Positions 1 to 41,167 of a DNA stretch of 41,167 nucleotides are shown here, piece by piece; position 1 is the stretch's first letter; each line of letters begins with the position of its first letter. Below the pieces are notes generated by a model that was not told where the DNA came from, did not search any database, and was given only the letters and a program-made list of their open reading frames with translations. Origin of the DNA: Mesorhizobium sp. (lineage in GTDB: Bacteria > Pseudomonadota > Alphaproteobacteria > Rhizobiales > Rhizobiaceae). The translations under genes and the position numbers were made by a program. The stretch lies in assembly GCA_004020545.1 (NCBI GenBank), contig SAQE01000059.1, positions 1 through 41,167 on the forward strand. The letters run 5' to 3'.

Positions 1-93
1 CTTCGTTCTGGCCTCGCAAAAATGAGCCCGAAGCAAATGTGTGCGCACGCTAGCCCCTTGTGGGAGAAGGGGTGCTCCACCGGCCAATAAAAA

Positions 94-122
94 ACCGGCG
101 TCAGCTTGCTTCTGACGCCGGT
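94..122 (-). terminator. Intrinsic terminator pointing left
   Basis: A perfect 11-bp stem (ACCGGCGTCAG at 94-104 and its complement at 112-122) has a 7-nt loop. Read on the minus strand it runs straight into six T residues (complement of 89-94). On the plus strand there is no T run after the stem. It therefore works best for leftward transcription, yet the next gene to its right is on the plus strand. Confidence 0.75.
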
Positions 123-334
123 CATTCAGGTTTTGGGATCGTCGCACCTGATTTTTCCAAGGAAAAACCGAGGTTGGTTCGATCCGACGCTGACCCGTGG
201 GCGGGGGGCTTGGGGTTTACGAGCCGGTGCCGGACCGAACCGTCTCAGGCAACGCCGGTAAACTCGTTGGACATTGGGGCATGAGCGCGGATAATTTGTG
301 GCGAGAATGTGGCGGAGCATCACCAATGACAACA

Positions 335-351
335 CACGTTTCGCAAACGTG
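335..351. promoter_or_regulatory. Short perfect palindrome, possible operator
   Basis: CACGTTT-CGC-AAACGTG is a 7-bp perfect inverted repeat with a 3-nt centre, about 110 bp upstream of the DUF2794 start. Its size fits a dimeric regulator site, but no regulator is identified and no T run follows it. A weak call. Confidence 0.25.
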
Positions 352-462
352 ACTGGACCTTTCGGAAACCGCGCGTCGCTCCGCTTGCTTCGCCGGCCCT
401 TGCAATTCGGCCGCGAAAGCGCGAACCTTGGCTGGCGCACGATTCAATCGAAGGATTGACGC

Positions 463-849
463 ATGACCGATCACAGCAGCGGGATGGAGGATGGGGAAGC
501 ATCCGGAATATTGATCCCGCTACACGAGGCGCGGCGCGAACGCCTCGATCAGCCGGTGCGCTTCGACCGGCGCGAACTCGACCAGATCCTGAGGCTCTAT
601 GGACGCATGGTGGCGGCCAATGAATGGCGCGACTATGCGATCGATCATCTCTCTGATCGCGCTGTGTTTTCGGTCTTCCGCCGCGCCAGCGAGGTGCCGC
701 TGTTCCAGATAGTCAAGGACCCGAAGCTGGCGCGCCGGCAAGGCGCCTTCGCCGTCATCGCCGCCGGCGGACGCATCCTGAAGCGCGGCCAGGAACTCGG
801 CCGCGTGCTCGGCGTGTTCGATCCTAAGCTGAAGCTGGTCGAGGCCTGA
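463..849 (+). CDS. DUF2794 family protein
   Basis: A 128-residue soluble protein without signal peptide or membrane segment. From about residue 30 on (VRFDRRELDQILRLYGRMVA, then EWRDYAIDHLSDRAVFSVFR) it matches my memory of DUF2794, a small family almost confined to Alphaproteobacteria. The function of the family is unknown. The C-terminal part, including LFQIVKDPKLARRQGAFAVI, is the most conserved-looking segment. The first 25 residues look variable. It is a single-gene unit; the stop is followed at once by a purine-rich repeat. Confidence 0.85.
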   Translation: MTDHSSGMEDGEASGILIPLHEARRERLDQPVRFDRRELDQILRLYGRMVAANEWRDYAIDHLSDRAVFSVFRRASEVPLFQIVKDPKLARRQGAFAVIAAGGRILKRGQELGRVLGVFDPKLKLVEA

Positions 850-985
850 GTTGGGAATTGAAGAACTGGAATTGAGGAACTGAAGAACTGAGGAATGAAG
901 AGTTGGAGAATAAGGCGCTTGGCGCGCCCGGTGTAACCGTCGCCTTCTTCAATTCCTCAATTCTTCAATTCTTCAGTTCCCCTTG
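850..985. repeat. Inverted pair of octamer-periodic AG-rich repeats
   Basis: On the plus strand, 854-895 is built of variants of an 8-nt unit such as GAATTGAA, GAACTGAA and GAACTGAG. From about 943 to 980 the same units appear in reverse complement (CTTCAATTCCTCAATTCTTC). The arms enclose about 45 bp containing a GC-rich centre (CGCTTGGCGCGCC). The right arm runs over the stop codon of the neighbouring acetyltransferase gene at 973-975. As RNA it could fold into a long stem. Confidence 0.8.
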
Positions 986-1551
986 AGCCCCTCTCGAAAT
1001 TTCCGCTCCGGCAATGACTCGGTGTCGGGCGGCAGCTCTGCGCCGCCATTGATCGGCAGCTGCATGAACACGGTATCCAGCCAGCGACCATGCTTGTAGC
1101 CCGACCCTTCCAGGCGCCCGGAGTGGCGGAAGCCGAGCTTCTCGTGCAGCCGCACCGAAGCGCTGTCGGCATGGCCGTCGCCGATCACCGCGATGATCTG
1201 GCGAAAGCCGGCCAGGCGAGCCGCTTCGATCAGCGCCTGCATCAGCAGGGAACCCACACCCTGCCCCTTGGCCTCGGGCGCGACATAGACCGAGTCCTCG
1301 ACGACGAAGCGATAGGCGGGCCGCGGCCGGAACGGTCCGGCATAGGCGTAGCCGAGCACCGCGCCATCCTTCTCCGCCACGAGATAGGGAAAGCTGCCCG
1401 CCGCTAAGCTGTCGAATCGATTGGCCATTTCGGCGCGGCCGGGCGGCTCCAGCTCGTAGCTCGCCGTGCCGTGCGTGACCGCGTCTGCATAGATTTCGGT
1501 GATTCGGTCGAGGTCGGCCCTGGTAGCGGCCCTGATCGCAATATTGCTCAT
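973..1551 (-). CDS. GNAT family N-acetyltransferase (PAT/MddA-like)
   Basis: 192 residues starting MSNIAIRAATRADLDRI. The layout is that of the phosphinothricin/methionine sulfone acetyltransferase branch of GNAT: N-terminal IRAATxxDLxxITEIYxxAV, a TASYELEPP segment, then acetyl-CoA binding motif A with VYVAPEAKGQGVGSLL, and HEKLGFRHSGRLEGSGYKHGRW near the C-terminus. Such enzymes transfer acetyl from acetyl-CoA to small amines. The real substrate here is unknown. A longer frame reaches 1779 but runs into the neighbouring gene, so the start at 1551 is preferred. The stop codon lies inside a repeat arm. Confidence 0.85.
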   Translation of the reverse strand: MSNIAIRAATRADLDRITEIYADAVTHGTASYELEPPGRAEMANRFDSLAAGSFPYLVAEKDGAVLGYAYAGPFRPRPAYRFVVEDSVYVAPEAKGQGVGSLLMQALIEAARLAGFRQIIAVIGDGHADSASVRLHEKLGFRHSGRLEGSGYKHGRWLDTVFMQLPINGGAELPPDTESLPERKFREGLKGN

Positions 1552-1603
1552 AATTTGTGCAGCTCGTTTTCTTGCCTCGACAACAGCAGAGGGGCGCACA
1601 AAA

Positions 1604-1633
1604 GGAAAGGGCGGCCGTTGGGCCGCCCTTTCC
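1604..1633 (-). terminator. Intrinsic terminator of the Bax inhibitor-1 gene
   Basis: A perfect 13-bp stem (GGAAAGGGCGGCC at 1604-1616, complement at 1621-1633) with a 4-nt loop. On the minus strand it is followed by a TTTT run. It sits 33 bp beyond the stop of the gene ending at 1667. Confidence 0.8.
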
Positions 1634-1666
1634 GAAGTCTGTGGTCCAGCAGGACCGGGGCTCGCC

Positions 1667-2407
1667 TTAGCGGCGGTCGCCCATGAACTGCAGCAGGAAC
1701 ATGAACAGGTTGATGAAGTCGAGATAGAGCTGCAGGGCGCCCATGATCGCCTTGCGGCCGGCAACGTCCGCGACATCACCCTCGAAATACATCTCCTTGA
1801 TCTTCTGCGTGTCGTAGGCGGTCAGGCCCGCGAACACCAGCACGCCGATCGCCGAGATGGCGAAGGCAAGCGCCGAAGACGCCAGGAAGATGTTGATGAC
1901 CATCGCGATCAGCAGGCCGATCACGCCCATGATCAGGAACGAGCCGAAGGCGGTCAGGTCGCGCCGAGTCGTGTATCCATAGAGCGAAAGGGCGCCGAAG
2001 GCTGCGGCCGTGGCGAAGAACGTCTGGGTGATGCTGGTGCCGGTGTAGACGAGGAAGATCGTCGACAGCGACAGGCCGACGAGGCCGGCATAGACCCAGA
2101 ACGTGGTCTGCGCCGCCGCCACGCTCATCGACTGGATCCTGAACGACAGGAACATCACCGCAGCCAGCGGCGCCAGGATGACGACCCAGCGGAACGCGCT
2201 TGCATAGATGAGCTGGCCGAAGGCGGTCAGCTGACCATCGCCGGTGACGGCGAGCTGGAACGCGCCCCAGGCAGCAAGGCCGGTGATGAGCAGGCCAAGC
2301 CCCATCAGGTTGTAGACTTTGATCATATAGGCCCTGAGGCCCTGATCGATATCGACGCGCGCGCCGGGGGCGGCGGACGTCTGGTAGTTGCGAATGGGAT
2401 CAGCCAT
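1667..2407 (-). CDS. Bax inhibitor-1/YccA family membrane protein
   Basis: 246 residues, starting MADPIRNYQTSAAPGARVDI, with an SD-like GAGGA 8 nt before the ATG. About seven hydrophobic segments follow (for example LMGLGLLITGLAAWGAF and VVILAPLAAVMFLSF), and the C-terminus has the family pattern YDTQKIKEMY followed by GALQLYLDFINLFMFLLQ. The conserved Asp in YDTQ is the one linked to pH-dependent ion leak in bacterial BI-1 homologues. Its role in bacteria is not settled; envelope stress or calcium leak have been proposed. A longer frame up to 2587 lacks family similarity. Confidence 0.92.
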   Translation of the reverse strand: MADPIRNYQTSAAPGARVDIDQGLRAYMIKVYNLMGLGLLITGLAAWGAFQLAVTGDGQLTAFGQLIYASAFRWVVILAPLAAVMFLSFRIQSMSVAAAQTTFWVYAGLVGLSLSTIFLVYTGTSITQTFFATAAAFGALSLYGYTTRRDLTAFGSFLIMGVIGLLIAMVINIFLASSALAFAISAIGVLVFAGLTAYDTQKIKEMYFEGDVADVAGRKAIMGALQLYLDFINLFMFLLQFMGDRR

Positions 2408-2589
2408 TGAAAATCCTCTGTTGCTTCTGCCCCGTCCGGTGACAGGTCCCCTGGAAGGACCACTTTGGAAGTGACCCCTTTGGACCAGGCGCCGCTGGCA
2501 GGGCTCCAGCATGCCTGCGCAAAATATGATGGTTCTTGACGTCAAGAACAAGACGGTAACCGCGTGTAACGCCGCGTGAGAAGGCAAAA

Positions 2590-2604
2590 GGCCGGTTTCC
2601 GGCC
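2590..2604 (-). terminator. Intrinsic terminator after ybbP
   Basis: GGCCGG-TTT-CCGGCC forms a 6-bp stem with a 3-nt loop. On the minus strand it is followed by TTTT, about 60 bp beyond the ybbP stop. Confidence 0.6.
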
Positions 2605-2662
2605 CTTCCGCGCGGCATTCTTACGAAGATTTAACGCAGGCGCCGATCTTCCAGGCGCGGTG

Positions 2663-5251
2663 TCAGAGGTTGCGCAGCACCGGCGCCGCCTTGTGGCCGA
2701 GCACCCGCCAGGTGCCGGCGAGGCCGATGCCGACGGTGACCGCCAGCGACACCAGGATGGTCGCCACCGCCACTTCTGGCATGAAGTGCGACGGCAGCGT
2801 CATGATATGCGCCACGACGAACCATGCCGCGATGCCGCCCGCCGCCAGCGCGAACAGCGCGGTCGCAAGGCCGATCAGCACATATTCCAGCGAGAAGGCG
2901 GCGATCAGCGTTTTCCGCGTCGCGCCGAGCGTCTTCAGCACCACCGCGTCGTGGATGCGCGCCCGGTTGCCGGCGGCCAAAGCGCCGGAGAGCACCAGCA
3001 CCGAGGCGATCAGCGCCACGCCGGCGGCGGCGCGGATGGCTGTGCCCAACTGCGCGACCAGCCGGTTGACGATGTCGAGCGCGTCCTTGACGCGGACCGT
3101 CGTCACCGCCGGGAAGGCGCGGGTGACCGCATTGAGCAGCTGGGCATCGTCGGCCGTGGTGGCACCTTTGTCGGTCAGCGTCGCCAGCCAGCCATGCGGC
3201 GCGCCGACGAACGTGTTGGGCGAGAACACCATGACGAAATTGATGCCCATGGTTTCCCACTCGACCTGGCGGAAACTGGCGATCCTCGCCGTCACGTTGC
3301 GGCCGAGCACATTGACGGTGACGGTGTCGCCGAGCTTCAGCCCGATCGCCTTGCCTTCCTCGGCCGAGAACGACACCAGTGGCTCGCCGGAATAGTCCTG
3401 CGGCCACCATATGCCTTCGGTCAGCGTGGCGTTTTCCGGCTGCCTGGCATCATAGGTCAACCCGCGGTCGCCGCGCAGCACCCAGGCGCCTTCAGCCGGG
3501 ATCTTCACCTTGTCGACGTCGATGCCGTTGAGCGCCATGATCCGGCCGCGCAGCATCGGAACCTTGACCAGCGTCCCATGCGGCGCCTCTTTTCCGACCA
3601 GGGCGGCAAAGGCATCGACATCGCCGCTCTGGATGTCGACGAAGAAGAAATTCGGCGCCCGCTCCGGCAGGCTGCCTGAGATCTGCCGTCTGAGATTCCC
3701 GTCGATCAGCGCCAGCGTCACCAGCAGCGTCAGGCCGAGCCCGAGCGACAGCACGACCGACGGCGTCAGCGCGCCGGGGCGATGGATATTGCCGAGCGCG
3801 AGCCGGAGCGAGACCGAGCGCACGCGCGGGCTTCGGCTGGCCGCCCATTGCACCAGCGCCGCCACCAGCCGCAGCACCAGGAAAGCGAAGACCGTGGCGC
3901 CGACGAAGATCGAGGCGATGCGACGGTCGTCGGCCGAAAGGATGGCCAAAGCCGCCAGCGCGAGCACGATCGCGAGCGCAGCGCCCGCATAAGGCAAACG
4001 CGGCAGGCCGCGGCTTTCAAAGCCCATCTCGCGAAACAGCGCTGTCGCCGGCACGTCGCGCGCTCGCCCGAGCGGCAGGAGCGCGAAAGCCAGCGTCACC
4101 AGGAGGCCGAACAACGCCGCCATGGCAAGCGCGCCGGGATAGAACCCGCCTTCCGCGGGCACCGGAATGACCGATTGCAAAAGGGTGCTCGCCACGAACG
4201 GCATCGCGGCGCCCAGGATCAGGCCGAGCACGATGCCGAGGCCGGCAATCAAAAGGATCTGCACCAGATAGACAGTGAAGACGAAACCGCCCGAGGCGCC
4301 GAGGCTTTTGAAAGTGGCGATGACGCCGCGCTTGCCGTCGAGATAGGCGCGCACCGCATTCGCCACGCCGACGCCGCCGACCACCAGCGCGGTCAGCCCG
4401 ACCAGGGTCAGGAACTGCGAGAAGCGCTGGATGTTGGACGAGAGCGCCGGCGCTGCGTTGCTGCGCGTGCGGATCGACCAGCCGGCCTGCGGAAATTCCT
4501 TTGCCGCCTCGGCCTGGATTTCCTTGATCCGCGCCTCTGACGCGCCGTCGGGCAGCCGCACCTTGTAGGCGTTCTCGACCAGGCTGCCGGGCTGAACCAG
4601 CCCGGACGCGGCAAGCCCTTCGCTCGAGATCATCAGCCGTGGCGCAAAGCCAAAGCCGTCGGATATCGCATCGGGCTCGCCGATAAGCCTTGCCCTCAGC
4701 TCGAAAGTGGCGCTGCCAAGCTTCAGCCGGTCGCCGATATGAAGATTGAGGCGATCGAACAACAGATCGGGGGCGGCGGCGCCGAAGATGCCGGACCTCT
4801 CGCCGAACAATTCCTTCCTGGGCAGCGACGGGTCGGTTTCCAGCGTGCCGTAAAGCGGATAGGCGTCGTCGACCGCCTTGGCTTCGACCAGCGCCTGGTC
4901 CGAGCCGTCCTCGAGCCGCGCCATGGAACGCATGCCGGAGTTCAGCGAGACCGCGCCGAGGCTGGTGAGGAAGCCGAGCTCGGCGTCGGATGCGCCGCGC
5001 TGGTTGATCTGGAAGCGCAGATCGCCGCCAAGCAGCGTCTGGCCCTGGTTGGCGACGCCGGCGGTGATCGCCTGGGCCACCGAATTGACCCCGCCGATCG
5101 CCGCGACTCCGAGCGCGATGCAGGCGAGGAAGATCATGAAGCCGGACAGGCCGCCGCGCATCTCGCGCAGCGAGAAGCGGACGGCGAGCTTCAATGTGCG
5201 CGGCCAGGAACCCCCCTCATCCGGCCGCTTCGCGGGGGTCTCGTCTGCCAT
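2663..5251 (-). CDS. ybbP: YbbP-like ABC transporter permease (FtsX family)
   Basis: 862 residues with the architecture of YbbP: one transmembrane helix near residues 38-60, a periplasmic domain, a cluster of helices in the middle (VGLTALVVGGVGVANAVRAYL, then EVGG-type FtsX segments), a second periplasmic domain, and a last FtsX core at about 740-860 (GVALIASVLVLSGALAAGNR, VVLKTLGATRKTLI). The K-LGA-R motif is typical of FtsX/MacB permeases. It pairs with the ATPase gene ending 4 bp upstream. Members are thought to extract or export envelope molecules; the substrate is unknown. Confidence 0.9.
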   Translation of the reverse strand: MADETPAKRPDEGGSWPRTLKLAVRFSLREMRGGLSGFMIFLACIALGVAAIGGVNSVAQAITAGVANQGQTLLGGDLRFQINQRGASDAELGFLTSLGAVSLNSGMRSMARLEDGSDQALVEAKAVDDAYPLYGTLETDPSLPRKELFGERSGIFGAAAPDLLFDRLNLHIGDRLKLGSATFELRARLIGEPDAISDGFGFAPRLMISSEGLAASGLVQPGSLVENAYKVRLPDGASEARIKEIQAEAAKEFPQAGWSIRTRSNAAPALSSNIQRFSQFLTLVGLTALVVGGVGVANAVRAYLDGKRGVIATFKSLGASGGFVFTVYLVQILLIAGLGIVLGLILGAAMPFVASTLLQSVIPVPAEGGFYPGALAMAALFGLLVTLAFALLPLGRARDVPATALFREMGFESRGLPRLPYAGAALAIVLALAALAILSADDRRIASIFVGATVFAFLVLRLVAALVQWAASRSPRVRSVSLRLALGNIHRPGALTPSVVLSLGLGLTLLVTLALIDGNLRRQISGSLPERAPNFFFVDIQSGDVDAFAALVGKEAPHGTLVKVPMLRGRIMALNGIDVDKVKIPAEGAWVLRGDRGLTYDARQPENATLTEGIWWPQDYSGEPLVSFSAEEGKAIGLKLGDTVTVNVLGRNVTARIASFRQVEWETMGINFVMVFSPNTFVGAPHGWLATLTDKGATTADDAQLLNAVTRAFPAVTTVRVKDALDIVNRLVAQLGTAIRAAAGVALIASVLVLSGALAAGNRARIHDAVVLKTLGATRKTLIAAFSLEYVLIGLATALFALAAGGIAAWFVVAHIMTLPSHFMPEVAVATILVSLAVTVGIGLAGTWRVLGHKAAPVLRNL

Positions 5252-5255
5252 GCCT

Positions 5256-5951
5256 CTATGCCGTCACTTTGAGCAAAGGCGCATCCTCGATCCGGCCGGA
5301 GCGCATCGACACCTGGCGCGAGCAGCGGGCCGCGAGCGCCGGATCATGCGTGACCAGCACCAGCGTCATGGCGCGCTCGGCGGCCTTGGCGAAGAGAAGA
5401 TCGGCGATTTGCTTTCCCGTCGCCTGGTCGAGATTGCCGGTCGGCTCGTCGGCGATGAGGATGCGCGGCGAGGGCGCCAGCGCCCTCGCGATCGCGACGC
5501 GCTGCTGCTCGCCCCCGGACAACTCGCCAGGGTAGTGCGTCACACGGTCGCTCAGGCCCACCGCCGCCAGCTCCCGCGCGGCCACGCCGAACGGATCGGC
5601 ATGGCCGGCAAGCTCCAGCGGCACCGCGACGTTTTCGAGCGCCGTCATGTTGGGGATGAGATGGAAGGACTGGAAGACGATGCCAACGTTTCGCCCCCGA
5701 AACGATGCAATCTGGTCCTCGCTTTTGCCGTTGAGCAACTCACCGGCAATTCGCACCGCACCCTGGTCGACCCTTTCCAGTCCGGCCAGGACCATCAGCA
5801 AGGTGGACTTGCCGGACCCCGACGGGCCGACGATGCCGGTGGCCTCGCCCGCCGCCACATCCAGGCTGACGCCTTTCAGCACGTGGACGGAGGAAGCACC
5901 TTCGCCGAGCGTCAGCGAGACATCCCTCAGTGCGATGACGGCTTCTGTCAC
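5256..5951 (-). CDS. ybbA: YbbA-like ABC transporter ATP-binding protein (LolD type)
   Basis: 231 residues with all ATPase motifs: Walker A GPSGSGKST (42-50), Q-loop in VFQSF, signature LSGGEQQ (144-150), Walker B ILIADEP (164-170) and the H-loop His202. The NMTALENV segment is typical of the LolD/MacB/YbbA branch that drives FtsX-type permeases. The start is a GTG at 5949-5951. It is followed after 4 bp by ybbP, so the two are co-transcribed, and it is divergent from the tesA-like gene, the same arrangement as in Escherichia coli. Confidence 0.93.
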   Translation of the reverse strand: MTEAVIALRDVSLTLGEGASSVHVLKGVSLDVAAGEATGIVGPSGSGKSTLLMVLAGLERVDQGAVRIAGELLNGKSEDQIASFRGRNVGIVFQSFHLIPNMTALENVAVPLELAGHADPFGVAARELAAVGLSDRVTHYPGELSGGEQQRVAIARALAPSPRILIADEPTGNLDQATGKQIADLLFAKAAERAMTLVLVTHDPALAARCSRQVSMRSGRIEDAPLLKVTA

Positions 5952-6027
5952 AATGAAAGCGTCCTATATGGTGGAAAAAGGGGGCGCATCTTCCCCGCGA
6001 ATGTTCCGGTCATATGGGGCTCGCCGC

Positions 6028-6672
6028 ATGGCTTTCAAACAGACATTTGCCGCTGCCCTCATCCTTTTCGTTGCGGTTTGCGGCGCCATTTCGTCCGCGC
6101 GTGCCGGCACCTTCACGATCGTCGGCTTCGGCGACAGCCTGACGGCGGGTTTCGGCCTTGGCCCAGGCCAGGGATTCACCGACAGGCTGCAGGCGGCGCT
6201 GAAGGCGAAAGGCCAAGACGTCGCCGTCGCCAATGCCGGCGTCTCCGGCGACACCACCAGCGGTGGGCTGGCGCGGCTCGACTGGTCGGTGCCGGACGGC
6301 ACCAGGCTGGTCATTCTCGAACTCGGCGCCAACGACATGCTGCGCGGCGTTTCGCCCGACGTCGCCGAAAGGAACCTCGATGCTATGCTGGGCAAGCTCA
6401 GGCAGCGCAACATCCCGGTGCTTCTGGCTGGCATGCGGGCCGCGCCAAATCTCGGCGCCGAATACCAGAAGGCCTTCGACGCCATCTATCCGAAGCTTGC
6501 CGCGAAATACGACGTGCCGCTCTATCCGTTCTTCCTCGACGGCGTCGCCGGCCATCCCGACCTGCAGCTGGAGGACGGCCTGCATCCCAATCCCGGGGGC
6601 GTAGACGTGATCGTCGACCGCATCCTGCCCGCCGTCGAGAAGGCGATTGTTGCGAATGGCGGGGCATCGTGA
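6028..6672 (+). CDS. tesA: TesA-like SGNH/GDSL arylesterase, secreted
   Basis: 214 residues. A signal peptide ends about ISSARA-G (26). SGNH blocks are clear: block I FGDSL with Ser37, block II Gly in AGVSGDTT (70-77), block III GAND with Asn102, and block V DGLHPN with Asp183 and His186, giving the Ser-His-Asp triad. Family members hydrolyse aryl esters, lysophospholipids and acyl-thioesters in the periplasm. In-frame ATGs upstream (for example 6001) exist, but the signal peptide fits the 6028 start. It is divergent from ybbA. Confidence 0.92.
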   Translation: MAFKQTFAAALILFVAVCGAISSARAGTFTIVGFGDSLTAGFGLGPGQGFTDRLQAALKAKGQDVAVANAGVSGDTTSGGLARLDWSVPDGTRLVILELGANDMLRGVSPDVAERNLDAMLGKLRQRNIPVLLAGMRAAPNLGAEYQKAFDAIYPKLAAKYDVPLYPFFLDGVAGHPDLQLEDGLHPNPGGVDVIVDRILPAVEKAIVANGGAS

Positions 6673-6686
6673 GGCTGGAATATTAC

Positions 6687-6705
6687 GGTTTCCGTTGGGG
6701 AAACC
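6687..6705 (+). terminator. Weak hairpin after the tesA-like gene
   Basis: GGTTTCC and GGAAACC pair over 7 bp with a 5-nt loop, 15 bp after the stop. Only a short TTGTG follows, so termination would be weak. Confidence 0.3.
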
Positions 6706-6790
6706 TTGTGGACAACAAACCGCTTGCCCCGCGCGGATATCGATGATTCGCTAGGGGTGAGAGTTTCGATTCGAGGACAGGAGGCTTTTC

Positions 6791-7387
6791 ATGCCACGTC
6801 TTTTCACCGCCCTCGAAATTCCGCGTGACGCTGCTCTTTCGCTGTCCCTGCTCCGGGGCGGCCTGCCCGGAGCCCGCTGGATCGATGTCGAAAACTATCA
6901 CCTGACCCTGCGCTTCATCGGCGATGTCGAAGGCCATGTCGCCGACGAGATCGCCAACGCGCTCGACCGGGTCAACCGCCCCTCCTTCCCCTTGACGCTC
7001 TCCGGTGTCGGCGCTTTCGGCGGCAAGAAGCCGCATGCGGTGTGGGCCGGCGTGTCCGCCTCGCCGGACCTGGTGGCGCTGCAGAGCGAGATCGACCGCA
7101 TCTGCCAGCGGCTTGGCCTGCCCGCCGATCCGCGCAAGTTCACGCCGCATGTGACGCTGGCGCGCCTGCGCAATGCGAACCCGCTCGACGTCGCGCAATA
7201 TCTTTCGGCGCGCGGCAATTTTTCCACGCTGCCTTTCCGCGTCGGCCGCTTCGTCTTGATGTCGTCGCGCGATTCGGTCGGCGGCGGCCCTTACATCGTC
7301 GAGGAAGCCTGGCCGCTGGTCGGCGCCGACGCGCGCGCGTCCAGCCGGTTCGCCAGCGCATCCGACGCCTCGCGGATCATGCGGTAG
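6791..7387 (+). CDS. thpR: RNA 2',3'-cyclic phosphodiesterase (2'-5' RNA ligase family)
   Basis: 198 residues with the two HxT motifs of the 2H phosphoesterase superfamily: HLTLRF at His37 and HVTLARL at His120. The start MPRLFTALEIP and the RGGGPY-type ending ([13 protein letters not shown]) fit ThpR. The enzyme opens 2',3'-cyclic phosphates on RNA ends and can ligate tRNA halves in vitro. The family normally ends close to residue 177; the last 20 or so residues lie in a 97-bp convergent overlap with the phosphatase gene. An SD-like GACAGGAGG precedes the ATG. Confidence 0.9.
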   Translation: MPRLFTALEIPRDAALSLSLLRGGLPGARWIDVENYHLTLRFIGDVEGHVADEIANALDRVNRPSFPLTLSGVGAFGGKKPHAVWAGVSASPDLVALQSEIDRICQRLGLPADPRKFTPHVTLARLRNANPLDVAQYLSARGNFSTLPFRVGRFVLMSSRDSVGGGPYIVEEAWPLVGADARASSRFASASDASRIMR

Positions 7388-7809
7388 ACCGAAGCGAACT
7401 CTTCCGGTCCGTCATAATAGGGATCCGGCACTTCTCGTTCGCTTCCGGTCGCAAAGTCCAGATAGAGATGGATGCGATCGCGCGCGGTCTGCGGCGCCAG
7501 TGCCTTGAGGTCGCGCACATTCGACCGGTCCATGCCGAGGATCAGGTCGAAGCGGGAAAAATCCGCGAGCGCTATCTTGCGTGCTCTTTGCCCGGAAATG
7601 TCGATGCCGTGGTTTACGGCGACCGCGATCGAGCGCGGGTCGGGAGCGGAGCCGACCTCCCAGCCGCTGGTCGCGGCCGAATCGAGCACCATGCCTTCGC
7701 CTCTCTCGCGGTCGGCCAGCACGGTCCGAAGAACGCCCTCGGCCAACGGCGACCGGCAGATGTTGCCGAGGCAGACGAACAGAATGGATTTTATGGGCTT
7801 CGCGCTCAT
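7291..7809 (-). CDS. Low-molecular-weight protein tyrosine phosphatase
   Basis: 172 residues. The active-site loop [10 protein letters not shown] carries the C-X5-R motif (Cys13, Arg19), and the general-acid segment DPYY is at 129-132. The middle part ([28 protein letters not shown]) is typical of the family, which dephosphorylates tyrosine on proteins and often acts in exopolysaccharide control or signalling. The C-terminal tail (after ALANRL) is longer than usual and overlaps thpR on the other strand. It is divergent from the pterin dehydratase gene over 53 bp. Confidence 0.93.
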
Positions 7810-7862
7810 CGATCCGGCGCTATGGTGCGGGTCATTTTTTCCGAATAGCAGGGGAACCCGAT

Positions 7863-8156
7863 ATGACCAGAGAAAAACTGAGCAAGGACGCGATCACGGC
7901 CGCACTCGCCGAGCTCGAAGGCTGGTCGCTGGCCGCCGATGGCGCCGCCATCAAGCGCAGCTTCGGCTTCAAGAACTTCTCCGAGGCCTTCGCCTTCATG
8001 ACCCGCGTGGCTTTGGCCGCCGAAAAGATGGACCATCACCCCGACTGGTCGAATGTCTACAAGACCGTCGACGTGACGTTGAACACGCACGATGCCGGCG
8101 GCGTCACGGCGCTCGATATCGAGCTGGCCAAGCGAATGAACCGGTATTTTCACTGA
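7863..8156 (+). CDS. phhB: 4a-hydroxytetrahydrobiopterin dehydratase
   Basis: 97 residues with the PCD/DCoH signature [18 protein letters not shown] followed by NTHDAGG. His58, His59 and His76 are the expected catalytic residues. The enzyme recycles the 4a-carbinolamine formed by aromatic amino acid hydroxylases. The SD-like GCAGGGGAA lies shortly before ATG 7863. No aromatic hydroxylase gene is visible in the window, so its partner must be elsewhere, or it has a moonlighting role. Confidence 0.92.
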
Positions 8157-8423
8157 AGGCGAAAAGACTCGCTTTTCAAGGGCGGCAGTTTGACTTCGTC
8201 ATTCCAGGCGGAGGGATGCCTCGGCCAATCACCAGACTGAGGCGATTGCCAATCGCACCACCAACCGGCATGGGAGTACTGCAGCACCATATCGCTGCCA
8301 AACACCAGGTGATTCCGATTTTCGGGCCGAGCGACCGCCGAACTCTTGTAGCAGCTTTACCCTTTCACCACATCTTCCGCGGCAGGCCGACGTGCAAGGA
8401 CACGCGCGGCCAAGGAGAGATTG
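8157..8423. other. Intergenic stretch with a decayed repeat fragment
   Basis: No gene is seen. At about 8195-8215 the text TTCGTCATTCCAGGCGGAG closely matches one end of the large palindromic repeat at 37315-37495, but the other arm is absent. A short hairpin GAAAAG-ACTCG-CTTTTC lies at 8162-8178 without a T run. Confidence 0.5.
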
Positions 8424-8786
8424 ATGGCGCAGGACTCCGGTTTTGATTTCTTCGGCTTTGGCGACAAGCTCGCCGGCGAAGGCGAGGTGCGCGAGAAATT
8501 CTGGCGCACCGCCAAGAAGGCTGCCCGGCAGATCCCGTTCATGGACGAGGTGGTCGCCGCCTATTATTGCGCCATGGACAAGGACACGCCGCTGCGCGCC
8601 AAGGGCGTCCTCATCGCCGCGCTCGGCTATTTCGTGCTGCCGGTGGATTTCATCCCCGACTTCGTTTTCGGTCTCGGCTTCACCGACGACCTTGCCGTGC
8701 TGACCGCAGCGATCACCGCCGTCAGCGCCCATATCACGCCGGCGCACCGGCAGGCCGCCAGGGACGCGCTGGCTGACAAGCGTTGA
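8424..8786 (+). CDS. YkvA family protein (DUF1232)
   Basis: 120 residues. The DUF1232 signature is clear: KGVLIAALGYFVLPVDFIPD, then the downstream G-FTDDLAVL (the PxDxIPD...DD pattern). This gives two short hydrophobic segments at about 63-80 and 90-110. The molecular function is unknown; some homologues lie near envelope or toxin-antitoxin genes. ATG 8424 is preferred over TTG 8421 because AAGGAGAGA ends 3 nt before 8424. Confidence 0.85.
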   Translation: MAQDSGFDFFGFGDKLAGEGEVREKFWRTAKKAARQIPFMDEVVAAYYCAMDKDTPLRAKGVLIAALGYFVLPVDFIPDFVFGLGFTDDLAVLTAAITAVSAHITPAHRQAARDALADKR

Positions 8787-9049
8787 CCCTGGCCGACATT
8801 TTGGCACAACGAGGCCGCGAAACGCCCGCGCGAAAAGACAAACTCTTGCCGCTTTCGTGGCCTCCAAGTTCGCGCCGGGACATCGTGATCGCCGCATTTC
8901 CAGCGGTGGCGCGGATGGTGGCGGTTCCTGGGGTGAGTTCCTTTTCTTGAGGACAATTCACCGTTTGGTAACCCTGATTAAATCAAAATGAAGCGACGGC
9001 AGGACGCCAGGCGGCCCGCCTCCGCACCAGTTGGAATACGGGAAGAACG

Positions 9050-9556
9050 ATGCGCGGATTGATTGCTACAGTTTCGAGCCTGGTCCTGGCGGCCGCCTTC
9101 GCGGCGCCGGCGCTGGCGCAGCAGGCGACCAAGATCGGCCAGCACAACGCCTGGGGCACCTACAGCTACCAGTCGGCGGGCGGCAAGGTCTGCTATGTGC
9201 TCACCGTGCCGACCGACAAGCAGCCGCCGTCGCTCGATCACGGCGACATGTTCTTCTTCGTCAGCCAGCGGCCCGGACAGCAGGTTTCCTACGAGCCGCA
9301 ATTCATCGCCGGCTACAATTTCCAGGAAGGCTCCAAGGCCACCGTCACCATCGACAAGAAGACCTTCTCGATGTTCACCCGCGGCAAGTCGGCCTGGGTC
9401 GAGAACGCGGCAGAGGAACCGGTCCTCATCGCCGCCATGAAGACCGGCACCGACATGAAGGTGCAGGCGAAGTCCGGCCGCGGCAACCCCACTTCTTACG
9501 TCTTTTCGCTGAAGGGCATTTCGGCGGCGCTGTCCTCGATCGCCAAGTGCAAATAG
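9050..9556 (+). CDS. Invasion-associated locus B (IalB)-like secreted protein
   Basis: 168 residues with a signal peptide cut about ALAQ-Q (residue 24). The mature part has the IalB family pattern: W-TYSY then KVCYVLTVPT with a conserved Cys, FFFVSQRPGQQVSYEPQFIA, and YVFSLKGISAAL, ending KCK with a second Cys likely to pair with the first. IalB was named from Bartonella erythrocyte invasion; in free-living rhizobia the role is not known. Sequence before the gene includes an AT-rich stretch (about 8960-8990) that could hold its promoter. A bidirectional terminator follows. Confidence 0.88.
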   Translation: MRGLIATVSSLVLAAAFAAPALAQQATKIGQHNAWGTYSYQSAGGKVCYVLTVPTDKQPPSLDHGDMFFFVSQRPGQQVSYEPQFIAGYNFQEGSKATVTIDKKTFSMFTRGKSAWVENAAEEPVLIAAMKTGTDMKVQAKSGRGNPTSYVFSLKGISAALSSIAKCK

Positions 9557-9578
9557 GCAAGAGCCAAATCTGACGAAA

Positions 9579-9605
9579 AAGGCCGGGCCCTGTGAGCCCG
9601 GCCTT
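9579..9605. terminator. Bidirectional terminator between two convergent genes
   Basis: AAGGCCGGGC (9579-9588) pairs with GCCCGGCCTT (9596-9605) around a 7-nt loop. A-run before and T-run after make it work in both directions, serving the IalB-like gene (+) and the Met-rich gene (-). Confidence 0.85.
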
Positions 9606-9663
9606 TTGCTTTCATCCCGCCGGCATGTCGCCGGGCGGGCAGGTCGGCTTGAGAGGTCCGGCC

Positions 9664-9963
9664 TCACATCGCCATTTTTTCACATTCGGCCTGGGCCTTC
9701 TTGGTCGACGTGTCGATCATGTAGGCTTTGCCCTTGGCGTCGGTCATCATCATCATGCAGTGCTTGATAGGCTTGGCCGACTTCATCATTTCGGCCCCCA
9801 TCTTCGCGTCCGGCGTCATGGTGCCCATGTGCCCGTCGGGCATGATCGCCGTCACTTGCCCTGCCTTCATCATGGTCATCGTTCCCATCGTGTCCTCGGC
9901 AAGCGCCGGCGAGACGGACAGGCAGATAAGGCCGGCAATCGCGACAAGCTTGATCGAATGCAT
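9664..9963 (-). CDS. Small Met-rich secreted protein
   Basis: 99 residues. A signal peptide (SIKLVAIAGLICLSVSPALA) ends at about residue 22. The mature part of about 77 residues contains 17 Met, two Cys and two His, including the runs TMGTMTMM and KHCMMMM. I recognise no named family. Such Met/His/Cys density in the periplasm suggests metal (perhaps copper) binding, which is inference only. The start at 9963 is chosen because GGAG lies 8 nt before it; an in-frame ATG at 9978 is an alternative. No copper enzyme lies next to it. Confidence 0.75.
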   Translation of the reverse strand: MHSIKLVAIAGLICLSVSPALAEDTMGTMTMMKAGQVTAIMPDGHMGTMTPDAKMGAEMMKSAKPIKHCMMMMTDAKGKAYMIDTSTKKAQAECEKMAM

Positions 9964-10209
9964 TCCGCGTACTCCCATTTTTGCAAGGGCATGGTCGCCC
10001 TTTTCAGGTTCGCGGATGCGCCTCGGGCTGTTACGCCAACACGAATATGTGATCGGTTTCCTGGCGACGATAACGATCACACGATCGCTCCCTATACCAG
10101 GTGCCTTCACAGCAAACCCATGACTCGGCCGGCAAGCTGTGCTATGCGCCGCGCTTCATTTCGGGCACGATGCTGAAATCGGCCGCAAACCGCTTATATT
10201 GGCGCAACC

Positions 10210-11445
10210 ATGACCCTTTCGTTCGATCTGACCGCCGAAGGCGCACGCGATGCCTTGCGCGCCCGCGCCGCGCCGACCGAGAAGCCGTCGCTGATTGGCC
10301 TGACCCGCGCCGAGCTTGGCGCTGCTCTCATCGCGGCCGGCATCGTCCCGGAGCGCCAGGCCAGGATGCGCGCCCAGCAGCTCTGGCACTGGATGTATGT
10401 GCGCGGCGTCTCCGACTTCGCGCACATGTTCAACATCTCCAAGGACTTGCGCGCCGAGCTCGACAAGCATTTCACCGTCGCGCGCCCCGAGATCGTCGAG
10501 GAGCAGATTTCCTCCGACGGCACGCGCAAATGGCTGTTCCGCTTTCCGCCGCGCGGCGCCGGTCGCCCGGTCGAGATCGAGACCGTCTATATCCCCGAGG
10601 AAGGCCGCGGCACGCTCTGCATCTCCTCGCAGGTCGGCTGCACGCTGACCTGCTCCTTTTGCCACACCGGCACGCAGAAGCTGGTGCGCAACCTGACGAC
10701 GGAAGAAATCCTGGCGCAGTTGCTCACCGCGCGTGACCGGCTGGGCGATTTCCCCGACCGCGACACGCCGGACGGCGCCATCGTGCCGGCCGAGGGCAGA
10801 AAAGTCTCCAACATCGTCATGATGGGCATGGGCGAGCCGCTCTACAATTTCGAGGCGGTGAAGAAGGCGCTGCTGATCGCGTCCGACGGCGACGGCCTGT
10901 CCTTGTCAAAGCGCCGCATCACGCTGTCGACCTCCGGTGTCGTGCCGGAGATCGCCCGCACCGGCGAGGAAATCGGCGTCATGCTGGCGATCTCGCTGCA
11001 CGCCACCAACGACGATCTGCGCGACCTTCTGGTGCCGATCAACAAGAAGTTTCCGCTGAAGGAGCTGATCGGCGCCTGCAAGGCCTATCCCGGTCTCTCC
11101 AATGCCAAGCGCATCACCTTCGAATATGTGATGCTGAAGGACGTTAACGATTCGCTCGATGACGCCAAGGCGCTGGTGAAGCTGCTCAAGGGCATTCCGG
11201 CCAAGATCAATTTGATCCCGTTCAACCCCTGGCCCGGCACCAACTACCAGTGCTCGGACTGGGAGACGATCGAGAAGTTCGCCGACTACATCAACAATGC
11301 CGGCTACGCCTCGCCGATCCGCACGCCGCGCGGCCGCGACATCCTGGCCGCTTGCGGCCAGCTCAAGTCGGAATCGGAGCGCATGCGCAAGGTCGACCGG
11401 CTGGCGCTCGAGGCGATGATGATTGCGGGGCACGGCGAGGCGTGA
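10210..11445 (+). CDS. rlmN: Dual-specificity 23S rRNA/tRNA (adenine-C2)-methyltransferase
   Basis: 411 residues. The radical SAM cluster motif is CTLTCSFC, with Cys144, Cys148 and Cys151, preceded by [17 protein letters not shown] and [12 protein letters not shown] are SAM-binding segments, and the catalytic C-terminal Cys lies in [10 protein letters not shown]. RlmN adds a methyl group to C2 of A2503 in 23S rRNA and of A37 in some tRNAs, using a methyl-Cys intermediate. The N-terminal 30 residues are an extension over the E. coli enzyme. The stop overlaps the start of the next gene (GTGA). Confidence 0.96.
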
Positions 11446-11909
11446 GGCGTATCATCGCCTATCTCGTCCGCTTCGCCGTCATCCTGATCGGCTATACGGT
11501 CGCCTCGCTGGCGGCCAGCGCCTTCCTCAATCTGCTCTTCCTCGGCTATTTCGGCTATGCGCCGGAGCCTGGGCATCCGACGATCGCACCCGCGCTTTAT
11601 TTTTCGGTGCCTTTCGTGGCGCTGTTCGTCGCCTATTTCGGCTTCATGCCGGCGGCGATCGTCATCCTGATTGCCGAAGCGCTCGGCCGTCGCGACTGGC
11701 TGTTCTACGCGCTGGGCGGCGCCGTCATCGCCGTCGTCTTCCTCGGCTTCGCGCATAATCTCGGCGATGCCGACTTCGATGTCACCGACAACAATGTCAG
11801 GCTCGCGCTGGTCGGTAGCGGCATGGTCGGCGGCATCTTCTACTGGCTCTCCGCCGGCCGCTGGGCCGGCACCTGGCGCCGTGAGCCGTTGCCCGACCTG
11901 GAATCCTGA
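11442..11909 (+). CDS. Small integral membrane protein, unknown function
   Basis: 155 residues from a GTG start that overlaps the rlmN stop by 4 nt, the usual sign of translational coupling. It has four hydrophobic segments, at about 4-30, 45-72, 82-102 and 118-138, separated by short loops ([26 protein letters not shown]). No catalytic motif or named family is recognised. Tight coupling to rlmN suggests co-expression only. Choosing an ATG instead would lose the first membrane segment. Confidence 0.75.
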
Positions 11910-11926
11910 CCTGTGCGAGGTGCCGT

Positions 11927-12568
11927 CTACTTCGCCTGGGCGGTTAGGATCTTGAGCGCGAAGGCCGAGAACACGCCGCCGAAGCAATAGTCGACAACGC
12001 GTGTGACACGCGGGCTCGCCTTCATCGCCGCGGCGAATTTCTCCGCCGCCAGCACCATCGGCGCCGTCACCGGGATCGACAGCACGATGAACATCACGCC
12101 GAGGAAGAACAGTTTTCCCGGCGCGTTCGGGTCATGCGCGGAGACGAATTGCGGCAGGAAGGTCATGAAGAAGAGGATGATCTTCGGGTTGAGCAGATTG
12201 ACGCCGAGCCCGGCCGCCCAACTGCGGAACAGCGAGATCCGCGGCCCTGCCTTCTTCTCCGGCGAAAAGGCCGAGCCTTTCGTCACCGCCTGCCAGGCCA
12301 GGAAGACGAGATAGCCGGCGCCAAAGATCTTCAGCACGAAAAAGGCCATCGGCGAAGCCACGATCAGGGCCGAGACGCCGACCACCACCAGCGTGGTATG
12401 GATCAGCGTGCCGCACAGCGCGCCGGCCATCGAGGCGAAGCCGGTGGCGCGGCCCTGGCTCAGCGTCCGCGACACGAACAGCGTCATGTCAGGTCCCGGC
12501 GTGATCGCCAGGATCACCGTGGCGATGGCGAACTGGATCAGCGTCGTGGTGTCGGGAATGAAGGACAT
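11927..12568 (-). CDS. LysE/RhtB family amino-acid exporter
   Basis: 213 residues, starting MSFIPDTTTLIQFAIATVIL, then the family hallmark ITPGPDMTLFVSRTLSQGRATG, and about six transmembrane segments. The middle has the conserved GAGYLVFLAWQAV and GLGVNLLNPKIILFFMTFLPQFV. Proteins of this family export amino acids such as homoserine, threonine or lysine; the substrate cannot be read from sequence. Its 3' end converges on the membrane gene with only 17 bp between. It is divergent from argG, with about 170 bp between the starts. Confidence 0.92.
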   Translation of the reverse strand: MSFIPDTTTLIQFAIATVILAITPGPDMTLFVSRTLSQGRATGFASMAGALCGTLIHTTLVVVGVSALIVASPMAFFVLKIFGAGYLVFLAWQAVTKGSAFSPEKKAGPRISLFRSWAAGLGVNLLNPKIILFFMTFLPQFVSAHDPNAPGKLFFLGVMFIVLSIPVTAPMVLAAEKFAAAMKASPRVTRVVDYCFGGVFSAFALKILTAQAK

Positions 12569-12737
12569 GGTCGCGCCCCTGCGAGATGGATCGCGGACCC
12601 CTATAGCGCAGCCACTTCCGTTTCGCCAGCAGCGTCTGGCCCAGGCTCTGCCTGCGCCATGCACGCCTTCGTCTCTTGCATGAGCCGGAAACGGCGTGAT
12701 ACTCGCCCCCGAACCTTTTACCCCGGAACCGCCAACA

Positions 12738-13961
12738 ATGTCCAAGTTCAAAGACGTCAAGAAAGTCGTGCTCGCCTATTCCGGCGGCCTCGACACCTCC
12801 ATCATCCTGAAATGGCTGCAGACCGAACTCAGCGCCGAAGTCGTCACCTTCACCGCCGATCTCGGCCAGGGCGGCGAGCTGGAGCCGGCGCGCCGCAAGG
12901 CCGAGATGATGGGCATCAAGGATATCCGCATCGTCGACGTGCGCGAGGAGTTCGTCGCCGACTTCGTCTTCCCGATGTTCCGCGCCAATGCCGTCTATGA
13001 AGGCACCTATCTGCTCGGCACCTCGATCGCCCGGCCGCTGATCTCCAAGCATCTGGTCGAAATCGCCAGGGAAACCGGCGCCGATGCGATCGCCCATGGC
13101 GCGACCGGCAAGGGCAACGACCAGGTCCGCTTCGAGCTCTCGGCCTATGCGCTGAACCCCGACATCAAGGTCATCGCGCCGTGGCGCGACTGGTCGTTCA
13201 AGTCGCGCACCGACCTGATCAACTTCGCCGAGCAGCACCAGATCCCGGTGCCGAAGGACAAGCGCGGCGAGGCGCCGTTCTCGGTCGACGCCAACCTTCT
13301 GCACTCGTCTTCCGAAGGCAAGGTGCTGGAGGATCCGTGGTCCGAGCCGCCGGAATTCGTCCACCAGCGCACCGTCTCGCCGATGGACGCGCCCGACGTC
13401 GTCACCGAGATCGAGATCGAATTCCTGAAGGGCGATCCCGTCGCGCTCAACGGCAAGAAGCTGTCGCCGGCCACGATGCTGGCCGCGCTCAACGATCTCG
13501 GCCGCGACAACGGCATCGGCCGCCTCGACCTGGTCGAGAACCGCTTCGTCGGCATGAAATCGCGCGGCGTCTACGAGACCCCCGGCGGCACGATCCTGCT
13601 CGCTGCCCACCGGGCGATCGAGTCGATCACGCTCGACCGGGGCGCCGCCCACCTCAAGGACGAGTTCATGCCGCGCTATGCCGAGCTCATCTACAACGGC
13701 TTCTGGTTCTCGCCCGAGCGCCTCATGCTGCAGGCGATGATCGACAGGAGCCAGGAAGACGTCGAAGGCACGGTGCGGCTGAAGCTCTACAAGGGCAACG
13801 TCATCGTCACCGGCCGCAAGTCGAAGAAGACGCTTTATTCCGATGCGCTGGTCACCTTCGAGGACGACCGCGGCGCCTACGACCAGAAGGACGCCGAGGG
13901 CTTCATTCGCCTCAACGCGCTGCGGCTCAGGACGCTGGCGGCAAGGAACCGCGGAAGCTGA
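12738..13961 (+). CDS. argG: Argininosuccinate synthase
   Basis: 407 residues. The ATP-binding loop AYSGGLDTS is at 13-21. Further signatures are [18 protein letters not shown] and EGKVLEDPW, all in place for a full-length class I enzyme. It joins citrulline and aspartate with ATP hydrolysis to AMP in arginine synthesis. The start at 12738 matches the family N-terminus; an upstream in-frame ATG at 12696 would add 14 proline-rich residues. It has its own terminator. Confidence 0.97.
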
Positions 13962-14020
13962 TGTTCGCGCGACGGGGGCTCTCGGCCTTCATCGACCGGC
14001 GAAAACCGAACGACCAGGAC

Positions 14021-14042
14021 AACCCGGCGGAGACGCCGGGTT
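14021..14042 (+). terminator. Intrinsic terminator of argG
   Basis: AACCCGGCG and CGCCGGGTT form a 9-bp stem with a GAGA loop, followed by TTTATTTG, 59 bp after the argG stop. Confidence 0.85.
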
Positions 14043-14151
14043 TTTATTTGACGTTCCCAATGTAATTGAAGCCGGTCATATACAACGAAGTTCCTGTTTG
14101 ACCTTTTGGCGAATCCGATTAAGTTTCTCTTCTGGGATAGGGGACTTAATA

Positions 14152-14328
14152 GTGAAAAATCGAATTTTTCTTCTTCTAGCTTTGGGCGTCGTTTTGACAG
14201 GCTGGCAGTCCTTTGCAGCAGGCGCCGCGCAAGCCCAGGCCAAGTTCCGTAACTGTACCGGTATTGACGGCACCTTCCAGGTTCCCGTTTCCCAAAAATG
14301 CCCGTTGAGCGGCTACGCGCACTATTGA
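14152..14328 (+). CDS. Putative small secreted protein, unknown
   Basis: A GTG-started frame of 58 residues. It begins VKNRIFLLLALGVVLTGW, with a good hydrophobic core, and has a likely signal-peptidase site near AAQAQA, leaving about 28 residues with two Cys (NCTGIDGTF; SQKCPLSG). SD support is weak (GGGGACTTAATA before the GTG). No family is recognised. The surrounding DNA (14050-14340) is visibly more AT-rich than its neighbours. A strong terminator 70 bp downstream fits a real transcript. It could also be non-coding. Confidence 0.45.
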   Translation: MKNRIFLLLALGVVLTGWQSFAAGAAQAQAKFRNCTGIDGTFQVPVSQKCPLSGYAHY

Positions 14329-14395
14329 GAGTGACATGATGAGGTCGAGCCCGGTCATTTCGAGTGATCGGGTTTGATCGCTGCTCCACAAACAA

Positions 14396-14422
14396 AAAAG
14401 TCCGGCGCATGGCCGGACTTTT
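14396..14422. terminator. Bidirectional terminator
   Basis: An 11-bp stem (AAAAGTCCGGC, complement GCCGGACTTTT) with a 5-nt loop, A/T runs on both sides. It can serve the small secreted protein gene (+) and the lytic transglycosylase gene (-). Confidence 0.85.
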
Positions 14423-14444
14423 TCGTTGGAATGGAGATATTCGA

Positions 14445-15242
14445 TCAGTCAGCGTCGATCGCCTCGGCAATGCGGGCGATGGCCTGCTGGTAGACGCTGG
14501 CCGAATTCCAGCCGGCGATGGCGCCCATATTCGCCTCATAGCTCGCGCCGGCCCGCCAACCGTGACCCTTGAGGAAGTTGGCGGTGGAAGCGAGCGCCGT
14601 GTTCCTGTCGCGCAGGTTCCCACTGCCGACGCCATACTTCAGGACATTTCCGGGAAGGAACTGCGTGTGGCCGATCTCGCCATGCATGGCGCCGACCGAC
14701 GAGGCGCTCAACGCACCGCGATCGACCAGCTTGAGCGCCGCAATGGCATGCGGGGTAAAGTAATCCGGGCGGCGGCAATCATAGGCCAGCGTCAAAATGG
14801 CCGAAACCGTGTTCTGGTTGCCCATGGAGGCGCCGAACCCGGTTTCCATGCCCCAGATGGCGAGCAGCACACCCGGCGGCACGCCGTAGTTCTGTTCGAT
14901 CTTGTCGAACATCGCCGCGTTCTGCTTCTTCAGCGCACGGCCTCTGGAAATGATCGCGGCCCCGCCCCGGCGCTTCATGAACGCTTCCACCGAACCGCTA
15001 AACGCCTTGTGGATGGCGCGGTCGGCAGCGATCGTCCTGGTTGCGTAAGTCGCGCCAGCCAGCGCGGACAGGCCCCGCTGACCCACGCCCTCAGCCTGCG
15101 CATCGGCGGCAAACTGCTGCTTCCAAGCATCGAAGCCAGCGCCGTTCTTGCCGCAACTGGCCGCCGCCTGCGCGCCCGTCGCCAGTCCAAGTGCCGCCAC
15201 AGCCGCGGCCACGAAAATCCTTCCTTTGGCAAAAAATGCCAT
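14445..15242 (-). CDS. Lytic murein transglycosylase (MltB-like)
   Basis: 265 residues with a signal peptide cut near GAQA-A (26). The SLT_2/MltB core is present: FDAWKQQFAADAQAEGV, YGVPPGVLLAIWGMETGFG with the likely catalytic Glu133, the TLAYDCRRPDYF segment, and MHGEIGHTQFLPGN. It cleaves the MurNAc-GlcNAc bond of peptidoglycan in the periplasm, leaving a 1,6-anhydro end. It lacks the C-terminal PG_binding_1 domain found in longer homologues. No lipobox is seen, so it should be soluble. An SD-like AGGAGA stands 5 nt before ATG 15242. Confidence 0.92.
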   Translation of the reverse strand: MAFFAKGRIFVAAAVAALGLATGAQAAASCGKNGAGFDAWKQQFAADAQAEGVGQRGLSALAGATYATRTIAADRAIHKAFSGSVEAFMKRRGGAAIISRGRALKKQNAAMFDKIEQNYGVPPGVLLAIWGMETGFGASMGNQNTVSAILTLAYDCRRPDYFTPHAIAALKLVDRGALSASSVGAMHGEIGHTQFLPGNVLKYGVGSGNLRDRNTALASTANFLKGHGWRAGASYEANMGAIAGWNSASVYQQAIARIAEAIDAD

Positions 15243-15398
15243 ATCGTTCTCCTGGTTGCCTGAATCACGTCCCGGTTGCAAATCTGCCAGTGAAACGCCC
15301 GATTGTCACCGCCCACACACGGGCCACGTGGCGCTCGCCGCTGGCGATTGCCGGGGAATTTGCCTACGATCAAGCATTTATTATGGCGGGGTGGCTTT

Positions 15399-16646
15399 AT
15401 GGAAGACGTTGATGTCGTGATCATTGGCGCTGATTCCGCGGGGCTTGCCGCGGCCAGGTCGTTGCGGACGGCCGGTTTGTCCTTCACGCTGCTCGAAGCC
15501 ATGAACCGCATCGGGGGCCGCGCCTGGACCAGCGACCGGCATTTCGGCGTACCATTCGACATCGGCTGCGCCTGGCTCCATGCCGCCGACCGCAATCCCT
15601 ATTTCGGCGAGGCGCAGGCAGCCGGCTGGACGCTGCATCACCACGACATGAATGTCGACCATCTCTATTATCGCGACCGCAAGGCAAGCGAGGAGGAAGA
15701 ACTCGACATGAAGGCCGCCGACGCGCGGCTGTTCGAACTGCTGGTCGCGCATCAAGTCCGGGACGGTGACGATGACCGCCTTTCGGCGCTGCTGGCCAAG
15801 GGCCATGCGCCGCGCGCCGCCGCCACCTTCGCCGGCCCGATGGATTTCGGCGCCGACGAGGACGAGATCTCGATCCGCGACTTCCAGGCCGCCGCCGACC
15901 TCGATCCGAATTACTTCACCAAGGAAGGGTTCGGCGCGCTGGTCGCACGTTTCGGCGCGGATGTACCGGTCGAACTGTCGACGCCGGTGCGCAGGATCCT
16001 GTGGGATGGGCCTGATGTCGCCTGCGTCACCGATCGCGGCACGATCCGCGCCAAGGCGATCATCGTCACCGCCTCGCCGGCGGTGCTGGCCTTCGAGGAG
16101 ATCGAATTCTCGCCGGCGCTGCCGGATGCGCATTTCGGCGCGTTCTTCGACCTGCCGATGGGCATGCTGACCAAGCTGCCGGTCGAGATAAAGGGCACGC
16201 GGCTTGGCCTGCAGCCTTTCGACGACCTGTTGATCGAGCGCATGGCCAGGCATGACATCTATTTCCTCTGCTTTCCCTTCGACCTCGACCTGATGGTCGG
16301 CTTCGTCGGCGGCGATTTCGCATGGGAGATGTCGGCGGCCGGCGAGGCGGCCGGCGTCGACTTCGTCGTCGACCGGCTGTGCGGCATCTTCGGCGGCGAC
16401 GTGCGCAAGCATGTCGGCCGCGCCATGATGACCAATTGGGGCAGCGAGCGCTTCGTGCGCGGCGCCTATGCGGCCGCACGGCCCGGCCGTTCCGAAGCGC
16501 GCGCCACGCTGATGCGGCCGGTGGCGCAAAAGATCTTCTTCGCCGGCGAGCATGTCGCCGGGCCGCTCATCCAGACCTGCGGCGGCGCCAGGCTGTCGGG
16601 CGAAAGCGTGGCCCGCCAGGTGGCTGCCCTGCTTGCGACGAAATAG
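15399..16646 (+). CDS. FAD-dependent amine oxidase family protein
   Basis: 415 residues. The N-terminal FAD fold is followed by the flavin amine oxidase layout: LLEAMNRIGGRAWT (Glu33 for ribose binding), FDIGCAWLHA, the middle substrate domain, and the C-terminal FFAGEHVAG plus GGARLSGESVA. Such enzymes oxidise amines with release of H2O2 and ammonia; the substrate is unknown. The dinucleotide loop reads GADSAG (10-15) where GxGxxG is expected, so its second glycine is replaced by Asp12. A single-base change (GAT from GGT) would restore it. No signal peptide; likely cytoplasmic. Confidence 0.85.
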   Translation: MEDVDVVIIGADSAGLAAARSLRTAGLSFTLLEAMNRIGGRAWTSDRHFGVPFDIGCAWLHAADRNPYFGEAQAAGWTLHHHDMNVDHLYYRDRKASEEEELDMKAADARLFELLVAHQVRDGDDDRLSALLAKGHAPRAAATFAGPMDFGADEDEISIRDFQAAADLDPNYFTKEGFGALVARFGADVPVELSTPVRRILWDGPDVACVTDRGTIRAKAIIVTASPAVLAFEEIEFSPALPDAHFGAFFDLPMGMLTKLPVEIKGTRLGLQPFDDLLIERMARHDIYFLCFPFDLDLMVGFVGGDFAWEMSAAGEAAGVDFVVDRLCGIFGGDVRKHVGRAMMTNWGSERFVRGAYAAARPGRSEARATLMRPVAQKIFFAGEHVAGPLIQTCGGARLSGESVARQVAALLATK

Positions 16647-16714
16647 CATCGGAACGCCGGACGCTGCACGGCGTTTGCACGAGGCCCGCCCTTGTCCCCA
16701 TGGGTTGATAGCAG

Positions 16715-17806
16715 ATGAAGCTGTTCGACTGCCCGCATTGCGGCCATCGCCTCTATTTCGAGAACGCCCAATGCCTGAACTGTTCCAGCCTTGTGCTTTA
16801 TGACCCCGTGCGGGCGCGTTTCGTGCTTTCCGATGAGGCCGTTCCGTGCGGCAATGCCGACGAATGCGCCTGCAACTGGCGGGCCGAGCCGGACCACGGC
16901 TTCTGCCGCGCCTGCGCGCTGAACCAGACGATCCCGGACCTGTCGGTGGACGGCAACCGCCGGCGCTGGATCCGCGTCGAGGCGGCGAAGAAACGCTCCG
17001 TCTATTCGCTGCTCGCCTTCGGACTGCCGGTCGCGCCCAAGAGCGGCCTCGAGGACGAAGCCGGGCTCGCCTTCGATTTCCTTGCCGATCCGATCGGCGG
17101 CGGGCCGGGCGGCGAACGCATCCTCACGGGCCACGACAACGGCCTGATCACTCTCAATGTCGCAGAGGCCGATTCCGCCGAGCGGGAACGCAGGCGCATC
17201 GAGATGGGGGAGAACTACCGCACCTTGCTCGGCCATTTCCGCCACGAGCTCGGCCATTACTACTGGGACCGGCTGATCCGCGACGATCCCGGGCGGCTCT
17301 CGGCTTTCCGCGCCCTCTTCGGCGACGAGCGGGTCGACTACGAGCTGGCGCTGAAGGCCTACTACGCCAGTGGCTCGCCGGCAGACTGGCAGCAGCGGCA
17401 CATCTCGGCCTACGCGACGTCCCACCCGTGGGAGGACTGGGCGGAAACCTGGGCCCACTATCTGCACATCACCGACACGCTGGAGATGGTGCATGCGCTG
17501 AATTTCCCGCTCGGCCGGCTGGAGACGGTGGACGCCGACACCCTGCCTTACGGTGACACAGGTGGAAAACTTCAGGGAGCTCCGGCCGAGCCAACCCCAC
17601 CGCCCGAGCCGTTCGAGAAGGTGCTGGCCCGCTGGCTGGTGCTGTCGGAGGCCTCCAATTCGATCAACCGCTGCATGGGGCTGCCCGACCTCTATCCTTT
17701 CGTCATTTCGGATGTGACGGCGCAAAAACTGGCCTTCGTCCATGCGCTTTTGACCGGGCCGCCGAAAGAAGATGGAACAATTCGTGAGCCGGCGGCGGCA
17801 TTTTAG
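16715..17806 (+). CDS. Putative zinc-binding metallopeptidase with N-terminal zinc ribbon
   Basis: 363 residues. The N-terminus has paired Cys for a rubredoxin-like zinc ribbon (Cys6, Cys9, Cys20, Cys23), then a second Cys cluster (45, 51, 53, 64, 67). The catalytic HELGH (177-181) lies in FRHELGHYYWD, with downstream HPWEDWAETWAHYLHI that may supply the third zinc ligand. This fits the Peptidase_Mx-type family of putative zinc peptidases, whose substrates are unknown. No signal peptide or membrane helix is seen. It starts 68 bp after the oxidase gene, and both point the same way. Confidence 0.85.
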   Translation: MKLFDCPHCGHRLYFENAQCLNCSSLVLYDPVRARFVLSDEAVPCGNADECACNWRAEPDHGFCRACALNQTIPDLSVDGNRRRWIRVEAAKKRSVYSLLAFGLPVAPKSGLEDEAGLAFDFLADPIGGGPGGERILTGHDNGLITLNVAEADSAERERRRIEMGENYRTLLGHFRHELGHYYWDRLIRDDPGRLSAFRALFGDERVDYELALKAYYASGSPADWQQRHISAYATSHPWEDWAETWAHYLHITDTLEMVHALNFPLGRLETVDADTLPYGDTGGKLQGAPAEPTPPPEPFEKVLARWLVLSEASNSINRCMGLPDLYPFVISDVTAQKLAFVHALLTGPPKEDGTIREPAAAF

Positions 17807-17870
17807 CCGGAACGCATGAGGCCTGGTTTCGTTTTCGAGCCCGAGGGAGCGTTGAAAACGGAGAGAAACC

Positions 17871-18473
17871 ATGAAACGCGTATTGTTTCCGGCGCTTGCC
17901 GGCGCGCTGCTTGCCATGTCGGGCGCGGCCCTTGCCGACACGCCGGTCTCGGCCGTGGCCGATTTGAATGTCCGCGCCGGCCCAGGCCCGCAATATCCGG
18001 TGATCGGCGTGCTCGCGGCCGGCCAGTCGGCAACGCTCACCGGCTGCATCGCAAACAGCAAATGGTGCACCATCGCCGAGGCTGGCGGCAATGGCTGGGT
18101 CTATTCCGACTATGTGACGGGTGACTTCGGCGGCAGCCGCGTGGTGCTCACCCGCCGGCCTGCCGATGCCGGCATCGCCGTGGTGTCGCCGCCGACCGAC
18201 GACGTCTATTCGCAGGACGACTACACCGGCGGCATTGTTGCAAGCGATCCGGTTGATCCGATTGCCAGACCGCCGGCCGAGGTCGGCACTTACGTCGCCA
18301 CCCATCGGGTCGACCCTGTCTATCTCGAAGGCGAAGTGGTGACGGGCGCCACGCTCCCCGACACGGTCGAGTTGCGCGAGATCCCGGACTACAACTACCG
18401 CTACGTCTATGTGAACAACCAGCCGGCGCTGGTCGATCCGGGCACGCGCCGCATCGTCTATGTGATGCGCTGA
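17871..18473 (+). CDS. Secreted SH3 domain/DUF1236 protein
   Basis: 200 residues with a signal peptide cut near ALA-D (22). A bacterial SH3 domain covers about 25-85 (ADLNVRAGPGPQYPVIGVL, then KWCTIAEAGGNGWVYSDYV). A linker rich in Asp and Pro follows. The last 65 residues form a DUF1236 domain (VELREIPDYNYRYVYVNNQP, ending RRIVYVMR). Both domains are common in periplasmic proteins of Rhizobiales; SH3b domains often bind the cell wall. An SD GGAGAG precedes the ATG. Confidence 0.9.
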   Translation: MKRVLFPALAGALLAMSGAALADTPVSAVADLNVRAGPGPQYPVIGVLAAGQSATLTGCIANSKWCTIAEAGGNGWVYSDYVTGDFGGSRVVLTRRPADAGIAVVSPPTDDVYSQDDYTGGIVASDPVDPIARPPAEVGTYVATHRVDPVYLEGEVVTGATLPDTVELREIPDYNYRYVYVNNQPALVDPGTRRIVYVMR

Positions 18474-18493
18474 TCCAGCGTTGCCGATTGGGT

Positions 18494-18522
18494 GGGCGGC
18501 CGCCGGCGATCGGCGGCCGCCC
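18494..18522 (+). terminator. Strong intrinsic terminator after the SH3/DUF1236 gene
   Basis: A perfect 12-bp GC stem (GGGCGGCCGCCG, complement at 18511-18522) with loop GCGAT, followed by TTTT at 18523-18526. Confidence 0.9.
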
Positions 18523-18604
18523 TTTTATGCTAGACGATATCCTCGACGCGCGCCGCAACGAGGACGATTGCGCGCGGCACGCCGATCTCCTAGATCATGC
18601 GACC

Positions 18605-18710
18605 CTGGGGCAATTTAGGAAAAGTGTGAACCGGTTTTCGTCCGGAATTGCCTCAAAACGAGGTGTTAGAGCAGGTCGCCGTTTCCGTGAAGCGGTGAAC
18701 TGCGCTAACG
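18605..18710. repeat. Interspersed rhizobial-type palindromic repeat
   Basis: The text AGGAAAAGTGTGAACCGG and the following bases belong to an intergenic repeat that I recall from many Mesorhizobium genomes. It folds as two hairpins: GGCAATT (18609-18615) with AATTGCC (18646-18652), and a second between about 18670 and 18705 (AGCAG to CTGCGCT). It ends just before the GTG start of the CPBP gene. Confidence 0.6.
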
Positions 18711-18729
18711 CGTCCGGCAGGGGACCCGC

Positions 18730-19689
18730 GTGATCATCGACAGTGCCGCCTTCGAGCGCTACCGGCGCTCGCCGAACGAAAAGACCACCTTGCTCCGGCT
18801 CATGCTGGGAACGGCGATCGTCGTTTTCTTCTGGCTCGCCATGACATTCGTCGTGCTGGTCGCCGGCACCTACGCCTTCATCGTCCTGCGTCTTCCCGGT
18901 CCGTCGACCGGACAGCCGATCCAGGATTTCCTCGCTTCGCCCGTCGGCATCCTCACCGCGCTGGCGTCTTTTGCCGGCATCTGGATCGGTCTCTGGGTGG
19001 CGATGCGCTTCGCGCATGGCGAGCCGTTCTCGGCGTTGATCGGCGCCAGCCGCCACATCTCGCGCGGCGGTTTCCTAAAAGGCTTGGTCGCGGTCCTGAT
19101 CACCTCGCTGTTCTCGGAGGTCCTGCTCTACTGGCTGCAGCCGGAGATCGCGCGCGGATCGATCGCGTTCTCGTCCTGGCTGCTCTTCCTCGTCCCGATC
19201 GTGCTGCTTACCTTTCTGCAGACCTCCTCGGAGGAGGCGCTGTTTCGCGGCTATCTGCTGCGCGGCCTCGCCAGCAGATTCGCCAGCCCGCTGATTTGGG
19301 CGGCACTGCCGGGGCTTCTGTTCACCGCGCTGCATTGGAGCTCGGCCTCGACGCTCGCCATCAATGCCTGCGTGCTGGTCTCGATCGCCATCTTCGCGCT
19401 GCTTTTGACCCTTTTGGTCTATGTGACCGGCAATCTGGGCGCTGCGCTTGGCGCCCATCTCGGCAACAACCTGACCGGCTTCCTGCTGATCTCGCATCAG
19501 GAGAGCTACAATTCCTTCGCCCTGTTTAACGCCAAACCGCTCGAAGGCCCGGGCTGGACGAATTTGGACGCCGTTCTCATCGCCGGGATCGGCATCGCAA
19601 GCACCTTGTTGACGATGCTCCTGCTTCTGCATCGCCGCTCGCCACTGAAGATCGGGCCGGTGGATTCGAAACTTGGCGGGCCGGGCTAA
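18730..19689 (+). CDS. CPBP family intramembrane metalloprotease
   Basis: 319 residues with about eight hydrophobic segments. The three CPBP (Abi) motifs are intact: SSEEALFRGYLL with Glu168, Glu169 and Arg173; FTALH with His202; and HLGNN with His243 and Asn247. In relatives such as Rce1 these residues form the intramembrane active site. Bacterial members act in prenyl-protein-like processing, bacteriocin immunity or signalling; the target here is unknown. Start is a GTG with GCAGGGGA in front. It stands alone between a repeat and the glycosyltransferase island. Confidence 0.9.
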   Translation: MIIDSAAFERYRRSPNEKTTLLRLMLGTAIVVFFWLAMTFVVLVAGTYAFIVLRLPGPSTGQPIQDFLASPVGILTALASFAGIWIGLWVAMRFAHGEPFSALIGASRHISRGGFLKGLVAVLITSLFSEVLLYWLQPEIARGSIAFSSWLLFLVPIVLLTFLQTSSEEALFRGYLLRGLASRFASPLIWAALPGLLFTALHWSSASTLAINACVLVSIAIFALLLTLLVYVTGNLGAALGAHLGNNLTGFLLISHQESYNSFALFNAKPLEGPGWTNLDAVLIAGIGIASTLLTMLLLLHRRSPLKIGPVDSKLGGPG

Positions 19690-19752
19690 AGGCGAAACAA
19701 CCAGTTGATCAGCGCGCGCGACGGGCCGGAAAAGCCGTTTGGACGCTGACTT

Positions 19753-20691
19753 TCAAGACAATGCTTCGCCGTCAAGGATCCGTGCATAGAGGTCAAGATA
19801 GCCCATCGCCGTCTTCCGGATTGGGAACCTCGTTGCGGCGGATTCGCGACATTGCTGAGGCGTAAGACTCCCGACTTCCTCAAGCGCGGCGGCGAATTCC
19901 TCATCGGTCTGGAAGAAGCGCCCACTATCGGCATCGACTGTCTCCGGCAGCGCGCCACGTGGCGTCGTCAGCACCGGCGTGCCGCAAAGCATAGCTTCCA
20001 CCGGCGCGTTGCCGAAGGGTTCCTCCCATGCGATCGGGTTGAGAAAAGCTCGTGCTTCTCCAAGCAGGCGCAACTTGAGCTCGCCATCGACGAGGCCATG
20101 AAACCGGTAGCGGCTGCCGAGGGTTCTGAGGAACACACGATCGCGGCGCGCTTGACTGCGCCCGAGCAGTTTCCAGCGCGAACCGCCGGCAATGTCGAGA
20201 TTGAAATCGAACTTCCTGGCAAGGTCCACCGCGCGGCTTAGCCCCTTGTTTGATCGCGCTATGCCTGCGAGGAAAAGAAGGTTGCGGTTCTTCGCCGCCG
20301 ACAGCCGGTATTTGTCGACGGGAAAACCATTGTAGACGAAGGTCTTGTGGCCATAGAAGCGCGCGTGGTTGGCGCTGATAAAGCTCCAATTCGGCACGTT
20401 GGGTAGGCTCGTCAGGATTTCACGCATCGTGTTCAGGACAGGCCGGCCGAGATCGAGCGGCCAGCTATGAGTGTGGACGATCTGTGTATCATCGGGTATC
20501 GCCGCTATCGCTTCGGCGTCGGTCGAGGCGTGCCGCACCTCGCAGAGCGGATGGCTTGATCCCGGCGCGCCTATGATCACGACTTTGTGGCCCAGGCGAA
20601 CCAGCTCCGTCGCCAGCCATTCAACTTGCCGTTCGATACCGGCATAGCCTCTGCCGGGAATGGCTCCCATCAGAACAAGAGTTATTCGCAT
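19753..20691 (-). CDS. Glycosyltransferase family 4 protein
   Basis: 312 residues. GT-B fold signs: [42 protein letters not shown], and [22 protein letters not shown] at the start of the second domain. The C-terminal nucleotide-sugar site is [20 protein letters not shown] with the EX7E pair Glu224/Glu232. It is at the short end for GT4. Family members build polysaccharide or lipopolysaccharide from nucleotide sugars; donor and acceptor are unknown. It is divergent from an acetyltransferase gene (167 bp between the starts), and its codon use is less GC-rich than the core genes. Confidence 0.88.
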
Positions 20692-20858
20692 TGAGCTTGC
20701 CCACCATCCTCTTTCGCAAACCGGCTCAGTTGCGTCATGGACCAGGCATTGTCAACATCAGCCCAGGATCGCAATCCCGCCGACCTGGCGGGCGTCGGAT
20801 CGGCGATATTCGCCCCGCATCCCGAGACGACACTGGCCGAGCAAGAAAGGAAAACAGC

Positions 20859-21437
20859 ATGGCGTTTGCTAGGACGTTGAGGACCAAACTCGGCCTGCGG
20901 CGAACGAAACCCTTGCCGAAATTCGCGTCAGTCGGCCGCTGGACCTATGGCGTCAATCCGAAAATGATATTCGGTTGCGTAGAGCGCGCTGAGTTGAAGA
21001 TCGGTTCCTTTTGCTCGATTGGGAACGAGGTGGTTTTCCTGTGCCGGGCAAATCATCCGATATCGCTGGTTTCCACTTATCCCTTCAAGGTCAAAATGAC
21101 GAAGGAGGTTCCGACCGAGTCGGACCTCCTGTTCAAAGGGGCCATGCAAATAGGCAACGACGTCTGGATCGGACGTCGCGCTATCATCATGCCCGGAATA
21201 GAAATAGGTGACGGTGCGGTCATCGGCGCAGGAGCAATCGTCACCAAGGACGTCCCGCCTTATGCGATCGTGGCTGGCAACCCTGCCAAACTGATCCGCT
21301 ACCGGTTCAGCGAGGGTCAGATTGAAAGCCTGCTGGCGATCCGTTGGTGGGAATGGAGCGACGAGAAGATCCGCGCCGAGCAGCCCTCGTTCTTCGGATC
21401 GATTGATGATTTTATAACGCGCCACGCTACCCGTTAG
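20859..21437 (+). CDS. CatB-related hexapeptide O-acetyltransferase
   Basis: 192 residues from ATG 20859, which has AAGAAAGGA 8 nt upstream. A left-handed beta-helix of hexapeptide repeats is visible: [64 protein letters not shown]. The RANHP segment (His66) fits the catalytic His of the xenobiotic acetyltransferase/CatB branch. Despite the family name, chromosomal members next to glycosyltransferases usually acetylate sugars, which is the likely role here. A longer frame up to 20691 lacks family similarity. Confidence 0.88.
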
Positions 21438-21563
21438 CCTACCGTCGCGCGACCGTCTCAAGGCAAGTGCCATCGTGTCGCCGCTGGGATTGGCACAAGC
21501 GCGCGCCGGAGATTCCGGGCCATCTTCGGCCCGAACGGGAGCGATGGCGGCGGAGGGAGTCTC

Positions 21564-22610
21564 TTGGGCTGTGGAAAGTTTTCGGATATGAGCCTGAGCC
21601 AAAATCGGCAGGGGGCATCGGTGTCGCCAAGTACGTGCTTTTTCTTGGCGGCAGACGCGAAGTATTTTCCGTTCGCTTGTTTGGCGGCGCGACGGATTTT
21701 GGACGTCTCAGCGCCTTTGCCGGGTTTTATCCTTCAGACGGGGGTGCCCGACGCTGAGCTGAATGCGGCCAATGACTACTTGCAAGGCCGGATCGAGATT
21801 GCCGATGTCTCCGCTTTTATGGAGGGTCAGGACTTCAACCCGGGCCATCTAAGCCTTGCCGCATACATCCGTCTGTTTGCTGACAAGATCGGGGCGTTGG
21901 AGCGGTTTGAGCGGGTTGTCTATACGGATGCTGACGTCTTGTTTAACCGCTCCATTGTCGATCTTGCCGAAACCGAGTTGAGAGCTCCGCTGCTCGCTGC
22001 GCACGACGTGCAGGCCTACTTTGCGCCCAAATACAGAAGCCGCCTTTCGATGCAACCGGGGGCGCCGAGCTTCAATTCTGGTGTACTCGTCTTCGACATG
22101 CCTGCCGTGCGCCGCGACAACCTTTTGGAAATCGCTCGGGAAGCAGCATCCCGCCGTGTCTTTGGCCTCGATCAAGAGGCTTTGAACGTGGCTTTCGAAG
22201 GCAGATGGCAGACGATGCATCCGAACTGGAACGTGATGACCAACTATTCGGATCAGATACCGTTCAACCAGGCTTTCGCCCGGCATTTTAGCTGGGGCAA
22301 GCCATGGGACAGACGGCCGATCGGCGTAGAGGTTGAGGCGCTCGCTATCTATCGGGACCTTTCAAGCAAAACGCCTTGGGCCGATCGGTTTGAACATACA
22401 ATTCCCTTCAAGCGCGGCGGCTTGAAGAAGTTCGGGCGGAGGTTCGATGCCCTGATCGGGCTGCTCCTGAACGACGAGAAGCGCAAGCGGCGCGCTCGTT
22501 TCAGCGCATCGAAGGCCAACGCCGTGTTTACTGCTCACGCCGATGCCAGGCTACTGGCTGTGCAATATCCCGAGGTTGCAGCCGGATTCGCGGCCAACCG
22601 CCGGAAATGA
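21564..22610 (+). CDS. Glycosyltransferase family 8-like protein
   Basis: 348 residues. GT-A signs are VVYTDADVLF with the DxD pair Asp122/Asp124 for the metal-nucleotide sugar, SFNSGVLVFDM (substrate loop), LDQEALN and HPNWNVMTNY. GT8 enzymes are retaining transferases such as LPS galactosyl or glucosyltransferases. A TTG at 21564 is the chosen start because GGAGGGA ends about 7 nt before it; the first in-frame ATG (21588) has no SD. The basic C-terminus (GGLKKFGRRF, DEKRKRRARF) could hold the protein to the membrane. Codon use is less GC-biased than ffh next door. Confidence 0.85.
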   Translation: MGCGKFSDMSLSQNRQGASVSPSTCFFLAADAKYFPFACLAARRILDVSAPLPGFILQTGVPDAELNAANDYLQGRIEIADVSAFMEGQDFNPGHLSLAAYIRLFADKIGALERFERVVYTDADVLFNRSIVDLAETELRAPLLAAHDVQAYFAPKYRSRLSMQPGAPSFNSGVLVFDMPAVRRDNLLEIAREAASRRVFGLDQEALNVAFEGRWQTMHPNWNVMTNYSDQIPFNQAFARHFSWGKPWDRRPIGVEVEALAIYRDLSSKTPWADRFEHTIPFKRGGLKKFGRRFDALIGLLLNDEKRKRRARFSASKANAVFTAHADARLLAVQYPEVAAGFAANRRK

Positions 22611-22756
22611 CCGTTGGTAGTGCCTCGGCCTTGACTCAGCCGCCGATTTCCTGTCTAGACGCGCACGAATTCCGCGACGAGCACACCTTCGCGAAAGCCG
22701 ACCAGGACGCCGAGGCCTCTTCGAGGCAAGAGCTATAAAGAGATCCTGGAGGCCAA

Positions 22757-22785
22757 CACCCGGCAGCGCGATGCGCCCCCGGGTG
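22757..22785 (+). terminator. Intrinsic terminator between the GT8 gene and ffh
   Basis: CACCCGG (22757-22763) pairs with CCGGGTG (22779-22785), followed by CTTTTTGG. It separates the polysaccharide genes from the ffh cluster. Confidence 0.6.
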
Positions 22786-22871
22786 CTTTTTGGCTTTGGA
22801 CTTTTGCTTGGCGACCCGCCGCGAACGCACTACCTCTCGGGCATCATCCGGGTGCCAGGGAAAGGAAAAGA

Positions 22872-24464
22872 ATGTTTGAATCACTTCAGGAGCGCCTTGG
22901 CTCCATCCTGAACGGCCTGACCGGCCGCGGCGCGCTGTCCGAGGCGGATGTCTCGGCGGCGCTGCGCGAGGTGCGCCGCGCGCTGCTCGAGGCGGACGTG
23001 GCGCTGGAGGTGGTGCGTTCCTTCACCGACAAGGTGCGCGAGAAGGCGGTCGGCGCCGCGGTGCTGAAGTCGATCAAGCCCGGGCAGATGGTCGTCAAGA
23101 TCGTCCATGACGAGCTGGTCGACATGCTGGGCGCCGAGGGCGTCGCCGTCGACCTCAACGCGCCGGCGCCCGTCGTCGTCATGATGGTCGGCCTGCAGGG
23201 CTCCGGCAAGACGACGACCTCGGCCAAGATCGCCAAGCGCCTGACCGAGCGTCAGAACAAGAAGGTCCTGATGGCCTCGCTCGACACGCGGCGACCCGCC
23301 GCGCAGGAGCAGCTGCGCCAGCTCGGCGAGCAGGTGAAGGTCGCGACGCTGCCGATCATCGCCGGCCAGAGCCCGGTCGACATCGCGCGCCGCGCCGTCC
23401 AGGCGGCCAAGCTCGGCGGCCATGACGTCGTCATTCTCGACACCGCCGGCCGCACCCATATCGACGAGCCGCTGATGGTCGAGATGGCCGACATCAAGAA
23501 GGTGTCGTCGCCGCACGAGATCCTGCTGGTCGCCGACTCGCTGACCGGCCAGGACGCCGTCAATCTGGCGAAGAGCTTCGACGAGCGCGTCGGCATCACC
23601 GGCCTGGTGCTCACCCGCATGGACGGCGACGGCCGCGGCGGCGCGGCGCTTTCCATGCGCGCCGTCACCGGCAAGCCGATCAAGCTGATCGGCACCGGCG
23701 AAAAGATGGACGGGCTGGAGGAATTCCACCCCAAGCGCATCGCCGACCGCATCCTTGGCATGGGCGACATTGTCTCGCTCGTCGAGAAGGCCGCAGAGAC
23801 CATCGACGCCGAGCAGGCGGCCGCGATGGCCAGGAAGATGCAGTCGGGCAAGTTCGACCTGAACGACCTGGCCCAGCAGCTTCAGCAGATGTCGAAGATG
23901 GGCGGCATGGGCGGCATCATGGGCATGATGCCCGGCATGGGCAAGATGAAGGACCAGCTTGCCGCCGCCGGCTTCGACGACAGGATGTTCCGCCGCCAGC
24001 TCGCCATCATCTCCTCGATGACCAGGGAGGAGCGGGCAAACCCCGACATTCTGAAACACTCGCGCAAGAAGCGCATCGCTTCCGGCTCCGGCACAGATGC
24101 CGCCGAGATCAACAAGCTCTTGAAGATGCATCGCGGCATGGCCGACATGATGAAGGCGATGGGCGGCAAGGGCAAAGGCGGCGGCCTGATGCGCAGCATG
24201 ATGGGCGGCCTTGCCTCGAAGATGGGCCTTGGCGGCATGATGCCCGGCGGCGGCATGCCCGACCTCTCCAAGATGGACCCGAAGCAGCTCGAGGCCTTGC
24301 AGAAGCAGGCCCAGGCTGCCGGCCTCGGCAAAGGCCTGCCGGGCGGCTTGCCCGGCGGACTTCCCGGCGGCGGTCTGCCGGGCCTGCCCGGCGGCATGAA
24401 GTTGCCCGGCCTTCCCGGCCTCGGCGGCGGCGGCGGGCTGCCAGGTTTGGGCAAGAAAAAATGA
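22872..24464 (+). CDS. ffh: Signal recognition particle protein Ffh
   Basis: 530 residues. N and G domains have GLQGSGKTTT (107-116), the DTAGRT loop and TRMDGDGRGG, and the M domain has the Met-rich helices (MSKMGGMGGIMGMMPGMG) that bind signal sequences and 4.5S RNA (SGSGTDAAEINKLLKM). Ffh is the GTPase that targets ribosome-nascent chain complexes to FtsY. E. coli Ffh has 453 residues; the extra length here is a tail of about 95 residues rich in Gly, Leu, Pro and Met with repeats of GLPGG, ending GLGKKK. It is followed after 7 bp by the chorismate mutase gene. Confidence 0.96.
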   Translation: MFESLQERLGSILNGLTGRGALSEADVSAALREVRRALLEADVALEVVRSFTDKVREKAVGAAVLKSIKPGQMVVKIVHDELVDMLGAEGVAVDLNAPAPVVVMMVGLQGSGKTTTSAKIAKRLTERQNKKVLMASLDTRRPAAQEQLRQLGEQVKVATLPIIAGQSPVDIARRAVQAAKLGGHDVVILDTAGRTHIDEPLMVEMADIKKVSSPHEILLVADSLTGQDAVNLAKSFDERVGITGLVLTRMDGDGRGGAALSMRAVTGKPIKLIGTGEKMDGLEEFHPKRIADRILGMGDIVSLVEKAAETIDAEQAAAMARKMQSGKFDLNDLAQQLQQMSKMGGMGGIMGMMPGMGKMKDQLAAAGFDDRMFRRQLAIISSMTREERANPDILKHSRKKRIASGSGTDAAEINKLLKMHRGMADMMKAMGGKGKGGGLMRSMMGGLASKMGLGGMMPGGGMPDLSKMDPKQLEALQKQAQAAGLGKGLPGGLPGGLPGGGLPGLPGGMKLPGLPGLGGGGGLPGLGKKK

Positions 24465-24471
24465 GGGGGCG

Positions 24472-24798
24472 ATGAACGAGGAGAAGGACATGGCCGAGGC
24501 ACGCGCCATTCTGGCGGGCTACCGCGCTTCGATCGACAACATCGACGCCGCCCTCATCCATATGCTGGCCGAGCGCTTCCGCTGCACCAAGGCGGTCGGC
24601 GTGCTGAAGGCCGAGCATGGCCTGCCGCCCGCCGATCCGGCGCGCGAGCAGCAGCAGATCGCCCGCCTCCGCCAACTGGCGAAGGATGCGCATCTCGATC
24701 CGGATTTCGCGGAGAAATTCCTGAACTTCGTGGTCCGCGAAGTGATCCGTCATCACGAACAGATCGCCGCTAACAACGGCGTGACGAAAACCGGCTAA
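24472..24798 (+). CDS. Chorismate mutase (AroQ class)
   Basis: 108 residues, all helical. YRASIDNIDAALIHMLAERF is helix 1 of the AroQ fold, KAVGVLKAEHGLPPADPARE the second, and FLNFVVREVIRHHEQI the third. The Arg, Lys and Glu positions that bind chorismate are in their usual places. It turns chorismate into prephenate for Phe and Tyr synthesis. The gene starts 7 bp after ffh, so they are probably co-transcribed; this ffh-chorismate mutase-rpsP order is common in rhizobia. A good SD (GAGGGGGC) precedes ATG. Confidence 0.9.
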   Translation: MNEEKDMAEARAILAGYRASIDNIDAALIHMLAERFRCTKAVGVLKAEHGLPPADPAREQQQIARLRQLAKDAHLDPDFAEKFLNFVVREVIRHHEQIAANNGVTKTG

Positions 24799-24802
24799 TC
24801 AA

Positions 24803-24851
24803 GTGCATGTCGCCCAAAAGTGCGCAGCGGTTTTGGGATAACGACTTGCAC
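24803..24851. repeat. Imperfect hairpin repeat before rpsP
   Basis: GTGCATGTCG and CCCAAAA pair with TTTTGGG and CGACTTGCAC, forming a long interrupted stem around a GC-rich loop. I recall the sequence as a common intergenic element of Mesorhizobium and relatives. It lies between chorismate mutase and rpsP and is probably part of their mRNA. Confidence 0.65.
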
Positions 24852-24903
24852 AAGACAAAAGCCGAAACCGATCAACGAAATCAGAGCTTTTAGGAGATAG
24901 AGA

Positions 24904-25305
24904 ATGGCACTGAAGATCAGACTGGCCCGCGCGGGCTCGAAGAAGCGTCCCTACTACCACGTCGTCGTCGCCGACGCCCGTTCGCCGCGCGACGGCCGTT
25001 TCATCGAGGCGCTCGGCTCGTGGAACCCGCTGCTGCCGAAGGACGGCGAACGCGTCAAGGTCGATGTCGACCGCGTCAAGCACTGGCTCTCGCACGGCGC
25101 CCAGCCGACCGACCGCGTTCTGCGCTTCCTCGATGAGGCCGGCATCGCCAAGCGTGAGGCCCGCTCGAACCCGAGCAAGGCTCTGCCCGGCAAGAAGGCG
25201 CAGGAGCGCGCCGCCCTGCTGAAGAAGGCCCAGGAAGACGCCGCCGCTGCCGTTGCCGCGGCGAGCGCCGCGCCGGCCGAGGCGGAAGCCGCGACCGCCG
25301 AGTAA
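24904..25305 (+). CDS. rpsP: 30S ribosomal protein S16
   Basis: 133 residues. The S16 core ([38 protein letters not shown]) takes the first 80 or so residues, close to the size of E. coli S16. A tail of about 50 residues, rich in Ala, Lys and Glu, follows ([20 protein letters not shown]), as in other Alphaproteobacteria. S16 is needed for assembly of the 30S body. The SD TAGGAGATAG precedes the ATG. It has its own terminator and no rimM, trmD or rplS gene follows in this window. Confidence 0.97.
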
Positions 25306-25337
25306 GTTAAGTTCGGCGTTCAACTTCGTTTAATGGG

Positions 25338-25362
25338 AACGGCGGGCCAGGTGCCCGCCGTT
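25338..25362 (+). terminator. Intrinsic terminator of rpsP
   Basis: AACGGCGGGC (25338-25347) pairs with GCCCGCCGTT (25353-25362), followed by TTCGTT. It ends the transcript 33 bp after rpsP. Confidence 0.8.
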
Positions 25363-25385
25363 TTCGTTAGGTCCGCCAATAGCTC

Positions 25386-25649
25386 TTAATAGCCTTGCGG
25401 GCAGCGCGCGACGTAGACGCGCCCGTAACGGTCGCGGTAGCGGCACTGGCCGGCCTCGCTGGCATGGCCGATCAATGCGCCGGCAACCGCGCCGACGGCG
25501 CCGCCGACGACCGCGCCCTGTACCGGATTGTTGGCGACGGCAGCGCCGACCGCCGCGCCGCCCAGACCGCCGATCGCGGCACCTTTTTCCGTTTGCGAAC
25601 AGGCGCCCAGCGCCACCGTCAGCACCAGAATGGTAATCGCTTTCTTCAT
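25386..25649 (-). CDS. Glycine-zipper lipoprotein
   Basis: 87 residues. A lipoprotein signal ends in the lipobox LGAC (Cys17). The mature part is a glycine-zipper double helix (GAAIGGLGGAAVGAAVANN, VGGAVGAVAGALIGHA), like the SlyB/Rick_17kDa class of outer-membrane lipoproteins. A short C-terminal part has two Cys (GQCRYRDRYGRVYVARCPQG). Such proteins support envelope integrity; the exact role is unknown. It converges with rpsP. Confidence 0.85.
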   Translation of the reverse strand: MKKAITILVLTVALGACSQTEKGAAIGGLGGAAVGAAVANNPVQGAVVGGAVGAVAGALIGHASEAGQCRYRDRYGRVYVARCPQGY

Positions 25650-25802
25650 TTCAGTTCCTCTCTCACGGGGATCGCCGTCCGCGCCACCAAGTGTTTAACT
25701 CGCAGACGGCTAATTTGATCCCGAGGACGATGAGACTGGCGATCAAGGTGCCGGTGCCGGTTGCGCCGGGTTCCTGCAATGCCGTTGAGATTGCTGGCTT
25801 TT

Positions 25803-26330
25803 TTACCGCTCGGTGGCGCGCTTCAGATTGTCGAGCCCGGCCTCGAAGTCCTTGCCGATCAGCGTGTCGAAATTCATGAACAGGCCCATCAGCTTGGCGA
25901 TGGACGGCCTGGCGCCGCGCATCGCCCAGGTGACGGTCGTGTTCGGGCCTGACGGCGCCAACGTGAAGTCGACGGTGTTGTTGGCCCGGAACGGTTTTTC
26001 GAAATCGAGCTTCAACGAGACCAGCGAGGCTGGGACGGAGTTGGTGATTTCCATCCGTCCGACGCCGGCCTTGGAATTGCCCTCCCAGGCATAGGCCGTG
26101 CCCTTGCCGCTGTCGGCGCCGGAGAGCGTGCGCTTCATCTGCGGATCGAGCTTTTCATAGGGCGACCATTCGGGCCAGCGCTTGAAATCGTTGATCAGCG
26201 GGAAGATCGCCTCGGCAGGGGCCTTGACGCTGGCCGACCGGCTGACGACGAAGTCGTTGGGCCGAGTCGCGGCATAGACAAGCACGGCGGCGATGATGAC
26301 GACGAGGATGATGAGGAGGGTGGTGAACAT
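25803..26330 (-). CDS. Membrane-anchored SRPBCC family protein
   Basis: 175 residues. One N-terminal membrane helix (TLLIILVVIIAAVLVYAA) is followed by a START/Bet v1-like domain: SRSASVKAPAEAIFPLINDF, WPEWSPYEKLDPQMKRTLSG, GKGTAYAWEGN, and a long C-terminal helix (GKDFEAGLDNLKRATE). The fold binds hydrophobic small molecules; no ligand is known here. The SD GGAGAAAAAG precedes the ATG. It lies 20 bp after the DoxX gene, so the two should be co-transcribed. Confidence 0.88.
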   Translation of the reverse strand: MFTTLLIILVVIIAAVLVYAATRPNDFVVSRSASVKAPAEAIFPLINDFKRWPEWSPYEKLDPQMKRTLSGADSGKGTAYAWEGNSKAGVGRMEITNSVPASLVSLKLDFEKPFRANNTVDFTLAPSGPNTTVTWAMRGARPSIAKLMGLFMNFDTLIGKDFEAGLDNLKRATER

Positions 26331-26350
26331 CTTTTTCTCCTTTCGGCCAC

Positions 26351-26761
26351 TTATCGGCTGAACGGGATCAGAGCACGCAGCTTGGGGTCCCTTAGGAACA
26401 AGCCGGCCCATAGGATGATACCGAGATAGACGCCGAACAGCGTATGGGAGAAAAGCGGGCTGTCGACCCGCACCTTGGTGGCGATGGCGCCGCCCATATA
26501 GGCGGTGAGCAGGATGGCGCCGAGCACAGAGGTGCGCGGCAGCGCGTAGAGTGCCGTCGAAATCAGCCCTATGATGCCGAGCATGCGCGCGACATTGGGA
26601 TCGGCCGGCCAGCCGAGCTGCACCATCGTCTGGGTGACGATGTCGAGCGGCGGCAGCTTGATGGTGCCATCGAAGATCATGAGCAGCACGATGACGGTGC
26701 TGAGCAGGCGGCCGGCCCACAGGGCGCCCGACGACACGGGCGCGGTTTGAGAAATGCTCAT
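26351..26761 (-). CDS. DoxX family membrane protein
   Basis: 136 residues with four predicted membrane helices. The pattern GRLLSTVIVLLMIFDGTIKL, ARMLGIIGLISTALYALPRT, LGAILLTAYMGGAIATKVR and LFGVYLGIILWAGLFLRD fits the DoxX-like (DoxX_2) family. Some members take part in membrane redox or thiol stress, but most are uncharacterised. The SD AGGAGGGAA lies close to ATG 26761. It sits between two SRPBCC genes, 149 bp after the upstream one. Confidence 0.85.
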   Translation of the reverse strand: MSISQTAPVSSGALWAGRLLSTVIVLLMIFDGTIKLPPLDIVTQTMVQLGWPADPNVARMLGIIGLISTALYALPRTSVLGAILLTAYMGGAIATKVRVDSPLFSHTLFGVYLGIILWAGLFLRDPKLRALIPFSR

Positions 26762-26910
26762 TGACGTTCCCTCCTGATAATCATCGAACGCTAGCCGCCT
26801 TTGGCAGGTTCGAACCAAGGACGCGGCACGAGTCGACGGTCCGACACGTCCCGAAATCTTTTTTCACTGAGGCGCGCGGTTCATTCCGACGCGCCAAATG
26901 GCACTCTCGC

Positions 26911-27402
26911 TCAGAGCGTCCTGAGATAGGCATCCAGCCGCGCATAGCTCGCCATGACCATCTGGCCGAAGCCCATCTTCACCGCCATGTCGCGGGCGGC
27001 GACCGAGTTGGCGCGGATGTTGGCGACGATCCGCGTCTTGTCGCCGGCATCCTCGAACAGGATGGTTGTGACCATGTTGGGCGGCGGCAAGGTATCCTGC
27101 CATTGGCTGCGGTCGAGCGGTGCATCGCGATAGACGATCCGCTCCGGCGGAGCGATCTCCAGATAGACACTATTGGTCGGATACTCGCTGCCGTCGGCAA
27201 AGCGCATGGTCAGACGCCACTGTCCGCCTGGCCGTACATCCATCTCGCAGACCGGATAAGTCGACCCTTCCGGCCCCCAGAACCGCACCAGATGGTATGG
27301 ATCGGTGAAAAGCTTGAACATCAGCGCGCGTGGCGCATCGAAGGTCCGGGTGATGATGATCACCGGGTCGTCGGATGGCGTGTCGATGGTCTGATCTGTC
27401 AT
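26911..27402 (-). CDS. SRPBCC (AHSA1-like) family protein
   Basis: 163 residues with the activator-of-Hsp90-ATPase C-terminal (AHSA1) fold: IIITRTFDAPRALMFKLFTD, VRFWGPEGSTYPVCEMDVRP, GGQWRLTMRFADGSEY, and a C-terminal helix. SRPBCC proteins of this type are found next to ArsR regulators in many soil bacteria; ligand and reaction are unknown. It lies 55 bp after the ArsR gene, with SD GAGGGGAAA. Confidence 0.88.
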   Translation of the reverse strand: MTDQTIDTPSDDPVIIITRTFDAPRALMFKLFTDPYHLVRFWGPEGSTYPVCEMDVRPGGQWRLTMRFADGSEYPTNSVYLEIAPPERIVYRDAPLDRSQWQDTLPPPNMVTTILFEDAGDKTRIVANIRANSVAARDMAVKMGFGQMVMASYARLDAYLRTL

Positions 27403-27457
27403 TTTCCCCTCTCCAGATCGTCTTGCCTCGCATCGGCGACAAATTAGTTAGCCGCCT

Positions 27458-27805
27458 TCAATTTTGATTTCCGCCGGGATCACCCGCCTGCAAGGTCTGT
27501 AGATAAGTTTCCAGCCGGTCGAAGCGGGCGTCCCATAGCGCGCGGTAGGACTCCAGCCATTCGTCGATCTCACGCAACGGTTCCGGCTGCAGGCGGCGCG
27601 GCCGAAACTGCGCGTCACGGCCGCGCGCCACAAGGCCGGCGCGCTCTAGAACCTTGAGGTGCTTCGACACCGCCGGAAAGCTCATGGCAAACGGCTCCGC
27701 CAGCTCCGTGACGGAGGCCTCGCCGAGCGCCAGCCGCGCCAGGATGGCGCGGCGAGTCGGGTCGGCAAGCGCCGCGAGAGTCAGGCTGAGGCTATCCGAC
27801 GTCAT
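27458..27805 (-). CDS. ArsR family transcriptional regulator
   Basis: 115 residues with a winged helix-turn-helix: ALADPTRRAILARLALGEAS, VTELAEPFAMSFPAVSKHLK (recognition helix), VLERAGLVARGRDAQFRPRR (wing). There is no metal-binding Cys motif (CxCxxC), so it belongs to the SRPBCC-linked group without a known metal ligand. It is first in a leftward operon and probably controls it through the palindrome at 27815-27842. Confidence 0.9.
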   Translation of the reverse strand: MTSDSLSLTLAALADPTRRAILARLALGEASVTELAEPFAMSFPAVSKHLKVLERAGLVARGRDAQFRPRRLQPEPLREIDEWLESYRALWDARFDRLETYLQTLQAGDPGGNQN

Positions 27806-27814
27806 ATCTTATTA

Positions 27815-27870
27815 AACCAAGTAGTTATGTAACCTTTTGGTTCTATACGAGACGCTGGCGACCGAGTCAA
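27815..27870 (-). promoter_or_regulatory. Promoter and operator of the ArsR-SRPBCC operon
   Basis: On the minus strand a -35 TTGACT (27865-27870) and -10 TATAGA (27842-27847) are 17 bp apart. A 28-bp imperfect palindrome at 27815-27842 overlaps the expected start of transcription: outer halves AACCAA and TTGGTT, inner GTTA-TG-TAAC. This is a classic place for repression by the encoded ArsR protein. Confidence 0.7.
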
Positions 27871-27954
27871 GCGGCACGGTCCAAAGATCGAATCCATGGC
27901 AACGCTCATCCGGCTCGCAAACCGGACGGCCAGGTTGGAAGGCTTTCGGTGCCC

Positions 27955-28860
27955 TCAGGAGAAATAGAACCTGTCTGCCGGGATCATCTTCGGCGGCGTC
28001 TCGCCCAGCGCCTCGAACACCGAAATCTCGCAAACGCGGCAGAGGCCGTCCAGCGCGAGGTCGTTGGGCTGGGTGCCGAACGGATCCTCGAGTTCCTCCG
28101 AAAGCGCGTCGAGGCCGAAGAAGGTGTAGGCGATCAGCGCCGTGAACAAGGGCGTCGCCCAGCCGGTGGCCGAGGCCAGCCCGAACGGCAGGAGCAGGCA
28201 GAAGACATAGGCCGTCCGCTGCAGGAGCAGCGTGTAGGCGAAGGGCAGCGGCGTGCCCATGATGCGCTCGCAGCCGGCCTGGGCGGCAGCGATCTCCGCC
28301 AGCCGCTCGTCGAGGATGCGATAGCCGATCGTGTCGATCGCGCCGGCCTTGCGCAACGCGGCAACGCGCGCGCCCATCCGGCGCACCATGGCGTCGGGCG
28401 CGTTGGAGGCACGCGCGACCGCTTCGGCCTCGTCGCCGATGAAGCCGCGTGCTTCCGAGAGAGCATCGACCCGTCTGATCAGACCGCGCAGGAAATGGCA
28501 AAAGGCGATCGCGTCCATCAACAGCCCGCGCAATTCGGTCCGATCCTCGATCAACCCGGTCGAGGCGCGCGCCAGGTTGCGGATGTCGAAGACGAGCTGG
28601 CCCCACAGCTTGCGCGCCTCCCACCAGCGGTCATAGGCGGCGTTGTTGCGGAAGCCGAGATAGATCGACAGCGCCACGCCGAGCAGGGCGAAGGGCGCGG
28701 TGCCGGCATTGCCGAAATCGAGCTCCAGCGCCCGCACGATCAGCACCACCAGCGCGCCATAGGCGGCGAAGCCGAAGATCTGCGGCAGGATGCGCGGCAC
28801 CACCGAGCCGCGCATAATGAAGAACAGATGCAGGAATCCCGGGCGCGGGCGGACGATCAT
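27955..28860 (-). CDS. Bestrophin family anion channel-like protein
   Basis: 301 residues. The bestrophin/UPF0187 pattern is present: VPRILPQIFGFAAYGALVVL, LLGVALSIYLGFRNNAAYDR, WWEARKLWGQLVFDIRNLAR, and the C-terminal DALSEELEDPFGTQPNDLAL. About four membrane segments are seen. Bacterial members form pentameric channels, selective for cations in the one well-studied case. It is a single gene, with the ArsR promoter region downstream of its stop. Confidence 0.92.
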   Translation of the reverse strand: MIVRPRPGFLHLFFIMRGSVVPRILPQIFGFAAYGALVVLIVRALELDFGNAGTAPFALLGVALSIYLGFRNNAAYDRWWEARKLWGQLVFDIRNLARASTGLIEDRTELRGLLMDAIAFCHFLRGLIRRVDALSEARGFIGDEAEAVARASNAPDAMVRRMGARVAALRKAGAIDTIGYRILDERLAEIAAAQAGCERIMGTPLPFAYTLLLQRTAYVFCLLLPFGLASATGWATPLFTALIAYTFFGLDALSEELEDPFGTQPNDLALDGLCRVCEISVFEALGETPPKMIPADRFYFS

Positions 28861-29097
28861 CGAAACCTCTCAAGAGCAATTCCGGGAAACTGCGCGCTTC
28901 CGCGAGACAGTCCGATCCCGCGCCTGAGCGGGGCGGCCCTGATCTTGTGTATTGTGCTATTCATCAGCTCCGCAAGCTCGGCCGCTCGCGACATTGCGAT
29001 GTCGTTGAGCGGGGGACTAGCGGCACCCAGCCGGCCGTACTAGGGAGTGGACGTCGTCCAAGCATCAGACGGTGAGCGCACCACCCGAGGAGAGAAA
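28861..29097. other. Divergent intergenic region with a partial repeat
   Basis: Spacer between the bestrophin gene (-) and the ACT-domain gene (+). At about 28870-28890 AGAGCAATTCCGGGAAA looks like one end of the repeat at 18605-18710, the rest being absent. No other gene or clear promoter is seen. Confidence 0.4.
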
Positions 29098-29505
29098 GTG
29101 ACCGGCGAAACCGATCTGCAGAGACTGCTGGCGTCGATGACGCCGCAACTGCTTCCGGGCGTCCACGTCTTCGCGACGCTGGCGCCGGGCGTGGCCATGC
29201 CGGACGGACTCGACCCGGTCATGCAATTCCGCGAGCGGGAGGGCACGACGCTGATCGTGCCCGAAGACCAGGCGGAAGCAGCAGGCCTTGCCGGCACGTT
29301 CCGCTGCCGGATGATCACGCTGAATATCCATTCTTCACTGGACGCGGTCGGCTTCCTCGCTGCGATCACGACGCGGCTGGCTGCGGCCGGCATGGGCGTC
29401 AATCCGGTCTCGGCCTTCTATCATGACCATCTGTTCGTCCCGGCCGACCGGGCCAAAGAGGCCATGGAAATTTTGACAAATTTGGCTGAGCATAGCCGGG
29501 GATGA
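29098..29505 (+). CDS. ACT domain-containing protein (DUF2241 type)
   Basis: 135 residues in two parts: an N-terminal ACT_3/DUF2241 domain (TDLQRLLASMTPQLLPGVHV, TLIVPEDQAEAAGL) and a C-terminal ACT_7 domain (CRMITLNIHSSLDAVGFLAA, GMGVNPVSAFYHDHLFVPAD). ACT domains bind amino acids; the role of this small family is unknown. GTG 29098 is preferred because GAGGAGAGAAA directly precedes it; an upstream GTG at 29047 has no SD. Confidence 0.88.
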   Translation: MTGETDLQRLLASMTPQLLPGVHVFATLAPGVAMPDGLDPVMQFREREGTTLIVPEDQAEAAGLAGTFRCRMITLNIHSSLDAVGFLAAITTRLAAAGMGVNPVSAFYHDHLFVPADRAKEAMEILTNLAEHSRG

Positions 29506-29526
29506 CCCTCTCTCAACGTCGGTGCT

Positions 29527-29579
29527 GCCCCTCATCCGCCTGCCGGCACCTTCTCCCCGTATAGTGACGGGGAGAAGGG
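29527..29579. repeat. Rhizobial-type palindromic repeat, short form
   Basis: CCCTCATCCGCCTGCCGGCA is followed by a near-perfect hairpin CTTCTCCCCGT-ATAGTG-ACGGGGAGAAG. The outer text (CCTCATCCG, CACCTTCTCCCC) links it to the copies at 31131-31280 and 41109-41167. Elements of this sort in rhizobia have been described as RIME-like. Confidence 0.7.
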
Positions 29580-29589
29580 AGCTACCCGG

Positions 29590-29793
29590 CCAACGGCCGA
29601 GCCCGCGACCGCGGGCCGCCGGTCGTCCGGCGCCCCCGCGGAGGGCCAGCCGCGGCAGCGGCGATACGGCCCGTGAGCGAGAACCCAACGGCCAACGGCC
29701 GAGCCCGCGACCGCGGGCCGCCGGTCGTCCGGCGCCCGCGCGGAGGGCCAGCCGCGGCAGCGGCGGTGCGGCCCGTGAGCGAAAACGGAAAGC
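29590..29793. repeat. Tandem duplication of a 102-bp GC-rich unit
   Basis: Two head-to-tail copies (29590-29691 and 29692-29793) differ at only about four positions over the first 95 bp, then diverge. The unit begins CCAACGGCCGAGCCCGCGAC and contains a short hairpin GCCCGCG-AC-CGCGGGC. The second copy ends directly at the asd stop codon (29796). Confidence 0.85.
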
Positions 29794-29795
29794 CG

Positions 29796-30830
29796 TCAGG
29801 CCGCCTTCTTCTTCGGCTGGATCAGGCCGCGCTCGACCAAGAGCTCGGCGATCTGGACGGCGTTGAGGGCCGCGCCCTTGCGCAGATTGTCGGAGACGAT
29901 CCACATCGACAGGCCGTTGTCGATGGTCGAGTCCTCGCGGATGCGCGAGATGAAGGTGGCGTCCTCGCCGGCCGATTCGAGCGGCGTGATGTAGCCGCCG
30001 TTCTCGCGCTTGTCCAAGACCTGGCAGCCCGGTGCCTCGCGCAGGATCTCGCGCGCCTCGTCGGCCGTGATCGGCTTCTCGAACTCGATGTTGACCGCTT
30101 CCGAATGGCCGATGAACACCGGCACGCGCACGCAGGTCGCCGTCAGCTTGATCTTGGGATCGAGCATCTTCTTGGTCTCGGCCACCATCTTCCATTCTTC
30201 CTTGGTCGAGCCATCGTCGAGGAAGACGTCGATATGCGGAATGACATTGAAGGCGATGCGCTTGGTGAACTTCTTGACGTCGACCTGGTCGGCGACGAAG
30301 ACCGCGCGGGTCTGGGTAAAGAGTTCGTCCATGCCTTCCTTGCCGGCGCCGGAGACCGACTGGTAGGTGGCGACGACGACGCGCTTGATGGTGGCGACGT
30401 CGTGCAGCGGCTTCATCGCCACCACGAGCTGCGCCGTCGAGCAGTTCGGATTGGCGATGATGTTCTTGCGCGAGAACAGCTCGATCGCGTCCGGGTTCAC
30501 TTCCGGCACGATCAGCGGCACGTCCGGGTCGTAACGGAAAGCAGACGAATTATCGATGACGACGCAGCCCTGCTTGCCGATCTTGGGCGACCACTCCTTG
30601 GAGACATTGCCGCCGGCCGACATGACGCAGATGTCGGTGTCGGAAAAATCATAGGTGTCGAGCGCCTTGACCTTCAGCGTGCGGTCGCCGAAGGACACTT
30701 CCGTGCCCTGGCTACGCCGTGAGGCCAGCGCCACGACTTCGCTCGCCGGGAAGCCGCGCTCATCCAGAATGTTGAGCATCTCGCGGCCCACATTGCCCGT
30801 GGCGCCGACTACCGCAACCTTGAAACTCAT
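29796..30830 (-). CDS. asd: Aspartate-semialdehyde dehydrogenase
   Basis: 344 residues. The NADP-binding loop GATGNVG is at 9-15, the catalytic Cys130 lies in NPNCSTAQ, and His242 in IGHSEAVN. It reduces aspartyl phosphate to aspartate semialdehyde, the branch point to lysine, diaminopimelate, threonine and methionine. The start at 30830 has SD AGGAGATC. Length is normal for the bacterial short type. Its stop abuts a 102-bp tandem repeat. It stands with leuB and leuD on the minus strand but not in one operon. Confidence 0.97.
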   Translation of the reverse strand: MSFKVAVVGATGNVGREMLNILDERGFPASEVVALASRRSQGTEVSFGDRTLKVKALDTYDFSDTDICVMSAGGNVSKEWSPKIGKQGCVVIDNSSAFRYDPDVPLIVPEVNPDAIELFSRKNIIANPNCSTAQLVVAMKPLHDVATIKRVVVATYQSVSGAGKEGMDELFTQTRAVFVADQVDVKKFTKRIAFNVIPHIDVFLDDGSTKEEWKMVAETKKMLDPKIKLTATCVRVPVFIGHSEAVNIEFEKPITADEAREILREAPGCQVLDKRENGGYITPLESAGEDATFISRIREDSTIDNGLSMWIVSDNLRKGAALNAVQIAELLVERGLIQPKKKAA

Positions 30831-31409
30831 AAAGATCTCCTGTCCCTCTCCGCTTGGTTGTTGGAGAAAACCCGCCGGCCTCATGCGGGTTCCGTCCCCC
30901 GGGCCGAACCCGGGAGAGGGTGGTTAGGCCAAGGGAATCACACCGTTTTGGTGGTGGTTTTGGCCGTAGTTTTGCTGGAACGAGGGGACGCGCCGAAGCG
31001 CCCGGCCCGATGCGCCGCATCGTGGCTGGAGGCATCGAATGCAAGAAGAGCCATCAGAAGGCCGCGCATCGGAGACGATCCCGTTCGACGCGGGCTTTTA
31101 CGCGCTTTGCTGAAAGAGTCAATTGGCGCCGCTCTCCTTCTCCCCTTGTGGGGGAAAGTGTCGCCGAAGGCGACGGATGAGGGTGTTCCAGGGAATACCA
31201 ACGTCTCACTCCGCTGGAACACCCCTCATCCGTCTCGGCGCTGTCGCGCCGATCCACCTTCTCCCACAAGGGGAGAAGGAAAAGGCGGTGCCGCCTGCTC
31301 TGTACAATGGCGGCTGCAGGAAGTACGAACGCCCAAATTCGTTCGGCTGGCGCAGTGCCGGCCTTGTGCTCCACGACGAGCACAGAACCCCGAATTCCGA
31401 AAGATAAAG
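30831..31409. other. 579-bp region between asd and the DEAD-box helicase gene
   Basis: A divergent region holding the large inverted repeat at 31131-31280 and, nearer asd, a GC-rich hairpin (CCCCCGGGCC around 30896). A minus-strand frame of 43 codons at 30938-31069 (begins MRGLLMALLAFDAS) is noted but not called as a gene. The promoter of asd must lie here but I cannot place it. Confidence 0.5.
31131..31280. repeat. Large imperfect inverted repeat of the rhizobial palindrome family
   Basis: Left arm TCCTTCTCCCCTTGTGGG...GATGAGGGTGTTCCAG (31131-31188 or so) and right arm (31213-31280) are inverted copies, spaced by about 25 bp. Within each arm an inner stem is formed by different bases: GTCGCC-GAA-GGCGAC on the left, CGGCGC-TGTC-GCGCCG on the right. 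Confidence 0.85.
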
Positions 31410-33251
31410 ATGTCCAGTTTCGAAACGATCGTGCCTGCGCTTGCAGAGGCGCTGCAAAACCGCGGCTATGTCGAGCTGACCGCGGTGCAGAAAGCGGTGC
31501 TGGCGCCCGGGCTAGGCTCGGCCGACGCGCTGGTTTCGGCCCAGACCGGCTCCGGCAAGACGGTTGCCTTCGGCCTTGCCCTGGCGCCGAGCCTGCTCGG
31601 CGGCACGCAACGCTTCGCCGATGCCGGCGCGCCGCTGGGTTTGGTGGTAGCTCCGACGCGGGAGCTGGCGCTGCAGGTGCGGCGCGAGCTGGAATGGCTC
31701 TACGAACTGACCGGCGCGACAGTTGCGTCCTGCGTCGGCGGCATGGATATGCGCGGCGAACGGCGCGCGCTTGAGCGCGGCGCCCACATCGTTGTCGGCA
31801 CGCCCGGCCGGCTGCGCGACCATATCACCCGCGGAGCGCTCGCCATGTCGGCGCTGAAGGCCGTGGTGCTGGACGAGGCCGACGAGATGCTCGACCTCGG
31901 TTTTCGCGAGGACCTCGAATTCATCCTCGATGCCGCGCCCGCCGAGCGCCGCACGCTGATGTTTTCCGCCACCGTGCCGCGCTCGATCGCCACGCTGGCG
32001 AAAAGCTACCAGCGCGACGCCGTGCGCATCTCGGCCGGCGGCGAGGAGAGGCAGCATGTCGACATCGAGTACCGGGCGCTCGCCGTCGCGCCGGCCGATC
32101 GTGAGAACGCCATCATCAACGTGCTGCGCTATTACGAAGCCACCAATGCGATGGTGTTCTGCAACACCCGCGCCGCGGTCAATCACCTCACCGCGCGCTT
32201 CAACAACCGCAATTTCTCCGTCGTGGCGCTCTCCGGCGAGCTCAGCCAGAACGAACGCAGCCACGCGCTGCAGGCGATGCGCGACGGCCGCGCCAGGGTC
32301 TGCATCGCCACCGACGTGGCGGCGCGCGGCATCGACCTGCCCAACCTCGACCTGGTCATCCATGCCGACCTGCCGACCAATCCAGAGACGCTGCTGCATC
32401 GCAGCGGGCGCACCGGCCGCGCCGGGCGAAAAGGCGTCAGCGCGCTGATCGTGCCGGGTAACGCCCGCCGGCGCACCGAGCGCCTGCTTGCCAATGCCGG
32501 CCTGACCGCGACCTGGGCGAGCCCGCCCTCGGCCGACGAGGTGCTGAGGCGCGACGACGAACGCATCCTGGCCGATCCGGCCTTCAGCGAGCCGGTGAAG
32601 GATGAGGAGCGTGACTTCGCCACCGCGCTTCTCGAGCGGCATGGCGCCGAGCTGGTGGCCGCCGCTTTCGTGCGGCTCTGCCGCGGCAGCCGCTCGGCGC
32701 CCGAGGACCTGCTCGACGTCGCGCCGTTCGCGCCGTCAAAGGAGAAGGCCGCGCGCAGGGGCGAAGCGCCCGGCCGCCGCGACGAGTTCGGCGAGAGCGT
32801 CTGGTTCTCGCTGTCGGTGGGACGCCGGCAGAACGCCGAACCGCGCTGGCTGATCCCGATGCTGTGCCGCACCGGCAACATCTCCAAGCGCGAGATCGGC
32901 GCCATCAAGATGCAGCCGGAGGAAACCTTCGTGCAGATCGCGGCCGACTGGGCCGACCGTTTCCTCGCAGCGATCGGCCCCGACCGCAAATTGCAGGGCA
33001 GCATCGCCGTGAAGCGGCTGGACGGCACGCCGGACCTGTCGCGGGCCGGCTATCAGCCGCCGAAACCGGAGAAGAAGCCGCATCGCGGCAAGCGCGCTTT
33101 CGATCAGAACGCGCCCAAATTCCAGAAGCGCGGACCGGGCGAGCATCAGCCCGCCGGCGCGCCGGACGCAAAACCCTGGATGAAAAAGCCCGGCAAGGCG
33201 CAGTTCGATGGGCCGGCAAAGCACAAGAAGGTGAAGAAGCGGCCAGCGTAG
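31410..33251 (+). CDS. DEAD-box RNA helicase with DbpA RNA-binding domain
   Basis: 613 residues. Helicase motifs: I AQTGSGKT (44-51), Ia PTREL, II DEAD (155-158), III SAT (186-188), V VAARGID, VI HRSGRTGRAGR. A DbpA-type RNA-recognition domain follows at about 480-545 (ESVWFSLSVGRRQNAEPRWL, MLCRTGNISKREIGAIKMQP). The last 60 residues are basic and Pro-rich. In E. coli, DbpA acts on 23S rRNA helix 92 during 50S assembly, so a role in ribosome maturation or mRNA turnover is likely. The start is ATG 31410; a longer open frame upstream is made of repeat sequence. Confidence 0.93.
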   Translation: MSSFETIVPALAEALQNRGYVELTAVQKAVLAPGLGSADALVSAQTGSGKTVAFGLALAPSLLGGTQRFADAGAPLGLVVAPTRELALQVRRELEWLYELTGATVASCVGGMDMRGERRALERGAHIVVGTPGRLRDHITRGALAMSALKAVVLDEADEMLDLGFREDLEFILDAAPAERRTLMFSATVPRSIATLAKSYQRDAVRISAGGEERQHVDIEYRALAVAPADRENAIINVLRYYEATNAMVFCNTRAAVNHLTARFNNRNFSVVALSGELSQNERSHALQAMRDGRARVCIATDVAARGIDLPNLDLVIHADLPTNPETLLHRSGRTGRAGRKGVSALIVPGNARRRTERLLANAGLTATWASPPSADEVLRRDDERILADPAFSEPVKDEERDFATALLERHGAELVAAAFVRLCRGSRSAPEDLLDVAPFAPSKEKAARRGEAPGRRDEFGESVWFSLSVGRRQNAEPRWLIPMLCRTGNISKREIGAIKMQPEETFVQIAADWADRFLAAIGPDRKLQGSIAVKRLDGTPDLSRAGYQPPKPEKKPHRGKRAFDQNAPKFQKRGPGEHQPAGAPDAKPWMKKPGKAQFDGPAKHKKVKKRPA

Positions 33252-33336
33252 GTTCGCGATCAAGTTGGTAGCTGGAACACCGGCACCTCCTTCGGCAGCA
33301 AATCGCAACCTTCGAGGTTGGCCGAAGCGTCGGAAC

Positions 33337-33432
33337 TTCGTCATCCACGGGCGGAGCGGGAGCGAAGCGGACGCGTAGACCCGAGGTCTGCGCTGCCTCG
33401 CTCCGCTCCTTGCTCCGCCATAGGATGACGAA
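33337..33432. repeat. Palindromic repeat, short member of the TTCGTCATCC family
   Basis: The ends TTCGTCATCC (33337-33346) and GGATGACGAA (33423-33432) are exact inverted repeats. Inside, GGCGGAGCGGGAGCGAAGCG pairs with CGCTCCGCTCCTTGCTCCGCC with few mismatches. The same ends occur at 37315-37495. Confidence 0.85.
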
Positions 33433-33527
33433 AGCGTGGTGGCTTCCGGTCGCGCTTCATCGCATGCCTCTTGCGGTTCGCCGCGACTTTGAACAGTCTG
33501 GGCGGGCGCGGCAATGGGGACAGGGCA

Positions 33528-34232
33528 ATGCGCGGCGAAGTTCTTCACTATGACCAGGAGCAGGGCTTCGGTTTCATCACCGGCGCCGACGGCAAGCGCT
33601 ACACATTCGCGCGCGAGGACCTGCGCCGCGAGATGGCGCTGGCGAGGGGCGACGCGGTCGAATTTCAGCCGAACGGCGATCGTGCCGGCAATATCTTTTC
33701 GGTTCGCACCCGCATGGCCGGTCCGGCGGACAGCGCCGCCCCGGCCAGTCCCGTCCGTTCGTTGCCGGGCAGCACGCCTGCGACGCCGACGCATTTCGGC
33801 CGCAACGCGGAAAACGGGACCGCGGTATCCACTGGACTGTGGAGCTATTTCTGGCGCGGCCTGACAACGAACTACGTCAACTTTTCCGGCCGTGCCCGGC
33901 GCAAGGAATTCTGGGGCTTTTGCCTGTTCTGGACGATGGGCCTCGTTGTCGCCATTGGCGTCGGCCTGACCGTGGACCTGTCGCGCGGCGAGGGCGGCGC
34001 CGACGAGCCGATCGTCATGCTCGGCCTTGTCGGCCTCTTCTTCCTGTTGACGTTCCTGCCTTGGATCTCGCTCATCGTGCGCCGCCTGCACGATCTCGGC
34101 CTGACCGGCTGGCTCGTGATCCTCTGCCTCCTGCCCTATGTCGGCGGGCTCGCCACCCTGGTCTTCGCGCTGATCCCGACCCAGGCCGGCGACAACAAGT
34201 GGGGACCGGTGCCGGCCGGCGTCAGGCTCTAG
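33528..34232 (+). CDS. Cold-shock-like domain fused to DUF805 membrane domain (copy 1)
   Basis: 234 residues. The first 60 (MRGEVLHYDQEQGFGFITGA, then DGKRYTFAREDLRREMALAR) look like a cold-shock/OB domain, with GFGFI at the place of RNP1. A linker rich in Pro, Ala and Ser runs to about 100. From 104 on is a DUF805 membrane domain: YVNFSGRARRKEFWGFCLFW, three to four hydrophobic helices, and the typical VRRLHDLGLTGWLVIL and GDNKWGPVP. Its function is unknown; the fusion suggests a nucleic-acid-binding head on the membrane. Start ATG 33528 is weakly supported by GGGGACAGGG. Confidence 0.8.
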   Translation: MRGEVLHYDQEQGFGFITGADGKRYTFAREDLRREMALARGDAVEFQPNGDRAGNIFSVRTRMAGPADSAAPASPVRSLPGSTPATPTHFGRNAENGTAVSTGLWSYFWRGLTTNYVNFSGRARRKEFWGFCLFWTMGLVVAIGVGLTVDLSRGEGGADEPIVMLGLVGLFFLLTFLPWISLIVRRLHDLGLTGWLVILCLLPYVGGLATLVFALIPTQAGDNKWGPVPAGVRL

Positions 34233-34305
34233 CGTAAAACGTGCACATTGCAATCTCGTGCAACTTTAGATAGTTTACTGCCGTGCTACGTAAGAGGGGG
34301 AAATG

Positions 34306-34965
34306 ATGCGCGGTGCAGTGTTTCACTACGACGCCGACCACGACTATGGCTATATCAGCGGCGTTGACGGCAAGCGCTACATCTTTAGCCGTGCCGACCT
34401 GACCGAGGAAATGAATATTGCCAGAGGCATGCCCGTCGAATTCACACCGGACGACGGGACGGCGCACGACGTCGCCGCCGCGAAACCCACCGCACCGTCC
34501 TTGGACGGCAGTCTTCAGCAGCGCGGCCGCATCGCCGAAAACCACTCCGCCAGGTCGATGGGGCTTTGGGCCTACTTCTTACGCGCGCTCATCGACGACT
34601 ATCGCAATTTCAGCGGCCGCGCCCGGCGCAAGGAGTTTTGGGCGTTCTATCTCTGGTTCTCCGTCGTGTTCGTCGCGCTGTTCGGTTTCGGCATTCTGCT
34701 CAACCTGGCGATAAGCGGTTTCGATGACGGTCCAACGACTTCGATCGGGCACATTCCATTCCTGCTTTTCGTGCTGATAGCAATCCTGCCGTCGATCGCA
34801 GTCGTCGTGCGGCGTCTGCACGACATCGGTCTGACCGGCTGGCTTGTCTTGCTTTGCTACACTCCGGCTTTGGGCGCTGTTGCCTTTCTCGTCTTCGGGC
34901 TTCTTCCCTCTCAATTCGGGAAGAACCGGTGGGGGCCGATGCCGGCTGGCGCCGGCCCGGCCTAA
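34306..34965 (+). CDS. Cold-shock-like domain fused to DUF805 membrane domain (copy 2)
   Basis: 219 residues and a clear paralogue of the preceding gene, 73 bp downstream: MRGAVFHYDADHDYGYISGV and DGKRYIFSRADLTEEM at the N-terminus, YRNFSGRARRKEFWAFYLWF, VRRLHDIGLTGWLVLLC and GKNRWGPMP in the DUF805 part. The RNP1-like motif has changed to YGYIS. Two ATGs follow each other (34303, 34306); 34306 is chosen because it gives 5 nt to GAGGGGG and matches the MRG start of copy 1. A short inverted repeat TTGCA-TGCAA lies 40 bp upstream. Confidence 0.8.
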   Translation: MRGAVFHYDADHDYGYISGVDGKRYIFSRADLTEEMNIARGMPVEFTPDDGTAHDVAAAKPTAPSLDGSLQQRGRIAENHSARSMGLWAYFLRALIDDYRNFSGRARRKEFWAFYLWFSVVFVALFGFGILLNLAISGFDDGPTTSIGHIPFLLFVLIAILPSIAVVVRRLHDIGLTGWLVLLCYTPALGAVAFLVFGLLPSQFGKNRWGPMPAGAGPA

Positions 34966-35005
34966 GGGCAAAGAAAACTGCTCTCCGAGACGTTGTGTCC
35001 GGAGG

Positions 35006-36109
35006 TCAGCCAAGGAACTTGGCGATGATGGCGTCGCCCATCTGCACGGTGCCGACCTCGGTCATGCCTTCGGACATGATGTCCTTGGTGCGCAGGCCGT
35101 CGTCGAGCACGGCGGCGATTGCCGCTTCGAGCTTGTCGGCTTCCGCCACCATGCCGAAGGAATAGCGCAGGCACATGGCGAAGGAGGCGATCATCGCGAT
35201 CGGGTTGGCGATGCCCTTGCCGGCGATGTCGGGCGCCGAGCCGTGCACCGGCTCGTAGAGCGCCTTGCGCTTCTTGGTCTTGGCATCCGGCGCGCCGAGC
35301 GAGGCCGAAGGCAGCATGCCGATCGAGCCGGTGAGCATGGCGGCGATGTCGGAGAGCATGTCGCCGAACAAATTGTCGGTGACGATGACATCGAACTGTT
35401 TTGGCCAGCGCACCAGCTGCATGCCGCCGGCATCGGCCAGCATGTGGTCGAGCTTCACGTCGCTATATTTGGCCTGATGGGTCTGGGTGACGACCTCGTT
35501 CCACAGCACGCCCGACTTCATGACGTTGCGCTTTTCCATCGAGGTGACGTGGTTCTTGCGCGTGCGCGCCAGCTCGAAGGCGACGCCCGAGATGCGCTCG
35601 ATCTCGAACGTGTCGTAGACCTGGGTGTCGATGCCGCGCTTCTGGCCGTTGCCGAGATCGATGATCTGCTTCGGCTCGCCGAAATAGACGCCGCCGGTGA
35701 GCTCACGCACGATCAGGATGTCGAGGCCCTCGACCACTTCCTGCTTGAGCGAGGAGGATGCCGCGAGCGCCGGATAGCAGATCGCCGGACGAAGATTGGC
35801 GAACAGCTCCATGTCCTTGCGCAGGCGCAGCAGGCCGGCCTCGGGACGCACCTCGTAAGGCACCTTATCCCATTTCGGCCCGCCGACGGCGCCGAAGAGC
35901 ACCGCGTCCGCCGCCATCGCCTTTGCCATGTCGGCGTCCGAGATCGCCGCACCATGCGCGTCATAGGCGCAGCCGCCGACCAGCCCCTCGTCGATGGCAA
36001 AGCCGCTGCCGAGCTTCGCGTTCATGGCGGCGATCAGCTTCTTCACCTCGGCCATGGCCTCGGGGCCGATGCCGTCGCCGGCGAGCAGGAAGAGATTTTT
36101 CGAAGCCAT
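35006..36109 (-). CDS. leuB: 3-isopropylmalate dehydrogenase
   Basis: 367 residues, starting [20 protein letters not shown]. Family marks are [20 protein letters not shown], the Arg-rich substrate site [27 protein letters not shown], and the Asp cluster [12 protein letters not shown] for Mg2+, followed by the NAD-binding [18 protein letters not shown]. It oxidises and decarboxylates 3-isopropylmalate in leucine synthesis. About 90 bp upstream of its start stands a large perfect inverted repeat. leuD lies 3 kb away on the same strand, but leuC is not in the window. Confidence 0.97.
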
Positions 36110-36197
36110 GGAGAACCGTCCGGTGAAAGAATTGAACCGGCGCCTTGCTAAACGCCAAGCGGGCTGGGCGCAAGGGTACGAGCGTCGAGATCCTTCG

Positions 36198-36354
36198 CAC
36201 CCCCCTCTGGCCTGCCGGCCATCTCCCCCGCAAGGGGGGAGATTGAGCGCTCGACCACTTTCGCTAATCTCGAACGCTGCAGGAACAGGCGAAGCGCCGA
36301 AGCTGCTGATCTCCCCCCTTGCGGGGGAGATGGCCGGCAGGCCAGAGGGGGGTG
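36198..36354. repeat. Perfect 46-bp inverted repeat upstream of leuB
   Basis: 36198-36243 and 36309-36354 are exact inverted copies, with a 65-bp spacer. Each arm also holds a smaller hairpin (ATCTCCCCC-GCAAG-GGGGGAGAT). The text TGGCCTGCCGGCCATCTCCC relates it loosely to the other palindromic elements. No target-site duplication is seen. Confidence 0.9.
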
Positions 36355-36390
36355 CTGTCCCGCCACCGTCTCAAGAGAGATCCATAGCCC

Positions 36391-36744
36391 TCACCGATGC
36401 GACAGAATATTCACCAGCCGGCCGAACGGATCGCGCACATAGAAGCGCCGCACGCCCCAGGGCTCGTCGGCCGGTCCGTATTCGACGGCGAAGCCCGCCT
36501 TGCGCATGCGGTCGAGCGCTTCATCGACATCGTCGACCTCGATCGAGAGAGCCGGCACCGGCGTGCCCGAGCCGCCCTCGGTCATAAAGCTTGTCTGCAC
36601 GCTCATCGTCTCGGCCGAGCCGCAAGTGACGATCCAGCCTTGATCCATCAACACGTCAAGTCCGAGCACGTCCTGATAGAAGCGCTTCGCCGCGGCGGTG
36701 TCTTGCGTGGCGATGTTGGCGACGATGCGCTTGACCTTCACCAT
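36391..36744 (-). CDS. VOC family (glyoxalase/bleomycin resistance-like) protein
   Basis: 117 residues, one vicinal-oxygen-chelate module of two beta-alpha-beta-beta-beta units: VKRIVANIATQDTAAAKRFY, DVLGLDVLMDQGWIVTCG, then ALSIEVDDVDEALDRMRKAG and PWGVRRFYVRDPFGRLVNIL. Enzymatic members need three or four metal ligands; here His is scarce, so it may bind rather than convert its ligand. Function unknown. Confidence 0.88.
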   Translation of the reverse strand: MVKVKRIVANIATQDTAAAKRFYQDVLGLDVLMDQGWIVTCGSAETMSVQTSFMTEGGSGTPVPALSIEVDDVDEALDRMRKAGFAVEYGPADEPWGVRRFYVRDPFGRLVNILSHR

Positions 36745-36801
36745 CGGCTGATCCTCGCTTTATGCAGCCATTGCCCAAACGGCTTGTTGGGGCGACATGC
36801 C

Positions 36802-37185
36802 TCACGCCGTCCGCCGCAATGCCGTCACCTCGATCTCGATCTTCATTTCCGGCTTGTTGAGCTGGCAGACGATCATCGTCGCCGCCGGGCGGATGTCGCC
36901 GAACGCCTCGCCGAGGATTGGAAACACCACGTCAACATAGGCCTGGTCGGTGATGTAGTAATGCGCCCGCACCACATCGGCCATATCGAAGCCGCCGTCG
37001 GCGAGCGCTTTGGCTATTGTTGCCAGGCAATTGCGCGTCTGCGCCTCGACCGTCTCCGGCATGGTCATCGTGGCATAGTCGTAGCCGGTCGTTCCGGACA
37101 CGAAACACCAGTCGCCCTGCACCACCGCGCGCGAATAGCCGGCGGTTTTCTCGAAGGGGGAGCCGGTGGAGATCAATTTGCGCAT
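36802..37185 (-). CDS. RidA family protein
   Basis: 127 residues from ATG 37185 (alternative ATG at 37215 adds ten). The RidA/YjgF fold is seen in MRKLISTGSPFEKTAGYSRA, GDWCFVSGTTGYDYATMTMP, ETVEAQTRNCLATIAKALAD, and KIEIEVTAL. The Arg normally found in the C-terminal IEV-A segment of true enamine deaminases is not seen in its usual place, so it likely belongs to a side branch (Rid4-7 or so). It may act on reactive imines or bind small molecules. Confidence 0.85.
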   Translation of the reverse strand: MRKLISTGSPFEKTAGYSRAVVQGDWCFVSGTTGYDYATMTMPETVEAQTRNCLATIAKALADGGFDMADVVRAHYYITDQAYVDVVFPILGEAFGDIRPAATMIVCQLNKPEMKIEIEVTALRRTA

Positions 37186-37526
37186 GGGGAGCCTTGTCGC
37201 ATTGTCGGCCCTCATCTAGCAGGAGAAGCGCGGCTCGATCGTGGGCCAAGCCGAGCGAACTATTGTCACGATGGCCGGCGCAAGCCTCGGAGATTGGCCG
37301 GAACCTACCTCCCCTTCGTCATTCCAGGGCGGAGCAAGGAGCGAAGCGAAGCGCGCAGACCTGGAATCCATGCCGTTACGCCGAAGCGACGCGAGCGGTT
37401 CAGAATTCTGCATCTTTGCACTCTACGACAACCGTCACGGCATGGATCCTCGGGTCTGCGCTCCGCTGCGCGTCGCTCCGCCCGTGGATGACGAAGCCGC
37501 GTGGTCGCGCCGCGCCTCGCGAAACC
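37186..37526. other. Intergenic region filled by a palindromic repeat
   Basis: No gene is supported. Most of the region is the inverted repeat at 37315-37495. The remaining flanks show no clear promoter or hairpin. Confidence 0.6.
37315..37495. repeat. Long member of the TTCGTCATCC palindromic repeat family
   Basis: Ends TTCGTCATTCCAGGGCGGAG and CTCCGCCCGTGGATGACGAA pair across about 180 bp. A second inner stem is formed by GGAATCCATGCCGT and ACGGCATGGATCCT. The short copy at 33337-33432 lacks this inner part. Confidence 0.85.
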
Positions 37527-38468
37527 CTAATTCCCCGACCCCTGCGCCTCGTCCAGCGCCTTCTTGATGTCGGCCGGCCAGCTCTTGACGTCGGGCCAGG
37601 CTCGCGGCTCGCCGTTGTCGCCGCGGCGGGCGAAATAGACCTTATGCTTCACCGGGTCGACCGCCATGAAGCCGTCATTGCCGCCGCAGTCATGCGGCAC
37701 GCAGCCGCTGGCATAGAAGACGCCGGAGGCCGTCTTTTCTGTGCCGCCGCCGACCAGCAGGCTGGTCGCCATGTCGGGCATGTCCTTGCCGAGCAGCGCC
37801 TCGCCCGCCTTGTAGACGGCCTCGTTGTGGAAGGCGTCGATGATGTTGTCGTATTTCGACGGATCGACATCCTTCCAGTCGGTACCCGGTTCCGGCGTGT
37901 AGGTCAGGTTGCCGGAGGTCGTCAGCCCCTCGGTTGGCGACCATTGCAGCGCCGGCTTGGAATCGCCCGGCAGAAGATAGGGCACGAAATAGATGGCGCT
38001 ATCCGACACAGCCGCCGGCGGCGCGCCGCATTCATCCTGCTCGACCGTCGTGGTCTGGATCTCGCCGTCCTTCTTCCAGACGATGACCTTGGCCGGCCCG
38101 CATTGATTGCCGCCGTCGCCGACATCGACCAGCGCGACATTGACGTCGCCGATCTTGACGATCCTGTCGAAGAACACGTCGTAGTTGCTGGCGAGCTGCT
38201 TGCCGTCATAGGCCAGCACCTTCTCGCCATCCTGCTCCGGCTGCGTGATGGTGAGCTGGCCGCCCTCGAACGCGATCGGCGCTTGGCTGTCCTCGTCGGC
38301 GGGTGCGGCGTCGGACGACGCGCCCTGATCGGTCGTTCCTTGATCGGTGGCGGGCTGGTCGGCCGATGGCTGCTGCGTGGCCGGCGCGCTGGTCTGCGCA
38401 TCGGCACCGGCCATGGCGAGAAGGATTGCCACGGAAGCGCAGGCGCCGGCCAGAAACAAGCGTGTCAT
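37527..38468 (-). CDS. Secreted protein with Ivy-like C-terminal domain
   Basis: 313 residues. A signal peptide is cut near ADA-Q (24). A low-complexity linker of Gln, Thr, Asp and Ala runs to about 64. A beta-rich middle part of unknown family (65-200) has Cys123 and Cys147. The last 110 residues recall Ivy, the periplasmic lysozyme inhibitor: YDNIIDAFHNEAVYKAGEAL, GKDMPDMATSLLVGGGTEKT, and FYASGCVPHDCGGNDGFMAV, where Cys256-Val-Pro-His259-Asp-Cys261 matches the CKPHDC loop that enters the lysozyme active site. Similarity was judged by eye. The SD GGAGGGACAG precedes the ATG. It lies 65 bp after leuD. Confidence 0.7.
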   Translation of the reverse strand: MTRLFLAGACASVAILLAMAGADAQTSAPATQQPSADQPATDQGTTDQGASSDAAPADEDSQAPIAFEGGQLTITQPEQDGEKVLAYDGKQLASNYDVFFDRIVKIGDVNVALVDVGDGGNQCGPAKVIVWKKDGEIQTTTVEQDECGAPPAAVSDSAIYFVPYLLPGDSKPALQWSPTEGLTTSGNLTYTPEPGTDWKDVDPSKYDNIIDAFHNEAVYKAGEALLGKDMPDMATSLLVGGGTEKTASGVFYASGCVPHDCGGNDGFMAVDPVKHKVYFARRGDNGEPRAWPDVKSWPADIKKALDEAQGSGN

Positions 38469-38532
38469 GACTGTCCCTCCATTCAGCCGCCGCAAACCCG
38501 GCCTGCGATGGCCGGCTATGAGTTCAGACCAC

Positions 38533-39138
38533 TCAGGCCCAGGGACGCAGCTCGGCGTTCTTCTTCTCGAAGGACGCGATGGCGCCGGCCTTCTCCATGG
38601 TGAGCCCGATGTCGTCGAGGCCGTTCAAGAGGCAATGGCGCTTGAAGTCGTCGAGGTCGAACTTGACCACGCCGCCGTCCGGTCCGCGGATTTCCTTGGC
38701 CTCGAGGTCGATCGACAGCGTCGCGTTGGAGCCGCGCGAGGCGTCGTCCATCAGCTTGTCCAGGTCTTCCGGGCTGACGGTGATCGGCAGGATGCCGTTC
38801 TTGAAGCAGTTGTTGTAGAAGATGTCGGCGAACGAGGTCGAGATCACGCAGCGTATGCCGAAATCGAGCAGCGCCCAGGGCGCATGCTCGCGGCTCGAGC
38901 CGCAGCCGAAATTGTCGCCGGCGACCAGGATCTGCGCCTTGCGATAGGCCGGCTTGTTGAGCACGAAATCCGGGTTCTCCGAACCGTCGTCCTTGTAGCG
39001 CATCTCGGCGAACAGGCCGGTGCCAAGCCCGGTGCGCTTGATCGTCTTCAGGTAATCCTTCGGGATGATCATGTCGGTGTCGACATTGACGATCGGCATG
39101 GGCGCGGCGACGCCGGTGAGCTTGGTGAATTTGTCCAT
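38533..39138 (-). CDS. leuD: 3-isopropylmalate dehydratase small subunit
   Basis: 201 residues. Typical LeuD sequence: [39 protein letters not shown], and the swivel-domain loop [17 protein letters not shown] that closes over the substrate. With LeuC it isomerises 2-isopropylmalate to 3-isopropylmalate. LeuC, which carries the 4Fe-4S cluster, must be encoded elsewhere. Start ATG 39138 fits the family N-terminus. The next gene on the other side (GNAT) is divergent. Confidence 0.97.
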
Positions 39139-39304
39139 GGTTCCTTGCCCGTCTTCTTCGTGCTGCGGGGGATTTGCTGGCGCACGGTTTACACAAAGCA
39201 GCGGGCAAATGAAAGGCAACTGTTGGCAGTTGAGTTTGGACCATTGGATGCAAGGCCGGCATCGTCTGCTTTCAAAACGCGGCCCGATCGGGCATCTTGG
39301 CGGC

Positions 39305-39730
39305 ATGGCAGCGACTTCGAAGGTTGTTTACGCAAGCGAGCCGGCGCTCGATGTAGCCGAATTCCGCCGCGTGCTGGTGGAATCCGGCCTCGGCGAAACA
39401 CGGCCGGTCGATGACGAGGCGCGCCTGAAGACGATGCTCGGCAACGCCAACCTGGTGCTGACGGCGCGTCTCGATATCGAGGGCAAGCCGCTTGTCGGCG
39501 TCGCGCGCGGCGTCACCGACTTTTCCTGGGTCTGCTACATTTCCGAGCTCGCCGTATCCGCCTCGGCGCAAGGGCTCGGCGTCGGCAGAGGCTTGATGGA
39601 CGAGGCGCGTCGGCAGCTCGGCCCTGCGGTCGGCATCAGCCTGATCTCGATGCCCGACGCCGTCGGCTTCTACGAGCGCATCGGCATGAAACGCATGACC
39701 GACGCTTTCTGGTTCTCCCGCAAGCACTGA
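39305..39730 (+). CDS. GNAT family N-acetyltransferase
   Basis: 141 residues. The acetyl-CoA site is [20 protein letters not shown], with Q-x-x-G-x-G, followed by the C-terminal [20 protein letters not shown]. The N-terminal strand and the [20 protein letters not shown] region are variable. The acceptor is unknown. ATG 39305 is used; an upstream in-frame ATG at 39248 would add 19 residues without family similarity. It ends 76 bp before the ArsR gene. Confidence 0.85.
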
Positions 39731-39772
39731 CGCCATTCACCGGCAAGTGATTGCTTGGTTTTGTCACGCCGC

Positions 39773-39802
39773 TTGACATGCAACCAAATGGTTGCATATT
39801 AA
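39773..39802 (+). promoter_or_regulatory. Promoter with a palindromic operator between -35 and -10
   Basis: A consensus -35 TTGACA (39773-39778) is followed by -10 TATTAA (39797-39802) or CATATT (39795-39800). The spacer is filled by a palindrome with 9-bp perfect arms, ATGCAACCA (39778-39786) and TGGTTGCAT (39789-39797), centre AA. Transcription would start at about 39807-39810, on the ATG of the regulator itself. Binding there would block RNA polymerase. Confidence 0.8.
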
Positions 39803-39806
39803 AGCC

Positions 39807-40127
39807 ATGAGCATGGATGCCGTCTTTCGCGCTTTGGCCGACCCGACACGCCGGCAATTGCTGGACAGCCTCTATGCCCGGAATGGGCAGACGCTGAATG
39901 CGCTGTGCGAACGGATGGACATGACGCGCCAGGCGGTGACCAAGCACCTGGCGATCCTGGAAGAAGCAAACCTCGTCACCACCGTCCGCCGGGGCCGGGA
40001 GAAGGAGCACTACCTCAACCCGGTTCCGATCAATGAGATCGCCGAGCGCTGGATCGGCAAGTTCGAGCGCCATCGGCTGGATGCATTGAGCGACCTGAAG
40101 AAGCGGCTTGAAAGGGAAGAGCCATGA
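39807..40127 (+). CDS. ArsR family transcriptional regulator
   Basis: 106 residues. Winged helix-turn-helix: VFRALADPTRRQLLDSLYAR, ALCERMDMTRQAVTKHLAIL (recognition helix), EEANLVTTVRRGREKEHYLN (wing). No metal-ligand Cys pair is seen. The C-terminal helix (WIGKFERHRLDALSDLKKRL) should form the dimer. ATG 39807 has no SD, and the likely start of transcription falls at the same place, so the message may be leaderless. ATGA overlap couples it to the next gene. Confidence 0.92.
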   Translation: MSMDAVFRALADPTRRQLLDSLYARNGQTLNALCERMDMTRQAVTKHLAILEEANLVTTVRRGREKEHYLNPVPINEIAERWIGKFERHRLDALSDLKKRLEREEP

Positions 40128-40573
40128 GCGACAACCGTTTCGTCTATGTCACCTATATCCGCACCACGCCCGAAAAGCTTTGGTCGGCGCTGACCGACCC
40201 GGAGTTCAACCGGCAGTTCTTCCTTTGCTCCTATCAGGAGAGCGACTGGAAGGTGGGCTCGAGCTGGAAGCTCATCTTCCCCGACGGCCGCGTCGCCGAC
40301 TCGGGCGAGATCCTCGAGATCGACCCACCGCGACGCCTGGTCATCAAATGGCGCAACGAATGGATGCCCGAGGTGAAGGAGGACGGCTACACCCGCTGCA
40401 CCTTCACCATCGAGCAGGAGGGCGAGCTCATGAAGCTTGCCGTCACCCACGAGGCCGACGGGCCGCACCGGCTGATCGCAAATGTCGCCAAGGGCTGGCC
40501 GCTGGTGCTGGCGAGCCTCAAGAGCCTGCTCGAGACCGGCAAGGGTTTTGAGCGCCCGCCGTTAAAGGTCTGA
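40124..40573 (+). CDS. SRPBCC (AHSA1-like) family protein
   Basis: 149 residues of one AHSA1-type domain: RFVYVTYIRTTPEKLWSALT, DPEFNRQFFLCSYQESDWKV, GSSWKLIFPDGRVADSGEIL, and a closing helix (LVLASLKSLLETGKGF). It overlaps the ArsR stop by 4 nt, so the pair is translationally coupled. Such ArsR-SRPBCC pairs are common in soil bacteria; the ligand is not known. Confidence 0.92.
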   Translation: MSDNRFVYVTYIRTTPEKLWSALTDPEFNRQFFLCSYQESDWKVGSSWKLIFPDGRVADSGEILEIDPPRRLVIKWRNEWMPEVKEDGYTRCTFTIEQEGELMKLAVTHEADGPHRLIANVAKGWPLVLASLKSLLETGKGFERPPLKV

Positions 40574-40614
40574 AGCTTCGTTTCGATACCGAAACTGTTT
40601 TCCGGAAGGCCGCT

Positions 40615-41106
40615 ATGATGCTCCGGCATTCCTGGCCGCAGGCCATGGCGAATGGCGAGACGGCCATGGCTTCAGCGGAAATCTCCGCCGCTCCAGAGCG
40701 GGTCCTTGCCGCGCTCGTCACGCATGAGGTCGAGCGCTGGTGGGGCTCCGCCGACACCTATCGCATGACCGGCTGGACCGCCGATCTTCGCGTCGGCGGA
40801 ACCTGGAGCGTCAACGTGAGGACGGCCGACGGCAGGCGCCTGCCCGCTGGCGGCGCGTTCCTCGATATCGAGATGCCGCGCCGCATCGTGCAGACGAGGC
40901 GCTATGACTGGGACCATCCGACGCTCGGCCGCCACGAGACCACGGTCGCCTATCTGCTGGAGCCGACCGTCTGTGGGACGCGGCTCACCGTCTGCCACGG
41001 CGGCTTCGCCGGCTTTCCGGACGCGGCGGCCGAGCATGCGGAGGCGTGGGCGCGGGTGCTTGGATGGCTGCAGAAGTATTTCGACGAGGGACGGCGGGCG
41101 GCCTAG
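40615..41106 (+). CDS. SRPBCC family protein
   Basis: 163 residues, a second AHSA1-like domain after the one 42 bp upstream: EISAAPERVLAALVTHEVER, WWGSADTYRMTGWTADLRVG, GTWSVNVRTADGRRLPAGGA, and a closing helix (EAWARVLGWLQKYFDEG). Two ATGs in a row (40615, 40618) follow GGAAGG. A start at MASAEIS (40666) would fit the domain edge better and cannot be ruled out. It is likely third in the operon with ArsR. Confidence 0.85.
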   Translation: MMLRHSWPQAMANGETAMASAEISAAPERVLAALVTHEVERWWGSADTYRMTGWTADLRVGGTWSVNVRTADGRRLPAGGAFLDIEMPRRIVQTRRYDWDHPTLGRHETTVAYLLEPTVCGTRLTVCHGGFAGFPDAAAEHAEAWARVLGWLQKYFDEGRRAA

Positions 41107-41108
41107 CG

Positions 41109-41167
41109 CCCCCCTTCTCCCCTTGTGGGAGAAGGTGGATCGGCGCGCAGCGCCGAGACGGATGAGG
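41109..41167. repeat. Rhizobial-type palindromic repeat at the window edge
   Basis: CCTTCTCCCCTTGTGGGAGA and on to ACGGATGAGG repeats the right arm of the element at 31213-31280 (inverted). Its inner stem is TCGGCGC-GCA-GCGCCGA. The copy is cut by the end of the window. Confidence 0.8.

Follow-up and report, generated by a model that had tools for sequence, protein, structure and literature searches.

Two adjacent genes of Mesorhizobium sp. each encode a cold-shock-like N-terminal head fused to a DUF805 membrane domain, and heads of this kind recur in Pseudomonadota on DUF805, TM2 and other membrane stretches. The genes, copy 1 and copy 2, lie in the window, by which we mean the whole 41,167-nucleotide stretch of DNA that was analysed (Table 1). 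We favor, at roughly even confidence, a reading in which the head is a ligand-binding or adaptor domain derived from the cold-shock domain (CSD), located in the cytoplasm and tethered at the inner membrane by DUF805, and is not a general tether for RNA.

Table 1 Features of the tandem locus and its surroundings, in window positions
Feature	Position	Strand	Basis
DEAD helicase with DbpA domain, upstream neighbor	31410..33251	+	Pfam DEAD, Helicase_C, DbpA
Dispersed palindromic repeat between helicase and copy 1, outside the system	33337..33432	.	Arms 33337-33357 / 33412-33432
Copy 1 gene: CSD-like head, linker and DUF805, 234 aa	33528..34232	+	ORF, Pfam, structure model
Copy 1 head, residues 1-60, predicted CSD-like OB barrel	33528..33707	+	Five strands in full model; Foldseek
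Copy 1 linker, residues 61-103	33708..33836	+	Residues 63-99 pLDDT <50 in model
Copy 1 DUF805 membrane domain	33873..34208	+	Pfam PF05656 residues 116-227; hydropathy
Copy 2 gene: CSD-like head, linker and DUF805, 219 aa	34306..34965	+	ORF, Pfam
Copy 2 head, residues 1-58, predicted OB barrel, YGYI replacing GFGFI	34306..34479	+	AlphaFold2; Foldseek
Copy 2 DUF805 membrane domain	34600..34938	+	Pfam PF05656 residues 99-211; own-genome family search
leuB-like gene, constant convergent neighbor, outside the system	35006..36109	-	Downstream in 20/20 related loci

Both reading frames are intact and lie on the same strand with 73 bases between them; an ATG at 34303 is an alternative start of copy 2. 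An earlier note on this DNA had given the tandem arrangement, coordinates and frames correctly, and the motifs that it named (GFGFI in copy 1, YGYIS in copy 2 and DGKRY-x-F in both) were found in the translations. The copies are identical at 29 of 60 residues over the whole head and at 65 of 130 over the DUF805 part. The note's view that they have diverged most in the RNP1-like motif and the linker holds roughly, with 2/8 residues identical in the RNP1 region (residues 10-17) and 9/26 in the linker, but residues 47-60 are equally diverged (2/14). Both RNP1 aromatic differences between the copies are conservative F to Y changes, with both aromatics retained. A scan of positions 33100-35100 found no sigma-70-like promoter, and three terminator-like matches vs 2.4 expected by chance.

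The head scores below the Pfam cut-off for CSD (PF00313, 27 bits). As whole proteins, copy 1 reached 19.6 bits and copy 2 had no match listed, and the first ~75 residues alone gave 23.4 and 14.1 bits, respectively. Searching PDB chains with the copy-1 head using phmmer placed CspC first (E 3.8e-5). The copy-2 head is the weaker of the two by sequence, yet it was confidently predicted by AlphaFold2 from 18 head sequences as a five-stranded OB barrel (mean pLDDT 92.9), for which Foldseek ranked CspE, CspC and CspA first (E 2.7e-4 to 5.4e-4, TMq 0.84-0.86, with 0.86 for both CspE 3i2z and CspA 1mjc). The full-length model of copy 1 (25 sequences, mean pLDDT 69.9, pTM 0.39) has the same five head strands, with pLDDT 74-86 in the strand blocks, and its best Foldseek matches were CspA and Bc-Csp. 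Thus, for both heads, structure prediction and fold comparison agree on a cold-shock-like OB fold, as the earlier note had supposed, though the Pfam match is sub-cut-off. The head is a member of a divergent CSD-derived group with the signature I-x-G-x-D-G-x-R-Y-x-F. Similar to the classical cold-shock proteins (Csps) CspA, CspC, CspE and CspB (PF00313), both heads are predicted five-stranded OB barrels that can be aligned through RNP1 and RNP2, and they share with them aromatics at positions 8, 14, 16 and 27. They differ from classical Csps in their sub-cut-off Pfam score, in having R-Y for K-D, and in being joined to a membrane domain.

That membrane domain is DUF805 (PF05656) in both copies, as had been proposed, with profile positions 1-111 of 111 covered (E 1.2e-26 and 2.4e-27; 93.8 and 96.1 bits vs a cut-off of 25.7). 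In a control for the own-genome family search, DUF805 also matched in E. coli, Caulobacter and Lactococcus; YhaH and YhaI of E. coli are presumably DUF805 proteins. To our knowledge, no function has been assigned to DUF805 or to bacterial TM2 domains, both of which are common. Both window copies share the full-length membrane domain of DUF805 proteins, but the head is not universal among these proteins. Another contig of the same genome (C144:141513-142194; L003, L123, L126) carries an adjacent DUF805 pair of about 120 and 125 aa without a head, on which the head search found no match. In the copy-1 model, helices at residues 104-113, 123-152, 162-190 and 192-215 follow the linker; no match stands out for the DUF805 part among the best 50 Foldseek matches. 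Hydropathy shows three hydrophobic stretches in the copy-1 membrane part, which carries the motifs RARRKEFW and RRLHDLGLTGW. Hydrophobic stretches are flanked by the positively charged RARRK and RRLHD, and acidic residues mark the first loop; under the positive-inside rule, this charge pattern would place the head on the cytoplasmic side of the inner membrane. Copy 1 matched 106 plasmid records, none of which covers 80% of it.

Purifying selection seems to act on both genes. Pooled dN/dS, by a simple counting method, was 0.38 for copy 1 (13 sequences) and 0.32 for copy 2 (5 sequences), and 0.30 and 0.18, respectively, for the heads alone. Alignment A1 omits copy 1 of L012 and L020, in both of which it is frameshifted, and copy 2 of L019. 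The nearest named relatives, from 20 loci, belong to Mesorhizobium and Aminobacter. At E 1e-30, the full-length profile matched in 42 of 61 genus genomes, and 19/61 had two matches, four of the second matches being partial or interrupted. In the family, a match that extends over both head and membrane domain was found in 21 of 151 genomes (own included). The 19/61 genus genomes with no match to the full-length profile, together with the frameshifts, show that the gene, though common, is dispensable. Copy 2 adjoins copy 1 in only six of the 20 loci (L011, L012, L014, L018, L019, L022), and a copy-2-like gene stands alone in two genus genomes (G051, and G071 with an internal stop). This patchiness marks copy 2 as a local duplicate and not an obligatory partner.

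The gene upstream of the pair does, as the earlier note stated, encode a helicase with a DbpA domain; it is of the DEAD type. The shared RNA-related role that it read into this proximity is weakly founded and we reject it, since the association is not conserved and it is the downstream gene, which we take to be leuB, that is present in 20/20 loci instead. The helicase lies upstream in 11 of 18 judgeable loci (L009 and L027, of the 20, are cut short), is absent from seven (L010, L014, L015, L020, L024, L025, L026), and is 1.6 kb (L021) and 2.1 kb (L023) distant in two of the 11 loci that have it. Here, helicase and copy 1 are 276 bases apart, and within this gap lies an inverted repeat of a dispersed family; at E 1e-5, the intergenic stretch with the repeat matches the genome at 71 places, its own among them. 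The same repeat also occurs in the window at 37298-37362 and 37448-37496. The leuB-like gene is also common to six further family regions (L117-L122, with L117, judged by length, on the same contig as L025). A cluster common to eight loci has a displayed member that, by eye, is an ABC-type ATPase.

The head extends well beyond this locus. A profile built from 14 diverse heads (A4) matched at E 1e-3 in 52 of 398 Pseudomonadota genomes and strongly (E <=1e-8) in 22 of 398, own included. Classical Csps score ~1e-4 with this profile, and four genomes lie in between (1.7e-7 to 2.5e-6), of which at least two hold Se72-like CSD proteins. At E 1e-8, 13 of 289 genomes of the class matched, partly the same genomes as in the Pseudomonadota count. 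On representatives, with Pfam matches over cut-off, the head is joined to DUF805 in family codes f1, f14, f17, f116, f149 and f125, and to TM2 in f1 (another genus), f11, f12, f28, f43 and f45. Other membrane parts are GPDPase_memb-like in L074 (29.5 bits vs a cut-off of 29.6) and weakly DUF4190-like in L075 (13.6 of 35 bits), while the transmembrane parts in the second gene of L040, L145 and L153 have no family match. The head was N-terminal in all fused proteins inspected.

The proteins with TM2 (L033, L034, L035, L037, L040, L043, L055, L064 and L073; L034 and L035 assigned by eye, the others by Pfam) have an N-terminal head like that of the window copies, with the signature I-x-G-x-D-G-x-R-Y (L073 has V and A for I and the first G, and L040 has D-D for D-G), but TM2 replaces DUF805. 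In these heads, position 14 is never aromatic and position 16 is aromatic in L064 alone (L055, with a deletion there, was not judged). A maximum-likelihood tree of 44 heads (L094 and L096 omitted) did not reject a single TM2 clade (p-AU 0.114), and with only 66 columns it is too short for separate fusions to be counted. The presence of the same head on several membrane anchors makes it look like a nameless building block; by sequence comparison, it appears to be a CSD-derived module that recurs on DUF805, TM2 and other membrane stretches in Pseudomonadota.

Outside Rhizobiaceae, no shared functional partner was found near the heads; the neighbors differ per family and include what we take to be nuo genes, cysS, groESL and eno. 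In two genera (L105 and L107), a head+TM2 gene lies just upstream of genes that, by their sequences, are presumably nuoG-like and nuoH-like. From position 5941 of L106 onward, a head is followed by DUF805 in another reading frame, and the gene looks broken. Two plasmid-collection records, of 4.0-4.9 Mb, match the L035 head. L042/L077 and L078 contain Se72-like cold-shock heads that pass the CSD cut-off and are fused to about 160-180 more residues. The end of L078 is made up of hydrophobic stretches, SLATT matches L042 below threshold, and these proteins are possibly another membrane-linked CSD family. In the own genome, a Ribosomal_S30AE protein of the ribosome-hibernation type has a C-terminal CSD (C140:24646-24807, L005), with both Pfam cut-offs passed, and the head profile gives a weak match (E 0.11) to a PDB chain labelled hibernation promoting factor.

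The design of a CSD on a membrane anchor has precedents, which together with the recurrence of this head on several membrane domains speaks against the earlier description of such an arrangement as unusual. In five of the 15 DUF1294 loci inspected (L128, L129, L130, L135, L140), a CSD head lies in the same open frame as DUF1294, and L136 (GFGWI) is a likely sixth case. Among PDB sequences, the head profile matches best to 2kcm, the N-terminal domain of Shewanella SO_1732 (E 1.7e-6), a protein that presumably carries DUF1294. Like the window copies, these proteins have an N-terminal CSD and a short multi-helix membrane domain, but their heads are classical-looking, of GFGFI or GYGFV type, and the membrane family differs from DUF805. 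Neither copy has DUF1294 among its Pfam matches, and a search of the own genome at E up to 1e-6 found none. Searches of open-licence PubMed Central did not turn up the fusion described here, in line with the note's statement that the system is undescribed, and neither was a description of this head group, its partners or its function; the main text of PMC9427106 contains no occurrence of DUF805.

Which residues the head retains bears directly on what it might bind. Classical motifs are K-G-F-G-F-I for RNP1 and V-F-V-H-F for RNP2. In the RNP1 region, copy 1 has Q-G-F-G-F-I and copy 2 H-D-Y-G-Y-I, so that the aromatics are retained and the lysine is gone; in the RNP2 region, T-F-A-R-E and I-F-S-R-A, respectively, retain the first F alone. 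All 29 Mesorhizobium/Aminobacter heads counted have other residues in place of the RNP2 H and F, of the RNP1 lysine and of the W in KWF (one has Y for H). We compared seven positions that we take to hold bases in CspA (W11, F12, F18, F20, F31, H33 and F34). Aromatic residues or His occupy a mean of 5.0 of these in both copy 1 (n=21) and copy 2 (n=8) of Mesorhizobium/Aminobacter, with a minimum of five among the 29 heads, 4.3 in other Rhizobiaceae DUF805 heads (n=17) and 1.9 in wide heads (n=14), "Rhizobiaceae" for family code f1 being taken from its nearest named relatives, Mesorhizobium and Aminobacter. Seven further wide heads have one to four, L075 having four. Classical Csps chosen by profile have 7/7 in each of six distinct sequences (16 loci); seven chosen by motif have a mean of 6.9/7, partly by construction, since the motif fixes several of the seven positions.

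The RNP1 aromatic positions follow the same gradient. Positions 14 and 16 are F,F in 21/21 copy-1 heads and Y,Y in 8/8 copy-2 heads of Mesorhizobium/Aminobacter; in other Rhizobiaceae they are aromatic in 7/17 and 16/17 heads, and in wide heads in 0/14 and 3/14, respectively. Instead, Y25 is present in 60/60 heads and R24 in 57/60, where classical Csps have D (7/7) and K (6/7), and each of R24 and Y25 is also found in six of the seven further heads. The 60 heads include L036, the head fragment of a broken gene, and omit the frameshifted copy 1 of L012 and L020, copy 2 of L019 and L022 (start unsure), L084 (= L025), L094 (same genome as L032), the interrupted L031/L070, L055 (two-residue deletion), the weaker L042/L077, L076 and L078, and L075, which was counted with the six later heads. 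Since wide heads nearly lack RNP1 aromatics and commonly have R24 and Y25 instead, the common function of the group hardly rests on those aromatics.

The earlier note proposed that the pair could place RNA or DNA at the inner membrane, with different ligands for the two copies, an interpretation that the evidence supports in part. A working CSD that binds single-stranded RNA or DNA would make the fusion such a tether, the copies differing in preference; this we hold to be doubtful, although it is the strongest of the competing explanations. The OB/CSD fold, with CspE and CspA as best matches, its presence on a membrane domain and the purifying selection on both copies are all in keeping with it, and at least five of seven face positions are aromatic or His in every Mesorhizobium/Aminobacter head, with F14/F16 or Y14/Y16. 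Against it stand the replaced RNP2, RNP1 lysine and KWF tryptophan, mean head net charges (-2.3 and -3.9) more negative than in the seven classical Csps (-0.4), the absence of RNP1 aromatics from most related heads and the unconserved helicase link. The loss of these aromatics from most related heads, together with the shared R-Y, is our chief reason for seeing in the head a remodelled binding face and not simply an RNA-binding domain. In the Mesorhizobium lineage, the RNP1 aromatics have been kept or regained, and this is the main ground on which its copies may still bind nucleic acid. Retention of five of the seven residues and the aromatic-for-aromatic change in copy 2 speak for a stacking function in Mesorhizobium/Aminobacter. 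One combined reading, which we consider unlikely, is that of a swappable sensor module whose R-Y face serves one shared cytoplasmic ligand, with the duplicated Mesorhizobium heads having regained or kept aromatics and stacking RNA or nucleotides with different preferences.

Two further explanations do without a soluble ligand of this kind or place the proteins in defense. The head could bind its own membrane domain or a membrane protein partner, and so serve the assembly or gating of a small DUF805/TM2 protein that resembles a channel or scaffold. Its N-terminal place in the fused proteins inspected and its attachment to several short multi-helix membrane domains that also occur headless, as in the C144 pair, would fit, but the long linker of low pLDDT and the low pTM give no confident packing of head on membrane domain, and different membrane domains would need to present the same surface; we regard this as rather improbable. 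An anti-phage effector akin to the CSD proteins of retrons is suggested by the best NCBIfam match of the head, the retron Se72 effector (NF038236; 31.9 bits for the copy-1 head), and by CSD_V, the only PADLOC match of the copies (E 8e-8 and 2.3e-4), both of which are CSD-like as the window heads are. The NF038236 scores are far under the cut-off of 82 (28.4 and 16.5 bits for whole copies 1 and 2), no retron lies at the locus, and no reverse transcriptase was found on the window contig (C143), the two RVT_1 matches of the genome (E up to 1e-3) being on C77 and C3. The copy-1 head had no match at E 1 in 50,697 phage records, and its place beside leuB is constant. We therefore disfavor a role in defense, which seems very improbable.

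Under the adaptor reading that we prefer, to which recurrence with several membrane domains and the loss of residues point indirectly, each gene would yield a small inner-membrane protein with its N-terminal head on a flexible linker in the cytoplasm. DUF805 would serve as the membrane anchor, with RARRK before helix 1 and RRLHD between helices 2 and 3 both cytoplasmic. The head would bind a ligand or partner through a cold-shock face remodelled around the near-invariant R24-Y25-x-F27 patch, and would either pass this binding on to the membrane domain or simply localize the bound partner there. Single-stranded RNA or DNA in general is probably not what the heads of the group bind in common. 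On the Mesorhizobium/Aminobacter face, where five aromatic or His residues are kept, weak or altered nucleobase stacking may persist.

A shared, presumably cytoplasmic head with a definite predicted fold and a near-invariant patch provides a handle on several membrane families of unassigned function. Once the ligand of the head is found, the role of several DUF805/TM2-type families would become testable at once. If that ligand were RNA, these proteins would tether RNA directly at the inner membrane, of which there are few cases in bacteria.
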